Below, in pieces: positions 1 to 64,000 of a stretch of 64,000 nt of DNA. The position numbers and the translations under genes are program-made. This stretch comes from Streptomyces iranensis (lineage in GTDB: Bacteria > Actinomycetota > Actinomycetes > Streptomycetales > Streptomycetaceae). The stretch is from positions 372,001-436,000 of the forward strand of contig NZ_JAGGLR010000007.1 in the NCBI RefSeq assembly GCF_017874715.1. Direction: 5' to 3'. Each line of letters begins with the position of its first letter. Position 1 is the stretch's first letter. Under the pieces are notes generated by a model, which saw nothing but the letters and a program-made list of their open reading frames with translations, searched no databases and had not been told where the DNA came from.

Positions 1-1236
1 CGCGATGTCGCGCTGTCGGTGGTCGCCATCGGCCGGGACGGCGGCTGGCTGCCGCGCTGGGCGCTGGCCAACAGCGAGACCAACATCATGACCGGTGACC
101 CGGTGACCCCCTTCCTCGTCGAGGCGTGGTCCAAGGGTCTGCTGGCCGGGCACGAGGACGAGGCGTACGCGCTGCTGAAGAAGAACGCCACCAGCACCCC
201 GCCCGCCGGCTCGCCCTACAACGGCCGCTCCGGAGTGGACTATTACCGCGAGCTGGGCTATGTCCCCTCGGGGCTGAAGCTCGGCACCGACTGCGCCGAC
301 AAGGGCGGCGACAACGACTGTGTCCACCCCGCCTCGGCCACCCTGGAGTACTCCGCCGCGGACTCCGCGCTCGCCCTGATGGCGCGCGGGCTCGGTCACC
401 GCGCCGACGCCCGGATGTTCGCCGAGCGCGGCCAGACGTACCGCACGCTGTGGGACGACTCGATCGGGCAGTTCCGGCCGCGTACGGCCGACGGCGCGTG
501 GGTGACCCCGTACGACCCGGTGGAGGCGGGCCGGCAGTTCCACGAGGGCGGCGCCTACCAGTACCAGTGGCTGGTGCCGCAGGACCCGGCCGGGCTGGTG
601 GGACTGATGGGCGGCAGGAGCGCGACCGAGAAGCGGCTCGACGACTTCTTCGCCTACGGCAAGCTGCTCACCGACCCGGCGGGCACCGCCCGTGAGGACT
701 GGATCTCCGCCCCGTACGACTACTACGGCAAGCCCACCTACAACCCCAACAACGAGCCCGATCTGCACGCCCCGTACATGTATCTGTGGGCGGGCGCGCC
801 CGCGAAGGCGGCGACCGTGGTGCGGGCGGCCATGACCCTGTTCACCACCGGCCCGGACGGGATGACCGGCAATGACGACCTCGGCACCATGTCGGCCTGG
901 TACGTCTTCTCCTCGCTGGGGCTGTACCCGACGATGAGCGGCGGGGACTTCCTCGCCCTGTCCAGCCCGCAGTTCTCCTCGGCCGTGGTCCGCGTCGGGC
1001 ACTACGGCACCCGGCAGGGCGGCACGCTCACGGTCACCGCGCCGGGCGCGAGCGACGCCAAGCGGTATGTCCGCAGTGTGTCGCTGAACGGCCGGAACGT
1101 GGCGCGGACTTGGCTGGACTGGGACCAGGTGGCCCACGGCGGGAAGCTGGCCCACCGGCTGTCCACCGAGCCGTCGTCCTGGGGCACCGGCCGGGGCGCG
1201 GAGCCGCCGTCGGTGGGCGCCACCCGCAAGGGCTGA
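1..1236 (+). CDS. GH92 alpha-mannosidase, 3' part only
   Basis: This is the C-terminal 411 residues of a glycoside hydrolase family 92 protein; the reading frame is open at base 1, so the start lies outside the window. GH92 enzymes are calcium-dependent exo-alpha-mannosidases, usually secreted, that trim alpha-mannosides such as fungal or yeast glycans. The family signature is visible as [18 protein letters not shown] near base 870, with the conserved [15 protein letters not shown] segment just before it. The protein ends in a hydrophilic tail ([14 protein letters not shown]) with no anchor or binding module. The next gene starts 85 bases downstream on the same strand and is not obviously related. 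The family call is firm. Linkage specificity cannot be read from sequence. Confidence 0.93.
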
Positions 1237-1321
1237 TACCGGCCGGTTGTGGTGTAGGTTCTATGGCCCGCCTGGACACACGGGCCATGGGGGATGGTGG
1301 TCGAGCGAGGGAGCGGTGTCC

Positions 1322-2386
1322 ATGCGTGCTGTGGTGTTCGACGAGTTCGGGCGCCGGCCCGAGGTCCGGAGCGTCGAGGACCCCGCTCCCTCCCCGCGCG
1401 GCGCGGTGATCCGCGTCGAGGCCACCGGACTGTGCCGCAGTGACTGGCACGGCTGGATGGGGCACGACCCGGACATCCGGCTGCCGCACGTCCCCGGCCA
1501 TGAGCTGGCGGGGGTGATCGAGGAGGTCGGCCCCGACGTCCTCAACTGGCGCCCCGGGCAGCGGGTCACCGTGCCGTTCGTATGCGCCTGCGGGCGCTGT
1601 GCCGCCTGTGCGGAGGGCGCCCAGCAGGTGTGCGAGCGGCAGACGCAGCCGGGGTTCACCCACTGGGGCTCGTTCGCCGAGTACGTGGCGATCGAGAACG
1701 CCGATGTGAACCTGGTCGGGATCCGCAACGAGCTGTCGTTCACCACCGCCGCCGGTCTGGGCTGCCGCTTCGCGACCGCCTTCCGCGCCGTCGTCGCCCA
1801 GGGCCGGGTGGCGCCGGGCGAGTGGGTCGCGGTGCACGGCTGCGGTGGAGTGGGGCTGTCCGCGGTGATGATCGCCGCCGCGGCCGGGGCCCGGGTGGCG
1901 GCGGTCGACATCTCGCCGGAGGCGCTGGCCCTGGCGGAACGGTTCGGCGCGGCCGTGTGCGTGGATGTGGCGTCCACCCTGGGCTCGGTGGCGGAGGCGG
2001 TCGCGGACGCGACGGGCGGCGGCGCCCATGTCTCGCTCGACGCGCTCGGCTCCCCGCGGACCTGCGCGGCGTCCATCAAGAGCCTGCGCCGCCACGGCCG
2101 CCATGTCCAGGTCGGGCTGCTGCCCCCGGCCGCCGGGACCCCGATGATCCCGATGGACCGGGTCATCGCGCTGGAACTGCGGCTGCTGGGCAGCCATGGC
2201 ATGGCCGCCCATGACTACGGTCCGATGATGGAGATGGTCGAGGCCGGTTCGCTGCGGCCGGATCTGCTGGTCACCGATGTCATCGGGCTGGGCGCGGTCC
2301 CGGAGGCGCTGTCCACGATGGCCTCCGGGGGCAGGGGCGGGGTCACGGTCATCGAACCGCACCGCCCGCCCCTGGCCGGGAGCTGA
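1322..2386 (+). CDS. Zinc-dependent MDR-family alcohol dehydrogenase
   Basis: A 354-aa medium-chain dehydrogenase/reductase that should oxidise an alcohol or reduce an aldehyde with NAD(P). Catalytic zinc ligands are suggested by [13 protein letters not shown] and [17 protein letters not shown] structural-zinc cysteine cluster ([17 protein letters not shown]) follows, then the Rossmann dinucleotide motif [21 protein letters not shown] chose the ATG at 1322 because it gives the standard N-terminus [10 protein letters not shown] and has a GGGAG ribosome site about 9 bases upstream. An in-frame upstream GTG at 1247 would add 25 residues unlike the family. Length is normal. The gene is convergent with the citrate transporter. 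Substrate is unknown. Confidence 0.9.
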
Positions 2387-2476
2387 CGGGCCGCCCTGGC
2401 CGGGGCCGTCGCGGCGGAGCCGCCAGGCCGGAGCCCGCAGGCCGGGGCCGCCAGGCCGGGGCCGTCGCCACAAGGG
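2387..2476. terminator. GC-rich repeat between convergent genes, probable terminator
   Basis: The short gap between the convergent dehydrogenase and transporter genes holds three imperfect copies of CAGGCCGGGGCC and a GGCGG/CCGCC self-complementary stretch. It could fold for transcription in both directions. There is no U-tract, as usual in Streptomyces, so the call rests only on position and self-complementarity. Confidence 0.4.
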
Positions 2477-3784
2477 TCAGAGCGGCAGGGCGCCCGTCGC
2501 GAGGGCGGCGGCGGTCATCACGAGCGTGGTTCCGAAGGCCCAGCGGAAGAGGAAGCGCTGGTGCTCCCCGAGCTGTACGCCGCTCATGCTGAGGAGGATG
2601 AAGGTCGCGGCGGTGAGCGGGCTCAGCGGGAAGCCGGTGGTCATCTGGCCGAGGACGGCCGCGCGGGCGATCTCGGCGTGATCGGTGCCGAAGGCGTCGG
2701 CGGTCCCGGCGAGCACCGGCAGCACCCCGAAGTAGTAGGCGTCCGGGGTGAGGACGAGGCTCAGCGGCATGCTGGTGACGGCCACGAGCAGCGGCAGATG
2801 GCCGCCGAGCCCGTCGGGGATGATGTCGACCAGCGCCTCGGCCATCTTCCCGATCATCCCGGTGCCGCCGAGGATGCCGGTGAACACCCCGGCCGCGAAG
2901 ATCATGGTGATGACGAGCACCACGTTCTTGCCGTGCTTCTCCAGCAGCTCCTGCTGGTCCTCCCAGCGGGGGTGGTTGACCAGCAGCGCGAGGACGAAGG
3001 CGAAGACGAAGAGCACGGGCAGCGGCATGGCCTCCAGCACCAGGCAGACCAGCAGGGCCACGGTGAGCAGCAGATTGAAGACGGTGAGCGCGAGACCGGG
3101 GCGGGCGGCGACCCGGGGTGTGCCGGGGCCGTCCCCGGCCGCCACCTCGGCGCGCGGCGCGGGCTCGAGTGCGCCGAGCCGCCGCCGCTCACGGCGTCCG
3201 ATGAGATACGCGGCGAGCAGCACCCAGGCGATACCGGCGGCGAGGGCGGGCAGCAGTGGCGTGATGATGTCGGAGGTGTCGATCTTCAGGGCCGCGGCGG
3301 CGCGGGCCGTCGGCCCGCCCCACGGGATCATGTTCATCACGCCCGCGCCCAGACCGACCACCCCGGCGAGCACCAACCGGCTCATCCCCAGCCGCTGATA
3401 GACGGGGAGCAGCGCGGAGATGGTGATGAGGAAGGTGGAGGCGCCGTCGCCGTCGAGCCCGACGCATACGGTCAGAACGGCGGTGCCGACCGTGATCCGT
3501 ACCGGGTCGTTCCTGGTGGCGCGCAGAATGCCGCGGATCAGCGGTTCGAAGAGGCCCGCGTCGATCATCAGGCTGAAGTAGAGCACCGCGAAGGCGATCA
3601 TGATGCCGGTCGGGGCGACCTTGGACAGCCCGTCGAGCGCCATCGGGCCCAAGTCGTCGCCGTATCCGCCGATGACCGCGGTGGCCACGGGCATGAGGAC
3701 GAGGGCCACCAGCACCGAGACCCGTTTGAACATGGTGAGCAGCAGGAAGCCGCCGATCGTGCAGAACCCCAGTGCTGCCAGCAT
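2477..3784 (-). CDS. CitMHS-family citrate:metal symporter
   Basis: A 435-aa inner-membrane transporter with about 12 hydrophobic segments, matching the CitMHS family (Bacillus CitM/CitH type), which imports citrate as a metal complex with protons. Family-like features are the N-terminal MLAALGFCTIGGFLLLTMFKR, the glycine-rich GLDGDGASTFLITISALLP loop, NMIPWGGPTARAAAALK, and the C-terminal FPLSPLTAATFILLSMSGVQLGEHQRF. The ATG at 3784 is preferred over an in-frame start at 3856: it begins at the first membrane helix and has AGGAAG about 9 bases upstream. It is divergent from a LysR regulator, a standard arrangement for a regulated transporter. Substrate could be citrate or a related tricarboxylate such as citramalate. 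Confidence 0.9.
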   Translation of the reverse strand: MLAALGFCTIGGFLLLTMFKRVSVLVALVLMPVATAVIGGYGDDLGPMALDGLSKVAPTGIMIAFAVLYFSLMIDAGLFEPLIRGILRATRNDPVRITVGTAVLTVCVGLDGDGASTFLITISALLPVYQRLGMSRLVLAGVVGLGAGVMNMIPWGGPTARAAAALKIDTSDIITPLLPALAAGIAWVLLAAYLIGRRERRRLGALEPAPRAEVAAGDGPGTPRVAARPGLALTVFNLLLTVALLVCLVLEAMPLPVLFVFAFVLALLVNHPRWEDQQELLEKHGKNVVLVITMIFAAGVFTGILGGTGMIGKMAEALVDIIPDGLGGHLPLLVAVTSMPLSLVLTPDAYYFGVLPVLAGTADAFGTDHAEIARAAVLGQMTTGFPLSPLTAATFILLSMSGVQLGEHQRFLFRWAFGTTLVMTAAALATGALPL

Positions 3785-3928
3785 GGCCGCTCGCTTCCTC
3801 GTCCGGTCGGGTGCTGCCGAAGAGTTTCCGAGCGGGGAAAGATCCGCGTCCAGCATTGAACACAGATCTATCCATGCGTTTCGCGCAACAGTTCCCCTGC
3901 CCGGCCGCCCCGCCTACGCTCACGGACC

Positions 3929-4870
3929 ATGGACGTCACCCTGCGCCAGCTGACCGCGTACGCCGCGGTCGCGCGCGCCGTGAGCTTCACCGCGGCCGCC
4001 GCCGAACTGCATGTGTCCCAGTCGTCGCTGAGCCGTGCGGTCGCCGATCTGGAACGGACGCTGGGGATGCGGCTGCTGGAGCGGGACACCCGCAATGTGC
4101 GGCTCACCCCGGCGGGCGCCGAGGCGCTGCGGATCGCCGACCAGATCCTCTCCGCGCACCGCGCGGGCCTGGCCCAGCTGGGTCGCTACGGCGCCGGTGA
4201 GCGCGGTGCGGTGGCCCTGGCGACCCTGCCCTCGGTCGCGGCCGTGCTGCTGCCGCCGGTGATCTCCGCCTTCCGCGCCCGGCGCCCGGAGATGACCGTA
4301 CGGCTGCTGGACGGGCTGGAGCGCTCGGTGCTGGACCGGGTGATCGACGGGGACGCCGACTTCGCGGTCAGCACGGTGGCCCGGCGCGCCCCGGGCATCA
4401 CGCTGCGGCCGCTGGTGCGGGACCGCTTCGACGCGGTGCTCCCGGAGCACCATCCGCTGGCCGAGCGGGCGGAGGTGACCTGGGAGGAGCTGGGGCGGGA
4501 GCCGTTCCTCGCGGTGGGCACCGACTCCAGCGTGCGCCGGATGACCGACGCGGCCTTCGCCCAGGCCGGGATGGAGGCGAACCCGGCGACCGAGGCGTCG
4601 AACGTGGCCACGGTGGGCGGTCTCGTGGCGGCCGGGCTCGGCGTCTCCGCGCTGCCCGCCCTGGTCCATCCGCTGGTGGGGCCGGGCCGGCTGGTGCGGC
4701 GCCCGCTGGTGGGGCCGGTGGTGGAGCGCCGGCTGTACGTCGTCCTGCCGACGCGCCGCACGCTTCCGCCGGGGGCGCGCCGCTTCCTGGAGCAGCTGGA
4801 GGAGTTCCGCTCCGCGGCGGACGCCCTGCCGGCGGGGGTGATGTGGGAGGAGGCGAGCGAGGACCGGTGA
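3929..4870 (+). CDS. LysR-family transcriptional regulator
   Basis: A 313-aa LysR-type regulator. Residues 1-60 are the winged helix-turn-helix (RQLTAYAAVARAVSFTAAAAELHVSQSSLSRAVADLE), followed by the linker helix and a type-2 periplasmic-binding-protein fold that senses a small co-inducer. It is divergent from the CitMHS transporter (144-base gap) and 115 bases upstream of the CoA-transferase/lyase pair, so it probably controls uptake and breakdown of one organic acid. LysR proteins typically bind the divergent intergenic region and autorepress. The start at 3929 gives the standard N-terminus. The ligand is unknown. Confidence 0.93.
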   Translation: MDVTLRQLTAYAAVARAVSFTAAAAELHVSQSSLSRAVADLERTLGMRLLERDTRNVRLTPAGAEALRIADQILSAHRAGLAQLGRYGAGERGAVALATLPSVAAVLLPPVISAFRARRPEMTVRLLDGLERSVLDRVIDGDADFAVSTVARRAPGITLRPLVRDRFDAVLPEHHPLAERAEVTWEELGREPFLAVGTDSSVRRMTDAAFAQAGMEANPATEASNVATVGGLVAAGLGVSALPALVHPLVGPGRLVRRPLVGPVVERRLYVVLPTRRTLPPGARRFLEQLEEFRSAADALPAGVMWEEASEDR

Positions 4871-4893
4871 GACCCCGGGGCGCCGCCCCCGGC

Positions 4894-4930
4894 TCATGCG
4901 GGTCCGGCGATCCTTGCGAGATCCGCATGA
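4894..4930. promoter_or_regulatory. Inverted repeat upstream of CoA-transferase operon
   Basis: The gap between the LysR gene and the CoA-transferase contains TCATGCGG and its exact complement CCGCATGA, separated by 21 bases. Such a dyad just ahead of the operon is a candidate binding site for the neighbouring LysR regulator or a 5' leader stem. The function is inferred from position only. Confidence 0.4.
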
Positions 4931-4985
4931 ATTGATCCCCTTTCATTGCTGGACGCGCATACGCCCCGCCCCGCAGCCTGGCCGC

Positions 4986-6236
4986 ATGGAGGACCAGACC
5001 AGCACAGGGCAGGGACAGCTCACAGGGCAGGGACAGCTCACAGGGCAGGGACAGCTCACAGGGCTGAAGGTGGTGGAGTTCGCGCATGTGGTGGCGGGCC
5101 CCCTCGCCGGGGGGATGCTCGCCGACCAGGGCGCGGACGTCGTCCACGTGGAGCCGCCGGGCTCAGGTGACGCGGCGCGGGCGATGGGCCCGCGGCGCGA
5201 CGGCGTACCGCTCTGGTTCAAGGTGGCGGGCCGCAACAAGCGCTCGGTGACCCTGGATCTGCACCACGAGGAGGGCCGGGAGGTCGCCCGGGAGCTGATC
5301 GCCTGGGCCGATGTGGTGATCGTGACGCTCCGGGCGGGCCGGCTGCGCGCCTGGGGCCTGGACTGGGAGGCCGTCCACGCGCTCAACCCCACCGCGATCC
5401 TGCTGCAGATCTCCGGTTTCGGCGCCACCTCCTCGCGGGCCGACGCCCCCGGCTTCGGGAAGATGGGCGAGGCCCGCAGCGGGGTGGTCCATCTGACCGG
5501 CTTCCCCGAAGGCCCGCCCGTGCACACCGGCTTCTCGCACGGGGACGCGGTCACCGGGCTGATGGGCGCGTTCGCGGTCCTGGCCGCGCTGCACCGCCGT
5601 GACACCGATCCGGACTCCTTCGACGGCGAGTGGATCGACCTGGCTCTGTTCGAGCCGCTGTACCGCCTGGTGGAGTGGCAGATCATCGCGTACGACCAGC
5701 TCGGTACGGCCCCCGAGCGGGCGGGCAACCAGCTGGCCGTCGCCCCGGCCGCCGTCATCAACACCTACCGCAGCGCCGACGGCGACTGGCTCACCGTCAC
5801 CTCCGCCACCACCCGGTCGGTGCGCAATGTGGTGCGGCTGCTGGGCCTGCCCGACGAGGAGTTCACCACCGTGGAGCAGCAGCACGCGGGGCGCGAGCGG
5901 CTCGACACGGCGCTGCGGGAGTGGGTGGCGGCGCGCCCGGCGGCCGAGTGCCTGGCGGCGTTCGAGCGGGCCGAGGTGGTGGCCTCGCGGGTGTTCACCG
6001 CCGCCGACATCGTCGCCGACCCGGTCTACGCCGAACGCGAGGACATCATCTCGGTGGACGACCCCGACCTCGGCCCGGTGCGGATGCAGGCGGTGATCCC
6101 GCGCTTCCACCGCTCCCCCGGCGCGGTATGGCGGACCGGCCCCGCGCTCGGCGCGGACAACGCGCTGGTCTACGGGGAGTGGCTGGGCATCGACGGCGGG
6201 CGGCTGGCGAAGCTGGAGGCAGAGGGTGTCATCTGA
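4986..6236 (+). CDS. Family III (CaiB/BaiF) CoA-transferase
   Basis: A 416-aa formyl-CoA/CaiB-type transferase that moves CoA between acids. The body starts at GLKVVEFAHVVAGPLAGGMLADQGADVV and contains the SHGDAVTGLMGAF segment, whose Asp (about residue 187) is the expected covalent nucleophile. ATG 4986 is the first good start. An in-frame codon at 4896 would read through the promoter region. Odd feature: residues 7-26 are three copies of the hexapeptide TGQGQL encoded by an 18-bp tandem repeat, where the family normally begins directly at the GL-VV strand. The downstream lyase gene overlaps by 11 bases, so the two products probably act together: activation of an acid to its CoA ester, then cleavage. 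Confidence 0.9.
   Translation: MEDQTSTGQGQLTGQGQLTGQGQLTGLKVVEFAHVVAGPLAGGMLADQGADVVHVEPPGSGDAARAMGPRRDGVPLWFKVAGRNKRSVTLDLHHEEGREVARELIAWADVVIVTLRAGRLRAWGLDWEAVHALNPTAILLQISGFGATSSRADAPGFGKMGEARSGVVHLTGFPEGPPVHTGFSHGDAVTGLMGAFAVLAALHRRDTDPDSFDGEWIDLALFEPLYRLVEWQIIAYDQLGTAPERAGNQLAVAPAAVINTYRSADGDWLTVTSATTRSVRNVVRLLGLPDEEFTTVEQQHAGRERLDTALREWVAARPAAECLAAFERAEVVASRVFTAADIVADPVYAEREDIISVDDPDLGPVRMQAVIPRFHRSPGAVWRTGPALGADNALVYGEWLGIDGGRLAKLEAEGVI
5003..5063 (+). repeat. 18-bp in-frame tandem repeat, 3.4 copies
   Basis: The unit CACAGGGCAGGGACAGCT occurs three times without mismatch plus a 7-base partial copy. It lies inside the CoA-transferase gene, and being a multiple of three bases, it can change copy number without breaking the frame. 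It encodes TGQGQL repeats. Confidence 0.95.
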
Positions 6237-7143
6237 CGGCACGACGGCTCCCCGTATCCCCCTGCGCTCCCTGCTCTTCGTGCCCGGCAGCCGCACCGGC
6301 TGGCTGCCCAAGGCGGAGGCGGCGGGCGCCGACGCGGCCATCCTCGACCTGGAGGACGCCGTCCCGGAGGACGGCAAGGCGGCGGCGCGGGAGGCGGTGG
6401 CCTCGGCCGTCGACCGGGCGGCCGGAACGGCCGGTCCCATGCGGCTGCTCGTACGGATCAACGCGCTGGACCGCGCGGCCGGCTGGCAGGGCGCCGACGA
6501 GCTGCGGGCAGTCGCCCGACCCGGGCTCTACGGCATCGTGCTGCCCAAGGTGAGCGGCCCCGAGGACGTGACCACCGCCGACCGGCTGCTGGCCTGGTGC
6601 GAGCGCGAACACGGCCTGCCCGATGGCCATTTCGCCCTGCTGCCGCTGCTGGAGACGGCACGCGGGCTGCGCGAGGCATACGCCATCGGCCGGGCCGCCG
6701 CCCGGATCGCCCACCTGGGCGCGGTGACCGCGCCGGGCGGGGACGTGGAGCGGGCGGTCGGCTACCGCTGGAGCCCGGAGGGCGAGGAGACCCGCGAGCT
6801 ACGGGCCCGGGTGCTCCTAGACGCCCGCGCCGCGGACCGCCCCCATCCGGTGGCCGGGCTGTGGGCGGACGTGGCGGACCTCACGGGGCTACGGCGCTTC
6901 GCCGAGCGGAACCGTGCCCTGGGGTACGAGGGGATGGCCGTGATCCACCCGTCGCATGTGCCGGTGGTCAACGAGGTGTTCTCGCCGGACGCGGAGGAGC
7001 TGGCCCGCTGCCGACGGCTGATCGCGGCGGTGGAGCGGGCGCAGGCGGAGGGGACGGGGGCGGTGCGCTTCGAGGGCCGGATGGTGGACGAGGCGATGGC
7101 GGCCACGGCCCGCCGGACCCTGGCCCGCCACGACGGGGGCTGA
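6226..7143 (+). CDS. CitE-like HpcH/HpaI CoA-ester lyase
   Basis: A 305-aa TIM-barrel lyase of the CitE/HpcH family, which cleaves beta-hydroxyacyl-CoA esters (citryl-, citramalyl- or malyl-CoA) by retro-aldol or retro-Claisen chemistry. Visible hallmarks are RSLLFVPGSRTGWLPKA at the start, ILDLEDAVPEDGKAAAR (metal-binding acidic residues) and LLPLLETARGL with the conserved Glu. The GTG at 6226 overlaps the CoA-transferase stop by 11 bases and has GGAGG about 7 bases upstream, so translation is likely coupled. With the transferase and CitMHS transporter it suggests a route that imports, activates and splits a citrate-like acid. No MaoC-type hydratase is present. The exact substrate is an inference. 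Confidence 0.88.
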   Translation: MSSDGTTAPRIPLRSLLFVPGSRTGWLPKAEAAGADAAILDLEDAVPEDGKAAAREAVASAVDRAAGTAGPMRLLVRINALDRAAGWQGADELRAVARPGLYGIVLPKVSGPEDVTTADRLLAWCEREHGLPDGHFALLPLLETARGLREAYAIGRAAARIAHLGAVTAPGGDVERAVGYRWSPEGEETRELRARVLLDARAADRPHPVAGLWADVADLTGLRRFAERNRALGYEGMAVIHPSHVPVVNEVFSPDAEELARCRRLIAAVERAQAEGTGAVRFEGRMVDEAMAATARRTLARHDGG

Positions 7144-7257
7144 GGGCCGCTGCCCCCATGCGCCCCGGCCGCAACCGATGAGTTTCGCCGTGGTCCGGAG
7201 TCATAGACAGGCACCGAGCGAAAAAGCGAGACCGCGAGTCCGCGGGACGGGAGTGTC

Positions 7258-7848
7258 ATGAGGATCGTCGTTATCAGCCACGTCACCCTGGACGGTGTCA
7301 CGCAAGGGCCCGGACGGGCCGATGAGGACACTCGCGATGGGTTCGTGCATGGCGGCTGGGCCGCTGAGCGGGGTGGGGACGAGGCCGTCGGGAGGGCGTG
7401 GGGGCGGCGGCTGGCCGCGAGCAGTGGGTATCTCCTGGGGCGCCGCACCTACCAGGAGGTTCTGGGCCACTGGAACACTCAGGACAGCCCGTTCCGCGAC
7501 GCCCTCAACAACGCCCCCAAGTACGTCGCGTCCAACACCCTGGCCGAGCCCCTTCCGTGGCCCAATTCCACACTGCTCAGTGGCGACATCCCCGCGGCGG
7601 TCGCCGAGCTCAAGAAGACCCCGGGCAACGACCTGCACATCATGGGCAGCGGCGCGTTGATCCAGTCACTTTCCCCGCTGGGTCTCGTCGACGAATATCT
7701 GCTCTGCGTCCACCCGCTCGTCCTGGGCGCCGGGCGCCGTCTGTTCGCCGACGGCTTCGGGCCCGTCGCGTTCCGTCTCGCCGACGCGACCCCGACGGCC
7801 ACCGGCATCGTCATCGCCACCTATCGGCCCCTCGGAGAGTACGCCTGA
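7258..7848 (+). CDS. RibD C-terminal/DHFR-fold reductase family protein
   Basis: A 196-aa dihydrofolate-reductase-like protein of the RibD C-terminal family common in actinobacteria. Hallmarks are the start MRIVVISHVTLDGV, the GYLLGRRTYQEVLGHW segment, NDLHIMGSGALIQSL and VDEYLLCVHPLVLGAGRRLF. Members are NAD(P)H-dependent reductases or of unknown activity. Most are not true DHFRs. An 89-bp fragment of this 3' region (about 88 percent identical by eye) recurs at 11895-11983, and immediately after its stop lies a fragment of a glycosyltransferase 3' end. The gene therefore sits at one edge of a rearranged island. Confidence 0.9.
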   Translation: MRIVVISHVTLDGVTQGPGRADEDTRDGFVHGGWAAERGGDEAVGRAWGRRLAASSGYLLGRRTYQEVLGHWNTQDSPFRDALNNAPKYVASNTLAEPLPWPNSTLLSGDIPAAVAELKKTPGNDLHIMGSGALIQSLSPLGLVDEYLLCVHPLVLGAGRRLFADGFGPVAFRLADATPTATGIVIATYRPLGEYA

Positions 7849-8032
7849 CCGTCCGACGCCCCGGCGGCGAGCAGCAGTTTCGCCGCCACCGTCGTCCCGT
7901 CGGTGCGCATCCTGCCCGCCACGGCCCTCGACCGGGCCCGGGTCCCGGGGGTCAGGGCCGTCTTCACGCGGCCGGCAGGGAGTCGAGGGTCGGGGCCGGA
8001 CCGTCGCGTGCCGCGCCGATGCCCAGCTCGGC
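7846..8032 (-). pseudogene. 3' fragment of a glycosyltransferase gene
   Basis: This stretch aligns base for base with 15431-15618, the last 60 or so codons of the intact glycosyltransferase. Both copies share AVAGRM.TDG.TVAAKLLL.AGA.DGQA and AELGIG....DGPAPTLDSL. A small insertion/deletion near 7968 shifts the frame, so the fragment is broken. It lies tail to tail with the reductase gene. On its other side it is fused to a small XRE gene, whose last 20 or so codons come from it. It looks like the scar of a deletion or insertion in a former reductase-glycosyltransferase neighbourhood. Confidence 0.85.
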
Positions 8033-8254
8033 TGCCGTCCGGACGAAGTCGTCCATGTGGGCGCCGAGGAGATCGGCGATGGCCGCCAGCAAGTCGACCG
8101 GGGGCGTCGACCGGCCGTTCTCGTACATCGAGATCGAGGTGAAGTCGCGGCCGATCGCGGCGGCGAGCTTCCGCTGAGTCACACCACGCTCGCGCCGGAT
8201 CTGGCACAACGGGTCAGGGCTGAATGTGCGTGCAGGGGTTCCCGTCGTCGGCAT
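7964..8254 (-). CDS. Small XRE-family HTH regulator with chimeric tail
   Basis: A 96-aa protein dominated by a Cro/C1-type helix-turn-helix: PLCQIRRERGVTQRKLAAAIGRDFTSISMYENGRSTPP, with recognition helix FTSISMYE. The ATG at 8254 is chosen over the upstream in-frame start at 8413, whose extra 53 residues are low-complexity and unlike the family. The ribosome site is weak (GAGG close to the start). The last residues, from AELGIG to TLDSLPAA, are not native: they match the C-terminal region of the glycosyltransferase encoded at 15420-16652. The gene therefore lost its original end when the junction formed, and whether it is functional is uncertain. Confidence 0.6.
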   Translation of the reverse strand: MPTTGTPARTFSPDPLCQIRRERGVTQRKLAAAIGRDFTSISMYENGRSTPPVDLLAAIADLLGAHMDDFVRTAAELGIGAARDGPAPTLDSLPAA

Positions 8255-8520
8255 TGCCTCGGGTGCCGAACACGGCGGGGAACCTGGGGCCGCACCGCCG
8301 AAGCGGGGCCCTGGCCGAGGGCTGTGCCACCCGGCTACTTCCCGGCCAGCGAGCTCCCGGGGCCTCAACATGACGCCCGGCAGTCCGGCGCTCCGGCCAG
8401 CGGGCACGGGCATACATAGTCCAAGTCTCCCGTGGGGCCTCCGGCGGCCTCTCTTACCCGCGCGGGACGTCCGGCCGTACCCGCCAGCACAAGCCCCCCC
8501 GAAGACGCCGTCCCGGGCCT
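8255..8520. other. Intergenic stretch with no convincing gene
   Basis: 266 bases between the XRE gene and the membrane-protein gene. Several frames are open, but none has a ribosome site plus protein-like composition. I see no strong hairpin, repeat or RNA gene. Confidence 0.4.
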
Positions 8521-9171
8521 TCAGTTCGTCGAACCGCCCGGCTCTATCTCCTTCTTCGGCTGCTCCGGAAGCAGCCGGTTGACCATCATTTCCGGGGCCG
8601 CGTCCATGCCGAGTGCTTTCATGGCGGCAGCAGAGTTGAGATCGTCCCTTTGCTTCGAGTCTGCAACCCGGTCGATGAACGTCGTCGCGATTTCGAGCTT
8701 GTGATCGATGTCGATCTTCTTCTCGTTGTCCTCGGCCGCCTTCGTCAGGTTGGCCATGGTTCGCTTCGAGTGGAGCGCCAGCGCACCGCCGCCGACCGTG
8801 ATCAGTGCTCCCGTCAGGCTCGTCACCAACGGCAGGTAGCTGAGGTCAGGGTTACCGGCATGAACCAGCGCCAGCACTCCCCCCGCAAGGATGATTAAGG
8901 AGCCGCCAGTCATGAACAACACGCTCAGGCGGAACGTCCACTCTGCCTGCTTCAGCGTGTGGTTCAGGAAGTCGAAGTGGAACTTCTGTCGCCGTTCGGG
9001 ATACCGGAGTGGGTCCCTGCTCTCGATGACGGCTGACCTCAGAAGGGCACGCCAGCGCGCTTGGCCAGCCGCGTAAGCCTCGGGTTGCTGCGTCGGTGCA
9101 GCGACGTGAACACACGCATCAGCTCTTGTCTGGTCGGATGGACACGGGCCATCTCCGGGGCGACGTCCCAA
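8521..9171 (-). CDS. Two-helix membrane protein, possibly TRADD-N-associated type
   Basis: A protein of up to 216 aa with a soluble N-terminal stretch (RDPLRYPERRQKFHFDFLNHTLKQAEWTF), two transmembrane helices (about residues 80-102, LSVLFMTGGSLIILAGGVLALV, and 112-134, LVTSLTGALITVGGGALAL) and a charged helical C-terminus. It resembles a small actinobacterial family that I associate with TRADD-N-associated membrane domains of conflict systems; that link is from memory. The start is uncertain. The only canonical in-frame start before the first helix is TTG 9171, deep inside the upstream XRE gene, so translation may be coupled to it or begin at a non-canonical codon near 9042. Same strand as, and overlapping, the XRE-TPR regulator. 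Confidence 0.65.
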   Translation of the reverse strand: MGRRPGDGPCPSDQTRADACVHVAAPTQQPEAYAAGQARWRALLRSAVIESRDPLRYPERRQKFHFDFLNHTLKQAEWTFRLSVLFMTGGSLIILAGGVLALVHAGNPDLSYLPLVTSLTGALITVGGGALALHSKRTMANLTKAAEDNEKKIDIDHKLEIATTFIDRVADSKQRDDLNSAAAMKALGMDAAPEMMVNRLLPEQPKKEIEPGGSTN

Positions 9172-10208
9172 GCCGCTTCGAGCGATTCGAGAGCCCCGTC
9201 ACGGTCCCCCAGGGCGAGCTTTGACCGGCTGATGTTCATGTGCAGCGGGCCAACGCGCGTGGCCGGAAGCGTCACCCCGCCCCGGATCAGGTCGTCCGCC
9301 GTATTGAGAGACTCGCGGTAGTCCTCCATGTCAGAGGCCGTCGAAATGGCATGCACAGCGGTGTTCTCGGGCCCGAAGTGGATGCCATGGTCTTCGACGT
9401 CCTCAGGGAACTCCTCGGCCACCTGCCACGCTGCCGCGATGTGCCGTTGGGCGGTTGCCTTGTCCTTGATCCGACCGGCCAGCGTCACCCCGCGCAGGTG
9501 CAGGATGCCCAGGCCATAGGCGCGGTCATGGCCTCGCAAGGTCGACTCGGCCTCAACAACGGCACGGTCCACAATCGCCAACCCGCCCGCGAAGTCTCCG
9601 GAGTTCAGGAAGGCTCCGGCCTCGTCCCGGGCGGCCACCGTGGCCGCGATGGGGTGCGCACGTTCGGCGGCCAGCCGCTGCTTCATGACGGCCAGCTCGG
9701 CGAGGTGCATCCAGCGGTGTCGGGCGGCCAGCCAGTAGACCACCGAATATGTGTCGGCGACACGGGTCCAGGCGTCGGGCGACTGGGTGGCGTGCGCGTA
9801 GTTCGTCGCGTCTGCCAGCACGCCCGGGAGCTTCTGCAACACCGCCGACAGCTCGGTCCGGTACCGGTGCTCGTTCAGTTCGGCCAGTTCTCGCGGAAGG
9901 TCCTCGAGGTGTGACGGCGGCGTGTCGGGGATGTCGAACCGCCGAATGGCGTGATTGAGGGCAGCAAGACTCTTCTCGTCGGTGCGCTCGACGGGGGCCG
10001 TGCCCAGCAGCTCATCCAGCGTCAGCCCCATTGCCTGAGCGAGAGCGGCGGCAATGCCCTGGGTCAGCGCGCGGTCGCCTACCTCGATCTTGCTGAGCAG
10101 CGAAACCGACACGTCAGCACGCCGGGCAAGGGCTACCTGGCTGAAGCCGCGCGCCTTGCGGCAAACGGCCACATTCGCACCGGGTCCGGGAATCTTGGTC
10201 ACGCTCAT
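9039..10208 (-). CDS. XRE-family regulator with TPR-like C-terminal region
   Basis: A 389-aa regulator. Residues 8-65 are a Cro/C1 helix-turn-helix (VAVCRKARGFSQVALARRADVSVSLLSKIEVGDRAL), followed by about 300 residues of helical, tetratricopeptide-like repeats (for example RDEAGAFLNSGDFAGGLAIVDRAV and SKLALGDRDGALESLEAAWDV). Streptomyces has many such regulators, often paired with a small downstream gene. The ATG at 10208 is supported by GGGAAG about 10 bases upstream and a normal N-terminus. The upstream in-frame start at 10268 lacks both. It overlaps the membrane-protein gene and is divergent from a small + strand gene, suggesting local control of both. Confidence 0.85.
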   Translation of the reverse strand: MSVTKIPGPGANVAVCRKARGFSQVALARRADVSVSLLSKIEVGDRALTQGIAAALAQAMGLTLDELLGTAPVERTDEKSLAALNHAIRRFDIPDTPPSHLEDLPRELAELNEHRYRTELSAVLQKLPGVLADATNYAHATQSPDAWTRVADTYSVVYWLAARHRWMHLAELAVMKQRLAAERAHPIAATVAARDEAGAFLNSGDFAGGLAIVDRAVVEAESTLRGHDRAYGLGILHLRGVTLAGRIKDKATAQRHIAAAWQVAEEFPEDVEDHGIHFGPENTAVHAISTASDMEDYRESLNTADDLIRGGVTLPATRVGPLHMNISRSKLALGDRDGALESLEAAWDVAPEMARVHPTRQELMRVFTSLHRRSNPRLTRLAKRAGVPF

Positions 10209-10327
10209 GGTGTGCGTCTTCCCCGCTCGACTGGCGTTACCTCTGATCCATCTTCTCACTCTCAGCACTCACGCGCTTGCGCCTTGTGCAAGAGGTGTGC
10301 AAGTTCGCTTTGCACGGGGCAGTTCTC

Positions 10328-10570
10328 TTGTGTGAGCCACATCAGAAGCCGCCGACGGTGCTCAGCCACGGCGATCTGCCGTATCCAAAGGGCACACTCG
10401 TCGAAGACCCCGAGACCGGTCAGACGGGCGAGCTGCAAGGCGTGATCGAGGAGCGCGTCAAGGGCACCGGAAAGCTGTTCAGCCAAACAGCGTTCATGCG
10501 ACCGAGGGGAGGTGGCCTTGAGTGGGAAGCCCCTTTGGACCGCATCAGGCCCGACGACAAGAACGGTTAA
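10328..10570 (+). CDS. Small conserved-type protein divergent from XRE gene
   Basis: An 80-aa hypothetical protein with PKGTLVEDPETGQTGELQGV followed by MRPRGGGLEWEAPLDRIRP. The pattern of a short beta-rich domain with a GGG-EW motif is typical of small Streptomyces proteins encoded beside XRE-TPR regulators. The start is uncertain: TTG 10328 (used here), GTG 10358 or TTG 10277 are all in frame, and none has a strong ribosome site. Divergence from the regulator and composition support a real gene. No function can be assigned. Confidence 0.5.
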   Translation: MCEPHQKPPTVLSHGDLPYPKGTLVEDPETGQTGELQGVIEERVKGTGKLFSQTAFMRPRGGGLEWEAPLDRIRPDDKNG

Positions 10571-11035
10571 GCCTGCCCACCAAGTGCGCTGCCCTGATCG
10601 GCCCGGGTGACGTGATCGGCTACGACGGCAAGTGGCGCACGGTCAAGGAGGCGTCGACCGCCCAAGGGCCGATGGGCGGGTTAGCCACAATTGGGGTGGG
10701 GCTCAGCTGTGCCTTGACACTCTCCTTAGCGCGGTGCGCCAAAGTGGACGTATTCAGAGGTGGGAAGACCTCCTGCCTGAGAACATTTGCGCTTTTGCGC
10801 GTCAGCGCGGGTGTCTCGATCCAAGCCGAAAGGGTTTGCGGTTCCCGGGCAACGGTCGGCCGACCACGACGACGAGCCGGGTGTCGGCGTCGATGACGAC
10901 CTGGTGGTTGGTGGAGAAGCGATAGTTCTTCGACCGGTGAACGGGGCTATCCAGGACGGCTGCGACGCCGTGATTACACCAGTCACGGCGCGAGCCTCAC
11001 ATGGATCCCCCAGGTGTCAGCGTTCAGACGAGAAC
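10571..11035. other. Gene-poor remnant region with lower GC
   Basis: The first 120 bases keep an open frame encoding LIGPGDVIGYDGKWRTVKEA, resembling part of a small beta-domain protein, but without a clear start. The middle is less GC-rich than the surroundings. A transposase fragment lies at 10836-10948 on the minus strand. The rest shows no gene. The region looks like degraded accessory DNA. Confidence 0.5.
10836..10948 (-). pseudogene. Fragment of an IS5-type DDE transposase
   Basis: On the minus strand the bases read DSPVHRSKNYRFSTNHQVVI followed by DADTRLVVVVGRPLPGNR. This is a characteristic internal block of the DDE endonuclease transposases (DDE_Tnp_4-like, IS5 group) common in Streptomyces. 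Only about 37 codons remain, without start, stop or terminal inverted repeats, so this is the relic of a former insertion. It supports past mobile-element activity in this island. Confidence 0.7.
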
Positions 11036-11563
11036 CTATCCTGCCCAGATTTCTGGCCCCTGCTTGACGATGACAAGTCCATGAGCCCGGTCGGATGGCC
11101 AGAGATCTACCTGATATAGGAAGTGGTCACCGGGGCCGCCATTGGTGTCGGACGCCGGTGGTCCGGCTGGAACGTAGGAGACCCGAACGCGTAGCAATCC
11201 ACCGGGAACAGTCAGGCTCGGCCCGTCGCCGGGATCGGTCCCAGGGCTGGACATGGTGAGCTGACCGGTTGGCGCGTCAAGGTCGGTCTCCACGATGTGC
11301 TCGGCCGTCGAGTCCGTCGTCGGCGCGGAGGTGTGAACGGTGATCAGCGACTCGACCATGTCGTCCCGAGCTGTGCCGACGGAGATCGAGTGCGGTTCAA
11401 CGCCGATGCGATGGACGTAGACCGCTTCTTTCGTCCAGCCGGCGGGTGCCAGATCCGGGTCCGTCGCGTGTTCGGCGATCCACGCGTCGTAGGGGTCAAG
11501 GTCCTGGACGTAGAACTGCCCGTGATCGGCGTCGATCACGAATCTCAGTGAAGCATCAGCCAC
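11036..11563 (-). CDS. Hypothetical actinobacterial protein, 175 aa
   Basis: A soluble 175-aa protein with no signal peptide or membrane segment. It starts MADASLRFVIDADHGQFYVQ from a GTG and continues with VGVEPHSISV-like and VRVSYVPAGPP segments, ending in HFLYQVDLWPSDRAHGLVIV. It has the look of a small all-beta protein of the kind often found as immunity or accessory proteins in Streptomyces islands, but I cannot name the family. The codon composition is coding-like throughout. No strong ribosome site is seen before the GTG. Confidence 0.65.
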   Translation of the reverse strand: MADASLRFVIDADHGQFYVQDLDPYDAWIAEHATDPDLAPAGWTKEAVYVHRIGVEPHSISVGTARDDMVESLITVHTSAPTTDSTAEHIVETDLDAPTGQLTMSSPGTDPGDGPSLTVPGGLLRVRVSYVPAGPPASDTNGGPGDHFLYQVDLWPSDRAHGLVIVKQGPEIWAG

Positions 11564-11639
11564 TAGCGCAGACTATCGCTGAGGAATGCCCTGCGCATGA
11601 TCCCCGCTCGGTCACCTGATCTGAAAGGTACCGTGTCAG

Positions 11640-12245
11640 TTGGACGGAGACATAACGCTCGCCATCCTCGGCGCATTCGGCATTGTGTCGATCGTGCTCT
11701 TCGCCCTCAAGGGCTTCATCGATCAGTTGCCCGAACCCTTTGCTTCCATCCGGCGTGCTTGGGAGGCGTGGCAGGAGTTGAAGCGTGCCCGGAGGGAGGC
11801 AGTTGGAAACCGGACCCCACCGAGCCGTCAGGCGGCGATGGCCAGCCGGAACCGGATCGGAGCCAGAGCGGTGGGTCCGGAAAGAGGTCCGGGCACGTTG
11901 ATTCAGTCACTTTCCCCGGCGGGCCTCACCGACGAATACCTGCTCTGCGTCCACCCGCTCGTCCTGGGCGCCGCGCGCCGCCGGAACACGGGTCCTCCGG
12001 GTCCGGAGCACGGCGAGCGACCGTGCGGCGATCACCACTGTGGAGGCCAGGGCGGCCGCGGCCGACCAGATGACGAGGGCGGGCCAGGCGTAGCCGAGCT
12101 GGGCCAGGGTTCCCTCGCGGTTCATGAACAGACCTGCCAGGTCGGTGAGTTGGGCGAACAGGACGATCGGGACGGCACAGGGCAGCATGCGCAAGCCCAC
12201 TCGCCACAGCGGCCGGTCCGCGGTGCGCCGTGCCCAGCGGCGTGA
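11640..12245 (+). CDS. Small membrane protein with replaced 3' end
   Basis: The first 85 or so codons look native: DITLAILGAFGIVSIVLFAL is one transmembrane helix, followed by a basic helix (ASIRRAWEAWQELKRARREA) and a polar tail. From about 11895 the frame passes into an 89-bp fragment of the reductase gene (TLIQSLSPAGLTDEYLLCVHPLVLGAA), then continues antisense through the serine hydrolase to a stop at 12245. The original 3' end was thus lost at the rearrangement junction. The start is a TTG with AAAGG some 13 bases upstream, so even the 5' end is tentative. Confidence 0.4.
   Translation: MDGDITLAILGAFGIVSIVLFALKGFIDQLPEPFASIRRAWEAWQELKRARREAVGNRTPPSRQAAMASRNRIGARAVGPERGPGTLIQSLSPAGLTDEYLLCVHPLVLGAARRRNTGPPGPEHGERPCGDHHCGGQGGRGRPDDEGGPGVAELGQGSLAVHEQTCQVGELGEQDDRDGTGQHAQAHSPQRPVRGAPCPAA
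11895..11983 (+). pseudogene. Fragment of RibD/DHFR-type reductase gene
   Basis: These 89 bases match 7656-7744 of the intact reductase with about ten differences, encoding LIQSLSP.GL.DEYLLCVHPLVLGA. No start or stop remains. It lies exactly at the 3' boundary of the serine hydrolase gene, so that gene's last 25 or so codons are its antisense. Together with the glycosyltransferase fragment at 7846-8032 it brackets the island. Confidence 0.85.
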
Positions 12246-13475
12246 CCGAACGGCCCCGAGCACGCCGAGGGCGATCGCCAGCAGGGTCAGCACGGCGAGG
12301 ACGTAGTCGGCCTTCATCGTGAACGGAGTGCGCACCGTCGGCGGCTTGCCCTGGGCCAGATCGACCAGTCCGTCGAGCATGACGGCGGCGTCGTCCCCGG
12401 AGATCATGCCGGTGTTGGTCACGATCGCGATGCCGGTCCGACTGTCGGGCAGCAGCGTCTGGATGGCGTTGTGGGTCAGGAGTTGCCCGGTGTGCCGGAT
12501 CTGCCGGGGCTTTTCACCGGACGGGCTGAGCGACCAGCCCATCGCGTACTCGCGGCCCTTCGGCGGGGTGTGCATGACGTCGACGCTCCGTGCGGAGACG
12601 ACGCGCCGCCCCGCCGCGGACACGCCCTGGTCGTTCTGGGCGATCAGCCACTGGGAGAGGTCGTCCGCCGTGGTCACCACGCCGTGGCCGCCGGCCGTGA
12701 ACCAGCGGGGGTGGGAGCGCGGGAACAGCATGCCGTAGGCGCGGACGTAGCCCCGGGCGTGATCGGGCATGTCATCGGTGGTGTCGACCGACTCGGTGTG
12801 GGTCATGCCCAGCGGCCGGAACACCTGGGCGGCCAGGTAGTCCGCGAAGGGCCGTCCGCTGACGACCTCGACCAGCCGTGCGGCGACGAAGTAGTTGGGG
12901 TTGTGGTAGTTCCACTCGGTGCCCGGCCGCGCGGCGAGCCGGGCGCCGCGCATGTCCGCGACCGCCTCGGTGAGCGTATGCGCCTGGGGCCGGGTGAGGT
13001 CGGGGTAGGCGGAGTCGGCCATGCCCGATGTCTGGTTCAGCAGCTGCCGTACGGTGATCTTCCCGGCCCGCCGGTCGGCCATCGTGAACTCGGGCAGATA
13101 GCGATGGACCGGCTGGTCGAGGTCGACTCGGCCCGCCTCGACCAGCCGCATGACGGCCAGCGCGGTCATGGACTTGGAGAGCGAGGCCACGGGCACCGGT
13201 GTCCGCGCGGTCATGGCCTTCCCGGCCGCGGTGTGCCCGTATCCGGCCGCGTGGACGACCTGGTCGCCCCGGGTGACCGCCACCACGGCGCCCGGCAGAT
13301 CGGTCCGCTCCATATAGGCCTTGACGTAGGCGTCGATCGAGGCGGCGTTCAGCGTGGGGTGGGTGGGGGTGGCGGCGTGCGCGGTCGCCGGGCGCCCCAC
13401 CGCCGTCCAGGCGATGAGCAGGGCGATCGCCAGGCGGAAGAGACGTCTGTATCCATGGATCGGCATGGCGCTCAT
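11907..13475 (-). CDS. Secreted, membrane-anchored serine beta-lactamase/esterase-fold hydrolase
   Basis: A 522-aa class C beta-lactamase-like (Pfam Beta-lactamase) protein. After a signal sequence (FRLAIALLIAWTAVG...AHAA) come the SxxK nucleophile motif in VASLSKSMTAL, the YxN-type motif in WNYHNPNYF and HTG in RHTGQLLTHN. Four hydrophobic segments near the C-terminus (from FTMKADYVLAVLTLLAIAL on) anchor it. Such proteins are usually D-alanyl peptidases or esterases rather than resistance enzymes. ATG 13475 is used; ATG 13466 is an equal alternative. The last 25 or so residues are encoded by the antisense of a reductase fragment, so the natural stop was lost. It is divergent from the histidine kinase across an 18-bp palindrome. 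Confidence 0.87.
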   Translation of the reverse strand: MSAMPIHGYRRLFRLAIALLIAWTAVGRPATAHAATPTHPTLNAASIDAYVKAYMERTDLPGAVVAVTRGDQVVHAAGYGHTAAGKAMTARTPVPVASLSKSMTALAVMRLVEAGRVDLDQPVHRYLPEFTMADRRAGKITVRQLLNQTSGMADSAYPDLTRPQAHTLTEAVADMRGARLAARPGTEWNYHNPNYFVAARLVEVVSGRPFADYLAAQVFRPLGMTHTESVDTTDDMPDHARGYVRAYGMLFPRSHPRWFTAGGHGVVTTADDLSQWLIAQNDQGVSAAGRRVVSARSVDVMHTPPKGREYAMGWSLSPSGEKPRQIRHTGQLLTHNAIQTLLPDSRTGIAIVTNTGMISGDDAAVMLDGLVDLAQGKPPTVRTPFTMKADYVLAVLTLLAIALGVLGAVRSRRWARRTADRPLWRVGLRMLPCAVPIVLFAQLTDLAGLFMNREGTLAQLGYAWPALVIWSAAAALASTVVIAARSLAVLRTRRTRVPAARGAQDERVDAEQVFVGEARRGK

Positions 13476-13524
13476 CCCATCGGGGGCGGGGTGGGCACCG
13501 CATTGGTGTGCGTACGAGATCAGA

Positions 13525-13542
13525 GGTAGTGCGCGCACTACC
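13525..13542. promoter_or_regulatory. Perfect 18-bp palindromic operator
   Basis: GGTAGTGCGCGCACTACC is a perfect palindrome between the divergent serine hydrolase gene (50 bases away) and the histidine kinase gene (35 bases away). This is the position expected for an operator controlling both. The obvious candidate is the LuxR-type response regulator encoded next to the kinase. The palindrome is seen; the binding protein is inferred. Confidence 0.6.
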
Positions 13543-13576
13543 GACCGGGGACGGACGGCTCGCATACCTTCTGCGG

Positions 13577-14797
13577 GTGACTTCTCGAACAGCCTGGCAG
13601 GCTCTCGCTCAGCATCCGTTGGGGTTCCTGGCCTCGGCCTGGCCCTGGCGGGCGTTGGCCTATCTGTTGTCCGGGGTCGTCTTCGGCGCGATCGCCATGG
13701 TCACGCTGCTGATCATGGCCGCGGCCGGGCTGGTGTCGCTGATCGTGGGGGTGGGCGCCGTCCTCCTCCTCGCCGTGGCGCTGTCCGGCATCGTCGTCAC
13801 CCGGATCGAACGCCGGCGGCTGCGGCTGGTGGACCCGGACCCGGCGCCGGATCCGCACCGGGCCCCTGAGCGCCCCGGGCTGCGCGGGTGGCTGGAGACC
13901 CGGCTGCGGGAGCCCGCGACCTGGCGGGAGCTGAGCTTCACGGCGGTGTCGATGACCGCCCTGTGGTGGATGGATCTGCTCGTCCTGGCTTTCGCCCTCG
14001 CCCTGCCCGTCCTGCTCATGACGTCGCCGATGGATGACCCCAGCGCCTGGCCGTGGCTGGTCATCGGCCTGTGCCTGCTGCCCGCGGCGCCGTACACCAT
14101 CACCGCCTGGGCCGGCGCCCGCGCCGCGCTGACGCGTCTGATCCTGGCGCCGCGCGACGGCGAACTGGGCCGGGAGCTCACCGAGGTCCGGGCCTCCCGG
14201 GCACGTCTGGTGGACGCCTTCGACGCGGAGCGCCGACGGATCGAGCGGGACCTGCACGACGGCGCCCAGCAGCGGCTGGTCTCCATCAATGTCATGCTCG
14301 GCCTGGCCGGTCTTGACGCGGAGCCGGGCTCGCCGGTGGCCCGGCAGCTCGCGCTGGCCCAGGGCGAAGTCACCCTCGCCGTGGACGAGTTGCGTGAACT
14401 CAGCCGGGGTGTGCACCCCAAGGCCCTCACCGACCATGGCCTCGCCGCGGCCGTCGGCAACCTCACCACCCGCTCCGCCCTCCCCGTCGCCGTCGACATC
14501 CGGCTTCCGTACCGCCTGCCCGCCACCGTGGAGAGCACGGGTTACTTCGTCGTCGCCGAGGCCCTGGCCAACGCCAGCAAGCACAGCCGGGCCACCCGGG
14601 CCGAGGTCCACGCCCGGCTGGACGCGGATGTCCTGACCTTGTCGGTCCGGGACAACGGCGTCGGCGGGGCGGACCCGGCCGCGGGCACCGGTCTTGTCGG
14701 CCTCGCCGACCGCGTCGCCGCGGCCGACGGCAGACTGCGGATATCCAGCCCGGCGGGCGGCCCTACACTGCTGTGCGTGGAGCTCCCGTGCCGCTGA
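13577..14797 (+). CDS. Two-component sensor histidine kinase (HisKA_3 type)
   Basis: A 406-aa NarL-partner kinase. Four hydrophobic segments (two pairs, about residues 18-70 and 128-190) form a membrane sensor without a large extracellular domain. The dimerisation/phosphoacceptor block is ERRRIERDLHDGAQQR, with His near residue 227. The ATPase domain ends with VRDNGVGGADPAAGTGLVGLADRV. GTG 13577 gives a normal N-terminus; an in-frame start at 13508 would span the palindromic operator and is rejected. No clear ribosome site is present, so the mRNA may be leaderless. It overlaps the response-regulator gene by 10 bases. The signal is unknown. Confidence 0.9.
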   Translation: MTSRTAWQALAQHPLGFLASAWPWRALAYLLSGVVFGAIAMVTLLIMAAAGLVSLIVGVGAVLLLAVALSGIVVTRIERRRLRLVDPDPAPDPHRAPERPGLRGWLETRLREPATWRELSFTAVSMTALWWMDLLVLAFALALPVLLMTSPMDDPSAWPWLVIGLCLLPAAPYTITAWAGARAALTRLILAPRDGELGRELTEVRASRARLVDAFDAERRRIERDLHDGAQQRLVSINVMLGLAGLDAEPGSPVARQLALAQGEVTLAVDELRELSRGVHPKALTDHGLAAAVGNLTTRSALPVAVDIRLPYRLPATVESTGYFVVAEALANASKHSRATRAEVHARLDADVLTLSVRDNGVGGADPAAGTGLVGLADRVAAADGRLRISSPAGGPTLLCVELPCR

Positions 14798-15435
14798 ACA
14801 TCGTGCTCGCCGAAGACTCACCGCTGTTGCGGGACGGCCTGGTCAGCGTGGTCACCCGCTTCGGCCACCGGGTGTCGGCGGCCGTCGGCGACGCCGACGC
14901 CCTGATCGCCGCGGCCCATGAGCACGACCCCGACATCGTCATCACCGATGTGCGGATGCCCCCGGGCAACGCCGACGACGGCCTCCGCGCCGCGGTCGCG
15001 CTGCGCGGCCACCGCCCCGGTCTGCCCGTTCTGGTGCTCAGCCAGTACATCGAGCAGTCCTACGCCACCCACCTGCTCGACCTGGGCAGCGAGAGCGGCA
15101 TCGGCTATCTGCTCAAGGACCGGGTCAGCGCCGTCACCCACTTCGCGGGCGCGGTCGAGCAGGTGGCCGCCGGGGCGACGGTCATGGACCCCGAGGTGGT
15201 GCGCCAGCTCCTGCGACGGCGGCAGGACCCGCTGCGGCGGCTCACGCCGCGGGAGCGCGAGGTCCTCTCCCTCATGGCCGAGGGACGCTCCAATACCGAG
15301 ATCGCCCGCGACCTCTATGTCACCGAGGCCGCGGTCAACAAGCATGTCAGCTCCATCCTCCAGAAGCTCGACCTCCGCCTGGACGGCCACGGACACCGGC
15401 GCGTCCTCGCGGTGCTCACCTACCTGCGCGCCTGA
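14788..15435 (+). CDS. NarL/LuxR-family response regulator
   Basis: A 215-aa response regulator, partner of the overlapping kinase gene. The receiver domain shows LNIVLAEDSPLLRDGL, the phosphoacceptor Asp in DIVITDVRMPPG (residue 54) and Lys in GYLLKDRV. The C-terminal LuxR helix-turn-helix is LTPREREVLSLMAEGRSNTE with recognition helix TEAAVNKHVSSILQKL. GTG 14788, with GGAG about 6 bases upstream, is preferred to GTG 14773. It probably autoregulates through the palindrome at 13525 and may control the divergent hydrolase. It is convergent with the glycosyltransferase, whose stop overlaps its last codons. Confidence 0.92.
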   Translation: MPLNIVLAEDSPLLRDGLVSVVTRFGHRVSAAVGDADALIAAAHEHDPDIVITDVRMPPGNADDGLRAAVALRGHRPGLPVLVLSQYIEQSYATHLLDLGSESGIGYLLKDRVSAVTHFAGAVEQVAAGATVMDPEVVRQLLRRRQDPLRRLTPREREVLSLMAEGRSNTEIARDLYVTEAAVNKHVSSILQKLDLRLDGHGHRRVLAVLTYLRA

Positions 15436-16652
15436 CCGTCCGCCGCCCCGGCGTCGAGGAGCAGTTTCGCGGCCACCGTCGCCCCATCGGTGGGCATCCT
15501 GCCCGCCACGGCCCCCGCCCGTGCCCGGGTCTCGCGGGTCAGGGCCGCTTTCAGCGCCGCCGACAGGGAGTCGAGGGTCGGGGCCGGACCGTCGTGTGCC
15601 GTGCCGATGCCCAGCTCGGCCACCCGGGCGGCCCAGTGCGGCTGATCCGCGATCTGGGGGACCACCACCTGAGGCGCGCCCGCCCTGGCGGCCGTCGTCG
15701 TGGTGCCCGCGCCACCGTGGTGGACGACCGCGGCCACCCGGGCGAACAGCGCCTGATGATTGACCTCGCCCACGGCGAAGCAGTCGTCCCGGTCGTCGAT
15801 CGGGGCCAGTCCGGCCCAGCCGCGGGCGAGGAGCACCCGGTGGCCCTGCGCGCGGACCGCCTCGACGGCCACCCGGGCGAGGTCGGTCGAGGTGTGCATG
15901 GCCATGCTGCCGAAGCCCACGTACACCGGAGGTTCACCGGCGTCCAGGAACGCCTCGAGGTCATCCGGGAGCGGACGTTCGTCCGGCAGGGTCCAGGCGC
16001 CGGTCTGGACGAGGTCGAGTTCCGTCATGTGCTGCCACGGGCCCAGGACCGGGTCCGCCGCCAGCAACGCCCGGTCGGTGAAGACGTAATCGCGGACGTT
16101 GTCCACCGGCGGCAGGCCGATCGCCGCCCGGTGGCGGTTCTCCGCCTCGCCGTACAGCTCGTTCACGCGCTGGGCGTCCTGGTCCCACAGCACCTTGAGG
16201 TCGGTCTCCTCCTTCGGGGACGGTGTGCCGGGCCGCCTTCCCGGACGGAAGTGCCGCGAGGGCAGTCCGAACGGATGGAAGCACGCGAACACATAGCGGA
16301 TGCCCAGCTTCTCGGCCACCGAGCGGGCGCCGGCCGGCATCAGGCCGGTCGCGAGGAGTACGTCACTTCCCTCGGCCGCCGCGGTGAGCGTGTCGAACCG
16401 CGCGGCGACCAGCTCGGGCGCGAGCCGGAACGCGGCCTGCGCCGACGGCGGCCGCTCGCCGGTCACCACCGAGCGCACCGTCGGGCCGAGCGGCACCAGC
16501 TCCACGCCGACACCGGCGAGCAGCGCCGCGAACTCCTCGTCCGGCGGGGCGCACACCCGCGCCTCCGCGCCGAGTTCCCGCAGTCGCACCGCGAGTCCCG
16601 CCAGCGGTTCGACGTCCCCGCGCGACCCCCATGTCGACAACACCACACGCAT
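15420..16652 (-). CDS. MGT/UGT-type (GT1) glycosyltransferase
   Basis: A 410-aa GT-B-fold glycosyltransferase related to macrolide and sterol glycosyltransferases, which move a sugar from a nucleotide donor to a small lipophilic acceptor. The N-terminal MRVVLSTWGSRGDVEPLAGL is the typical acceptor-domain start. The nucleotide-sugar signature is HHGGAGTTTTAARAGAPQVV followed by DQPHWAARV. The ATG at 16652 has a GGGGGG ribosome site about 8 bases upstream. A broken copy of its last 60 codons is found at 7846-8032. There is no biosynthetic cluster beside it, so a resistance or detoxification role is possible. Acceptor unknown. Confidence 0.9.
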   Translation of the reverse strand: MRVVLSTWGSRGDVEPLAGLAVRLRELGAEARVCAPPDEEFAALLAGVGVELVPLGPTVRSVVTGERPPSAQAAFRLAPELVAARFDTLTAAAEGSDVLLATGLMPAGARSVAEKLGIRYVFACFHPFGLPSRHFRPGRRPGTPSPKEETDLKVLWDQDAQRVNELYGEAENRHRAAIGLPPVDNVRDYVFTDRALLAADPVLGPWQHMTELDLVQTGAWTLPDERPLPDDLEAFLDAGEPPVYVGFGSMAMHTSTDLARVAVEAVRAQGHRVLLARGWAGLAPIDDRDDCFAVGEVNHQALFARVAAVVHHGGAGTTTTAARAGAPQVVVPQIADQPHWAARVAELGIGTAHDGPAPTLDSLSAALKAALTRETRARAGAVAGRMPTDGATVAAKLLLDAGAADGQARR

Positions 16653-16818
16653 ATCGCAAACCCCCCGTTTCCCCAGGTACTGGCATCGGCCGCCCATCCT
16701 GAGGCAGACCCCGGGTCTTGCCGCAAGCCCCCCGGTGCGCTATAGGTTGATAGTGGTAGGGAGGAGCATCTCCCTGCCTTCGCTGTTTCATCAGCCCAGG
16801 CCCGCCGGTCCAGGCCTG

Positions 16819-17709
16819 TCAGTCCAGGCCCGTCAGGTCGAGCCCGCTCAGCCGCTCGGGGTCGGCCAGGATGTCGATCGCCACGATCCTGCCGTCCGCG
16901 ACCGTGAAGGCCAGCACCGAGTACGGCCGCCCCTCCCGCGAACTGACCACGCCCACGGCCCCGTTGACGAGCGCGGACCGGGCGTGGAGCCCCGGGCCGC
17001 TGAGGCGGGAAAAGGTGAGCGCCTGGTCCGCCACGGCCGCGGCGCCGTGCACCTCGCGCGGGGCGGGGGCGGGCGCGGGGCCGTAGTCGGCGCGCAGCAC
17101 GACATCCGGGTCGAGCACGGCGATCAGCCCCTCGAAGTCGCCGTCGCGCGCGGCGGCGAGGAAGGCGCCCACGACCTCGCGCTGCCGGGCGAGGTCCGCG
17201 TCGGGGACCGGGGCCGCTCCCCGCACCCGGCGGCGGGCGCGGCTGGCGAGCTGACGGGCGGCGGCCGGGGTGCGGTCGACGATGGGTGCGATCTCGTCGA
17301 ACGGCACGGCGAACAGATCGTGCAGTACGAAGGCCAGCCGTTCGGCGGGGGCCAGCGTCTCCAGGACGACCAGCAGGGCGAGGCCGACCGAGTCGGCGAG
17401 CAGCGCCTGATCCTCGGGTCCGGGCCCGCTCTCCCGGCTGATGACCGGGTCGGGGAGGCGCACGCCCAGGGGCTCCTCGCGCCGGGCGGTGCGCGAGCGC
17501 AGCATGTCCAGGCAGACCCGGCCGACGACGGTGGTCAGCCAGCCGCCCAGGTTCTCCACCGCCCCGGTGTCGGAGCGGCTGAGCCGCAGCCATGCCTCCT
17601 GGACGGCGTCGTCCGCCTCGCTCAGCGAGCCGAGCATGCGGTAGGCCACCGCGCGCAGATGGCCGCGGTGGGCCTCGAAACCCTCCGCCAGAAGGTGGTT
17701 CTCGTCCAT
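16819..17709 (-). CDS. SigJ/ECF41-like sigma factor with SnoaL-like C-terminal domain
   Basis: A 296-aa extracytoplasmic-function sigma factor. Region 2 (FEAHRGHLRAVAYRMLGSLSEADDAVQEAWLRL) and region 4 (ERLAFVLHDLFAVPFDEIAPIVDRTPAAARQLASRARRRVRG) are clear. A C-terminal SnoaL/NTF2-like domain of about 120 residues follows (FLAAARDGDFEGLIAVLDPDVVLRAD), which in the ECF41 group modulates the sigma factor in place of a separate anti-sigma protein. ATG 17709 has AAGGGG about 9 bases upstream. No carboxymuconolactone decarboxylase or oxidoreductase partner, usual for ECF41, sits beside it. The flanking genes are a glycosyltransferase and a cellulase. Confidence 0.9.
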   Translation of the reverse strand: MDENHLLAEGFEAHRGHLRAVAYRMLGSLSEADDAVQEAWLRLSRSDTGAVENLGGWLTTVVGRVCLDMLRSRTARREEPLGVRLPDPVISRESGPGPEDQALLADSVGLALLVVLETLAPAERLAFVLHDLFAVPFDEIAPIVDRTPAAARQLASRARRRVRGAAPVPDADLARQREVVGAFLAAARDGDFEGLIAVLDPDVVLRADYGPAPAPAPREVHGAAAVADQALTFSRLSGPGLHARSALVNGAVGVVSSREGRPYSVLAFTVADGRIVAIDILADPERLSGLDLTGLD

Positions 17710-17821
17710 CGTTCACATCCCCTTGTCCGGACCGCACCGTCGCAGGCCACACCGTGCTGACGGATGGGCCGGGCGCGATGTGACAGAGGGGGCGGGATGG
17801 ACCGTGCACCCGTCCAGTCCC

Positions 17822-17850
17822 TTGACGCACTGCGATCACATCATTACACA
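17822..17850 (+). promoter_or_regulatory. Putative promoter of the cellulase gene
   Basis: TTGACG and TACACA are separated by 17 bases, matching a housekeeping-type -35/-10 pair. They lie directly before the CebR operator and about 45 bases before the cellulase start codon. The call rests on consensus and spacing only. Confidence 0.55.
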
Positions 17851-17853
17851 AGT

Positions 17854-17867
17854 TGGGAGCGCTCCCA
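17854..17867. promoter_or_regulatory. CebR operator (perfect 14-bp palindrome)
   Basis: TGGGAGCGCTCCCA is exactly the known consensus bound by CebR, the LacI-family repressor of cellulose and cellobiose utilisation in Streptomyces, released by cellobiose. It lies 28 bases before the GH9 cellulase start and just after the -10 box, where a repressor would block transcription. The match is exact; regulation is inferred from established CebR biology. Confidence 0.92.
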
Positions 17868-17895
17868 TGCCTCCCACTCCCCAGGAGAGTCCCTC

Positions 17896-19731
17896 ATGTC
17901 CCTGCCCCTGTTACGCCGTCCGCGCGGTGCGCGGGCCGCCACCGCGCTGCTCACCGGCGCGCTGCTGCTGATCACCGCCCAGTCCGCGCCCGCCGGAGCC
18001 GACTCCCCCGCCGCGCCCTCGGCCTCCGCAGCGCCCTCCGCCGTCCAGGTCAATCAGCTGGGGTATCTGCCGGACGGCCCCAAACGCGCCACCGCCGTCA
18101 GCACGAGCACCACCGCCCTGCCCTGGCAGCTGCGCGATGCCGCGGGGCGGACGGCCGCCTCGGGCACCACCACCGTACGGGGCGCGGACACCGCCTCCGG
18201 GCAGTCGGCCCATCTGGCGGACTTCTCCTCGTACCAGGGGACGGGCACCGGCTACACGCTCACCGTGGACGGGCGGAGCAGCCACCCCTTCGACATCCGC
18301 GCGAACCTCTACGACGGGCTGCGCGCGGACGCGATGTCCTTCTTCTACCAGCAGCGCAGCGGTATCCCCATCGAGGCGTCGCTCGCCGGCTCCGCCTACG
18401 CGCGCCCGGCCGGCCATCTGGGCGTCGCCCCCAACCGGGGCGACACCGCCGTGCCCTGCGTCAGCGGGGTGTGCGACTACACCCGGGATGTGCGCGGCGG
18501 CTGGTACGACGCCGGTGACCAGGGCAAATACGTGGTCAACGGCGGACTCGCGGTCTGGCAGCTGGTCAACTCCTTCGAGCGCGCGAAGCGTGCGGGGCAC
18601 GCGGCCGCGCTCGGGGATTCCACGCTGCGCGTCCCCGAGCGCGGCAACAAGATCCCCGATGTGCTCGACGAGGCGCGCTGGGAGCTGGAGTTCCTGATGC
18701 GTATGCAGATCCCGGAGGGCAAACCGCGGGCGGGCATGGCCTTCCACAAGGTCCATGACGCCGCCTGGACCGGGCTGCCCACCCGACCGGAGCAGGACGC
18801 CGAGCCGCGTGAGCTGCACGCGCCGTCCACCGCCGCCACTCTCAACCTGGCCGCCGCGGCGGCCCAGTGCGCCCGGGTCTACGCCCCGTACGACGCCGCC
18901 TTCGCCGCCCGCTGCCTGGACTCCGCGCACCGCGCCTGGGCCGCCGCACGGGCGAACCCCGGTGTGCTCGCACCGACCGCCGACTCCACCGGCGGCGGGG
19001 CGTACGACGACAGCGAGGTGGGCGACGAGTTCTACTGGGCGGCGGCGGAGCTGTACGCGACCACCGGGGAGGCGCGGTACCGGGACGCGGTCACCTCCTC
19101 GCCGTATCACACCGCGAGCGATGTGTTCACCCCGCACGGCTTCAGCTGGCAGGACACCGGGCCCCTCGGGCGGATCGTCCTGGCCACCGTCCCCAACGGC
19201 CTGCCCGCCACCGACCTCGCCCGCGTCCGCGCCTCCGTGGTGTCCGCGGCCGACGCCCGCTTGAGCACGATGGCCGGCCAGGGCTACGCGGTGCCGCTGC
19301 CGGCGGACGGCTACGTATGGGGCTCCAACGGCCAAGTGGCCAACAACGGGGCCGTCATGGCCGTCGCCCACGAGCTCACCAAGCAGCGGCGGTACCGCAC
19401 CGGGGCGCTGGAGACGCTGGACTATCTGCTCGGCCGGAACGCGCTCGGCCAGTCGTATGTCACCGGCTATGGCGAGCACGCCTCCCAGAACCAGCACCAC
19501 CGCTTCTGGGCGCATCAGTACGACGCCTCGCTGCCGAACCCGCCCGCCGGATCGATCGCGGGCGGCGCGAACTCGGGGCTGCAGGATCCGGTGGCGCAGG
19601 AGAAGCTCCCGGGCTGCGCGCCCGCGGCGTGCTACATCGACGACATCGGCTCGTACTCCACGAATGAGGTGGCGATCAACTGGAACGCGCCGCTGGCGTG
19701 GCTGGCCGCGTTTGCCGCGGAACGCGGCTGA
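17896..19731 (+). CDS. Secreted GH9 cellulase (endoglucanase-type)
   Basis: A 611-aa family 9 glycoside hydrolase that cuts beta-1,4-glucan by inversion. After a signal peptide of about 36 residues there is an Ig-like CelD_N domain ([16 protein letters not shown]..., to about residue 130). The alpha-barrel follows, with catalytic-base aspartates in [17 protein letters not shown] (near residue 205) and the catalytic Glu in [15 protein letters not shown] (near 590). A His/Arg substrate block is [10 protein letters not shown]. No carbohydrate-binding module is present. ATG 17896 has AGGAG 8 bases upstream. It is preceded by a perfect CebR operator, so expression should be induced by cellobiose. 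Confidence 0.94.
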
Positions 19732-19737
19732 CCGGGC

Positions 19738-19765
19738 GGGCGAGGGGCCGCCCGGCCCCTCGCCC
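19738..19765. terminator. Bidirectional hairpin between cellulase and glutathione peroxidase
   Basis: A perfect 12-bp stem, GGGCGAGGGGCC paired with GGCCCCTCGCCC around a 4-base loop, lies between two convergent genes seven bases after the cellulase stop. It is symmetric enough to end both transcripts. Confidence 0.75.
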
Positions 19766-19783
19766 CACCCGCTTCCCCGCACC

Positions 19784-20272
19784 TCACCGGGGCAGCTGCG
19801 CCTCGATCGCCGCGACGACGTCGTCCGCCTCCGGCTCGGTCCGCGGCCGGAACCGGCCCACGACCTCACCGTCCGGCGAGATCAGGAACTTCTCGAAGTT
19901 CCACTGCACGTCCCCCGCCTCGCCCTGCGCGTCCGGCGTCCCCGTCAGCTCGGCGTAGAGCGGATGCCGCTGCTCGCCGTTGACATCGGCCTTCTCCAGC
20001 AGCGGGAAGGACACCCCGTAGGTCGTCGAGCAGAACGTCTGGATCTCCTCGCTCGTCCCCGGCTCCTGCCCCGCGAACTGATTGCACGGAACCCCCAGCA
20101 CGGTGAACCCGCGCCCGGCATAGCGCTGCTGCAGCCGCTCGAGCCCCTCGTACTGCGGGGTCAGACCGCACTTGGACGCCACATTGACCACCAACAGCGC
20201 CGCACCCCGATGCTCACCGAGCGAGGTCGGCTCGCCGGTGAGGGTGCGCAGGGGGATGTCGTACAGGCTCAT
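19784..20272 (-). CDS. Glutathione peroxidase-family thiol peroxidase
   Basis: A 162-aa GPx-fold peroxidase reducing hydroperoxides. The catalytic tetrad is visible: the peroxidatic Cys in NVASKCGLTPQY (a Cys, not selenocysteine), Gln in PCNQFAGQEPG and Trp/Asn in QWNFEKFLI. Streptomyces lack glutathione, so such enzymes use thioredoxin or mycothiol as reductant. ATG 20272 gives the standard start MSLYDIPLRTLTG and has GAAGGCGG about 8 bases upstream. It is a single gene, convergent with the cellulase and divergent from a PASTA-domain protein gene. Confidence 0.94.
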   Translation of the reverse strand: MSLYDIPLRTLTGEPTSLGEHRGAALLVVNVASKCGLTPQYEGLERLQQRYAGRGFTVLGVPCNQFAGQEPGTSEEIQTFCSTTYGVSFPLLEKADVNGEQRHPLYAELTGTPDAQGEAGDVQWNFEKFLISPDGEVVGRFRPRTEPEADDVVAAIEAQLPR

Positions 20273-20431
20273 GAGATCTACCGCCTTCGTCGTTCGGTGG
20301 GTGAGCCCAATCTATGCGCTGACCACCGCCTCTCACTTCATCACAACTTGACCACATCTCCCACACAAGCTCTTCAGCTTTCAACGAGTGAGGTTACGGT
20401 CAACGCTCCGTGTATCAGTCAAGGGGGGCTC

Positions 20432-21184
20432 ATGTCTCGGAATAACCGTCCATCACGGGGTGAGGGACGAAACAAGAAGGAGACGGCACTTGGCTGTGGA
20501 TGTCTCGGCCTGCTGAGTCTGCTGGTAATCGGAGGGATCGGAGCGGCGTTCGACGACGGCGACTCGTCGAAGAAGGACGACAAGCCGACCACCGTCGTCG
20601 CCAAGAGCGGCTCACCGTCGACATCACCCAGCGCCTCACCCACCCCGGCGCACACCACCGCGTCCCCGGCCGCGCCGAAAACCTCCGCTCCGACCGTGGT
20701 GAAGGTGAAGCTGCCCGACTTCACCGGCCGGGGCCTGCAGGACGCCCAGGACGCGGCGCAGGAGCTGGGGCTCTACCGTCTGCGCAGCCACGACCTGACC
20801 GGGCACGGCCGATTTCAGGTCTGGGACCGCAACTGGCGGGTGTGCTCACAGGACCCCAGCCCCGGCCGCGTCGACGAGGACAGCACGATCACCTTCAACG
20901 TGGTGAAGAACGACGAATCGTGCTCCTACCGGGCCGACGCCTCGACGGGCGGCACCGATGATGAGGACGACTCGTCCTCATCCACCAGCGGTGGCGGCAC
21001 GTCATCCGGCGGCACCTCGTCCGGCGGCTCGTCCTCATCGAGTTCCGGCGGCTCGTCATCCAGCAGCACGGGGGGATCCAGCAGCGGGGCCACGGCACTC
21101 TGCAACGACGGCAGCTACTCCTACGCCGCCCACCACCAGGGGGCGTGCTCGCATCACGGTGGTGTCGCGGTCTTCTACCGGTGA
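20432..21184 (+). CDS. Membrane-anchored PASTA and DUF3761 domain protein
   Basis: A 250-aa exported protein. One transmembrane helix (LGCGCLGLLSLLVIGGIGAAF, residues 20-40) is followed by a Ser/Thr/Pro linker. A PASTA-type domain follows (VKLPDFTGRGLQDAQDAAQELGLYRLRS..., about residues 90-155), then an extended Gly/Ser-rich low-complexity region. It ends in DUF3761 (LCNDGSYSYAAHHQGACSHHGGV). PASTA domains bind muropeptides or antibiotics at the cell wall. The ATG at 20432 has GGGGGG 6 bases upstream. The Gly/Ser linker is built from short repeated codon blocks and could vary in length. The partner is unknown. Confidence 0.87.
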   Translation: MSRNNRPSRGEGRNKKETALGCGCLGLLSLLVIGGIGAAFDDGDSSKKDDKPTTVVAKSGSPSTSPSASPTPAHTTASPAAPKTSAPTVVKVKLPDFTGRGLQDAQDAAQELGLYRLRSHDLTGHGRFQVWDRNWRVCSQDPSPGRVDEDSTITFNVVKNDESCSYRADASTGGTDDEDDSSSSTSGGGTSSGGTSSGGSSSSSSGGSSSSSTGGSSSGATALCNDGSYSYAAHHQGACSHHGGVAVFYR

Positions 21185-21194
21185 TCCGACACGG

Positions 21195-21228
21195 CGATGG
21201 GGGCGGGCCGCCGGGCCCGCCCCCATCG
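21195..21228. terminator. Bidirectional 15-bp stem terminator
   Basis: CGATGGGGGCGGGCC pairs perfectly with GGCCCGCCCCCATCG across a 4-base loop. It sits between the convergent PASTA/DUF3761 and YceI genes and serves both directions. Confidence 0.85.
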
Positions 21229-21244
21229 GTAACCGAGTGGCCGC

Positions 21245-22168
21245 CTACTCCGGCGGGGTCGGCGTGTTGTGGCTGCGGTACATCGCCTGGATGTCGAGTT
21301 CCAGCTTGACCGTGGGGCCGACCACCGCGATGCCGCGGGCGAGCATATTGCGCCAGTTCAGCGTGTAGTCCTCGCGGTGGAGTTCGGCCGTGGCGAGGGC
21401 GGCGCAGCGCAGTTCCTGTTCGTAGCCGCCGTTGACGGCGCCGAGGTACGTGGTGTCCAGGGTCACCGAGCGGCTCACGCCGTGCATCGTGAGGGGGCCC
21501 TGGATGGTCCATTTGGGGCCGCTGCGCCAGGTGAAGCGGTTGCTGGCGAAGTGGATCTCCGGGAAGTTGTCGACGTCGAGGAAGTCGGCCGAGCGCAGGT
21601 GGGCGTCGCGGGTGTTGTTGCCGGTGTTGATGCTGGAGGCGTCGATGACGACCTCGACGCGGGAGTCCTCCATCCGCTCGGCGATGTGGATGCCGCCCCG
21701 GAAGCGGGTGAAGCGGCCGTGCACATTGGCCATGCCGACGTGGCGGGCGATGAAGCGGATCGCGGTGTGCGGAGGGTCGAAGAGCCAGGTGCCGGGCGGG
21801 GGGAGTTCCAGCTGCTGGGAGGGCTCCATCTGCACCCGGCGGGGAGGTTCGCTCTGGCCGGGGGCGATGTCGACGGTGAGGCGGTTGGGCTGCAGACCGC
21901 TTCCGGTGAGCAGCACCGTGTACCGCCCCGGCTCGAGCGTGGCGAGGAACAGCCCATGCGGATCGGTGGTGGCCTTGGCCACCGTACGGGCGGCGCCACG
22001 CGTCTCGGTGACGGTGACCTCCACGCCGCCCAGGGCCTGGCCGACGGGGTCCATGATCTCGCAGCTGAAGGCTCCGGCACCCACGGGCAGGGGGATTCTC
22101 AGTCCTGATCCGCGGTCCGGACGCTTGGTGCGCATGCGCCGGAGCAGTGCGAGGGGCATTGCAGTCAT
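21245..22168 (-). CDS. YceI-family protein with N-terminal carboxypeptidase-regulatory-like domain
   Basis: A 307-aa protein. Residues 30-120 form a carboxypeptidase regulatory-like beta-sandwich (FSCEIMDPVGQALGGVEVTVTE ... RYTVLLTGSGLQP). Residues 125-305 are a YceI domain (GTWLFDPPHTAIRFIARHVGMANVHGRFTRF ... GPLTMHGVSRSVTLDTTYLG ... DYTLNWRNMLARG), a lipocalin-like barrel that binds isoprenoid-type lipids. No signal peptide is present, so it is likely cytoplasmic. ATG 22168 is used; ATG 22159 is an alternative. The fusion is common in Streptomyces. Confidence 0.9.
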   Translation of the reverse strand: MTAMPLALLRRMRTKRPDRGSGLRIPLPVGAGAFSCEIMDPVGQALGGVEVTVTETRGAARTVAKATTDPHGLFLATLEPGRYTVLLTGSGLQPNRLTVDIAPGQSEPPRRVQMEPSQQLELPPPGTWLFDPPHTAIRFIARHVGMANVHGRFTRFRGGIHIAERMEDSRVEVVIDASSINTGNNTRDAHLRSADFLDVDNFPEIHFASNRFTWRSGPKWTIQGPLTMHGVSRSVTLDTTYLGAVNGGYEQELRCAALATAELHREDYTLNWRNMLARGIAVVGPTVKLELDIQAMYRSHNTPTPPE

Positions 22169-22249
22169 CTCACTAACGGTTTCTCTGGGGATGGGGGCAT
22201 GTCCATGATGAAGCCCCAGGTCGGGCTCCGGACGCTTGGGGGGTGGGTG

Positions 22250-22352
22250 TCAGCCGTGGCCGAGGATCTTCCGTAGCGCGCCGAGCAGCAACTCCGCCGC
22301 CTGCGGGGACGCTTCGGCATGGCGGAAGCCGATGTGGCTGTCGGGGGTCGCC
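22250..22352 (-). pseudogene. C-terminal remnant of an unknown gene
   Basis: On the minus strand a coding-like frame reads ATPDSHIGFRHAEASPQAAE then LLLGALRKILGHG and stop. It looks like the last 33 codons of an enzyme, possibly an alpha/beta hydrolase, with nothing recognisable upstream: the frame runs into the promoter region of the next gene. I take it as the leftover 3' end of a deleted gene. The family assignment is a guess. Confidence 0.4.
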
Positions 22353-22394
22353 GATCAACTTTGATGATCTTGTTCCAGAACCCGGACCCCGAGG

Positions 22395-22411
22395 TGTCTC
22401 ATTTCGAAACA
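22395..22411. promoter_or_regulatory. Dyad TGTnTC-N5-GAnACA ahead of AcoR-like regulator
   Basis: TGTCTCATTTCGAAACA has matching half sites (TGTCTC and GAAACA read TGTnTC on both strands) spaced by 5 bases, 26 bases before the regulator start. Bacterial enhancer-binding-type regulators recognise TGTnTC-like dyads, so this is probably an autoregulatory operator. The protein-site link is inferred. Confidence 0.55.
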
Positions 22412-22437
22412 CTGGCGGCGTATACGGTGGTGATGCT

Positions 22438-24285
22438 GTGACGACCACCGACGACACCCCCGCCGACCCGGCCCTCTCGTCGCTGCGCCGGGCGCGGGAC
22501 CGGTTCTTCAGCGGACGGCCACCGGGCGACGGGATCCCCGAGGACCTCGCCCAAGCCTGGCGGCGGGCGCGGTTCTTCGGCGTACCGCGCGATCTGGCGG
22601 CCCCGCCCAGGGTCCGGCCGCCGGTGGACTCACCGCTGCTGGCCGCCGCGCACCCCGTGCTGGACCGCGTGGCGCCGGCGCTGAGCGGTGCGATGGGGCT
22701 GGTGCTGGTCGACTCCCGCTGCCGGGCGCTGTGGTCGGGCGGCGGCCGTTACGCCGGTACGCCCGCGCCCGCGCCCACGCCCGACGGGATGGCCGGTCTC
22801 GATCTGTCGGAGAAGGCGGTCGGGCACAACAGCGCCGCGCTCGCGCTGCGTACGGGACGCCGGGCCGAGGTCCACGGCCCCGAGCACTTCCTCGACCTGT
22901 GGCAGGAGGTGTCGGCGGTCAGCGTTCCGCTGTACGAACCGACGGCGGGCCGCCCGGCCGGCACCGTCACCGTGGTGGTCCCGCTGGACGAGAGCCGCAC
23001 CGCCCATCCGGGCGCGGCGCTCGCCGAGGCCACCGCGTACGCGATCGAGACGGAGCTACGGGGCCGGGCGCGCCCGCCGGAGCGGGTGCTGCTCGACGCG
23101 TATCTGCGGCAGCGGGCCGAGGGGGCGGCGGTGGTGGCGCTCGACGGCAGCAGCCGCCTCGTCAGCCCGGAGGCCGCGCGGCTGCTGTCGCACGAGACGC
23201 TGGCGCGGCTGGAGCGGCATGCCACGGCCCTCCTCAGGGACGCGGATACGGGACCGGCCACGGGACCGGAGGAGCACGCACCGGAGGAGATCCCCGTATC
23301 GGACGGCGAGATCCCCGTACCGGACGGCGCCGGGCGCACCGTAAAGATGACGCGCCTGGTGCACGGGGGCGAGGTCATCGGGGCCATGGCCACGGTGTGC
23401 ACGGCGGCCCGGCGGGCGCGGTCGGCGGAGCGGCGGGGCCATGACCGGCTTCCGGGGCTCGTGGGCACGTCCCGGCCCTGGCGGCTGACCGTCTCCCGGG
23501 CGACGGAGCTGGCGCGGGCCGTGCAGCCGCTGCTGCTGATCGGCGAGCCGGGCGTGGGCAAGACCGCGCTGGCCCGCGCCCTGCTCGGCCTGCGGGGCGC
23601 CGCCGCGCCGCGTGTCGTCGACGCCGCCGAGCAGGTGCCCGGCGAGGTCCCGCGCTGGTGTCACGCACTCGCTGAGCCACCGGAGCCGGAGGGGGGCGGC
23701 GGCGCGCCGCCGCTGCTCCTGCGCCACGCCGAGCGGCTGGGCCAGTCCGATGTGGCGGCGCTGCTCTCGCTGCTGGAAGAGCGGCCCGCGGCACCGCTGG
23801 TGGCGACGCACACCCCGGGGGCGCCCACCGGCCCGTGTCTGAGCCGGCTGCTGGACATCCTCGCGGCCCGGTCGGTGACGCTGCCGCCACTGCGGGAACG
23901 CGTCGAGGACATCCCGGCGCTGCTGGCGGGCCTCGCCCGGCGCCCCTCCCCCGGACGTCCCCCGCTGACCTGGAGCCTGGACGCCCGCCGGGCGCTGGAG
24001 CAGCACACCTGGCCGGGCAATGTGGCCGAACTCGCCCATGTCGTACGGGAGGTGGCCGAGCGCCGCCGCGCCACCGGGCCGGTGCGGCGCGAGGAGCTGC
24101 CGTACGGGCTGCGGGTGCCACCGGCCACCCGTCGGCTGAGCGGTATCGAACGGGCGGAGCGCACCGCGATCCTGGAGGCACTGCGCCGGCACGGGGACAA
24201 CAAGGTGCGGGCCGCCGAGTCCCTGGGCATCGGCCGGGCCACGTTGTACCGGAAGTTGCGGGCGTACGGAATGGACCAGGCGTAG
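22438..24285 (+). CDS. AcoR/MimR-like Fis-family regulator (GAF-AAA-HTH_8)
   Basis: A 615-aa protein built like a sigma-54 enhancer-binding regulator: an N-terminal GAF-type sensor (about residues 60-200), a central AAA+ domain with Walker A LLLIGEPGVGKTALARALLG (near 368) and a C-terminal Fis helix-turn-helix (NKVRAAESLGIGRATLYRKLRAYG). The GAFTGA loop needed to contact sigma-54 is absent and the AAA core is shortened, consistent with Streptomyces lacking sigma-54. Relatives control alcohol, aldehyde or acetoin genes with ordinary RNA polymerase. GTG 22438 follows a TGTnTC dyad. No obvious target enzyme is adjacent; the remnant upstream may once have been one. Confidence 0.87.
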   Translation: MTTTDDTPADPALSSLRRARDRFFSGRPPGDGIPEDLAQAWRRARFFGVPRDLAAPPRVRPPVDSPLLAAAHPVLDRVAPALSGAMGLVLVDSRCRALWSGGGRYAGTPAPAPTPDGMAGLDLSEKAVGHNSAALALRTGRRAEVHGPEHFLDLWQEVSAVSVPLYEPTAGRPAGTVTVVVPLDESRTAHPGAALAEATAYAIETELRGRARPPERVLLDAYLRQRAEGAAVVALDGSSRLVSPEAARLLSHETLARLERHATALLRDADTGPATGPEEHAPEEIPVSDGEIPVPDGAGRTVKMTRLVHGGEVIGAMATVCTAARRARSAERRGHDRLPGLVGTSRPWRLTVSRATELARAVQPLLLIGEPGVGKTALARALLGLRGAAAPRVVDAAEQVPGEVPRWCHALAEPPEPEGGGGAPPLLLRHAERLGQSDVAALLSLLEERPAAPLVATHTPGAPTGPCLSRLLDILAARSVTLPPLRERVEDIPALLAGLARRPSPGRPPLTWSLDARRALEQHTWPGNVAELAHVVREVAERRRATGPVRREELPYGLRVPPATRRLSGIERAERTAILEALRRHGDNKVRAAESLGIGRATLYRKLRAYGMDQA

Positions 24286-24350
24286 CGGCGGAAACAGTCA
24301 CCAGGGGGCCGGTCGCACCGGAGCCGGTCATGGGCCGCGGAGGGGGCACG

Positions 24351-24908
24351 GTGACGCGAGACAACAGCGCCGAGAGCGAGGCGGTCACGGGCAGGCTGCT
24401 GATCCTGGAGTACGAGCAGGTGAAGGAGGAGCAGCGGGCCCGGATCGGGTTCCGCGACAATCTGCTCTACGCGACGCTGGCGGCGATGGCGGCCATCATC
24501 ACCTTCTCCCTGCAGAGCCATGGGCGCCCGGAGCTGCTGTTGCTGCTGCCCCCGGCGTCGGCGCTGCTGGGCTGGGCGTATCTGGTCAACGACGAGAAGA
24601 TATCGGCCATCGGCCGGTATGTCCGGGAGGATCTGGGGCCCCGGCTGACGGCGCTCGCCCCGGGCCGGCCACCGGTGTTCGGCTGGGAGCGGGCCCACCG
24701 CGACGACGGCCGCCGGGTCTCCCGCAAGCGGCTGCAGCTCGCGGCGGATCTGCTGCTGTTCACGGTGGCGCCGATCGCCGCGCTCATCGTGTACTGGACG
24801 TCGGAGCCGGTGCGGGCGGTGCTGCTGGCGGTGTCGGTGGCGGAGGTGGCGCTGGTCCTCGTACTGGCGGTGCAGATCGTGCTGTACGCGGATCTGCACC
24901 GGCCGTGA
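24351..24908 (+). CDS. Small four-helix membrane protein of putative conflict cassette
   Basis: A 185-aa integral membrane protein. An N-terminal helix (LLILEYEQVKEEQRARIGFRDN) leads into a pair of transmembrane helices (LLYATLAAMAAIITFSL and LLLLLPPASALLGWAYLV). A cytoplasmic segment (DEKISAIGRYVREDLGPRL) and two more helices (LAADLLLFTVAPIAALIVYW and AVLLAVSVAEVALVLVLAV) follow. The GTG at 24351 has GGAGGGGG 7 bases upstream. It lies 69 bases before the nucleosidase on the same strand. I recognise the pattern as a Streptomyces family found beside effector-associated-domain genes, but no biochemical function is known to me. Confidence 0.75.
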   Translation: MTRDNSAESEAVTGRLLILEYEQVKEEQRARIGFRDNLLYATLAAMAAIITFSLQSHGRPELLLLLPPASALLGWAYLVNDEKISAIGRYVREDLGPRLTALAPGRPPVFGWERAHRDDGRRVSRKRLQLAADLLLFTVAPIAALIVYWTSEPVRAVLLAVSVAEVALVLVLAVQIVLYADLHRP

Positions 24909-24977
24909 TGTGGGAAGACCCGTGGGAGTTCATCGGGCTCCGTAAGGTGTCGGCAAGGGCAGTCCTAGGGGGATTCC

Positions 24978-26144
24978 GTGGGTGCTGAGGTCAATGGGGG
25001 TACGGCGCGGGCCGATGTGGTGGTCCTGACGGCGCTGGAGGTCGAGTACCGGGCGGTGCGCGCCCATCTGGAGGATCCGCGTCCGGTCCAGGCGGAGCGG
25101 GGAGCGGTGTTCGAGCTGGGCGTGTTCCGCGCGGAGTCCGGGGAGCGGACGGTCGCCATCCATATGACGGGGCCGGGGAATCCGGGCGCCGCGGCCTCGG
25201 TCGAGCGGGCGGCGGCGCTGTTCGCGCCCCGGGCGGTGCTGTTCGTGGGGGTTGCGGGTGGCCGTAAGGATGTCGCGCTGGGCGATGTGGTGGCCGCCGA
25301 CGCGGTGTACGACTACGAGACCGGCAAGGACACCGAGACGGGGTTCCTGCCCCGGCAGAAGACCTATCAGTCCGCGTACGGGCTGGTGCAGCTGGCCCGG
25401 CTGGCGGCGGCGGGCGACGCGTGGCAGCGGCGGATCCGCCCCGGGGGCGACGCGCCGCGCCCCCGGGCCCATGTGAAGCCCCTCGCGGCGGGTGGCCGGG
25501 TGGTGGCACACCACCGCTCGGACGCCGGGCTCAGGCTCGCGGCCAGTGCGGGCGACGCGCTCGCGGTGGACATGGAGGGCTTCGGCTTCCTCGCGGGCGC
25601 GTATGTCAATCAGCAGCTGGACGCGCTGGTGATCCGCGGCATCTCGGATCTGCTCGGGGACAAGGGCGAGGCGCACGACGAGCGCTGGCAGCCGGTGGCC
25701 TCCAGGAACGCGGCCGCCTTCGCCTTCGAACTGATCGGCCGCATCCCGGTCGCGGCGGACGCCCCGACAACGACCCGACCACTCGCCGCCGGTACGCCGC
25801 CCCTTGATGCCGGTACGCCACCCCTTACCGCCGGTACGCCGCCCGAGGGCCCCCGGCGGCGCAGGCTGACCATCCGTGACCTCGGCGTACTCGCGGACAC
25901 CCTGCTGGCCGTGCCCGGGATGACCTCCCCCGCGCACTGGCAGCAGCTGCTCGACGAACTGCCCACCGTCGGCACCGCGGTGGGCCGTCAGTCGGCGAGC
26001 CGCGCGGAGGCTCTGTCCCTGCTGCGCGTCTGCGAGGCGCGGCGGGCGATGGGCGAACTGGTGGAGGTGGTCGCGGTGCTCGCGCCGGACGATCCGGCGG
26101 CCGCCGAACTCGCCCGGCGCGTCGAGGAACTAGGATTGGAGTGA
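24978..26144 (+). CDS. MTA/SAH-type nucleosidase with effector-associated domain (EAD2-like)
   Basis: A 388-aa two-domain protein. Residues 10-255 are a purine-nucleoside-phosphorylase/MTAN fold: VVLTALEVEYRAV, FVGVAGGRKDVALGDVVAAD, VDMEGFGF with the substrate-binding Glu, and RGISDLLGDKG with the catalytic Asp. A flexible linker with three GTPP repeats follows. Residues 295-388 (LTIRDLGVLADTLLAVPGM ... LSLLRVCEARRAMGELVEVV ... LARRVEEL) form a small helical domain matching the effector-associated domain class. In such cassettes it recruits an effector to a matching domain on the sensor. The likely action is cleavage of a nucleoside or nucleotide upon activation. GTG 24978 follows AGGGGG by 6 bases. 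Confidence 0.83.
   Translation: MGAEVNGGTARADVVVLTALEVEYRAVRAHLEDPRPVQAERGAVFELGVFRAESGERTVAIHMTGPGNPGAAASVERAAALFAPRAVLFVGVAGGRKDVALGDVVAADAVYDYETGKDTETGFLPRQKTYQSAYGLVQLARLAAAGDAWQRRIRPGGDAPRPRAHVKPLAAGGRVVAHHRSDAGLRLAASAGDALAVDMEGFGFLAGAYVNQQLDALVIRGISDLLGDKGEAHDERWQPVASRNAAAFAFELIGRIPVAADAPTTTRPLAAGTPPLDAGTPPLTAGTPPEGPRRRRLTIRDLGVLADTLLAVPGMTSPAHWQQLLDELPTVGTAVGRQSASRAEALSLLRVCEARRAMGELVEVVAVLAPDDPAAAELARRVEELGLE
25788..25847 (+). repeat. 21-bp in-frame linker repeat, about 2.9 copies
   Basis: Three successive units beginning GCCGGTACGCC encode AGTPPLD, AGTPPLT and AGTPPEG in the linker between the nucleosidase and its effector-associated domain. Copy-number change would lengthen or shorten the linker without a frameshift. 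Confidence 0.85.
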
Positions 26145-26528
26145 CCCTCCTCACCCTGCCGGCCCGGCGGGCGAGGGCCCCGGGCCGCCCTCCCCCGCAC
26201 CCGCTCCGAGCCACCCCGGGAGGGCGCCCCCGCGCGAGCTCACCGGAACCGTCCAGGTGGGCCCCTGAGGAGGACGGCCCTCCGCCTCGCGGTCGCCGCG
26301 GGCTCGGGCTCCCCGGTCCGCCGCCGGGAGGTGTCCCTGCCCGCGGCGGGGCCCGCCCCGGGCGCGGGGGACGGTGCCACGGACATACTCGCAAGGGGTG
26401 TCACGAGAGGCTCGCGGGGCATACAAGTTGTCCCGGAGTCCCGGCGGGTGGCACCCGCGTGTGGCAGGGTCTCCGGCGGGATCATCGGCGGCGGGGACCG
26501 ATGATGCGGCCTCGGGGGAGGGCACGGC
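26145..26528. other. 384-bp intergenic leader before VMAP gene
   Basis: No credible gene is seen on either strand. A short hairpin, GCGGGT-GGC-ACCCGC, lies at 26444-26458, 70 bases before the VMAP start. The segment CATACAAGTTGTCCC just upstream is less GC-rich than its surroundings and may be promoter DNA. The length of the gap suggests that the VMAP-MoxR-vWA operon has its own promoter, separate from the nucleosidase. Confidence 0.45.
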
Positions 26529-28025
26529 ATGGCGGCCATGGGGGAAGGTGGCCTGAAATCGGTCGGCAACCTCGTCACGGCGTTGAAGGAGTTCCGCTGT
26601 CTGACGGATCCGGATCTGCGCACGCTGTGTCTGGATCTGGTCGCCATGGAGCTGGAGATGACCAGCGTCCCCGTGCGCACCCACCGGGTGACCGACTACT
26701 TCCTGGTGGAGCTGGCCCGCGAATGCCTGGAAAACGTGCGGATCATGCACGCGCTACGCGCGTCCCTCGCGGTGATGGCGGCGGCGGACGAGGACGCGAT
26801 CAAGCGGCTCGACTCGGTCATGGAGCAGATGACGGCCCGTCCGGCGCTGCCCGAGACCGCCATCGCGAAGCTGCGGTCGCTGCTGGAGGAGCTGGAGATC
26901 GAGCAGTTGGGCCAGTTGTGCCGTACCGCGGCGGGCCCGCTGCAGGACGTCCCCGCGGTCACCGGCCCCTGGCACGCCTTCGAGGTGCTCAGCCGGATGA
27001 ACGCACAGCCGGGCGGGCTGCCGCCGGGGCTCGCCCTGGTGGAGTACCTCGCGGCGGCGGCGCGTCCGCTGCAGAGGGCCGACGCGCTGCGCGACTGGGC
27101 CGATGATCAGGCTCGGGAGCTGGGCCTGACGCCCCAGCTGCGGTCGCTGCGGCAGCAGGTGGGCCATGCCGCCCCGGCCGGTCCGGTGGACGCCTATCTG
27201 GTGATCCGGCTGCTGCCGCGGGAGGAGGCCGGGGCTTACGAGCTCTCGTCCTGGCACCAGTACGACCCCACCGGCTGGCATCCGGTCCGCGGCCCGGTCA
27301 CCCAGGTCACCGCGGAGACCGCGGAGCGGGCGGTCCAGACGCTGGTGTACCAGGCGGCCGAGGAGTGGGACGACGCCCGCGCGATCCACGTCGAGTTCAT
27401 GCTCGGCCCGGATGACCTGAATCTGCCGGTCCACCGCTGGCGTCTGGAGCTCGACAGCGAGCTGCCCATCCCGCTGTACATGCACTACCCGGTGGTCGTA
27501 CGGAGCCTGGAGCGGAGCCGGACCAGGCGCTGGCACCGGGAGTGGAAGCACCGCTGGAACCTCCTCGACCAGCAGCCCGAGCGCGCCAAGCAGCTCGTCG
27601 TGGACGGCGAGGACCCGGACAGCCCGCGCTCCGGCGACCCCACCGCCCTGCTGGCCCGGCTCAAGGCCGATCCGCAGGTGGTGGCCCTGGTCCTGACCTC
27701 GCCCCCGGGCATCACTCCCGAGGGCACCTCGGAGGCGCTGACCGCCTGGCGGGCCGGGATTCCGGTGGTCGCCTGGGACGGCCGGGCGACCCGGGCCCCC
27801 GGCTTCGTCCAGCAGCTGAGACAAAATCAGGCCGACGCCAGCGGGAACCTGGCACGGCTCCGCGAAGCCGTGACAGAGTTACGTCTGGACGCCCATACGA
27901 TCGACTCCGCGGAGCGGGAGCATCACCTGGGGCAGCATGTGGTGCTCGTTTGGGACGACCCGACCCGTCCCGTGGAACCGCAAGGGCGCATTACGGGGCC
28001 GGACGAGGGGGTGGGTGGTCGATGA
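26529..28025 (+). CDS. VMAP-C domain protein of vWA-MoxR cassette
   Basis: A 498-aa protein. Residues 1-105 (NLVTALKEFRCLTDPDLRTL ... DYFLVELARECLENVRIMHAL ... IKRLDSVMEQM) are helical and parallel the effector-associated domain of the nucleosidase upstream. A middle helical region follows to about 215. Residues 218-490 are the VMAP C-terminal domain (DAYLVIRLLPREEAGAYELS ... IHVEFMLGPDDLNLPVHRWR ... PLYMHYPVVVRSLER). VMAPs link the sensor/ATPase core to effectors. The gene overlaps the MoxR gene by ATGA, as MoxR does the vWA gene. A rare TTA leucine codon lies at 27879-27881, predicting bldA dependence. GGGGGAGGG precedes ATG 26529. Confidence 0.83.
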   Translation: MAAMGEGGLKSVGNLVTALKEFRCLTDPDLRTLCLDLVAMELEMTSVPVRTHRVTDYFLVELARECLENVRIMHALRASLAVMAAADEDAIKRLDSVMEQMTARPALPETAIAKLRSLLEELEIEQLGQLCRTAAGPLQDVPAVTGPWHAFEVLSRMNAQPGGLPPGLALVEYLAAAARPLQRADALRDWADDQARELGLTPQLRSLRQQVGHAAPAGPVDAYLVIRLLPREEAGAYELSSWHQYDPTGWHPVRGPVTQVTAETAERAVQTLVYQAAEEWDDARAIHVEFMLGPDDLNLPVHRWRLELDSELPIPLYMHYPVVVRSLERSRTRRWHREWKHRWNLLDQQPERAKQLVVDGEDPDSPRSGDPTALLARLKADPQVVALVLTSPPGITPEGTSEALTAWRAGIPVVAWDGRATRAPGFVQQLRQNQADASGNLARLREAVTELRLDAHTIDSAEREHHLGQHVVLVWDDPTRPVEPQGRITGPDEGVGGR

Positions 28026-29203
28026 GCGACGAAGAGTCTGCGCGGCGCCACAACGGACGGATCCACCAGGATTCCGGTTCCGCCTCGGCCGCCCTGCCGT
28101 CCGGAATACCGCGCCCCTGGTGGATCTACCAGGGCACCGGGCGCCCGCTGCACGACGTAAGCCTGGAGGAGATCCTTCCGCCGCCGCCCCCGTGGCGCGC
28201 CTTCGGCGGGGTCTCGGCCGGTCCGGTCGAGGGCGACGGCCGGTCCGGCGCGTTATCGGACGCGGACGACGCCCCGACCGAGCCCCCGGCGCCGCCGGAG
28301 GACGAGCAGGACGCCGCCCGGCGGCTGGGCGCGACTCCCCTCGGGGTGCGCTCCGACCCGGAGGAGGCCGATCTCGTCAACGCGGCGCTGATCCTCAGAC
28401 GTCCCCTTCTGGTCACCGGCCGTCCGGGCACCGGCAAGTCCACGCTGGCGTACCGCATCAGCCGGGAGTTGGGCCTGGGCCGGGTGCTGCGCTGGCCGAT
28501 CACCACGCGTTCGACCCTGCGGTCCGGGCTTTACGGCTACGATGCCGTCGGCCGTGTGCACGCCGCCGCGGCCGGCCAGGCGTCGGAGGGGGACGCGCAC
28601 GAACCCGGACCGGAGGACATCGGCGACTTCCTCCAACTCGGGCCGCTGGGCACGGCGATGCTCCCGCACCGCCTGCCGCGCGTCCTGCTCATCGACGAAT
28701 TCGACAAGAGCGATATCGATCTGCCCAATGACCTCCTCGACATCTTCGAGGCCGGCGAGTACGCCATCCCCGAGCTGGTGCGCATCCGCAGACGCCGCCC
28801 GGCCGTATCGGTCCTCACCGACGACCCGGAGCGCAGTACCGTCATCGCATCGGGGCGGGTGCGCTGCCGCGCCTTCCCCGTCGTCGTCATCACCAGCAAC
28901 GGCGAGCGGGAGTTCCCGCCCGCGTTCCTGCGGCGCTGTCTCCAGCTGCGGCTGCCCGACCCGGACGCGGACCGGCTCGCCGCGATCGTGGCCGCGCATC
29001 TGGGGCGGGCCGACGATCCGCGTGCGCGGGAGCTGATCCAGATGTTCCTCGAGCGCAGCGAGCGCGAAGGCGGCCTCGCCGCCGACCAGTTGCTCAACGC
29101 GGTGTATCTGGTGACGTCCCAGTCACATGTTCCGGGGCCCGAGTGGGAGGAGCTACTGCAGGCCGTCTGGCATCGGCTGGACAGCGCAGCGGGCTCGACA
29201 TGA
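28022..29203 (+). CDS. MoxR-type AAA+ ATPase
   Basis: A 393-aa AAA+ ATPase. A disordered acidic N-terminus of about 105 residues precedes the core. Walker A is LLVTGRPGTGKSTLAYRIS (near 135), Walker B is RVLLIDEFDKSDIDLPNDLL (near 220) and sensor 1 is VVVITSNGEREFPPAFLRRC (near 295). MoxR ATPases remodel partner proteins, usually with a von Willebrand A domain partner, which here is the next gene. It shares 4-base ATGA overlaps with genes on both sides, so the three are one translational unit. A TTA codon at 28253-28255 again suggests bldA control. Confidence 0.92.
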   Translation: MSDEESARRHNGRIHQDSGSASAALPSGIPRPWWIYQGTGRPLHDVSLEEILPPPPPWRAFGGVSAGPVEGDGRSGALSDADDAPTEPPAPPEDEQDAARRLGATPLGVRSDPEEADLVNAALILRRPLLVTGRPGTGKSTLAYRISRELGLGRVLRWPITTRSTLRSGLYGYDAVGRVHAAAAGQASEGDAHEPGPEDIGDFLQLGPLGTAMLPHRLPRVLLIDEFDKSDIDLPNDLLDIFEAGEYAIPELVRIRRRRPAVSVLTDDPERSTVIASGRVRCRAFPVVVITSNGEREFPPAFLRRCLQLRLPDPDADRLAAIVAAHLGRADDPRARELIQMFLERSEREGGLAADQLLNAVYLVTSQSHVPGPEWEELLQAVWHRLDSAAGST

Positions 29204-32200
29204 CACACGACCCAGGCGGCAGGTCCGCCGGGCCGGGCCCGCGGGACCTCGACTGGCGGCAGCTCGCCGACGCCCTGTGGCTGGCGGTCTGCAAGGCCGA
29301 GACGGACCGTGGCCCCGGGCCGCCGGACCCCGGCCCCCTCCCCGGGGCACCGGAGGCGGACGCCCCGCCGCCCGGTGAGGAGCCGCCGGACGAGCCGCGG
29401 CAGGACCGGCAGGGGGAGCGCCCCTCGTCCGGGCCCGAGGCGGCGCCCGCGGCGTCGGAACCACTGCTCCCCGCGGAGCTGGTCGGCGGCTCCGCGCCGC
29501 CCGGCGAGGCGGAGCCGGCGACCGTCGCGGAGGCCTTCGTGCCCGCGCGCCGGCCGTCCGCCGACGGGCCGCCGCTGCCCGAGCGCGCCCTGTCCCGGGC
29601 GCTGCGGCCGCTCAAGCGCACCGCGCCCTCGCCGGTCGAGACGGAGGTCGACGAGGAGGCCACGGCCGAGCGCGCGGCGCGCGAGGGGCTGTGGGTGCCC
29701 GATCTGGTGCCCGTGCGCGAGCGCTGGATGGACGCCGTCCTGGTGGTGGACTGCGGCAGTTCGATGGTGGTGTGGCGGCGGACGGCCGCGCATCTGGTCA
29801 CCGTGTTGCAACGCACCGGCGCCTTCCGGGATGTGCGGGTGCACCGGGTGAACACCGACCATCCGTTACCCGAAGCGGACCGGTCGCCGGTGGCGGGGAT
29901 GCCGCCGCGCGGCAAGCGGACGGTGCTGGTGCTGACCGACGGCATCGGCGCGGCCTGGGGCGACGAGAGCGCCCAGCGCGCGCTGGCCGGCTGGGCGCGG
30001 CAGGCGTCGGTCGCGCTGCTGCACGTCTTGCACCAGGGCCGCTGGCACCACACCGGGGTGGCCCCGGAGCGGGTGCGGGTGCGGATCCCCGAACCGGGCG
30101 CCCCCAACGGCAGCTGGCGGCGGGCGGACGGCGGCTCCTGGCCGGGCGGCGCGCCGCCGGTCCCGGTGCTGGAGCTGAACGCGCGGTGGATGGCCAACTG
30201 GGCCCGGCTGGTGGCCCGCCCGTCGGCGCGCGGCGAGGACACGATGGCGCTGCTGCCCGGGGCGCCCGCCGAGCGCTGGGACCCCGAACCGGAACCGAGC
30301 GCCTGGGACCGCGTCTTCCGGTTCCGCGCCACCGCCTCGCCGAGCGCCTTCCGGCTGGCGTCCCGGCTGGCCGCGGCCCCGTTGAACATTCCCGTGATGG
30401 AGTTCGTGCAGGGCATCCACCAGCCGGAGGGCAGTCCGGGCGATCTGGCCGAGGTCCTGCTGGGCGGGCTGCTGCGCAAGGTGGGGACCGCCGACCCGCT
30501 GGACGAGACGGGTATCGGCTACGAGTTCCACGACGGGGTACGCGAACTGCTGCTGTCCGCCGGGATGCGGGACGAGTCGCTGTACATCCTCGGCAGCGTC
30601 CTGGACCGGCTGGGCCGCCGCTGGAAACCGCTGCTGATGCTGCGGGATCTGCTCAATCACCCCTCGGGCTCGGTGGGGGACCTCCCCAGGACGGAGCGGC
30701 TGCTGCCGTACATCCGCCTCCAGGAGCAGGTCTACCAGGCTCTTTCTGGGCCGTACCTGGAGGGTGCGCGCTCCTTTCGCGCCCTTGTCCTGGCCCATCA
30801 GGCGCTCGCCCGCTCGGGGGAAAGCCCGCCCGATCCAGTTGAAGACGCATCACACAGGGGAAAATATGTGGTCTCCGAGGCGGTTGCGGCCATGACTGAC
30901 TCCACGACTCCCCGACCAGACCCGCTGTCCCAGGCCGACGATTCACCATCCCCGCCGGCGCACGGCACGCCGGGCCCGGCGGGGGAGCATCTGAGAGGAA
31001 CATTTGTGTCCGTGACCGCTGCCCGGACCCTGCCCACCGTGGAGGACCGCCAGCCCGGGGAACCCCCGTCCATTTGGGGAAATGTACCGCCCCGGAACAA
31101 CAACTTCACCGGCCGGCAGACGTTGCTCGACACTCTCCACGAGCGACTGAAGAGCGAGGGCACCGCCGCCGTGCTGCCCGAGGCCCTGCACGGGCTGGGC
31201 GGGGTGGGCAAGTCACAGATCGCCCTGGAGTACGTCCATCAGCACGCCGCCGACTACGACGCGGTGTGGTGGATCCCGGCGGAGCGCCCCGAGCAGATCC
31301 GCCAGGCGCTGGTCCAGCTCGCCGACCGGCTCGGGCTGCACGCGGGCATGGAGGCCAACACGGCCGTGCCCAGCGTGCTCGACGCGCTGCGCACCGGACG
31401 GCCGTGCCGCAACTGGCTGCTGGTCTTCGACAACGCCGAGGAGCTGGAGACGGTTCGGCCGTTCTTCCCCGCGGGCGGGCCGGGCCGGATCCTGGTCACC
31501 TCGAGGAACGCCCAGTGGTCGCGCGCCGCCCGCACCGTCGAAGTGGACGTCTTCGAGCGCGAGGAGAGCATCGAGCTGCTGCGCCGCCGGGGTCCTGAGC
31601 TGCCGCGCGAACAGGCGGACCGGGTCGCCGACGCCCTGGGGGACCTTCCGCTGGCCATCGAGCAGGCGGCCGCGTGGCTCACCGAGACGGGGATGCCGGC
31701 CGACGAGTATCTCCAGGTCTTCGAGGACGAGCGGGCCGATGTCTCCACCCGCCGCAATGAACTGCTGGCGGCGGGCGTTCCGGTGGACTACCCCGAACCG
31801 GTCGCCGCCGCCTGGAACATGTCGCTGCGGCGGCTGGCCGAAACCCATCCCGGCGCCATCCAGCTCCTCCAGATGTGCTCGTTCTTCGCACCCGAGCCGA
31901 TCTCCCGGCGGCTCTTCTCCGGCGTGCGCGGGGTGTCCCTCTCGCCCGAGCTGTCGGAGGTGCTGCAGGACCCCATCAGGCTCGGCCACGCGATCCGTGA
32001 GATCAACCGCTACGCCCTGATCAAGATCAATCACCGCAGCAACACGATCGAGATGCACCGGCTGGTGCAGGCCGTGCTGATCGGCCAGATGTCCACACAG
32101 CAGCAGGCGGACATGCGGCACAGCGCCCATGTGCTGCTGGCCTTCGGCGACCCCAACGACGTGGCACCCCCGAACTGGGGGCGGTATGCCGACCTCCTCT

Positions 32201-33564
32201 CCCATGTCCGGGCGTCGCGCGCGATGGAGTGCGATGACAAATGGGTGCGGCAGATGGTGCGGAACCTGGTTCGCTTCCTCCATGTCTGGGGCGACCACGA
32301 CGGCGCGCTGGAGCTCGCCACCCAGGTGCGCCGAAAGTGGGTGGAGACGCTCGGCGAGGACAGTGCGGAGACGCTGGCCGTCTCCCGGTCCCTGGGCCAT
32401 GTCCTGACCGTGCTCGGCCACTTCAACGAGGCCCGGGAGCTCAACCGCCGGACGCTGGAGCTCCAGCGCGCCCAGGAGGGCGACGACCACGAGAACACCC
32501 TGGTGACTCAGGGCGCGGTCGCCGTCGACACCCGCTACCAGGGCGAATACGCCCGCTATGTGGAGCTGGAGAAGGACCGCTGGACCAGGACCCTGCGGCT
32601 CGCCGGGGACGAGGACCCGTACTCCATCGCCGCGACGAACGACTACGCCGTGGCGCTGCGCGCGGCGGGGGACTACGAGCGCGCCCGGCAGCTGGACGAG
32701 AACGCCCGGCGCACCGCTGGTCTGGTGCTCGGCGAGGACGCCCTGCTCACCATCCTGGTGGAGGCCAACCTCAGCATCGACGTCCGCGAGGGCGGGGACT
32801 ATCCGGCCGCCCGCGACATGCTGGAGCAGACCTGTAGCCGCGCCCGCCAATTGTTCCCGCCGAACACACCCACCGTGGTCTACGCCCTGCGCAACCTCGC
32901 CGTGGCGCGTCGTAAGGCCGGCGACCACGAGGGCGCCCTGGACCTCAGCCGGGAGGTGCTGGAGCGCTACCGGCTGCGCTACACCGAGCCCAACCTCCAC
33001 ATCACCACCACGGCCTTGGCCCTCTCGATGGATCTGCGGCAGACCGCAGATCTGGAGGGTGCCCGTGAGCTCGGCCGGAAATGTCTCGACGACATGCGCG
33101 TCCTGCTGGGGGAACGGCATCCGGCGACCCTGGGCGCGGCGGTCGACCTCGCCGTGACGCTGCGGCTGCTGGGCGAGACGGACGAGGCGCTGGCGCTGAA
33201 CAAGGAGACGCTGCCGGTGCTCGTCGAGCGGCTGGCGGCCGACCATCCCACGGCGCTGGCCTGTGCCATCAACCTGGCCAGCGACCACTACACCCTCGCG
33301 GACTATCAGGAGGCCCATGACCTGGACGTCGAGACCCTGGCGGCCTGCCGGTCCCGGCTCGGTGAGGACCACCCCACCACGCTCGCGTGTGCGGTCAATC
33401 TGTCGGGGGATCTGCGTGCGCTGGGTGAGGGCAGGCAGGCGGAGGAGCTGCACCAGGACGCGCTCGGCCGGCTGCGCCGGGTGCTGACGGCAGGCCACCC
33501 GGCGACGGTCGCGGCGGCCCGGGGGATCCGGGCGGACTGCGATGCGGAGTCGATCTCCATCTGA
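29200..33564 (+). CDS. FxsT-like vWA / NB-ARC / TPR signalling protein
   Basis: A 1454-aa protein. Residues 1-175 contain a short helical start (DLDWRQLADALWLAVCKAE) and an acidic disordered linker. Residues 178-400 resemble the SAV_2336-type vWA-like domain (MDAVLVVDCGSSMVVWRRTA ... VLVLTDGIGAAWGDESA). A second linker is followed by an NB-ARC/STAND NTPase with Walker A ALHGLGGVGKSQIALEYVHQ (near 665) and Walker B NWLLVFDNAEEL. Residues 950-1450 are tetratricopeptide repeats of the kinesin-light-chain type (LGEDSAETLAVSRSLGHVL, LGERHPATLGAAVDLAVTL, LGEDHPTTLACAVNLSGDL). This matches FxSxx-COOH-system TPR proteins. The MIDAS motif is DCGSS rather than DxSxS. TTA codon at 29866-29868. Overlaps MoxR by ATGA. 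Confidence 0.85.
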   Translation: MTHDPGGRSAGPGPRDLDWRQLADALWLAVCKAETDRGPGPPDPGPLPGAPEADAPPPGEEPPDEPRQDRQGERPSSGPEAAPAASEPLLPAELVGGSAPPGEAEPATVAEAFVPARRPSADGPPLPERALSRALRPLKRTAPSPVETEVDEEATAERAAREGLWVPDLVPVRERWMDAVLVVDCGSSMVVWRRTAAHLVTVLQRTGAFRDVRVHRVNTDHPLPEADRSPVAGMPPRGKRTVLVLTDGIGAAWGDESAQRALAGWARQASVALLHVLHQGRWHHTGVAPERVRVRIPEPGAPNGSWRRADGGSWPGGAPPVPVLELNARWMANWARLVARPSARGEDTMALLPGAPAERWDPEPEPSAWDRVFRFRATASPSAFRLASRLAAAPLNIPVMEFVQGIHQPEGSPGDLAEVLLGGLLRKVGTADPLDETGIGYEFHDGVRELLLSAGMRDESLYILGSVLDRLGRRWKPLLMLRDLLNHPSGSVGDLPRTERLLPYIRLQEQVYQALSGPYLEGARSFRALVLAHQALARSGESPPDPVEDASHRGKYVVSEAVAAMTDSTTPRPDPLSQADDSPSPPAHGTPGPAGEHLRGTFVSVTAARTLPTVEDRQPGEPPSIWGNVPPRNNNFTGRQTLLDTLHERLKSEGTAAVLPEALHGLGGVGKSQIALEYVHQHAADYDAVWWIPAERPEQIRQALVQLADRLGLHAGMEANTAVPSVLDALRTGRPCRNWLLVFDNAEELETVRPFFPAGGPGRILVTSRNAQWSRAARTVEVDVFEREESIELLRRRGPELPREQADRVADALGDLPLAIEQAAAWLTETGMPADEYLQVFEDERADVSTRRNELLAAGVPVDYPEPVAAAWNMSLRRLAETHPGAIQLLQMCSFFAPEPISRRLFSGVRGVSLSPELSEVLQDPIRLGHAIREINRYALIKINHRSNTIEMHRLVQAVLIGQMSTQQQADMRHSAHVLLAFGDPNDVAPPNWGRYADLLSHVRASRAMECDDKWVRQMVRNLVRFLHVWGDHDGALELATQVRRKWVETLGEDSAETLAVSRSLGHVLTVLGHFNEARELNRRTLELQRAQEGDDHENTLVTQGAVAVDTRYQGEYARYVELEKDRWTRTLRLAGDEDPYSIAATNDYAVALRAAGDYERARQLDENARRTAGLVLGEDALLTILVEANLSIDVREGGDYPAARDMLEQTCSRARQLFPPNTPTVVYALRNLAVARRKAGDHEGALDLSREVLERYRLRYTEPNLHITTTALALSMDLRQTADLEGARELGRKCLDDMRVLLGERHPATLGAAVDLAVTLRLLGETDEALALNKETLPVLVERLAADHPTALACAINLASDHYTLADYQEAHDLDVETLAACRSRLGEDHPTTLACAVNLSGDLRALGEGRQAEELHQDALGRLRRVLTAGHPATVAAARGIRADCDAESISI

Positions 33565-33588
33565 GCCGTCGTCCGCGTCGCCGTTCGC

Positions 33589-33608
33589 GGGGCCCCGTGC
33601 GGGGCCCC
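33589..33608. terminator. Hairpin between convergent TPR and hydroxylase genes
   Basis: GGGGCCCC-GTGC-GGGGCCCC forms an 8-bp stem within the 58-base gap separating the two convergent genes. It is self-complementary in both directions. Confidence 0.6.
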
Positions 33609-33622
33609 GTGCCGCGCGCCGT

Positions 33623-35443
33623 TCACCCGCGCGTACGGGTCCCGATCCACCGCGCCAGCGCCACCGGATCGGGACCCGTGCCCGGTGCGGTGCGCAGCTC
33701 CCGGTGGACGGCCAGGACCAGTTCGGGGTGGTTCAGCAGCGTCGTCCTGGCCGCGCCGTCCGGCTGGCTGAGTGCGAGCCCCGCCCATGCCGCGATGTCG
33801 TCCGGGTCCGCGTCCAAGCGGGCCCGGTAGCCGCGCAGCGCGTCCGCGGTGTCCCCCGCGGCCCAGTCGAGATCGGCCCGGTCGGGGGCGTCACCGCCCC
33901 CGGGCAGCCCCGCTCCCCCGCCCTCGCACAGCCGCGCGAACCCCGCCGGATCCGCGAGCCGGAGCCGGGCGAGCGCGGGGCGTGCCGGCGCCTCGGGGCG
34001 GGTCGGCCGGACCGAGGTCCCGGGCAGCTCCCCGGGCGGGTCGGTCCGCTCCCGCCAGGCCCGCGCCCACCGGGCGGTCGGCTCCGGGTCCGCCGCCAGG
34101 TGGCGCATGCGGTGGACGAGCCGGTGGTCGTGGATCAGGTCGGACGCCAGGCGCGCCGGTACGGAGGGCACCCGCTGCGCGAGCCACAGGGTCAGCCGCT
34201 CCTCCAGCCGGTGGAGGAACTCCTCGCCCCTGGGCGTCAGTTCGGCGTGAGCGAGGAGCGTACGCAGCCCCGAGGCGGTCTGTGCCCGGCGCAGGGCGAA
34301 CTCGAACGCGGCGGTGTCCCGGGCCGGTCCGGGCTCGGCGCGCCGCAGCCGGTCCCACCAGAATCCGGTCACGCCCAGGAACGCGTACACCCCCTGAAGG
34401 AGCCCGCGCAGGGGTCGCGGGTCCAGCCGCCAGGGCGCGTAGTGGATCTCCTCCAGGCCCCCTTCGATCAGGGGCACCAGGTCCATCAGGGCGCTGAGTT
34501 TGATGTGCTGGGCCTCGTGCACCAGCGCGGCGGCGAGGGTCAGTGGGTCCGCGGCCCCGTTGAGCAGCACACAGCCGTACGCCTCCGGCGATGAGGCGCT
34601 GAACGGTTCGGGCCAGGCGGCGTACGGCACGGGCACGACGGAGGACAGACAGGCGCCGATTCCCCGCGGGTCCACCTGACGCTGCTCCGAGACCAGCCGC
34701 CACGCATTGCCGAATCTCTCCTGCCAGCCCTGCCACTCTTCGTCGCCGAGCCGCTCGGGCTCCCGGATCCGGAGAAAGTCGCGATAGGGGTCGAGGTCGT
34801 CGACGAGGGGGGCGCACACAATCCCCTCGTGTTCTCCGCGCAGCCGCCGCAGTCCGTGCCAACCGGGAGCGTCCTCGGAGAAGTCGGCGGGCAGCGTCAC
34901 CGAATACGGGCCGGATAACACCACCGACTTACGGCCGTATCTGACGACCTCGGCGACATCGGCGGTGTCCGGAATGCGGGCGAATCCCAGGGCGGGCAAT
35001 ATGACCCCGCCCTCGTGCACGGGAACGGTGCCGCGAAAGTCGATTCCGGCGAGAAGAGCGGCCGAGGCGGCTATGGCATGCAGATGACCCACCGCGCTCC
35101 ACAGCGGCCCGTCCCCCGATTCCAGACCGCGCAGCCTGCGCAGACAGCGGTTGAGCCACACCCCCACGGACGGGTGCAGCAGCAGCGTCTCCACGGCTGC
35201 CGGGGAGCGGTGCTCGGCCCGAATCAGCAGGTGCCAGGCGTCCCGGGGCAGGGGAAGAGGGCCGGGCAGGGCGGGGTGCGCGGAGCCGATGTCCACCAGG
35301 GCGCGCAGCAGCAGCATGGCCCGGCTACGCTGTCCCGACCTCAGTTCGGCCACGGCCGAGGGGCCGCCCGAACCCCGCGCCAACTCGGCGAAACCCCCAG
35401 CCGATAAACGATGGTTGAGGCCCCGCGTGACGGAGGACGTCAT
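33623..35443 (-). CDS. HExxH-motif peptide beta-hydroxylase (RiPP tailoring type)
   Basis: A 606-aa protein matching the HExxH-motif putative peptide-modification family (mod_HExxH), now regarded as 2-oxoglutarate/iron peptide beta-hydroxylases. The metal motif is LVHEAQHIKLSALMDLVPL (HEAQH at residues 309-313), followed by WRLDPRPLRGLLQGVYAFLG. In FxSxx-COOH clusters this domain is usually fused to a radical-SAM maturase. No CxxxCxxC is present here, so it stands alone. ATG 35443 lies 6 bases after the stop of a 57-aa precursor gene, implying coupled translation. Two TTA codons (35405-35407 and 34916-34918) suggest bldA control. It is convergent with the vWA/NB-ARC/TPR gene. Confidence 0.85.
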   Translation of the reverse strand: MTSSVTRGLNHRLSAGGFAELARGSGGPSAVAELRSGQRSRAMLLLRALVDIGSAHPALPGPLPLPRDAWHLLIRAEHRSPAAVETLLLHPSVGVWLNRCLRRLRGLESGDGPLWSAVGHLHAIAASAALLAGIDFRGTVPVHEGGVILPALGFARIPDTADVAEVVRYGRKSVVLSGPYSVTLPADFSEDAPGWHGLRRLRGEHEGIVCAPLVDDLDPYRDFLRIREPERLGDEEWQGWQERFGNAWRLVSEQRQVDPRGIGACLSSVVPVPYAAWPEPFSASSPEAYGCVLLNGAADPLTLAAALVHEAQHIKLSALMDLVPLIEGGLEEIHYAPWRLDPRPLRGLLQGVYAFLGVTGFWWDRLRRAEPGPARDTAAFEFALRRAQTASGLRTLLAHAELTPRGEEFLHRLEERLTLWLAQRVPSVPARLASDLIHDHRLVHRMRHLAADPEPTARWARAWRERTDPPGELPGTSVRPTRPEAPARPALARLRLADPAGFARLCEGGGAGLPGGGDAPDRADLDWAAGDTADALRGYRARLDADPDDIAAWAGLALSQPDGAARTTLLNHPELVLAVHRELRTAPGTGPDPVALARWIGTRTRG

Positions 35444-35449
35444 AGCCGC

Positions 35450-35623
35450 CTAACTCACACAGGGTTCCGACGTCGACGAGTTGCCGATCGTCGGCGGGCG
35501 CTGGACGATGTCGAGCAGCCGCTCCGTCACCGCGGAAAGCCCTTCGTACCGCTCGAGGTCTTCGAGTGTCGCCCCCGAAAGGTCCAGCAGCTCTGTCTCG
35601 ACCTCGGTCGCGACCCGCTCCAT
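35450..35623 (-). CDS. Putative RiPP precursor peptide, 57 aa
   Basis: A small gene with a strong ribosome site (GGAGGGGG about 8 bases before ATG 35623) and a stop 6 bases ahead of the HExxH hydroxylase. The leader (VETELLDLSGATLEDLERYE, then SAVTERLLDIVQ) is acidic and helical, in the style of FxSxx-COOH precursors (ELxDLxxxxLxxL). It is followed by a PP break and a candidate core, TIGNSSTSEPCVS. The FxSxx ending is absent, so the tail is non-canonical. It has one Cys and a Ser/Thr-rich core with a single Asn that could be hydroxylated. Gene structure, position and leader support a real precursor; the product is unknown. Confidence 0.75.
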   Translation of the reverse strand: MERVATEVETELLDLSGATLEDLERYEGLSAVTERLLDIVQRPPTIGNSSTSEPCVS

Positions 35624-35785
35624 GACACCGTCCCCCTCCGGACGCTCCCTAACGGCTCGTATGAGGCATCCCTATGGTGGCCTACCCCTAATGATTGCGA
35701 AAGGGTGAACACGGCCAGTCGGCGCCTGCGTTGTCAAGATTTTCGGACACTTCCGCGCGCCTGGGAGCCCCCCGATATGCCGGTG

Positions 35786-36547
35786 TCATCCCCCCGTTCC
35801 GGATTGCATCGTCTCGACCTCGAACACGCCTCCGCACGCCCGGAACGACCGGGCCGAGACGTTCATCGCGTCGAAGGAATCCGGCGGATAGACCCGGATC
35901 CGCGCGGCGGTGCCGCGGCACGGGGTGTCGTTCATGCCCTCGTTGAGCGTGTGCAGACTGCTCGAGGCGCTGCCGCCGGGCGGCAGGGAGACCGGGGAGC
36001 GCGTGGGGCCGCGCCGGGTGGCGGGGTCGCCGATCACCGCGCCGGTGGAGTCGAGCAGCGAGACACCGGGGTATCCGGTGAGGGTGCAGGTCGTGGCGGA
36101 CTTGTTGGTGAACACCAGGGGCAGGTACACATTGCCGGCCCCGATGTCCATCCGGCCGACCGCCAGCGTCAGCTGCGCCTTGGAGCAGACGCGGCGCTCC
36201 CCGGACGCGGCGGCGGGCCGTGAGGAGGACGGGTGCGAGGGCCGCGCCGAGGGCGGAGGGGACTGCGCGGTCCGCGAGGCGGGCCGTTCGTTCCGGGAGG
36301 AGCCGCTCTTGGAAGAGGCCGAGGAGGCGGCCGAAGGGGAGGAGGGTGGCGCGGCGGAGGAGGCGGAGGTGACGGACGAGGCGCGCCGCGCGGAGTCCCC
36401 GTCCCCGGTGTCGCTGCCGCACGCGGTGACCGTGGCCAGCGCGCCGATCAGCAAGGCGCATAAGACGGGCGGCCGGGAGCGCGCTGCCGCCGTGCGCCGA
36501 GTCGTACGCCGAGGAGCCGAACCGTTCCGTTGACTCATGTGACTCAT
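35786..36547 (-). CDS. DUF4232 lipoprotein
   Basis: A 253-aa exported lipoprotein. A basic N-terminus and hydrophobic stretch end in the lipobox LATVTACGS (Cys near residue 44). A long Ser/Pro-rich linker follows, then a DUF4232 domain (ERRVCSKAQLTLAVGRMDIG ... LPLVFTNKSATTCTLTGYPG ... LPPGGSASSSLHTL). DUF4232 proteins are abundant on Streptomyces surfaces and have no assigned function. ATG 36547 has GGGAGG 6 bases upstream. It precedes the RiPP precursor on the same strand with a 162-base gap, so it may or may not belong to that cassette. Confidence 0.9.
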   Translation of the reverse strand: MSHMSQRNGSAPRRTTRRTAAARSRPPVLCALLIGALATVTACGSDTGDGDSARRASSVTSASSAAPPSSPSAASSASSKSGSSRNERPASRTAQSPPPSARPSHPSSSRPAAASGERRVCSKAQLTLAVGRMDIGAGNVYLPLVFTNKSATTCTLTGYPGVSLLDSTGAVIGDPATRRGPTRSPVSLPPGGSASSSLHTLNEGMNDTPCRGTAARIRVYPPDSFDAMNVSARSFRACGGVFEVETMQSGTGG

Positions 36548-36818
36548 GAGCGACCTCCCGAGGTCAGCCGTCTGCCGGGGGCCACCGGCATCGAGGGCGG
36601 GTGCCCCGATGCCTCAGGTGCGGTCCCCCTGGGACTCCCTTCCCCGCGCGCGGGCTCTTATGTACGGGGCACATTGATCGCGTCGGCGCTCAAATTCCTC
36701 ACATTGGATTCTCTACCGCAAACATCCGAACACCTTGTCCACGCCGGAACCCTGGGATTACTGTTCGGCAGCCATCGCACTCGCCAACTGCCGTACCAGG
36801 ACAGGAAGAAGGAACTCC

Positions 36819-37238
36819 ATGGCCGCACGCGGACGCCATCGCCGGCCCCGGCCCCACCGTGTCTCCCGTACCTCGCTCGCGATCACCGCGGGCGGCGCGG
36901 GCGTCGCCCTGCCGCTCATCGGCATCGGCCAGGCGAACGCCGCCTCAGCCCCCACGCCCACCTCGCCGACCCCGAACGCCACCACCGTCTCGGCGGTCAC
37001 GACCACGAGGGCCGAACCGCTGCTCATCGTCCCGAAGGCCGTGCCCGAACCACCGGCCAAGGCCCAGCCCCGGGCCGGGTCGTACACCGTCGTCCGCGGT
37101 GACACCCTCTCCCGGATCGCGGACAGGGAGCGAGTGGCGGGCGGCTGGGAGCGGCTCTACGAGATCAACCGCCAGGTCATCGGCGCCGACCCGGATCTGA
37201 TCCGGCCCGGCCAGCAGCTCACCCTCGGCCACCGCTGA
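36819..37238 (+). CDS. Secreted LysM-domain protein
   Basis: A 139-aa protein with an N-terminal signal (RTSLAITAGGAGVALPLIGIGQANA), a Thr/Pro-rich linker and a C-terminal LysM domain (GSYTVVRGDTLSRIADRERV ... YEINRQVIGADPDLIRPGQQ) that binds peptidoglycan. ATG 36819 has AAGGA about 6 bases upstream. The upstream in-frame start at 36735 would place 28 non-signal residues ahead of the export signal. There is no catalytic resuscitation-promoting-factor domain. I looked for the c-di-AMP riboswitch that often precedes such genes in Streptomyces and did not find it. Confidence 0.9.
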   Translation: MAARGRHRRPRPHRVSRTSLAITAGGAGVALPLIGIGQANAASAPTPTSPTPNATTVSAVTTTRAEPLLIVPKAVPEPPAKAQPRAGSYTVVRGDTLSRIADRERVAGGWERLYEINRQVIGADPDLIRPGQQLTLGHR

Positions 37239-37281
37239 ACGGGTCCGCACCCGGGCAGCGCATGCGCACAGAAGCCTCCGC

Positions 37282-37300
37282 CCGCGGTGGACCACCGCGG
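37282..37300. terminator. Hairpin between LysM and DUF1876 genes
   Basis: CCGCGGTGG and CCACCGCGG pair around a single base, with further TCCG/CGGA pairing outside, between two convergent genes. A tight cruciform-like terminator for either direction. Confidence 0.55.
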
Positions 37301-37325
37301 CGGACGCTCCTTCGCCTCAACGGCC

Positions 37326-37595
37326 TTACATCACCAAATGCGCCTTGGAATGGGTGACTTCCTCAATGTCGCCGCCCGCCTTGCCGATCAGCCGGTGCGC
37401 CAGATTGGTCAGTGCCCGCGCCGCCGCGATCTCCTCGCCGACTCTCGGCTGTGCCGGGTCGTCGGGGTTGCGGTTGGCACGGCCCTGGGCCAGCATCTCC
37501 GTGCCGTCGTGCATCCTCAGCCGGACGACCGCTTCGGTCAGCGGACCGATCTCACGGAACTCCATCTGAATGTCGCATCCCACGATCGTCTCCAT
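37326..37595 (-). CDS. DUF1876 domain protein
   Basis: An 89-aa protein matching DUF1876 (DIQMEFREIGPLTEAVVRLR and ARALTNLAHRLIGKAGGDIE), a small actinobacterial family often linked to hypoxia or stress genes such as universal-stress-protein regulons. The ATG at 37595 has a near-perfect AGGAGGTGA ribosome site and gives the usual METIVG start. Its start lies just downstream of a phosphoribosyltransferase gene on the same strand, so the two are probably cotranscribed. Confidence 0.9.
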   Translation of the reverse strand: METIVGCDIQMEFREIGPLTEAVVRLRMHDGTEMLAQGRANRNPDDPAQPRVGEEIAAARALTNLAHRLIGKAGGDIEEVTHSKAHLVM

Positions 37596-37612
37596 CGCGC
37601 TCACCTCCTGCG

Positions 37613-38275
37613 TCACCTTCCAGGATGCGCCTCACCGGTCTCTCCGGTCGACCGGGACAGCAACTCCACCACCTCGTCGTCCGCGGTCTGCGAGAAGTCC
37701 TCGTACCACTCCCCCACCGCCGCGAAGTCCGAGGGGGTGGAGAGGGCCACCACCTCGTCCGCGTCCCCGCGCAGCGCGGCGACCGCGTCCGGTGGCGCCA
37801 CCGGCACGGCGAGGACCACTCGCGCGGCGCCCTGGGCCCGCGCCACCCGGCAGGCGGCCTGGGCCGTGGCGCCGGTCGCGATGCCGTCGTCCACGATGAT
37901 CACGGTGTGGCCCCCGGCCGGGATCCGCGAGCGGCCCTGGCGGAACCGGCGGGCCTTGCGGGCCAGCTCGTCCCGCTCGGTCCGCTCCACCTCGGCGAGG
38001 TCCGCCTCATCGGCCCGGCTCATCCGGACGATCGCCTCATGGATGACCCGTACGTCGCCCTCGCCGATGGCGCCGAACCCCAGCTCCCGGTGGTAGGGGA
38101 CGCCGAGCTTACGGACGATGATCACGTCCAGAGGCGCATGGAGCGCGCGGGCTACCTCGAAGGCCACCGGCACCCCGCCCCGCGGCAGCCCGAGCACGAC
38201 CGGTTTCTCATCCGCCAAGGGGCGCAGCGCCTCGCCGAGGCGCCGCCCGGCGTCCGTCCGGTCGGTGAAGATCAT
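37613..38275 (-). CDS. Phosphoribosyltransferase family protein
   Basis: A 220-aa type I phosphoribosyltransferase-fold protein. The PRPP-binding loop is HTVIIVDDGIATGATAQAAC. The N-terminal block PVVLGLPRGGVPVAFEVARA and DVIIVRKLGVPYHRELGFGA are typical of the stand-alone family found with DUF1876, alpha/beta hydrolases and dormancy genes in actinobacteria. It lies immediately upstream of the DUF1876 gene (17-base gap). Its base or nucleotide substrate is unknown, and some members may act as regulators rather than salvage enzymes. Confidence 0.92.
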   Translation of the reverse strand: MIFTDRTDAGRRLGEALRPLADEKPVVLGLPRGGVPVAFEVARALHAPLDVIIVRKLGVPYHRELGFGAIGEGDVRVIHEAIVRMSRADEADLAEVERTERDELARKARRFRQGRSRIPAGGHTVIIVDDGIATGATAQAACRVARAQGAARVVLAVPVAPPDAVAALRGDADEVVALSTPSDFAAVGEWYEDFSQTADDEVVELLSRSTGETGEAHPGR

Positions 38276-38414
38276 GGCTCACCCCCGCTCCTGAAGGACT
38301 CATCCACATATCAAGCCGACACCTGTCGAGCCGATGGTCCGCCCGTCCGCGAACCGGCGGTCCCCGGCCGGCGGCCGGGGCGCGCGGATACCGGAGACCC
38401 GGCACCCTGGAGGT

Positions 38415-38654
38415 ATGGAGAACGCCACAGGTCCGGACGAGTCCGGTTACCCCGTCTTCGTCGAGTCAATCGGGGCCGACGGCCGCTACCGGCTGGTGCG
38501 GCTGCGTGGCCTGGGGTGCGAACCGCTGGAACGGGAGGAGTTCGAGCCGCGTGTCCGGCAGGTCTTCCCCGATATCGATCTGGACGACCCGGCCCAGGTG
38601 CACTGGGAGGACCGGCCCGGACAGTGGCCGCCCTGGCATCCGGGCGAGGCATGA
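38415..38654 (+). CDS. Small hypothetical protein coupled to DUF72 gene
   Basis: A 79-aa acidic, Trp-containing soluble protein (YPVFVESIGADGRYRLVRLR ... HWEDRPGQWPPWHPGEA). ATG 38415 has GGAGGT 4 bases upstream. Its stop overlaps the DUF72 start by ATGA, so the two are translationally coupled. I do not recognise the family. Codon use is normal for the region. Confidence 0.75.
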   Translation: MENATGPDESGYPVFVESIGADGRYRLVRLRGLGCEPLEREEFEPRVRQVFPDIDLDDPAQVHWEDRPGQWPPWHPGEA

Positions 38655-39409
38655 CCGCCCTGATCGGCACCTCGGGATGGCAGTACCGGGACTGGCGCGG
38701 CGATCTCTACCCCGAGGGCTGTCCGCAGCGGTTGTGGCTGGAGGAGTACACCCGCGCCTTCGCCACCGTGGAGAGCAACAACGCCTTCTACCGGCTGCCC
38801 TCGTACGACCAGTTCGCCACCTGGCGGGGGCGGCTGCCGGAGGGCTTTGTGATGGCGCTCAAGGCGAGCCGCTACCTCACCCACATCAAGCGGCTGCGCG
38901 ATCCCGAGGAGCCGGTGGAGCGGCTGATGTCCCATGCGGCCGGGCTCGGCGACCGGCTGGGCCCGGTGCTGGTGCAGCTGCCTCCCACCCTGCGGGCCGA
39001 CGGCGAACTGCTGGACCGCTGTCTGGGCTGCTTCCCCTCCGGGACGCGGGTGGCCGTCGAACCGCGGCACACCTCCTGGTGGACCGAGGAGATCCGCGCC
39101 GTGCTGGAGCGCCGCTCGGCCGCGCTGTGCTGGGCCGACTCCGGCTCCCGGCCGGTCACCCCGCTGTGGCGGACCACCGGCTGGGGGTATCTGCGCTTTC
39201 ACGGCGGCCTCGCCCGCCCGGCCCCGCGCTACGGGCGCCGGGCGCTGGCCACCTGGGCGCGGCGGATCGGGGACACCTGGCCGGCCGACGCGGAGGTCTA
39301 CGCGTACTTCAACAACGACACGGGCGGGGCGGCGGTGCACGACGCGGCCGTCTTCGCCCGCGCCGTGGCCCGCCTCGGCCGCCCGGTCAGCCACACCCCC
39401 TCGGCGTAG
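38651..39409 (+). CDS. DUF72 (YecE-like) family protein
   Basis: A 252-aa TIM-barrel protein of the DUF72/YecE family: LIGTSGWQYRDWRGDLYPEG at the start, FATVESNNAFYRLPS, MALKASRYLTHIKRLRDP, VLVQLPPTLRAD and VYAYFNNDTGG. The family is widespread, of unknown function, with acidic residues in a barrel that suggest a metal or nucleotide-related enzyme. It overlaps the preceding small gene by four bases and is convergent with the sugar ABC operon. Confidence 0.93.
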   Translation: MTALIGTSGWQYRDWRGDLYPEGCPQRLWLEEYTRAFATVESNNAFYRLPSYDQFATWRGRLPEGFVMALKASRYLTHIKRLRDPEEPVERLMSHAAGLGDRLGPVLVQLPPTLRADGELLDRCLGCFPSGTRVAVEPRHTSWWTEEIRAVLERRSAALCWADSGSRPVTPLWRTTGWGYLRFHGGLARPAPRYGRRALATWARRIGDTWPADAEVYAYFNNDTGGAAVHDAAVFARAVARLGRPVSHTPSA

Positions 39410-39427
39410 CGCGGGTGCGCTCCGGGC

Positions 39428-40252
39428 TCACTCCTTCACCGCCCCGCCCAGCATGCCCTCGATGAACCGGCGCTGCAGTGCCACGTAGACCACGACCACC
39501 GGCAGGGCGATGAGCACCGAGGCCGCCGCGAGCAGCGCCGCGTCGGAGCTGTGCTGGCCCTGGAAGAAGGCCAGGCCGAGGGGGACCGTGCGATGGGCCT
39601 CGTCGCTGACCATCACCAGGGCCATCAGGAACTCGTTCCAGGTCCACATGAAGGTGATCACGACCATGGTGGAGATCGCCGGGCGGCCCATCGGGACCAG
39701 TACGCGCCACAGCGTGGTCCAGGTGTTCGCCCCGTCGATCCGGGCCGCCTCGATGACCGACCGCGCGCTGCCGCGGAAGTACGTGCGCATCCAGAAGACC
39801 CCGAAGGCCAGCGACTGCGCGGTCTGCGGCAGGATCAACGCCCAGTAGCTGTCGGTGAGTTCGGCGTAGCGCAGATCGAAGTAGAGCGGGACTACCAGCG
39901 CCTCCTGGGGCAGCGTCAGCCCGATCACGAAGAGGTGGAACAGCACCGTGGAGCCGGGGAAGCGCATCACCCCGAAGGCGTACGCGGCGAGGATGGCCAG
40001 CACGGTGGTGGCCGCCACCACGACCGCCGTGACCAGCACCGAGTTCCCCAGATAGGTGCCGAAGTGGCCACGGCTCCAGGCGTCGGCGAAGTTACTCCAG
40101 TGCAGACCGTCCTTCGGCAGTGAGAAGCCGGTGTCCAGGGAGTTCTGTGAGCCGAAGGCCGTGGAGAGGATGCCGATCACGGGGGTGAGGGCGAGGACGG
40201 TGAAGAGGGCGAGGATGCCGTAGGTGACGTTGCGTTCCAGGCGTGTGGTCAT
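39428..40252 (-). CDS. Sugar ABC transporter permease (MalG-like)
   Basis: A 274-aa inner-membrane permease with six helices. The ATPase-coupling EAA loop is IEAARIDGANTWTTLWRVLVPMGRPAI, near residue 180. It is the last gene of the binding protein-permease-permease operon, overlapping the upstream permease by four bases. ATG 40252 gives the usual MTTRLERN start with a first helix directly after. No ATPase gene is present, as usual in Streptomyces, where the shared MsiK serves many sugar importers. Confidence 0.92.
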   Translation of the reverse strand: MTTRLERNVTYGILALFTVLALTPVIGILSTAFGSQNSLDTGFSLPKDGLHWSNFADAWSRGHFGTYLGNSVLVTAVVVAATTVLAILAAYAFGVMRFPGSTVLFHLFVIGLTLPQEALVVPLYFDLRYAELTDSYWALILPQTAQSLAFGVFWMRTYFRGSARSVIEAARIDGANTWTTLWRVLVPMGRPAISTMVVITFMWTWNEFLMALVMVSDEAHRTVPLGLAFFQGQHSSDAALLAAASVLIALPVVVVYVALQRRFIEGMLGGAVKE

Positions 40253-41157
40253 GCCCGCCGCCCTTCCACGAGCCGGGAGACCGTGACGGTCAGGACGAAG
40301 ATCAGGACCGTGAGGGCCACGCCGACGGCGGCGGCCGAGCCGACCTGGTTGGTCTCGAAGGCCCGGTGGTAGACCTCGTAGGCGGGGACGGAGGTGGCGT
40401 TTCCTGGGCCGCCGCTGGTGGTGATGTAGATCAGGTCGAAGTTGCGCAGCCCCGCCACGATGGTCAGGGTCAGCGCCACCGCGATCTGCGGCCGCAGACC
40501 GGGCAGGGTGACGGTGCGGAACTCGCGCAGCGGCCCGGCGCCGTCCATCCGCGCCGCCTCGTACAGCTCGCGCGGGATGCGCTGGGCCCCGGCGAGGAAG
40601 AGGACCATGCACAGCCCGGTGCCGACCCAGGTGCCGACGACGCCGACGGCGGGCAGCGCCCAGGTGTAGTCGCCCAGCCAGGGGCGGGCGAGGCCGCCCA
40701 GGCCGACGGCGCGGAGGGCGTCGTTGAGCAGCCCGTCGGGGGCGAGGATCGAGCGCCAGGCCACGCCGACCACGATCAGCGCCAGGACCTGCGGCAGGAA
40801 CAGGACCGTACGGAAGAAGGTCATCCCCCGGACCCGGGCCCGGGACATCACGGCGGCCAGCAGCAGCCCGATCGCCACCGGCAGGGCCGCGTAGAAGACG
40901 AGCAGCAGCAGCGCGTGGAGGAAGGGGGCGCGCAGGCTCGGATCGGTGAACAGCGCGCGGTAGTTGTCGAATCCGGCGGGGGTGGCGACCGTCAGCCCGT
41001 CCCAGTGCACAAAGGACAGCCACACCGACTGCCCGAAGGGGTAGAGCAGGAAGACGGCGTACACGATCAGCGCGGGCAGGATGTAGAGGTAGCCGATGGC
41101 ACGCGGCTCACCGGGCGCGCGGCGGCGGTATGCCCTGGTCAGGGCGGCGAGCCTCAT
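40249..41157 (-). CDS. Sugar ABC transporter permease (MalF-like)
   Basis: A 302-aa permease with six predicted helices, beginning IGYLYILPALIVYAVFLLYP. The EAA loop is LYEAARMDGAGPLREFRTVTLPGLRP. It pairs with the MalG-like permease downstream and overlaps the genes on both sides by four bases, a tight translational unit. ATG 41157 is the family start; longer in-frame readings run into the binding-protein gene. Carbohydrate uptake CUT1 type. Confidence 0.92.
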   Translation of the reverse strand: MRLAALTRAYRRRAPGEPRAIGYLYILPALIVYAVFLLYPFGQSVWLSFVHWDGLTVATPAGFDNYRALFTDPSLRAPFLHALLLLVFYAALPVAIGLLLAAVMSRARVRGMTFFRTVLFLPQVLALIVVGVAWRSILAPDGLLNDALRAVGLGGLARPWLGDYTWALPAVGVVGTWVGTGLCMVLFLAGAQRIPRELYEAARMDGAGPLREFRTVTLPGLRPQIAVALTLTIVAGLRNFDLIYITTSGGPGNATSVPAYEVYHRAFETNQVGSAAAVGVALTVLIFVLTVTVSRLVEGRRA

Positions 41158-42572
41158 CGGGGTCCCGCCGAGGTGTGCTGCTCGCGCTGCTTCTTCGTGA
41201 AGGCGCCGTAGTCCTTCTGGAGAGTCGCGGCGAAGCTGTCCGCAGAGGTCTTGCCGCTGACCACGCCCTGGAGGGCGGCCGAGAGGGTGTCGTAGAAGGT
41301 GGGGGTGGAGTAGTCCAGGTACGGGACGAGTCCATCGGCGGCGCTCAGCCGCTTCCACCCGGCGATCATCTGGCCGTCGGCGCTGTCCGGGCTCACCCCG
41401 GCCGCGGCCTTCGCGGGGACGGCGGGCAGCACTCCGTGCCGGGTCATCACGTCCGCGGCGTGTGCGTCGGTGAGGAAGTCCAGATAGGCGGCGGCCACTT
41501 CCGGGTGGCGGGAGCGGGAGGTGATGGACCAGGCGAGGCCCTGGCCGCCGGTGGTGACGGGGTCGCCGCCGGCCTTGGCGGGCGGGGGCGGCATGATGCC
41601 CAGCTTGTCCCCCATGGGCTTCTTCAGGTCGGCCAGCTGCCAGGTGCCGGTCAGCAGATACGCGCCGTCGCCGGAGGCGAACTTCTTGGCGGCGTCGTCG
41701 TAGCCGAGGCCGTTGGCGCCACCGGGGAGATAGCCGCGCTTCGCCCAGTCGGCGAGGGTGGCCGCGGCGTTCTTGGTGGCGGCGTTGTCGAAGCCGTCGC
41801 CGCGGCCGAGGACGGTGTCGCGGGCGTCGGCGGCGCCGAGCTGGTCGTGCAGCACCCCGAAGGTGTGGATGGCGGGGTACTTGTCGAGGTTGCCGAACTG
41901 GATCGGCAGCTCGCCCCGGTCCTTGAGCCGGGCCAGGCCGTCGGTGAACTCGCCCCAGGTGCGCGGGGGTTGGAGCCCTGCCTTCCCCAGTACGCCCTTG
42001 TTGTAGTAGAGGCCGATGTACTCGCCGGTCTGGGAGATGCCGTACAGCCGCCCCCGGCCGAAGTCGTCGCCGTCGGCGGAGACCCGGTTGAGGCCCAGGA
42101 GAGTGGCGGGGTAGCGGGTGTTCCAGTCGTAGATCCCGGCGTAGTTGTCCAGCGGGGCGAGCAGCCCGGCCCGGACGAAGGCCACCATGTCCGGGTAGCC
42201 CTGGTTGGCCTGGATGACATCGGGCGGATGGTTGCCGGAGACGGCCAGCTTCAGGGTGGTCTTCAGATCGGTGAAGCTCCGGGCGACCCGCTTGATCCGC
42301 ACATTGGGGTACTTCCGCTCGAACTCCCGGTTCAGCTGCTGTATCTCGCCGTTGGTCCCGCCGCGTATCTCCTGGTCCCACACGGTCAGCGTGGTCTTTC
42401 CGGCCTTCGCCGGATCGGGTATGGCGGTGGCCGCGCCGGTCCCGGCACCGGCGGCCCCCGAGCCGTCGGTGCCGGGGACACACCCCGCGGCGAGCAGGAC
42501 GGCGCCGATGGCGAGCGCGGCCGGGACGGCCCTGCGGCGTGTCCGGCGCGCCCCGGTACGGGCGAGTTCCAT
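41154..42572 (-). CDS. Sugar-binding lipoprotein of ABC importer
   Basis: A 472-aa family 1 extracellular solute-binding protein. After a basic start, the lipobox LLAAGC (Cys near 31) anchors it to the membrane. The body shows TTLTVWDQEIRGGTNGEIQQ, HPPDVIQANQGYPDM, GEYIGLYYNKGVLGKAG and WQLADLKKPMG. ATG 42572 has AGGAGA about 7 bases upstream. It is the first gene of the importer operon, 31 bases downstream of the PfkB kinase. With the divergent GH4 glycosidase, the ligand is likely a beta-linked di- or oligosaccharide, but this is inferred. Confidence 0.92.
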   Translation of the reverse strand: MELARTGARRTRRRAVPAALAIGAVLLAAGCVPGTDGSGAAGAGTGAATAIPDPAKAGKTTLTVWDQEIRGGTNGEIQQLNREFERKYPNVRIKRVARSFTDLKTTLKLAVSGNHPPDVIQANQGYPDMVAFVRAGLLAPLDNYAGIYDWNTRYPATLLGLNRVSADGDDFGRGRLYGISQTGEYIGLYYNKGVLGKAGLQPPRTWGEFTDGLARLKDRGELPIQFGNLDKYPAIHTFGVLHDQLGAADARDTVLGRGDGFDNAATKNAAATLADWAKRGYLPGGANGLGYDDAAKKFASGDGAYLLTGTWQLADLKKPMGDKLGIMPPPPAKAGGDPVTTGGQGLAWSITSRSRHPEVAAAYLDFLTDAHAADVMTRHGVLPAVPAKAAAGVSPDSADGQMIAGWKRLSAADGLVPYLDYSTPTFYDTLSAALQGVVSGKTSADSFAATLQKDYGAFTKKQREQHTSAGPR

Positions 42573-42603
42573 GGGGTTCTCCTCGATGCGGTGATCAGGA
42601 CCG

Positions 42604-43731
42604 TCAGGACCGTTGGGCGCTGTCATGCACCCGGAAACCGATGGTGGGCAGGGCCCGCGGCCGGGGGCAGTCGCGCACCCGGTCCGGGATCAGATCGCCC
42701 AGGAAGGCGTAGCGGCGGGCGAGTCCGGACGCCTCCGCGCCGCCATCGGCCGCCCGGCGCACACGGTTCCACCAGGCGGCCACCTCCGGCCAGCCGGGCG
42801 CGGCCAGGGAGCCGCCGAAGTGCTGGACGGAGAGGGCGGCGGTGAGGTTGGCGAAGGCGAGCCGGTCGGCGAGCGGCCAGCCCGCGAGCGTGCCGGTCAT
42901 GAATCCGGCCACGAAGACATCGCCGGCCCCGGTCGGGTCCAGCGCGTCCACGGGCAACCCGGGCACCTCGGCACGCTCCCCGGTGAGCGAGTCGATGGCC
43001 ACGGCGCCCTCGGCGCCCCGGGTGACGACGGCGATCGGCACCAGCTCCGCCAGGGCGCGCACCGCCCGCTCGGGGCTGTCGGTGCGGGTGTAGCGCTGGG
43101 CCTCGGCGGCGTTGGGCAGGAAGGCGTGGGCGTAGGGCAGATCGGGGAGCGCGGCGGGGTCCCAGCGGCCGGTCTCGTCCCAGCCGACATCGGCGAAGAT
43201 CTTGCTGCCCTGGGCGTGCGCCCGGCCCACCCAGTCCTCCTGCCGCCCCGGTTCGAAGGTGGCCACGCAGGCGCGGGAGCGGGGCGGCTCGCCCCGGACG
43301 GCGGGCGGCGGGGCCGGGTGCTCATGGGTGACCATGGTGCGCTCGCCCTCGTACGCCATGGAGACGGTGACCGGGGAGTGCCAGCCGGGGACGCGGCGGG
43401 AGGGGGTGAGGTCCACGCCCTCGCCGAGGGCCAGGCTCTCCCAGCAGTAGTCGCCGTAGACATCGGTGCCGAAGGCGGCGGCGAGCGTGGTGTGCAGGCC
43501 CAGCCGGGCCAGGGCGGTGGCCATGTTGGCGATGCCGCCGGGGCTCGATCCCATACCGCGCGCCCAGGACTCGGTGCCGCGGACGGGGGCGTGGTCGAGC
43601 CCGGTGAAGATGATGTCCAGGAACACGGTGCCGGTGAGGTAGACGTCGTGCTCGGGGTCCGTGGAGGCGCGCAGCGCCGCGAGCGGGTCGATCGGGTGGA
43701 TCGGATCGGGGGTTCCGGCCGTGGTGCTCAC
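42604..43731 (-). CDS. PfkB-family carbohydrate kinase
   Basis: A 375-aa ribokinase/PfkB-fold kinase. Signature 1 is in GMGSSPGGIANMATALARLGL; signature 2 is VDALDPTGAGDVFVAGFMTG with the catalytic Asp in GAGD. The GTG at 43731 has AAAGG about 9 bases upstream. Earlier in-frame codons fall in the divergent promoter region. It heads the ABC importer operon and faces the DeoR and GH4 genes. Because GH4 enzymes often act on 6-phospho-glycosides and no PTS is present, this kinase may supply or finish the phosphorylation step. Confidence 0.9.
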   Translation of the reverse strand: MSTTAGTPDPIHPIDPLAALRASTDPEHDVYLTGTVFLDIIFTGLDHAPVRGTESWARGMGSSPGGIANMATALARLGLHTTLAAAFGTDVYGDYCWESLALGEGVDLTPSRRVPGWHSPVTVSMAYEGERTMVTHEHPAPPPAVRGEPPRSRACVATFEPGRQEDWVGRAHAQGSKIFADVGWDETGRWDPAALPDLPYAHAFLPNAAEAQRYTRTDSPERAVRALAELVPIAVVTRGAEGAVAIDSLTGERAEVPGLPVDALDPTGAGDVFVAGFMTGTLAGWPLADRLAFANLTAALSVQHFGGSLAAPGWPEVAAWWNRVRRAADGGAEASGLARRYAFLGDLIPDRVRDCPRPRALPTIGFRVHDSAQRS

Positions 43732-43781
43732 CGACGTGCCTTTCCTTGTTCGGCGGGGCCTGTTGGCGCCCGGGGCCCTCC

Positions 43782-43869
43782 TGACGGACCTCCTTCGCCC
43801 ACGGAAATCCGTCAGAAGGACCCTGGTGGCGTGAGCGACACCTTGCACCTGACTTGAGGTGAATGCAAG
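43782..43869. promoter_or_regulatory. Divergent control region with inverted repeats
   Basis: The 187-base gap between the divergent kinase and DeoR genes contains TGACGGA/TCCGTCA (43782-43788 and 43808-43814) and CTTGCA/TGCAAG (43842-43847 and 43864-43869). Both dyads are positioned to act as operators for the adjacent DeoR-family repressor or as promoter elements for both operons. Assignment to a protein is inferred. Confidence 0.5.
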
Positions 43870-43918
43870 AGGTCGATCAGAGTCGCGCACACTCGCTCAT
43901 CTGCAGTACGTTGCCACC

Positions 43919-44680
43919 ATGCTGCGAGAGAGCCGCCACGAGAAGCTGCTGAACATCCTCGGCGAGGAGGGCGTGCTGCCCATCGGGGAGATCGCCACGC
44001 GTCTCGGCGTCAGCGAGGCCACGGCCCGGCGGGACATCACCGAGCTGGGCCGGGCGGGGCGGCTCACCCGGGTCTACGGCGGCGCGGTGGCCGCGCCCAC
44101 TCAGGACGAGGAGCGCCCGTTCAGCGAGGTGGTGGTCGACGACCTGGCCGACAAGGAGGCCGTGGCCCGCGCCGCCGCCGAGCTGGTGGCGGACGGCGAT
44201 GTGCTGCTGCTGGACATCGGCACCACCACCCTCCAGCTCGCCAAGCTGCTGCGCGGCCGTCCGGTCACCGTGGTGACCAGCAATCTCGCGGTCTACGACG
44301 AGCTGCGCGACGACTCGCGGGTGACCCTGATCCTGCTGGGCGGGCAGGTGCGCGCCAACTACCGCTCCGTGGTCGGCTTCCTCACCGAGTCCAATATCCG
44401 CCAACTGCGGGTCGGCCGGCTCTTCCTCGGCGCGAGCGGGGTGCTCCCCGACGGCAGCGTACTGGACAGCACCCATGTGGAGGTGCCGGTCAAACGGGCC
44501 ATGCTCGGCGCGGCCCGGGAGGTGGTGCTGCTGGTCACCGCGGGGAAGTTCCCCGGCGATACGGGTCTCGCCCGGATCTGCGGACCGGAGGGCATCGACA
44601 CCCTGATCACCAACAAGACGTCCGACCCGGTGACGCTCGCCGTTTTCCGCGAGGGCGATGTGGAGGTAGTGACCGTATGA
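43919..44680 (+). CDS. DeoR-family sugar regulator
   Basis: A 253-aa DeoR/GlpR-type repressor. The winged helix-turn-helix is RHEKLLNILGEEGVLPIGEI with SEATARRDITELGRAGRLTR. The sensor domain contains DGDVLLLDIGTTTLQLAKLL and LGASGVLPDGSVLDSTHVEV, which in this family bind a phosphorylated sugar. ATG 43919 gives the normal start MLRESRHEKLL. It overlaps the GH4 gene by four bases and is divergent from the kinase/importer operon, so it likely controls both. Confidence 0.92.
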   Translation: MLRESRHEKLLNILGEEGVLPIGEIATRLGVSEATARRDITELGRAGRLTRVYGGAVAAPTQDEERPFSEVVVDDLADKEAVARAAAELVADGDVLLLDIGTTTLQLAKLLRGRPVTVVTSNLAVYDELRDDSRVTLILLGGQVRANYRSVVGFLTESNIRQLRVGRLFLGASGVLPDGSVLDSTHVEVPVKRAMLGAAREVVLLVTAGKFPGDTGLARICGPEGIDTLITNKTSDPVTLAVFREGDVEVVTV

Positions 44681-46029
44681 GGCTGACTGTGCTGGGCGGC
44701 GGAGGGTTCCGTATGCCCCTGGTGTACCGGGCGCTGCTCGATGACACCGGGGACGCGGCGGGGCGCTGCACCGAGCTGGTGCTGTACGACACCGACCAGC
44801 GCCGGCTGGACGCGATCCGCGCGGTCCTGGCCGAACAGGCCACGGGCCGCCCCACCGCCCCCGCGGTCCGGGCCACCACCGATCTCGACCAGGCGCTGCG
44901 CGGCGCCGACTTCGTCTTCTCGGCCATCCGCGTCGGCGGCCTGGAGGGCCGGGCGAACGACGAGCGGATTCCGCTCGGCGAGGGGGTGCTGGGGCAGGAG
45001 ACCGTCGGCGCGGGCGGGGTGCTCTACGGGCTGCGCACCCTGCCGGTGGCGCTGCGGATCGCCGAGCGGATCGCCACCGTGGCCCCGGACGCCTGGGTCA
45101 TCAACTTCACCAACCCGGCGGGCATGGTCACCGAGGCGATGCAGCGGGTGCTCGGCGACCGGGTGATCGGCATCTGCGACTCCCCGGTCGGCCTGTGCCG
45201 CCGCGCCGCACGGGCGGTCGGCGCCGACCCGGACCGGGCCACGTACGACTATGTGGGCCTGAACCATCTGGGCTGGCTGCGCCGGGTGGTGGTGGACGGC
45301 CGGGACCGGCTCCCGGAGCTGCTCGGCGACACCGGCGCCCTGGAGTCGTTCGAGGAGGGCAAGCTCTTCGGCGCCGAGTGGCTGCGGGCGCTCGGCGCGC
45401 TGCCGAACGAGTATCTGCACTACTACTACTTCAACCGGGAGGCGGTGGCCTCGATCCGGCAGGCCCCGGCCACCCGCGGCGAGTTCCTGCGCGACCAGCA
45501 GGCCCGGTTCTACGCGACGGCGGGCTCGGGCGCACCCGGGGCGCTCAGGGAGTGGGAGCGCACCCGGCTGGAGCGCGAGGCCACGTACATGGCGGAGAGC
45601 CGCGAGGCCACCGGCGGCTGGGAGCGCGACTCCTGCGATCTGGACGGCGGCGGCTACGACCGGATCGCGCTGGCCATCATGCGGGCGATCGCCCGCGATG
45701 AGCGCGCCACGCTGATCCTCAATGTGCGCAACCGGACGGCCGTCCCCGGTCTCGACGAGGACGCCGTGGTGGAGGTGCCCTGTGTGGTGGACGCGGGCGG
45801 GGCGCGGCCGCTGGCGACCGGCGCGGTGGCGCCGGACCAGCTCGGCCTGATGCTGTCGATCAAGGCGGTGGAGCGCTCGGCCATCGAGGCGGCCACGACC
45901 GAAGCGGGCAGCGATTCGGGCATCGCCCGCGGTGCGGCCCTGCGGGCCCTGGCACTCCACCCGCTGGTGGACTCGGTCAAGGTCGCGGGCCGGATTCTCG
46001 ACGCCTCCGGGGCACTGACCCGCCATTAG
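44677..46029 (+). CDS. GH4 family glycosidase (6-phospho-beta-glucosidase-like)
   Basis: A 450-aa NAD- and metal-dependent glycosidase of family 4, which works by oxidation, elimination and re-addition. Hallmarks are RLTVLGGGGFRMPLVYRALL (Rossmann), VINFTNPAGMVTEAMQ, GICDSPVGLCRRAARA (metal-binding Cys) and YVGLNHLGWLRRV (metal-binding His). Members cut alpha- or beta-6-phospho-glycosides or, less often, unphosphorylated ones. It overlaps the DeoR gene, and opposite lies a PfkB kinase and CUT1 importer. The neighbourhood suggests hydrolysis of an imported disaccharide with phosphorylation by the kinase rather than by a PTS. Confidence 0.92.
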   Translation: MRLTVLGGGGFRMPLVYRALLDDTGDAAGRCTELVLYDTDQRRLDAIRAVLAEQATGRPTAPAVRATTDLDQALRGADFVFSAIRVGGLEGRANDERIPLGEGVLGQETVGAGGVLYGLRTLPVALRIAERIATVAPDAWVINFTNPAGMVTEAMQRVLGDRVIGICDSPVGLCRRAARAVGADPDRATYDYVGLNHLGWLRRVVVDGRDRLPELLGDTGALESFEEGKLFGAEWLRALGALPNEYLHYYYFNREAVASIRQAPATRGEFLRDQQARFYATAGSGAPGALREWERTRLEREATYMAESREATGGWERDSCDLDGGGYDRIALAIMRAIARDERATLILNVRNRTAVPGLDEDAVVEVPCVVDAGGARPLATGAVAPDQLGLMLSIKAVERSAIEAATTEAGSDSGIARGAALRALALHPLVDSVKVAGRILDASGALTRH

Positions 46030-46195
46030 CACATGTCCGTTCGGGCATTCCCCAGTATCTGAACCCGCCCGGACGGGCTCCGTTCACGCCCTTTTTCGGA
46101 GAACGGGCGAGAAACGGGCCCGCCGGGTGGACAATCAGGCAGCCGAGTTCCTCACCGTCCGTTGCCTCATCCGCCATGACCTGCTCTTATAACGG

Positions 46196-46269
46196 TTGTG
46201 AAACGGGCGCATACGGTCACGATCTCTGTGGTGCCAAGACTGGCTTCCCCTGTTGCACGCTTGTAAAAC
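46196..46269 (+). promoter_or_regulatory. Direct repeats TTGTGAAAC/TTGTAAAAC upstream of polyol operon
   Basis: TTGTGAAAC (46196-46204) and TTGTAAAAC (46261-46269) are near-identical, 65 bases apart (about six helical turns), and lie just ahead of the DeoR gene. DeoR-family repressors often bind spaced direct repeats and loop the DNA. The surrounding 278-base gap is less GC-rich and holds no gene. Function inferred. Confidence 0.45.
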
Positions 46270-46307
46270 TGCCACGCAAGCCGAAAGACCTAGGCAGGAG
46301 GTGCGGC

Positions 46308-47069
46308 GTGGACGCGGAGGAACGCCGTCGGGAGATCCTCGACACGGCTCGCCGTGCCGGCGTCGTCGACGTCGGCAAGCTCGCCGCCGATCTCGGGGTG
46401 TCCAAGGAGACGGTCCGTCGCGATCTGCGGGTCCTGGAACAGCACGGACTGGTGCGGCGCACCCATGGCGGCGCCTACCCGGTGGAGAGCGCCGGTTTCG
46501 AGACCACCCTCGCCTTCCGCACCACCATGCACGTACCGGAGAAGTCGCGGATCGCGACCGCGGCGGCCGATCTGCTGGGCGATGCCGAGACGGTCTTCAT
46601 CGACGAGGGATTCACCCCGCAGCTGATCGCGGAGGCCCTGCCCAGGGACCGGCCGCTCACCGTGATCACCGCTTCCCTCACCACCGCCACCGGCCTCGCC
46701 ACCCGTGACAACACCACCGTGCTGCTCCTCGGCGGACGGGTGCGCGGGGGCACGATGGCCACCGTCGACCACTGGGCGACGCATATGCTCTCGGGCTTCG
46801 TCATCGACCTGGCGTTCATCGGCGCCAACGGCATCTCCCGCCAGTACGGCCTGACCACCCCGGATCCGGCGGTCAGCGAGGTCAAGGCGCAGGTGGTGCG
46901 GGTGTCCCGGCGCAAGGTCTTCTCCGGGGTGCACACCAAATTCGGAGCCGTCAGCTTCTGCCGGTTCGCAGATGTCTCGGACTTCGAAACGATCGTGACC
47001 GACACGGGTCTGCCGCTGACCGAGGCACACCGCTATTCGCTGCTGGGCCCCCAGATCGTCAGGGTCTGA
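46308..47069 (+). CDS. DeoR-family regulator of polyol operon
   Basis: A 253-aa DeoR-type regulator, with helix-turn-helix ERRREILDTARRAGVVDVGK and SKETVRRDLRVLEQHGLVRR and a sensor domain containing AETVFIDEGFTPQLIAEAL. The usual DeoR IDxGTT ligand motif appears here as IDEGFT, a variation seen in several sugar-alcohol regulators. GTG 46308 has AGGAGGT 5 bases upstream. It is the first gene of a run with the binding protein, permeases and dehydrogenase downstream, 51 bases ahead of the binding protein, so it probably autoregulates the operon. Confidence 0.9.
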   Translation: MDAEERRREILDTARRAGVVDVGKLAADLGVSKETVRRDLRVLEQHGLVRRTHGGAYPVESAGFETTLAFRTTMHVPEKSRIATAAADLLGDAETVFIDEGFTPQLIAEALPRDRPLTVITASLTTATGLATRDNTTVLLLGGRVRGGTMATVDHWATHMLSGFVIDLAFIGANGISRQYGLTTPDPAVSEVKAQVVRVSRRKVFSGVHTKFGAVSFCRFADVSDFETIVTDTGLPLTEAHRYSLLGPQIVRV

Positions 47070-47120
47070 CGCCCTTCCCCCGCTGTTTTCCTTCCCCACG
47101 TCCCTTCGATTGGACCCGTT

Positions 47121-48470
47121 ATGCCAGTCCTGACTCTTCGTGCTGCCCGGATACCGGTGGTGGCCCTGACCGCGGGCGCGCTCCTGACCGGTTGCGCCGG
47201 TATGGGGGGCGGCAGCTCAGGCGACAAGACCATCAATGTCCTGATGGTGAACAACCCCCAGATGGTGGACCTGCAGAAGCTCACCAAGAAATACTTCACC
47301 AAGGAAACGGGCATCACGGTCAAATTCACGATGATGCCCGAGAACGAGGTCCGCGACAAGATCAGTCAGGACTTCGCCAATCAGGCGCGCCAGTACGACG
47401 TGGCCACCATCAGCAATTTCGAGGTGCCGTTCTACGCGAAGAACGGCTGGCTGATGCCGCTCGACGGCTACGCCGCCAAGGACAAGGCATTCGATCAGAA
47501 GGACGTCCTCCCCTCGATGCGGCAGTCACTGACCGCCGAGGACGGCAAGCTCTACGCCGAGCCCTTCTACGGTGAGTCGTCGTTCCTGATGTACCGCAAG
47601 GACGTCCTCGCCGAGAAGCATCTGAAGATGCCCGAGCGGCCCACCTGGCAGCAGGTCGCGGACATCGCGGCCAAGGTGGACGGCTCCCGCAAGGGGATGA
47701 ACGGCATCTGCCTGCGCGGACTGCCCGGCTGGGGTGAGCTGATGGCCCCGCTGACCACTGTGGTCAACACCTTCGGCGGCACCTGGTTCACCAAGGACTG
47801 GAAGGCGCGGCTGGACTCGCCGGAATTCACCAAGGCGACCAAGTTCTATGTCGACCTGGTGCGCAAGCACGGTGAGGCCGGTGCGGCCCAGTCGGGCTTC
47901 GCCGAGTGCCTGAACAACCTCACCCAGGGCAAGAGCGCCATGTGGTACGACGCCACCTCGGCCGCCGGGTCGCTGGAGGCGAGCAAGTCCCCGGTCAAGG
48001 GCAAGATCGGATATGTCCAGGCACCAGTGGTGAAGACCCAGAGCTCGGGCTGGCTCTACACCTGGGCATGGGGCGTCCAGAAGGCGTCGCGCCACCCCGA
48101 CAACGCGTGGAAGTTCATCTCCTGGGCATCCAGCAAGAAGTACGAGGCCCTGGTCGGCAAGAACTTCGGCTGGGCCAATGTGCCCGCGGGAAAGCGGTCG
48201 TCCACCTACACCTCTCCGGAGTACCGCGAGACCGCCGGCAGCTTCTCCGAGGAGACCCGCAAGGCGATCCTCAGTGCCAAGCCGCGTGATCCGGGAGTGC
48301 AGCCGCGGCCGACCATCGGCATCCAGTTCGTCGACATCCCCGAATTCGCCGATCTCGGCACCAAGGTCGCCCAGGAGATCAGCGCGGCCATCGCCGGAAA
48401 GCAGTCCGTCGAGTCGGCATTGAAGAATTCGCAGAAGCTGGCCGAGAAGGTCGGCGAGGAGTACCGATGA
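47121..48470 (+). CDS. Polyol/sugar-binding lipoprotein of ABC importer
   Basis: A 449-aa extracellular solute-binding protein. The lipobox is LLTGC (Cys near 26). The body (INVLMVNNPQMVDLQKLTKKYFT, SNFEVPFYAKNGWLMPLDGY, GESSFLMYRKDVLAEKH, GWLYTWAWGVQKASRHPDNA) resembles sorbitol/mannitol-type binding proteins (SmoE-like). It overlaps the first permease gene by four bases. With a zinc dehydrogenase at the operon end, a sugar alcohol is the most likely ligand; the exact polyol is unknown. Confidence 0.92.
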   Translation: MPVLTLRAARIPVVALTAGALLTGCAGMGGGSSGDKTINVLMVNNPQMVDLQKLTKKYFTKETGITVKFTMMPENEVRDKISQDFANQARQYDVATISNFEVPFYAKNGWLMPLDGYAAKDKAFDQKDVLPSMRQSLTAEDGKLYAEPFYGESSFLMYRKDVLAEKHLKMPERPTWQQVADIAAKVDGSRKGMNGICLRGLPGWGELMAPLTTVVNTFGGTWFTKDWKARLDSPEFTKATKFYVDLVRKHGEAGAAQSGFAECLNNLTQGKSAMWYDATSAAGSLEASKSPVKGKIGYVQAPVVKTQSSGWLYTWAWGVQKASRHPDNAWKFISWASSKKYEALVGKNFGWANVPAGKRSSTYTSPEYRETAGSFSEETRKAILSAKPRDPGVQPRPTIGIQFVDIPEFADLGTKVAQEISAAIAGKQSVESALKNSQKLAEKVGEEYR

Positions 48471-49432
48471 GTAATCCGACGACGGCAGTACCCGTGAGTG
48501 GCCAGCGGCCACCGAGCGCGGCCCCCGCCTCCGCGGGGCGCCCCAAGGCGACCCGGAACCGGGCCCGGGAGTGGGCCACCCGGGCGCCGCTGCTGCCCGC
48601 GCTGATCTTCCTGATCGTGGTCACCCAGCTGCCGTTCGTGGCCACGCTGGTGATCTCGCTCTTCGACTGGAACTCCTTCCGGCCCGACCGCCGCGCGTTC
48701 GCGGGGCTGGAGAACTACAAGACGGTGCTCAGCGACGAGTCGCTGCGCGAGTCCATCGTCACCACCGTGCTGCTGACCGCCTCCGTGGTGATCGTCAGTG
48801 TGGTGCTGGGGCTGCTGCTGGCGCTGCTGCTGGACCGCAAGTTCCGCGGCCGGGCCCTGGTCCGCACCATGCTCATCGCGCCGTTCCTGCTGGTGCCGGT
48901 GGCCTCGGCGCTGCTGTGGAAGCACGCGCTGTACAACCCCGAGTACGGCCTGTTCAACGGCGTACTCAACTGGCTGGGCGGGCCCCAGCCGGAATGGCTC
49001 ACCGATACGCCGCTGATCGCGGTGGAGGCGTCGCTGATCTGGCAGTGGACGCCGTTCATGATGCTCATCCTGCTGGCCGGGCTGCAGAGCCGCCCGCTGG
49101 ACATGGTCGAGGCGGCCCGGCTGGACGGGGCCGGCAGCTGGCAGATCTTCCGCTTTCTGACGCTTCCGCATCTGCGCCGCTATCTGGAGCTCGGCACCCT
49201 GCTGGGGTCCATCTACATCGTGCAGAACTTCGACGCCGTCTTCACCATGACCCGCGGTGGCCTGGACACCGCGAACCTCCCCTACACCATCTACGAAACC
49301 TTCTACAACGCCCACGAGTACGGGCTGGCATCGGCGGCGGGAGTCGTGGTGGTGATCGGCACGATCGTCATCGCCACCTTCGCGCTGCGCGTGGTGTCGT
49401 CCCTCTTCCGTGAGGAGGCGTCCCGCGCATGA
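48467..49432 (+). CDS. Polyol/sugar ABC transporter permease (MalF-like)
   Basis: A 321-aa CUT1 permease: a cytoplasmic N-terminus of about 45 residues, then helices beginning LLPALIFLIVVTQLPFVATL. The coupling loop is MVEAARLDGAGSWQIFRFLTLPHLRRY. It overlaps the genes on both sides by four bases. Two-permease importers of this type use the shared MsiK ATPase in Streptomyces, consistent with no ATPase gene being present. Confidence 0.93.
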   Translation: MSNPTTAVPVSGQRPPSAAPASAGRPKATRNRAREWATRAPLLPALIFLIVVTQLPFVATLVISLFDWNSFRPDRRAFAGLENYKTVLSDESLRESIVTTVLLTASVVIVSVVLGLLLALLLDRKFRGRALVRTMLIAPFLLVPVASALLWKHALYNPEYGLFNGVLNWLGGPQPEWLTDTPLIAVEASLIWQWTPFMMLILLAGLQSRPLDMVEAARLDGAGSWQIFRFLTLPHLRRYLELGTLLGSIYIVQNFDAVFTMTRGGLDTANLPYTIYETFYNAHEYGLASAAGVVVVIGTIVIATFALRVVSSLFREEASRA

Positions 49433-50307
49433 CCGCCGTGAGCACCCCGGTGCCCATCACATCCGTTCCGGAAGCCACCCGCCGGGCCAAGCGGCGCGGT
49501 GCCGCGCTCGGCGTGCTGGCCTGGTTCGTCGGCATCGTCTTCGTACTGCCCGTGCTGTGGATGCTGCTGACCTCGTTCCACTCCGAGGCCGACGCCGCCA
49601 CCAACCCGCCGTCGCTGGCCGCCCCGCTGACCCTCGACGGGTACAAGGACTTCTTCGGTGTGGGCGGCGGGGCGAGCCCCTGGCCCGCGCTGCTCAACTC
49701 GGTGGGCACATCCCTCTTCTCCACCTGCTTCGTGCTGCTGCTGGCGCTTCCGGCGGCGTTCGCGCTGTCGATCCGGCCGGTGCGCAAGTGGACGGATGTG
49801 ATGTTCTTCTTCCTGTCCACGAAGATGCTGCCGGTGGTGGCCGGACTGCTGCCGGTGTTCCTGTTCGCCAGGGACATCAACTTCCTGGACAACGTCTGGC
49901 TGCTGGTCATCCTCTACACCTCGATGAACCTGCCGATCGCGGTGTGGATGATGCAGTCCTTCCTCGCCGACATTCCGGTGTCGATCATCGAGGCGGCCCA
50001 GATGGACGGGGCTCGGCTGCCCACCATCCTGTGGCGGGTCGTGGCCCCGATCGCGGGGCCGGGCATCGCCGCCACCTCGCTGATCTGCTTCATCTTCAGC
50101 TGGAACGAGATGCTCTTCGCCCAAGTGCTCACCGGTGTGGTCGCCCAGACCGCCCCGGCGTTCCTGACCACCTTCGTCACCAGCCAGGGGCTGTTCCTGG
50201 CCAAGGTGTGCGCAGCGTCGATGGTCATTTCCCTGCCGGTGCTCGCCGCCGGTTTCGCCGCCCAGGACAAGCTGGTCCAGGGCCTGTCGCTAGGAGCAGT
50301 CAAATGA
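49429..50307 (+). CDS. Polyol/sugar ABC transporter permease (MalG-like)
   Basis: A 292-aa CUT1 permease with six helices. The coupling loop is SIIEAAQMDGARLPTILWRVVAPIAGP, and the segment ICFIFSWNEMLFAQVL is typical of sorbitol/mannitol importers. It shares ATGA overlaps with the MalF-like permease upstream and the dehydrogenase downstream, binding uptake and first oxidation into one translational unit. Confidence 0.93.
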   Translation: MTAVSTPVPITSVPEATRRAKRRGAALGVLAWFVGIVFVLPVLWMLLTSFHSEADAATNPPSLAAPLTLDGYKDFFGVGGGASPWPALLNSVGTSLFSTCFVLLLALPAAFALSIRPVRKWTDVMFFFLSTKMLPVVAGLLPVFLFARDINFLDNVWLLVILYTSMNLPIAVWMMQSFLADIPVSIIEAAQMDGARLPTILWRVVAPIAGPGIAATSLICFIFSWNEMLFAQVLTGVVAQTAPAFLTTFVTSQGLFLAKVCAASMVISLPVLAAGFAAQDKLVQGLSLGAVK

Positions 50308-51293
50308 GGGCCGCAGTCATCGAAGCCCCCGGGAAGGTCACCGTCGCCACCGTCGCGGACCCCACCCCGGGCCCCCGTGAGGTCGTGGTGGACGTGGCGG
50401 CCTGCGGACTGTGCGGCACCGATCTGCACATCCTGCAGGGGGAGTTCGCGCCCACGCTGCCGATCGTCCCCGGGCATGAGTTCGCCGGTGTGGTCGTCGG
50501 TCTCGGCAGCGATGTCACCGAAGTGGCGGTGGGCGACCGGGTCGCCGTGGACCCCTCCCTGCACTGCCACGAGTGCCGCTACTGCCGGATCGGCCGGGGC
50601 AATCTGTGCGACAACTGGAACGCGATCGGGGTCAGCGTCCCCGGCGGGGCCGCCGAGTTCGCGGTGGCCCCGGTCGCCAACTGCGTCAAGCTGCCCGAGC
50701 AGGTGGACGTGGCCGACGCGGCCCTGATCGAGCCGCTGTCCTGCGCGGTGCGCGGCTATGACGTGCTCAACGGCAACCTGGGCGCCGAGGTGCTCATCTA
50801 CGGCTCCGGCACCATGGGGCTGATGATGCTGGAGCTGGCCAAGCGGACCGGCGCCACCAGCGTGGACATGCTCGATGTCAACGCCGAGCGGCTGTCCACC
50901 GCCACCACCCTCGGCTGCTCCCGGTCCGCCGCCTCGGCGGACGAGCTGGACCAGCCGCGGGGCTGGGACGTGGTCATCGACGCCACCGGCAACCAGGCCG
51001 CCATTCAGGACGGCCTGGGCCGGGTGGCCAAGGCCGGAACGTTCCTGCAGTTCGGTGTCTCCGACTACGCGACGCGGGCCACCATCGAGCCGTACAAGAT
51101 CTACAACCAGGAGATCACCATCACCGGCTCGATGGCCGTGCTGCACAGCTATGAGCGTGCCGCCGGGCTGTTCGCGAGCGGGGTGCTGGACCCGAAGATC
51201 TTCATCAGCCACCGGATGCCGCTGGACGAGTACCCCAAGGCGCTCGACCAGTTCAAGGCGGGTGTGGGCCGGAAGATCGTGGTCGTCCCGTAA
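50304..51293 (+). CDS. Zinc-dependent polyol dehydrogenase (MDR family)
   Basis: A 329-aa medium-chain dehydrogenase of the sorbitol/threonine dehydrogenase group. The catalytic zinc region is ACGLCGTDLHILQGEF with PIVPGHEFAGVVVGLG; the structural zinc cysteines are CHECRYCRIGRGNLC; the cofactor motif is EVLIYGSGTMGLMMLELAKR. It ends the polyol operon and overlaps the permease gene by four bases, so it probably oxidises the imported sugar alcohol to a ketose. No kinase for the ketose is seen in the operon. Confidence 0.93.
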   Translation: MRAAVIEAPGKVTVATVADPTPGPREVVVDVAACGLCGTDLHILQGEFAPTLPIVPGHEFAGVVVGLGSDVTEVAVGDRVAVDPSLHCHECRYCRIGRGNLCDNWNAIGVSVPGGAAEFAVAPVANCVKLPEQVDVADAALIEPLSCAVRGYDVLNGNLGAEVLIYGSGTMGLMMLELAKRTGATSVDMLDVNAERLSTATTLGCSRSAASADELDQPRGWDVVIDATGNQAAIQDGLGRVAKAGTFLQFGVSDYATRATIEPYKIYNQEITITGSMAVLHSYERAAGLFASGVLDPKIFISHRMPLDEYPKALDQFKAGVGRKIVVVP

Positions 51294-51306
51294 CCGTGTG
51301 TGGTTG

Positions 51307-51340
51307 ACGGCCCAAGCCCGGGGTACCAGGCTTGGGCCGT
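51307..51340 (+). terminator. Rho-independent-type terminator of polyol operon
   Basis: ACGGCCCAAGCC pairs perfectly with GGCTTGGGCCGT over a 10-base loop, 14 bases after the dehydrogenase stop, and is followed by TTAT. It separates the polyol operon from the FAD oxidoreductase gene. Confidence 0.85.
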
Positions 51341-51372
51341 TATCGATCACGGTCGGCGGGAGGGGCGGGCAT

Positions 51373-52743
51373 ATGGGCAAGGGCGACGCGGTGGTGGTGG
51401 GCGGGGGTCTTGCGGGCACGCTGGCGGCGGGCGCGCTCCTCGGCCACGTCGACACGGTCACCCTGGTGGAGCGCGACCGCTACCCGGAGCAGCCCGCCTT
51501 CCGCAAGGGCGTGCCCCAGGGCCGCCATCTGCATGTCTTCCTCAGCGGCGGGCGGCGCGCCCTTGAGGAGCTGTTCCCCGGGCTGAACGGCGAGTTGGAG
51601 TCGGCGGGCGCGCACCGTCTGGAGGCGCCGCGCGATGTGATCACCAAGGGCGGCAACGGCTGGCAGCGCCGCTTCCACGAGGGCAGACACGCCACCACCA
51701 GCTGCACCCGGGGGCTGTTCGACGCCACCGTACGGGCGCGGGTGCTCGCCGAGGCCGAGGGATCCGGGACCCGGGTGGAGGTGCTCCAGGGCACCGAGGC
51801 CATAGGGCTGCTCGGCGACGCGGACCGGGTCACCGGCGTACGGGTGCGGGCGCGGGACGCCGGGCGCGCCGAGCGGGAGTTACCCGCCGATCTGGTCGTC
51901 GACGCCTCGGGGCGCGGCTCGCGCGCCCCCAAGTGGCTGACGGAGCTGGGCGCTCCGGCGCCGCGCGAGGAGGTCGTCGACGCCGGGATCGGCTACTGCA
52001 CGCAAGAGTTCCGGCCCGCCGAGCCGCTGGACATGACGATGGTCATCCAGCCGCGCCCGGACTGTCCGCGCGGCGCGGCCTGGTCCCCGGTCGAGGGCGG
52101 CATCTGGCTGCTGACGCTGGGCGGGGTACGCGGTCACCATCCGCCGACCGAGAGCTCGGAGGTGCCCGGCTTCGTCAAGTCCCTGGACGAGCCCGCGCTG
52201 TACGAGCATCTGCTGACCTGTGAGCCGGTGTCCCCGCCGTACGGGTTCCGCGACACCTCCAACCGCCGCCGCCACTACCACGCCCCGGGCGGGGTGCCCG
52301 AGGGGTTTCTCGCGGTCTCGGACGCCGCCTGCACCTTCAACCCGATCTACGGTCAGGGTATGGCGGTGGCCGCCCTCAGCGGGCTGGCCCTGCGCGGCTG
52401 CCTGGCCGAGGGGGGCCTGCGGCCCGGTTTCGCGGCCGCGGCGCAGCGCGTGGTGGCCCGTGCGAGCGACACCGCCTGGCTGACCGCCGTCGGCGCGGAC
52501 CGTCCGTACGCCACGGACGCGGACGCCACACCACCGGGGGCGGCCGAGCGGCTGCGGAGCTGGTACTTCGGGCGGCTGGCGGACCGGGCGGCGATCGACC
52601 CCGTGGTCGGCGCCGCGTTCCGCGATGTCACCTATCTCGCGGCGAAACCGTCCCGGCTGCTGTCCCCTTCGGTCGCCCTGCGGACGGTGCTGCTGCCGAG
52701 GGCCCGGGGCCTGCCGGACCCGCCGCTGCGGGTGGAGAGCTGA
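51373..52743 (+). CDS. FAD-dependent oxidoreductase, hydroxylase-like
   Basis: A 456-aa flavoprotein related to 2-polyprenyl-6-methoxyphenol hydroxylases and geranylgeranyl reductases. It shows the FAD-binding GxGxxG motif VVVGGGLAGTLAAGALL, the internal LVVDASGRGSRAPKWL, and the second FAD motif FLAVSDAACTFNPIYGQGMA. The HLHVFLSGGRRALEELFPGL segment is typical of the subgroup. ATG 51373 has GGGAGGGG about 9 bases upstream. It contains a TTA leucine codon at 51880-51882, so expression may depend on the bldA tRNA. It stands alone after a terminator, and its substrate is unknown. Confidence 0.9.
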   Translation: MGKGDAVVVGGGLAGTLAAGALLGHVDTVTLVERDRYPEQPAFRKGVPQGRHLHVFLSGGRRALEELFPGLNGELESAGAHRLEAPRDVITKGGNGWQRRFHEGRHATTSCTRGLFDATVRARVLAEAEGSGTRVEVLQGTEAIGLLGDADRVTGVRVRARDAGRAERELPADLVVDASGRGSRAPKWLTELGAPAPREEVVDAGIGYCTQEFRPAEPLDMTMVIQPRPDCPRGAAWSPVEGGIWLLTLGGVRGHHPPTESSEVPGFVKSLDEPALYEHLLTCEPVSPPYGFRDTSNRRRHYHAPGGVPEGFLAVSDAACTFNPIYGQGMAVAALSGLALRGCLAEGGLRPGFAAAAQRVVARASDTAWLTAVGADRPYATDADATPPGAAERLRSWYFGRLADRAAIDPVVGAAFRDVTYLAAKPSRLLSPSVALRTVLLPRARGLPDPPLRVES

Positions 52744-52770
52744 CCCGGGACGGCGTCCGGGAGGATGCGC

Positions 52771-53538
52771 TCAGCCGCTCGCGTCGCGCAGATGCGCGGC
52801 CGCCGCCTGCTCCAGGTGGGCCAGGTCGCTGCTGACCGTGGCGAAGGTGAAGCCCTGGGCCAGGCGCCCCGCGGCGGTGGCCCCGTCGGGGCAGTGGATA
52901 CCGGCGGCGATGCCCGCGGTCCGTGCCTCCTCGGCGACCTTCGCCAGCGCCGCCTCGAACTTCTCCGCCACCGACGTGTCCGTCGAAGTGCGGCCGCCGA
53001 GCGCGATGGTGAGGTCGGAGGGGCCGATGTAGACGCCGTCGAGCCCGTCCGTGGCGCAGATCTCCGCGGTGTTGGCCAGCCCCTGGGCCGTCTCGATCAT
53101 CACGACGCAGGCCACTTGCCGGTTGGACTCGGCCGGGGCGGGGCCGATACGCAGACCCGAGCGCATCGGGCCGTAGGAGCGCACCCCGAGCGGGGGGTAG
53201 CGGCAGTAGCTCACCGCGGCGGCCGCCTCCTCGGCGGTGTCGACCAGCGGGACGATCACCCCGCGGGCGCCGGCGTCGAGTGCCTGGCCGATCCAGAAGC
53301 CGTCGTTGCCCGGGACGCGCACCATACCGGCGGCGGTGCCGCGGGCGTCAATGGCGGTCATCGCGCCGAGGATGCCCTTGTAGTCGAGGAGGCCGTGCTG
53401 GGCGTCGACGCAGATGTAGTCGTAGCCGAGCCCGGCCAGGCGCTCGGTGCCGACGGGATTGTCGAGGACGACCCAGTAGCCGATGATCCGCCCGCGGGCG
53501 CGCAGCCGGTCCGCGAAGTCGGCGGGGGAAGTGTTCAT
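52771..53538 (-). CDS. HpcH/HpaI-family aldolase
   Basis: A 255-aa class II aldolase of the HpcH/HpaI (GarL-like) family, which reversibly splits 2-keto-4-hydroxy acids into pyruvate and an aldehyde. Key features are DYICVDAQHGLLDYKGI, GVIVPLVDTAEEAAAAV, VVMIETAQGLANTAEI (metal-binding Glu) and GVYIGPSDLTIALGG (metal-binding Asp). ATG 53538 is the family start. Its ribosome site AAGGAG lies about 14 bases upstream and inside a 6-bp hairpin, so translation may be modulated. It is divergent from a DeoR regulator, suggesting induction by a sugar-acid metabolite. Confidence 0.92.
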   Translation of the reverse strand: MNTSPADFADRLRARGRIIGYWVVLDNPVGTERLAGLGYDYICVDAQHGLLDYKGILGAMTAIDARGTAAGMVRVPGNDGFWIGQALDAGARGVIVPLVDTAEEAAAAVSYCRYPPLGVRSYGPMRSGLRIGPAPAESNRQVACVVMIETAQGLANTAEICATDGLDGVYIGPSDLTIALGGRTSTDTSVAEKFEAALAKVAEEARTAGIAAGIHCPDGATAAGRLAQGFTFATVSSDLAHLEQAAAAHLRDASG

Positions 53539-53549
53539 GCTGTCAGCAT

Positions 53550-53564
53550 CTCTCCTTCGGAGAG
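53550..53564 (-). promoter_or_regulatory. Hairpin covering the aldolase ribosome site
   Basis: CTCTCC-GAA-GGAGAG on the mRNA strand is a perfect 6-bp stem whose right arm holds the GGAG of the likely Shine-Dalgarno sequence, just before the aldolase start. It may lower translation or be a DNA operator. The fold is seen; the role is inferred. Confidence 0.45.
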
Positions 53565-53709
53565 TTGTGTTCGGCGAGTTGCGCGGCCTCTTCGCTCTGT
53601 GCGTGTTGTGAGCGGCACGCTCGCATGATTGCACGTAACACGCAAGACTCTCCCCAGCGCCTGCGGCGAAACAGCGCGAAATGCGCAGACTGATAGGGTT
53701 GCTCAGGGC

Positions 53710-53725
53710 TGTGCAGAGTCGCACA
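53710..53725. promoter_or_regulatory. Inverted repeat TGTGC-N6-GCACA before DeoR gene
   Basis: TGTGC and GCACA with a 6-base spacer lie 25 bases ahead of the DeoR start in the divergent aldolase-DeoR region. It is a candidate operator for autoregulation. Binding is inferred from position. Confidence 0.45.
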
Positions 53726-53750
53726 GAGTTACGGAAGGATGGGGGCCGCG

Positions 53751-54548
53751 ATGCGTCAGGAGGTCGGGGCGGAGGAGCGCAGACGGCTGCGCGCCGGGGA
53801 CCGCCGGGAACTGATCGCCCGGATGATCCAGACCGATGGCACGGTCGTCGTGGAGGAGCTGGCCCGCTCGCTGGAGGTGACGCCCTCCACCATCCGCCGG
53901 GATCTCGCACTCCTCACCGAACAGGGCACCATCGCCCGCACCTACGGCGGCGCGATGAGCGCCGGTCACACCGCCGAGCCCACCCTGGGGCAGCGCAGCG
54001 GACTCGCGGTCGCCGAGAAGGACCGCATAGGACGCTGGGCGGCCGCGCGGATCGGACCGGGCGACACCGTCATCCTCGACGCCGGCACCACCACCGGACG
54101 GCTTGCCCACCATCTGCGCGCCCGCGCCGATCTGACCGTGATCACCTGCGGGCTCACCGCGCTGCGCGAGCTGGCCGAGTCGGACGGCATCGAGCTGATC
54201 ACCCTCGGCGGGACCCTGCGCCATGTCAGCCAGGGCTTCGTCGGGCCGCTCGCCGAGCTGACCCTGTCCCGGCTGACCGCGGACAAGGTCTTCCTCGGCG
54301 CCGACGGGCTGGACGCGCGGCTGGGGATATGCGAGGCGAGCCTCCAGCAGACCTCGCTCAAGGAGATGATGGCCGACCGCGGCAAGGAGGTGTACGTCCT
54401 GGCCGACAGCAGCAAGCTGGGCCAGTCCCCGTTCACCGCCTGGGCCCCGCTGGACCGGCCGTGGACGCTGGTCACCGACAGCGGCGCCACCGATGACCAG
54501 CTCGGCCCGTTCCGGGCACTGCCCGACACCGAGGTGATCACCGTCTGA
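53751..54548 (+). CDS. DeoR-family regulator divergent from aldolase
   Basis: A 265-aa DeoR-type repressor. The helix-turn-helix is DRRELIARMIQTDGTVVVEE and TPSTIRRDLALLTEQGTIAR. The effector domain has PGDTVILDAGTTTGRLAHHL, VDITLGG-like LITLGGTLRHVSQGFVGPL and FLGADGLDARLGICEASLQQ. ATG 53751 has GGGGG about 6 bases upstream and is preferred to ATG 53739, whose AGG abuts the start. It probably controls the divergent HpcH/HpaI aldolase gene. Confidence 0.9.
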   Translation: MRQEVGAEERRRLRAGDRRELIARMIQTDGTVVVEELARSLEVTPSTIRRDLALLTEQGTIARTYGGAMSAGHTAEPTLGQRSGLAVAEKDRIGRWAAARIGPGDTVILDAGTTTGRLAHHLRARADLTVITCGLTALRELAESDGIELITLGGTLRHVSQGFVGPLAELTLSRLTADKVFLGADGLDARLGICEASLQQTSLKEMMADRGKEVYVLADSSKLGQSPFTAWAPLDRPWTLVTDSGATDDQLGPFRALPDTEVITV

Positions 54549-54587
54549 CGGCGCACCGCCACGGTGACGGGGACAGGGACGGGGTGA

Positions 54588-54616
54588 GCGGGCCGGGAGC
54601 CTGGCTCCCGGCCCGC
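54588..54616. terminator. 13-bp stem terminator after DeoR gene
   Basis: GCGGGCCGGGAGC and GCTCCCGGCCCGC pair perfectly around CTG, between the convergent DeoR and snapalysin genes. A very stable hairpin able to stop transcription in either direction. Confidence 0.8.
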
Positions 54617-54667
54617 TCGGGTCAGTCCCGGTGTATCCGGCCCGCTCGGGTCAGTCCCGGTACATCC
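54610..54667. repeat. 29-bp tandem duplication at the snapalysin 3' end
   Basis: Two adjacent copies of a 29-base unit starting GGCCCGCTCGGGTCAGTCCCGG differ at two bases. The inner copy encodes the last residues of snapalysin (MYRD) and its stop codon; the outer copy is the duplicate beyond the stop. Confidence 0.9.
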
Positions 54668-55220
54668 GCGGCGTCGCGGCGGCCGTCGCGCCCGCGCCCA
54701 CGAGGCCGAAGCTGTCCTCGACCTCGGCCTTCTCGGCGGCGTTCGGGTTGGGGTTGGTGCAGGAGACCCCGGCGGTGGAGCCGGACATCAGGCTCGAGCA
54801 CGGCCCCGGCTTCATGTCCGGCAGACCGAGGATGTGGCCGAGCTCGTGCGAGGAGATCCGCACCGTGTTGTAGCCCTCGTCGACGGCCTCGCGACCGAAG
54901 TAGATCGTGCCGCTGCCCAGACCGGTCGAGAGGGTGCGGGGCCAGCCGTTGTCCGCGATGATGCGGACGTTGGCCCGCTGTCCGGACGCGACCGGCTTCA
55001 GCTGGACGTTGACCACGCTCTCGTTCCAGACCGCCGCGCCCTTGGCCACGGCGTCCTTGAACTCGGCGGCCCCGCTGGCGTCGTAGGTCACCGTCCGCGC
55101 GGCGGCGGTGTGCTCCGCCGGGGCGGCGGAGGCGGGGGCGGCCACGGCCTGTCCGGCCGTCAGGGCGAGCACCGCTGTCACCGCAGCGGGTAAGGCACGT
55201 ACGAACTTGCTGGATCTCAC
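54651..55220 (-). CDS. Snapalysin-type secreted zinc metalloprotease (M7)
   Basis: A 189-aa secreted neutral protease of the Streptomyces snapalysin family. A signal peptide (FVRALPAAVTAVLALTAGQAVAA) and short propeptide precede the catalytic domain. The zinc motif is ISSHELGHILGLPDMKPGPC (HExxHxxGxxD type, residues near 120-140), followed by SSLMSGSTAGVSCTNPNP with paired cysteines. GTG 55220 has AGGAGG 7 bases upstream. No LysR regulator sits beside it, unlike classical snpA loci. It is divergent from recQ. Confidence 0.93.
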   Translation of the reverse strand: MRSSKFVRALPAAVTAVLALTAGQAVAAPASAAPAEHTAAARTVTYDASGAAEFKDAVAKGAAVWNESVVNVQLKPVASGQRANVRIIADNGWPRTLSTGLGSGTIYFGREAVDEGYNTVRISSHELGHILGLPDMKPGPCSSLMSGSTAGVSCTNPNPNAAEKAEVEDSFGLVGAGATAAATPRMYRD

Positions 55221-55378
55221 GATCGGCCTCCTCGTGGGGGAAGGATGGACGGTGCAAGTGGGCATGAGCATGGCATGTCGCCGTCTCATCGGCCACTGTG
55301 CCCGCCCACCTTGCCTCATCCGGCCGGTTGTCCACAGGTGGTCACCGCGAGTACCTCCCGGCACCCTAGAATCGCCGG

Positions 55379-57259
55379 ATGGCTCTCCCCGACACCGGCA
55401 CCGGCCCCGACATGAGCGACGACGCGCCCGGCCCCGAGACGAGCGAGGCGCTCGGCGTTCTGCACCGCGTCTTCGGCTACGACTCGTTCCGGGGAGGGCA
55501 GCAGGAGATCATCGACCATGTGGTGGCCGGTGGTGACGCGCTCGTCCTCATGCCGACCGGCGGTGGCAAATCGCTGTGCTACCAGATCCCGGCGCTGGTG
55601 CGGAAGGGCGTCGGCGTCGTCGTCTCGCCCCTGATCGCACTGATGCAGGACCAGGTCGACGCGTTGCGGAACCTCGGGGTGCGGGCCGGGTTCCTCAACT
55701 CCACCCAGGACCTGGACGAGCGGCGGATGGTCGAGGCCGAGTTCCTCGCGGGCGAGCTGGATCTGCTCTATCTGGCCCCGGAGCGGCTGCGGGTCGAGCA
55801 CACGCTGCGGCTGCTTGACCGGGGCACGGTCTCGCTGTTCGCCATCGACGAGGCACACTGTGTGGCGCAGTGGGGGCACGATTTCCGGCCCGACTATCTG
55901 GCCCTGTCCGAGCTGCACGAGCGCTGGCCCACCGTGCCCCGGATCGCGCTGACCGCGACCGCCACCGAGGCCACCCACACCGAGATCGCGTCCCGGCTGA
56001 AGCTGCAGGACGCGCTGCACTTCGTGGCCAGCTTCGACCGCCCGAACATCCAGTACCGGATCGCCCCCAAGAACGAGCCGAAGAAGCAGCTGCTGGAGCT
56101 GTTGCGCACCGAGCACCCGGGCGAGGCGGGGATCGTGTACTGCCTGTCCCGCTCCTCGGTGGAGAAGACGGCCGAGTTCCTGGTGGCCCAGGGCATCGCC
56201 GCGGTGCCGTACCACGCGGGGCTGGACGCGCGGACCCGCGCCGAGCACCAGGCGCGCTTCCTGCGCGAGGACGGTCTGGTCGTGGTGGCCACGATCGCGT
56301 TCGGCATGGGGATCGACAAGCCCGATGTGCGGTTCGTGGCCCATCTGGACCTGCCCAAGTCCGTGGAGGGCTACTACCAGGAGACCGGCCGGGCCGGGCG
56401 TGATGGACAGCCCTCCACCGCATGGCTGGCGTACGGGCTCCAGGACGTGGTCCAGCAGCGGAAGATGATCGACACCTCCGAGGGCGACGACACCCATCGG
56501 CGCCGCCTCGGCGCCCATCTCGACGCGATGCTGGCGCTGTGCGAGACGGTGGAGTGCCGCCGGGTGGGGCTGCTGGCGTACTTCGGCCAGCAGTCCACCC
56601 CCTGCGGCAACTGCGACACCTGCCTCACGCCCCCGGAGACCTGGGACGGCACCGTCCCCGCGCAGAAGCTGCTGTCCACGGTGGTGCGGCTCAAGCGGGA
56701 GCGCAACCAGAAGTTCGGCGCGGGGCAGATCATCGACATCCTGCTCGGCAAGAAGACGGCCAAGGTCATCCAGTTCGACCATGACGCGCTGTCGGTGTTC
56801 GGCATCGGGACCGAGCTGCGCGAGGCCGAATGGCGCGGGGTGGTACGGCAGTTGCTGGCCCAGGGAGTGATCGGCGTCGAGGGGGACTACGGCACGCTGG
56901 TGCTCACCGACGCGAGCGCGGAGGTGCTGGGCCGACAGCGCGAGGTCAGGCTGCGGCGCGAGCCGGAGAAGGCGCCGCGCGCCGCGAAGGGGAAGTCGGG
57001 GGGCTCGGGGAAGGCCAAGAAGGCCCCGGTGGATCTGCCGGAGGAGGCCGTGCCGGTCTTCGAGCGGCTGCGCGCCTGGCGGGCGGCGACCGCGAAGGAG
57101 CAGGGCGTCCCCGCGTATGTGGTCTTCCACGACGCCACCCTGCGCGAGATCGCGACCCTCGCCCCGGCCACGCTCGAGGAGCTCGGCACGGTGAGCGGGG
57201 TCGGTGAGAACAAGCTGGTGAAGTACGGGCAGGGGATTCTGGACACCCTGGCGTCCTGA
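55379..57259 (+). CDS. recQ: RecQ-family ATP-dependent DNA helicase
   Basis: A 626-aa 3'-to-5' DNA helicase. Motif I is [20 protein letters not shown], motif II is [20 protein letters not shown] (DEAH), and motif VI is [19 protein letters not shown]. The RecQ-specific zinc cysteines are in [20 protein letters not shown] with CGNCDTC. A winged-helix RQC region follows, and a C-terminal HRDC domain ([20 protein letters not shown] ... [18 protein letters not shown]). Between RQC and HRDC is a basic Gly/Lys linker. ATG 55379 gives 16 extra residues before a second ATG at 55412. Function: recombination and fork repair. Confidence 0.95.
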
Positions 57260-57284
57260 CCGCTCCCACCTACTGACGGTATGT

Positions 57285-57321
57285 CAAACCCCCGCTCCCG
57301 CAAGCCGGGAGCGGGGGTTTG
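57285..57321. terminator. 16-bp perfect stem terminator after recQ
   Basis: CAAACCCCCGCTCCCG pairs perfectly with CGGGAGCGGGGGTTTG around a 5-base loop, 26 bases after the recQ stop. The right arm ends in GGTTT, giving a short U-run. One of the strongest hairpins in the window. Confidence 0.93.
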
Positions 57322-57466
57322 GCAGGTCTGGAGCACAGGGGTTACCGATGAGTGTTACCTGAGGTAACGTCAGGGCCCGTGGCCCATGGTCCGTGGCCGC
57401 CGGGGACTGGGGTGCTCCGGCGGCCACTCACCCTCGCGCCGTTCCTCATGCCGTACGCGGCAGCGC

Positions 57467-59686
57467 CTACAGCTCCTTGATGCGGATGTCGCGGTACGAG
57501 ATCACATCATCGGTGCTGTGGACCTGGAGACCGATGTACCCGGAGGAGTACCGACGGCCATCCGTGCCGGGGTCGTCCGAGCGCGGCGGGGTGAACTCCT
57601 GGCCGCCGGTGTTCTCGAACTCATTGAGCAGCACACCGTTGCGGTAGATCGAGAAGTGCTGACCGACCACCCGGATCTCATAGTCATTCCAGCTGCCCTT
57701 GGGGGTGACCCCCGCCCCGGCCAGCCCGACCCGGTCGAAACCGTAGACCGATCCGGTCTTGTACATATCGCCGTCCGGGCGGTCGAGGATCTGCACCTCG
57801 TGCCCGTACTTGATGGCGACCCACTCCGGGCGGGACTCCTCGGGGTGGTCATGGACGTACGGGAAGCGCACGAAGACGCCTCCGTTGGCATTGCCCGTCC
57901 CGGGTGCGTCATCGCGGAACTGGAGCTTCAGCGAGTAGTCGTCGAAGGTCCGCTGCGGGAACCACAGCATGCCCATGCCCTCGACCGAGGTGCTGCTGGT
58001 GATGCTGCCGTCGTCATTGAGGCCGAAGGCCCCGCCGCCCACGTGCTGCCACTTGTCGAAGGACTTCTTGGTGCCGTCGAACAGCGGACGGTAGCCCTCG
58101 TCCTGACCGGGCTTGCCGATCCCGGACTGCTTGGCCGCCTTGTTGATCGCCCGGTATTCGCGCTGGTCGACGACGCCGTCGGCGAGCAGCTTGTCGGTCA
58201 CGGAGGTGACGTGCTTGAGGAACAGAGCGTGGGAGGACCAGTCCTTCTCGTCCTCGATCAGCTCGTTGATGGTGCAGCGGCTGCGGGTGATGCGGTTGGG
58301 GACACCGGTGTCCACCATGCCGACGATCACCGTGAGGCGCTCGTCCCACTCCGGACACGCGGGTGCGGGCACCCCGCCGCCCTCGGCCACGGTGAAGGCG
58401 ATCTGGCGGGCCTCGGAGGTGTTGCCCGCCTTGTCGGTGGCGCGGTACGCGACGGTGTGACGGCCCACCCGGTCCACTACCACGGGGGTGGCGTAGGCGA
58501 GGTACGGACCGCTGTCCAGGGAGTACTCGACCTTCTCCACCCCGGAGTCGTCGTCCGCGGCGGTGAGCGTGACCTTGGCGCTGCCCACATAGGCGCCGTC
58601 GGAGTTCTTGGTGCCGTCGACCTGCGCGGAGGTCGACGGGGGGATGGTGTCCTCGGCCGGCGGGACCACCACCGTGAAGTCCACCGACTTCACCTCCGAC
58701 ACGTTCCCCGCCTTGTCCGCCGCCCGGAAGCGCACCGTGTGCGCACCCGCGTCATGGACCATCACCGGACCGGTGTAGGGCTGGAACTCCCCCTGGCCCA
58801 GGGCGTAGTCGATCCGGTTGACCCCGGAGCCGGTGTCGGAGGCGGTGACGGTCACGGTGGCCATCCCGATGTACGCACCGGACGGGTCCTTCTCACCGGA
58901 GACCGTGGCGGAGGTCTCCGGCGGTGTGGAGTCGTCCGTCGGCGGCGCCACCACGGTGAAGTCCACCGACTTCACCTCCGACACGTTCCCCGCCTTGTCC
59001 ACGGCCCGGTAGCGGATGGTGTGCTGCCCGACCTGGTGGACCATCACCGGGGCGGTGTACGGCTGGAACGCCCCGTCGCCTTCGGCGAACTCGATCCGGT
59101 CCACGCCGGAGCCCTCGTCGGTGGCGGACACGCTGACGGTGGCCATCCCGATGTACGCGCCGTCCGCGTCTCGATCGCCCTCGACCTTCGCCGAGGCCTC
59201 GGGCGCGGTGGTGTCCTCGCCACCGCCGCCGTCGGTGACCACCAGGATGCCCTGCATCTGGCCATGGCCGGGGATGGTGCAGTGGTAGCGGTAGCGGCCA
59301 GGGCTGAGGGTGACCTCGGCGGTGTGCTTGCCGCCGCTGTCGTCCGAGGGGTTGGCGAGGATGTTCAGCGGGACGTCGTTGTTGTACTCGGGGTCGGAGA
59401 CATCGAAGGTCAGGGTGTGCGGCATCCCCATGGTGTTGCCGGTGGCCGTGCTGTTCTCGAAGACGATGGTGGTCTTCCCGGCGACCGCGGTGGTGGGCGC
59501 CGAGGCGTACTTGGTGATGTCGTCACCCGCGGTCCAGGTGAGGGTCTGCTGGGCGGCCTGCCGGGTGTCGTCCTGGCCGTAGGCCACCGTCGCCGTCGCC
59601 GAGCTCAGCCCGAGGAGCATGAGCAGCGCGGCGAGCAGTGGCAGCCAGGGTCTGATGGGTTTGGGGCGCCTTCGTTTCACGGTCAC
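57467..59686 (-). CDS. Secreted cupredoxin / OmpL47 x3 / DUF1080 protein
   Basis: A 739-aa exported multidomain protein. After a signal (PWLPLLAALLMLLGLSSATATVAYG) comes a plastocyanin-like copper domain (about residues 40-145) with ligands in MPHTLTFDVS and RYHCTIPGHGQMQG. Three OmpL47-type Ig-like repeats of about 93 residues follow (residues 157-440; each has GSGVDRIEF-like and AVDKAGNVSEVKSVDFTV). A linker leads to a C-terminal 3-keto-disaccharide hydrolase/DUF1080 lectin-like domain (PLFDGTKKSFDKWQHVGGGA ... WNDYEIRVVGQHFSIYRNGV). The GTG at 59686 overlaps the upstream sugar-dehydrogenase stop (GTGA), so the two are coupled. Likely extracellular carbohydrate oxidation or binding. Confidence 0.88.
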   Translation of the reverse strand: MTVKRRRPKPIRPWLPLLAALLMLLGLSSATATVAYGQDDTRQAAQQTLTWTAGDDITKYASAPTTAVAGKTTIVFENSTATGNTMGMPHTLTFDVSDPEYNNDVPLNILANPSDDSGGKHTAEVTLSPGRYRYHCTIPGHGQMQGILVVTDGGGGEDTTAPEASAKVEGDRDADGAYIGMATVSVSATDEGSGVDRIEFAEGDGAFQPYTAPVMVHQVGQHTIRYRAVDKAGNVSEVKSVDFTVVAPPTDDSTPPETSATVSGEKDPSGAYIGMATVTVTASDTGSGVNRIDYALGQGEFQPYTGPVMVHDAGAHTVRFRAADKAGNVSEVKSVDFTVVVPPAEDTIPPSTSAQVDGTKNSDGAYVGSAKVTLTAADDDSGVEKVEYSLDSGPYLAYATPVVVDRVGRHTVAYRATDKAGNTSEARQIAFTVAEGGGVPAPACPEWDERLTVIVGMVDTGVPNRITRSRCTINELIEDEKDWSSHALFLKHVTSVTDKLLADGVVDQREYRAINKAAKQSGIGKPGQDEGYRPLFDGTKKSFDKWQHVGGGAFGLNDDGSITSSTSVEGMGMLWFPQRTFDDYSLKLQFRDDAPGTGNANGGVFVRFPYVHDHPEESRPEWVAIKYGHEVQILDRPDGDMYKTGSVYGFDRVGLAGAGVTPKGSWNDYEIRVVGQHFSIYRNGVLLNEFENTGGQEFTPPRSDDPGTDGRRYSSGYIGLQVHSTDDVISYRDIRIKEL
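58674..59000 (-). repeat. 45-bp identical repeats in adjacent OmpL47 domains
   Basis: A 45-base block beginning GTGAAGTCCACCGACTTCAC on the + strand is identical at 58674-58718 and 58956-59000, 282 bases (94 codons) apart, in equivalent places of the first two Ig-like repeats. The identity suggests recent duplication or gene conversion. Confidence 0.85.
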
Positions 59687-62181
59687 TCCGCCTTCCTGGC
59701 CAGATCCTGGGCGAGCGGAGTGGGCTCGCCGCCGGTGTACGTGATGTGCCACAGCGCCGACTTGGAGTCGGAGGTGAAGAAGCCGCGCCCGTAGTCGAGG
59801 ACGTAGAGCGAGCCGTCCGGGGCGAACTTCCAGTCCATGAGGTTGCGGATGCCGTCGGCGCCCACCGGGATGATCTTCTTGAGCGATTCGGCGTGCACCG
59901 GCAGCCCGCCCTTGCCGACGGTCTTCGGGTCGGTCACCACGGCGTGGCGCGGCTGGTCGGCGTCGTAGAAGTCGCCGACGAACCACTTGCCGTCCCAGTA
60001 CTGGGGCCATTTGGTGGTGGAGTCGCTGGTGGCGTCATAGCGGTAGACCGGGCCGTTCATGGTGGCCTGGCCGCCGCCCTTGAGCCACGGCAGCAGGTAC
60101 TTGGCCTCCGACGTCTTGTAGCTGGGGATGCCGTTCGCGTCCCGCGGGTAGTCGGGGGCGCCGCCCTGGGGCGAGTACCAGATGGTGTTCCCGGTGATGG
60201 GCGGCAGGTTCACCAGACCGTCGTTGTTGGGCGACTCGTTCTTGGGGTGGTCGCAGTCGTACCAGCCCAGCGGTTTGCTGGGGTCGGGCAGATTGCGGTC
60301 CCGGTAGGGCTGCTTGTTGCCCATGCAGTACGGCCAGCCGTGGTTGCCCGCCTTGGTGATGGCGGCGAAGGTGTCGTACTTGGCCGGGCCCCAGGTGGTG
60401 CTGGGCTCGCCCGCGTCCGGGCCGACCCAGCCCGCGTAGAGGATGTCGGTCTTCTGGTCCACGAAGATCCGGGCCGGGTTGCGCACCCCCATCACATAGA
60501 TCTCGCCACGGGTCTTCCCGCCGCCCTCGTCGGGCTCCTTGCCGGTGAAGAGATTGCCCTCGGGGAGGGTGTAAGTGCCGTCGTCCTCGGGGTGGATCCG
60601 CAGGATCTTGCCGTTGAGGTTGTGGGTGTTGCCCGCGGTGCGGCGGGCGTCGGAGAAGGAGACGCCCTTGTAGTTCGGCTGTGGGTTGTTGCCCGAGTAA
60701 CCGTCGCTGAACTGGGAGGAGTTGTTGTCCCCGGTGGCGATGTAGAGGTTGCCCTTGGAGTCCCAGGACATCCCGCCGCCCGCGTGGCAGCAGCTGTGGA
60801 TCTGGACCGGCCAGGAGAGCAGGACCTTCTCCGAGCCCAGGTCCAGCTTGTTGGTCTTCAGGTCCAGGGTGAACCGGGAGACGCGGCGCTCGGCCATCTG
60901 GGTGTCCCGGTTGATCCGGGAGTGCGGGGTGTAGTGCAGATACACCCAGCCGTTGGTGAGGAAGTCCGGGTCCAGCTCGATACCGAGCAGCCCCTCCTCG
61001 ACCTTGATCAGCTCATCGCCGCCGCCCTTGTTGCCGAAGACGGTCAGGGCGCCCGCGAGCGTCACCTTGCCGGTGGCCGGGTCGTAGACATGGATCTGGC
61101 CCTGGCCCTTGCCGATGTCCGGGTCGTTCCAGTCGGTGACCACGGGCGCGCTGTTGTCACCGCCGCCCCGGCCGATGTACAGCACCCGGCCGTCCTTGGC
61201 GGTGACGAGGCCGTGCGGCTCGCCGATCTGGTCGGACTGGCCCGGCTGATTGGGCTTGGTGACGCGCTCGGCCTTGTAGTTCGCGTTGATGGTGGCCTTG
61301 CAGTCGGCGCGGGAGAGACGGGTGGTCCACAGCAGCGCGCCGCGCAGATGGGCGCGGAAGTCGGTCTCCTGGAAGGTGGACACCGTGCCGCCCATGCCGG
61401 TGTAGAAGGAGCGGCCGCCGTCGTAGTCACGGCACCAGGAGATCGGGTGGTCCCAGCCGTTGGCGCCCGCGCCCGGCTGGTAGCTGGACTCGCGGACCCG
61501 GGCCACGGTGTGCACCGTGCCGGAGGGGTTGTCCTTCCAGTTGGTCCAGGTGTCGGTGCGCTTCCACTCCAGCGGCAGCTCCTTGGTGGCCGGGTGGACG
61601 CGGTCGCCGACCTCCACCACGGCCCGCTGGGCGTTGGCCGGGGAAGTGGTGGCCGGGCGGGCACCGATCAGCCCGCCGAACCAGTCGGAGTACGGCTCGT
61701 TGCGGGCCGCGTCATGGATGCCGAGGAAGCCGCCGCCCGCCTCCATGTACGCCTCGAGCCCCGCCTCCTGATCGGGGTCGAGCACATCGCCGGAACCGGT
61801 CAGGAAGACCACGGCGTTGTACTTGCCCAGCCGGGGCTTGGTGAAGACCGAGGCGTCGGCGGTGGCGTCGACGGTGAACCGGGTCGCCGCGGGGCCCTGG
61901 TTGCCGATCCGCTCGATGGCCTCGATGCCCGCGTTCACCGTGTCCGGCTCGTCCCCGGCCGAACCGTGGAACACCAGGACCCGGACGTTGTCACCGCCCG
62001 GCGGCGACGGCAGCGTGAGTGGCGCACGATCCTCGGGCCGGGCGCTGGCGGGGGTCCCGCCGAGCAGGGTCGCGGTGAGGGCGCCGAAGAGCAGTGCCGC
62101 CATCCCCGCGCGTCTCCTTCGCAGCCGACCGGCTGTCAGCCCTCTCCTCTTTGAGGGCATTTGGTACGGTATGTCCCGCAT
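59683..62181 (-). CDS. ThuA / PQQ-dependent sugar dehydrogenase (GSDH) fusion
   Basis: An 832-aa secreted protein. After a signal peptide (MAALLFGALTATLLGGTPASA), residues 62-290 are a ThuA domain (NVRVLVFHGSAGDEPDTVNA ... GGGFLGIHDAARNEPYSDWF). Residues 310-815 are a glucose/sorbosone dehydrogenase beta-propeller (GEPHGLVTAKDGRVLYIGRG, LLGIELDPDFLTNGWVYLHY, GDNNSSQFSDGYSGNNPQPN, NPARIFVDQKTDILYAGWVG, NHGWPYCMGNKQPYRDR). Such fusions are thought to oxidise sugars with PQQ or another quinone. ATG 62181 has GAGGG upstream and is preferred to ATG 62160. It is translationally coupled to the cupredoxin/DUF1080 gene, which could accept electrons through its copper site. Confidence 0.9.
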   Translation of the reverse strand: MRDIPYQMPSKRRGLTAGRLRRRRAGMAALLFGALTATLLGGTPASARPEDRAPLTLPSPPGGDNVRVLVFHGSAGDEPDTVNAGIEAIERIGNQGPAATRFTVDATADASVFTKPRLGKYNAVVFLTGSGDVLDPDQEAGLEAYMEAGGGFLGIHDAARNEPYSDWFGGLIGARPATTSPANAQRAVVEVGDRVHPATKELPLEWKRTDTWTNWKDNPSGTVHTVARVRESSYQPGAGANGWDHPISWCRDYDGGRSFYTGMGGTVSTFQETDFRAHLRGALLWTTRLSRADCKATINANYKAERVTKPNQPGQSDQIGEPHGLVTAKDGRVLYIGRGGGDNSAPVVTDWNDPDIGKGQGQIHVYDPATGKVTLAGALTVFGNKGGGDELIKVEEGLLGIELDPDFLTNGWVYLHYTPHSRINRDTQMAERRVSRFTLDLKTNKLDLGSEKVLLSWPVQIHSCCHAGGGMSWDSKGNLYIATGDNNSSQFSDGYSGNNPQPNYKGVSFSDARRTAGNTHNLNGKILRIHPEDDGTYTLPEGNLFTGKEPDEGGGKTRGEIYVMGVRNPARIFVDQKTDILYAGWVGPDAGEPSTTWGPAKYDTFAAITKAGNHGWPYCMGNKQPYRDRNLPDPSKPLGWYDCDHPKNESPNNDGLVNLPPITGNTIWYSPQGGAPDYPRDANGIPSYKTSEAKYLLPWLKGGGQATMNGPVYRYDATSDSTTKWPQYWDGKWFVGDFYDADQPRHAVVTDPKTVGKGGLPVHAESLKKIIPVGADGIRNLMDWKFAPDGSLYVLDYGRGFFTSDSKSALWHITYTGGEPTPLAQDLARKAE

Positions 62182-62383
62182 TGGTCACCCATCCCTCTCA
62201 CGTACCTATAACACCGCTGAAGGAAGCTAGACGGCTTTTCGCAAGTCGCCAATAGCTATGACCGCAACTCAACGAACTTTGTCCTGAGTGTGGATGAACG
62301 AGGCTCCCCCGGCTACCGTGAAAGCACCCCGGGGCATCTGCGCATCGTCAACGGCAGGGGATCCACAGCGATTTGGGAGAACG

Positions 62384-63388
62384 ATGAGCGACGCACCCGG
62401 CTTCACCTCCAGACGCGGTCTCAGCAGACGGCTCTTCACCGGCGGCGCGGCCGCCGCGGCCGTCGGACCGCTGGCCCTCACCTCCCCCGCCGCCGCGAAG
62501 GCTGCGAAGGCCCCGTCCGGCGGGGTCAGAACGGCGGCCGCGGGCGGCGCGGTCCGCCATCTCAAGCTCTACGCGGAGCAGCTGCCGGACGGATCGATGG
62601 GGTACGGGCTCGAGAAGGGCAAGGCCAGCATCCCCGGTCCGCTGATCGAGCTGACCGAGGGCGACACTCTGCACATCGAGTTCGAGAACACCATGGACGT
62701 CACGGCCAGCCTCCATGTGCACGGCCTGGACTACGACGTCGCCAGCGACGGCACCCAGCTCAACCGCAGCGCCGTGGAGCCCGGCGGCACCCGCACCTAC
62801 ACCTGGCGCACCCACACCCCGGGCAAGCGCGCCGACGGCACCTGGCGGCCGGGCAGCGCGGGCTACTGGCACTACCACGACCACGCGGTGGGCACTCCGC
62901 ACGGCACCGGTGGCCTGCGGAAGGGACTGTACGGACCGGTGGTGGTGCGGCGGGCGGGCGACATCCTGCCGGACAAGCAGTTCACAATCGTCTTCAACGA
63001 CATGACGATCAACAACAAGGCGGGGCATGACGCCCCCGAGTTCCGGGCCACGGTGGGCGATCGCGTCGAGATCATCATGATCACCCACGGCGAGTACTAC
63101 CACACCTTCCATATGCACGGGCACCGGTGGGCGGACAACCGCACCGGGCTGCTGGCGGGCCCGGACGATGTGAGCCGGGTCATCGACAACAAGATCACCG
63201 GGCCCGCCGACTCCTTCGGCTTCCAGGTGATCGCCGGGGAGAACGTCGGCGCGGGCGCCTGGATGTACCACTGCCATGTCCAGAGCCACTCCGACATGGG
63301 CATGGCCGGGCTGTTCCTGGTCGCCAAGGCCGATGGCACCATCCCCGGCTACGACCCGCACCGGCTGTCGGCACACCGCCCGGGGTAG
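62384..63388 (+). CDS. Two-domain small laccase (multicopper oxidase, EpoA/SLAC type)
   Basis: A 334-aa multicopper oxidase. A twin-arginine signal ([20 protein letters not shown]) exports the folded enzyme. Copper motifs are [38 protein letters not shown] and [14 protein letters not shown], the last holding the type 1 Cys and trinuclear His ligands. Length and motif order fit the trimeric two-domain laccases of Streptomyces, which oxidise phenols with oxygen and are linked to lignin breakdown and morphogenesis. ATG 62384 has GGGAGA 6 bases upstream. It is divergent from the ThuA-dehydrogenase gene. Confidence 0.94.
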
Positions 63389-63404
63389 CCGCCGGAGCGA
63401 CACG

Positions 63405-63432
63405 ACGGGGCGGGCCGCCGGGCCCGCCCCGT
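63405..63432 (+). terminator. 12-bp stem terminator after laccase
   Basis: ACGGGGCGGGCC pairs perfectly with GGCCCGCCCCGT around GCCG, 16 bases after the laccase stop, followed by TGTCTTGT. It also lies downstream of the convergent protease gene. Confidence 0.85.
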
Positions 63433-63440
63433 TGTCTTGT

Positions 63441-63510
63441 CGCCGTATCGCCGTATCGCCGTATCGCCCGTCAGGCGGTGTGCAGCGCCGTCAGGCGGTG
63501 TGCAGCCGCA
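63441..63510. repeat. 8-bp and 20-bp tandem repeats at the protease 3' end
   Basis: CGCCGTAT occurs three times in a row (63441-63464). It is followed by two near-identical 20-base units starting TCAGGCGGTGTGCAGC (63471-63490 and 63491-63510). The second unit contains the protease stop codon, so the 3' end of the gene was duplicated. Confidence 0.85.
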
Positions 63511-64000
63511 GGCCGTACACCGAAAGGATCTCGTTGACCGGCTGGTACCAGGTCTCGCCGCCGCTGGAGCAGTTGCCCCAGCCGCCCGAGGTCACGCCCT
63601 GGGCCTGGTCGCCGCTGATGAACGAGCCGCCGGAGTCGCCGCCCTCGGCGCACACACTGGTCTTGGTCATCTGGTGCACCGCGCCCTGGCTGTAGTTCAC
63701 CGTCTCGTTCTTGGCCAGGACCGTGCCGCAGTGCCAGTGGGTGGTGGAGCCGGACCGGCAGATGGAGGCGCCGATCGGGGCCTCGGCGGAGCCGCGGACC
63801 AGCTGGTCGGGGACGGTGCCCCAGCCGAGCACCACCGGCACGGTCCACCAGCCGCTGCCGACGCTGACGTAGGCGTAGTCGTTGCCGGGGAAGGAGGAGC
63901 CCTGGAAGTTGCCGATGTACGAGCCGTCCCAGCCGCTGACGGAGCCCCCCGCCTGGCCGCAGTGCCCGGCCGTGACGAAGCCGCCCTGGACCGAGAAGCC
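63491..64000 (-). CDS. Streptogrisin/alpha-lytic-type serine protease, 5' end outside window
   Basis: The last 169 residues of a chymotrypsin-fold S1 protease. The catalytic triad is complete in the visible part: His in GGFVTAGHCGQAG near the window edge, Asp in FPGNDYAYV and Ser in CAEGGDSGGSFISGDQAQG. Disulfide cysteines flank each site, as in Streptomyces griseus proteases. The signal peptide and propeptide lie beyond base 64000. Probably a secreted nutritional protease; subsite specificity cannot be set from this fragment. It is convergent with the laccase. Confidence 0.93.
   Translation of the reverse strand, partial: GFSVQGGFVTAGHCGQAGGSVSGWDGSYIGNFQGSSFPGNDYAYVSVGSGWWTVPVVLGWGTVPDQLVRGSAEAPIGASICRSGSTTHWHCGTVLAKNETVNYSQGAVHQMTKTSVCAEGGDSGGSFISGDQAQGVTSGGWGNCSSGGETWYQPVNEILSVYGLRLHTA

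Follow-up and report, generated by a model that had tools for sequence, protein, structure and literature searches.

Kaur et al. described in eLife in 2020 a module that they predicted to be a peptide-processing system, whose enzyme they read as a peptidase (PMC7159879). According to the accessible text of that article, a small diverging precursor and a zincin-like HExxH protein are encoded beside VMAP, MoxR and vWA components, and in the RxD and acidic types an AP-ATPase and TPRs are fused to the vWA protein; the locus of Streptomyces iranensis that we report here is alike on both counts. However, its precursor tail corresponds to none of the four types given there (FxSxx, RxD, acidic and FtsH-associated; the source data of the article may list more), and for its enzyme hydroxylase is the better reading.

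As far as the accessible parts of the reports go, the residues that become hydroxylated by this enzyme family are His, Asp, Phe, Gln or Pro (PMC13060819). PosC and PflC hydroxylate Gln and, in variants, Asn, Val or Ser sites; their oxidation requires the leader, and both also perform oxidative backbone cleavage (PMC12636437). PflC, PosC and PesO modify residues towards the C-terminus of their precursors, the first two under control of the leader (PMC12636437, PMC13060819), and they share, with the predicted member BpmH (PMC12257519), the family of the hydroxylase studied here. The work on ChlBH, an rSAM-fused HExxH hydroxylase, is that of Morishita et al., as cited in PMC12636437. Unlike our locus, the PflC, PosC and PesO clusters also encode MNIO enzymes, the PflA leader is of the nitrile-hydratase type, and a conflict system is not mentioned in the accessible text of these reports.

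The window that we analysed, 64,000 nucleotides of S. iranensis with a G+C content of 71%, contains at 35450..35623 (-) a short, easily missed open reading frame that we confirmed to be a real, conserved gene. The first-pass annotation had proposed a 57-codon precursor-peptide gene with a ribosome site, ending six bases before a hydroxylase gene, and all these details held when the sequence was checked. Indeed, 57 codons from an ATG to a TAG stop (35450-35452) encode MERVATEVETELLDLSGATLEDLERYEGLSAVTERLLDIVQRPPTIGNSSTSEPCVS, in a frame supported by homologues and by the codon pattern. The ribosome site GGAGGGGG (35632..35639, -) stands 8 nt ahead of the ATG; in the locus alignment it is unchanged in L002-L006, L008, L009 and L013 and changed in L010-L012 and L014. 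Only GCGGCT separates the stop from the hydroxylase ATG at 35443, which makes translational coupling plausible. Searches with the 57-residue product against Pfam and NCBIfam (E<=10) gave no match, nor did a search for plasmid DNA.

We also observed a conserved block 5' of the gene (35621-35790), of the form AAAATCTTGA...CTTTCGCAATCA. The AAAATCTTGA part is kept in 12 of the 13 aligned loci (L013 differs by one base and L014 is without it), and the other part is present in all 13 with minor changes. A putative -35-like hexamer, TTGACA, lies within the block (35732..35737, -). Near the peptide gene, a sigma-70 scan returned 0 promoter-like sites and a scan for an intrinsic terminator found none. 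One possibility is that the block acts as a promoter or operator of an unusual kind.

We found 14 loci carrying the hydroxylase in GTDB genomes. Over their best segments, the nearest named hydroxylases show 82-94% identity; they come from eight Streptomyces records, S. violaceusniger included (L002-L009). Of the 13 loci examined, 12 have a homologous ORF immediately ahead of the hydroxylase gene, a count that leaves aside L007, where the upstream DNA is absent, and that includes L009, whose peptide gene has a one-base deletion; the locus without a homologue, L015, is distant (Streptosporangiaceae). The idea of a conserved precursor-type gene tied to the HExxH hydroxylase thus stands. In L009, from S. 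violaceusniger NBRC 13459, frame breaks affect the peptide gene (L009:9816-9994) as well as the hydroxylase after it, and several neighbour genes matched only in part; this looks more like an assembly error than decay.

The peptide falls into two parts which evolve differently. The leader, residues 1-44 (MERVATEVETELLDLSGATLEDLERYEGLSAVTERLLDIVQRPP; 35492..35623, -), is under purifying selection, and the tail or core, residues 45-57 (TIGNSSTSEPCVS; 35453..35491, -), is diversifying. Among eight close relatives pN/pS was 0.29 in the leader, 0.39 in the hydroxylase and 1.46 in the tail (residues 44-57, alignment columns 49-64), pair counts which share ancestry and are exploratory. The leader value agrees with coding, the pattern of synonymous and non-synonymous changes on which the earlier proposal had been made to depend. 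The gap in pN between tail and leader was equalled or exceeded in 5 of 10,000 column permutations, and the tail pN of 0.204 is above the maximum of 0.186 among the 16-codon stretches that we sampled from the hydroxylase. With all 12 aligned peptides the contrast was weaker (0.50 in the leader versus 0.82 in the tail). Differences at codon positions 1, 2 and 3 in the same eight relatives numbered 68, 34 and 131 in the leader, the third position being enriched, versus 100, 65 and 58 in the tail, where it is not; this latter pattern fits fast change and by itself is not coding evidence. Across the 12 peptides 20 columns are invariant, 19 within residues 1-44 and one at Cys55.

Profile searches extended this association. 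At E<=0.001 a peptide HMM matched in 12 of 295 Streptomyces genomes, each time adjoining a hydroxylase match; in a larger, overlapping draw there were matches in 17 of 392 genomes, and of the five extra ones three read as a precursor followed by a hydroxylase-like start, the other two being L176 and L177. A leader HMM (E<=0.01) matched an upstream ORF in 43 of 70 hydroxylase loci (30 from a profile search and 40 from its higher-scoring matches) versus 1 of 619 control windows, and still in 35 of 62 loci when the clade of the window was removed. In 29 loci (L107-L135) from a class-wide draw, the leader HMM retrained on Streptomyces matched in 15 (E<=1e-4). These were all 4 of the Streptomyces loci and 11 of the 25 others, the latter 11 all from one further family (f18) with other tails.

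Three genomes (G159, G196 and G101) each carry two hydroxylase genes on opposite strands, a few kilobases apart (L044/L068, L047/L069 and L052/L076), each with its own leader-type precursor and with differing tails. In another genome, G089 (L063/L080), short tandem repeats resembling CGGAGCTGAACCGCTTG overlap the end of the peptide gene and continue beyond it. We considered the in-frame TGA of this match as a recoded codon and rejected the idea; it reads as an ordinary stop, after which the short tandem repeats follow.

The acidic, helical leader had been likened to that of FxSxx precursors, and this likeness proved to hold for one kind of FxSxx leader and to fail for the other. Our leader alignment, with the consensus ETELxDLSGxxLEDL...RLLxxVxxPP, matched 12 FxSxx-type precursors by hhalign at 95.6% (E 1.2e-8, 46 columns), 100 column-shuffled controls reaching at best 3.0%. 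These 12 had been picked from 30 loci by a DL...L..LR-type motif, a choice which favours a match; of the remaining loci, 10 were not read and 8 with another kind of leader were dropped. With six FxSxx precursors of that other kind, the set remaining after many loci had been lost to strand handling, hhalign gave 0.3%, and shuffles reached 0.4%. The leader homology is thus limited to one of the two FxSxx kinds. A low-confidence model of the peptide (mean pLDDT 70, pTM 0.29) places predicted helices at residues 20-24 and 31-41.

Membership of the FxSxx-COOH family (TIGR04268, with the radical SAM protein FxsB) was nevertheless rejected, the tail ending in STSEPCVS and not in FxSxx. As the first-pass annotation had noted, with NSSTSEPCVS in its place, the C-terminal motif is absent, and the TIGR04268 model had no match above cut-off in the genome. 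In further contrast to that family, the tail has no aromatic residue for a cyclophane, and the FxsB extension model NF040587 found across the genome only the hydroxylase described below, under its cut-off.

The neighbouring gene (33623..35443, -) encodes a 606-residue homologue of aKG-HExxH-type peptide beta-hydroxylases. It matched TIGR04267 with E 3e-50 (170.6 bits, cut-off 40), the only match of this model in its own genome, and among PDB chains 22nu (440 aa, named radical SAM core domain-containing protein; E 3.8e-41) and ChlH (8s5f; E 3.7e-9), the latter match spanning the HExxH region. The motif itself is HEAQH, residues 309-313 (34505..34519, -). HExxH is intact in all 75 sequences of our tree set, from which L091 had been dropped beforehand, and 61 of them carry a further signature downstream of it, W[RKH]x[DE]xRP; 11 of the 14 sequences without this signature are of the RxD/E type defined below. 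The structure model of the hydroxylase has pLDDT <50 over residues 254-351, its catalytic region.

Could this protein instead be a true metallopeptidase, as proposed by Kaur et al., cutting the precursor and freeing its C-terminal peptide? The relative PflC does hydrolyse a truncated, leaderless substrate (PMC12636437). Nevertheless, in the accessible text of the two reports the characterized members act as 2-oxoglutarate oxygenases, and do so on substrates with a leader (PMC12636437, PMC13060819), and beta-hydroxylase is the name that NCBIfam gives to TIGR04267; moreover, the oxidative cleavage by PflC and PosC means that oxidation and cleavage can coexist. We hold a metallopeptidase to be rather unlikely.

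If the enzyme is a hydroxylase, the residues of the tail become candidate targets. The core had been described as rich in Ser and Thr with one Asn and one Cys. The composition was borne out: in 21 distinct sequences of the clade of the window, Ser and Thr together contribute 113 of the 293 residues of the tails (617 of 7300 in 12 hydroxylases), and each tail has exactly one Cys, with 0-7 residues behind it (Cys55 in the window; codon at 35459..35461, -). The single Asn was borne out in part; Asn accounts for 26 of the 293 residues (54 of 7300 in the hydroxylases) and occurs in 20 of the 21 tails, L031 being without it, but its position shifts. In a second Cys-type clade of three sequences (L035, L037 and L038) there is no Asn. 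In all 24 distinct Cys-type sequences an Asp, Glu, Asn or Gln stands at most four residues ahead of the Cys, a count for which no chance expectation was computed. Among the aligned tails no hydroxylatable position is fixed. A Pro at the border between leader and tail, present in 41 of 53 aligned peptides, is another candidate site.

The invariable Cys and the many Ser and Thr residues raise the alternative that the enzyme oxidizes a tail Ser, or the kept Cys, at its beta-carbon to an aldehyde-type or thio-derived group, and not to a stable alcohol. PosC acting on an engineered Ser gave a -2 Da product, interpreted as an aldehyde (PMC12636437). A natural example was not found in the accessible text of the reports, a kept Cys would equally suit binding, cross-linking or metal ligation, and Asn is nearly always there too. 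We regard such an oxidation as improbable and retain hydroxylation as the preferred outcome.

Beyond this clade the tails are of several kinds, which we labelled by regular expressions as Cys, RxD/E, GSxGS, xTV and others. When mapped onto a quickly built tree of the hydroxylases (75 rows), which gave long-branch warnings, these labels required 16 changes versus a shuffled mean of 39.0, and 0 of 200 shuffles were as low, indicating that tail type and enzyme clade go together. The 17 Cys-type rows form one side of one branch with a support of 79.8, below the starred level; this one-clade test was run without L053 and L081, labelled Cys by the rule but with the tail HPDECGR inside a longer, uncertain ORF. 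The Cys tail is a new type, in a module of a kind already predicted, whose likely chemistry is revised here; we found no description of it in the literature searched, which comprised main texts open without subscription.

These results also bear on whether the small protein is a substrate at all. A small acidic protein encoded six bases upstream of the hydroxylase might be a regulator or an antitoxin-like partner of it. A conserved leader with a fast-diversifying tail is, on the contrary, the behaviour of a substrate, as are the homology to FxSxx precursors and a tail type which tracks the enzyme clade, and we consider a regulator very improbable.

The putative substrate and its enzyme belong with a VMAP/vWA-NB-ARC-TPR conflict locus, a suspected immune system. 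On the opposite strand, four genes precede the hydroxylase. The first (24978..26144, +) encodes a PNP-superfamily and EAD2 protein, the probable effector from its domain matches and a PADLOC match to a PN-superfamily effector (E 4.6e-17), and the second (26529..28025, +) a protein with matches to EAD2, VMAP-M0 and VMAP-C. The third (28022..29203, +, start codon assumed) encodes an AAA ATPase (PF07728, E 1.1e-5) with weak PADLOC matches, which from the conserved gene order we take as the MoxR component. The fourth (29143..33564, +), convergent with the hydroxylase, encodes a SAV_2336 N-terminal region followed by NB-ARC and TPR (NF041121; NF040586, 854.8 bits; PF00931; TPR families); in our own reading the SAV_2336 region would be the vWA part of the system. 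VMAP, AAA/MoxR and SAV_2336/vWA thus stand together, two of these component names being assigned here, and their order is conserved in relatives. PADLOC gave no match for the four other proteins submitted, the peptide and the hydroxylase among those without a match, and profile searches found no peptidase or transporter family among the module proteins. Close to the locus, a sigma-54-activator-like protein with a Fis-type HTH (PF02954) is encoded at 22243-24285 (+).

NB-ARC and TPR matches lie on the strand opposite to the hydroxylase in 21 of 21 loci, and 13 of these loci have the full set of PNP, VMAP, AAA and vWA matches. The more distant L136-L138 have no PNP match, L015 has NB-ARC and TPR matches only, and L004, L007, L011 and L013 are at contig ends or short. 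L014 and L139 keep the module while the DUF4232, LysM, Rv2632c and PRT genes that flank the closer copies are unmatched there, which suggests that the unit is the module. Of 40 hydroxylase loci sampled more broadly (L067-L106), 23 have an NB-ARC match and 17 (9-12 kb each) have none; across the wider family, then, the hydroxylase is not always linked with the conflict system. Among the RxD/E-type loci of this set 13 of 16 have no NB-ARC or TPR match in 9-12 kb, and this type may function outside VMAP systems.

Taken with its setting, we consider it probable that the gene encodes a leader-guided, hydroxylated RiPP-type peptide which acts as the signal or effector of an NB-ARC conflict system. 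The conserved leader would be bound by the Fe(II)/2-oxoglutarate HExxH enzyme encoded just downstream, as the leader dependence of PflC and PosC leads us to infer, and the enzyme would hydroxylate one residue of the tail, or several, at the beta-carbon. The likeliest target would be Asn, or the Asp, Glu, Asn or Gln shortly ahead of the Cys, the Cys itself being kept for binding or a later step. After removal of the leader, the modified C-terminal peptide would serve the adjacent VMAP ternary conflict system as its signal or effector.

This conflict-system setting, which the first-pass annotation had left out, is the main addition to that reading, which our results support on the points they cover. 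A more speculative and, in our opinion, improbable extension is a switch of NLR-like bacterial immunity that depends on oxygen, iron and 2-oxoglutarate, in which the HExxH enzyme oxidizes the Cys-type tail, the NB-ARC-TPR protein senses if the peptide carries the modification, and an infection that upsets the metabolism of the cell triggers the effector. If this were true, the tails proper to each clade (Cys, RxD/E, GSxGS and xTV) would belong to matched, diversifying pairs of peptide and sensor.

For the family, the Cys tail type is one that escapes the FxSxx family model. A module predicted for peptide processing becomes a testable pair of substrate and enzyme, whose likely chemistry shifts from cleavage to hydroxylation. 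Should the modified peptide communicate with the NB-ARC protein, signalling in bacterial immunity would include a hydroxylation step.
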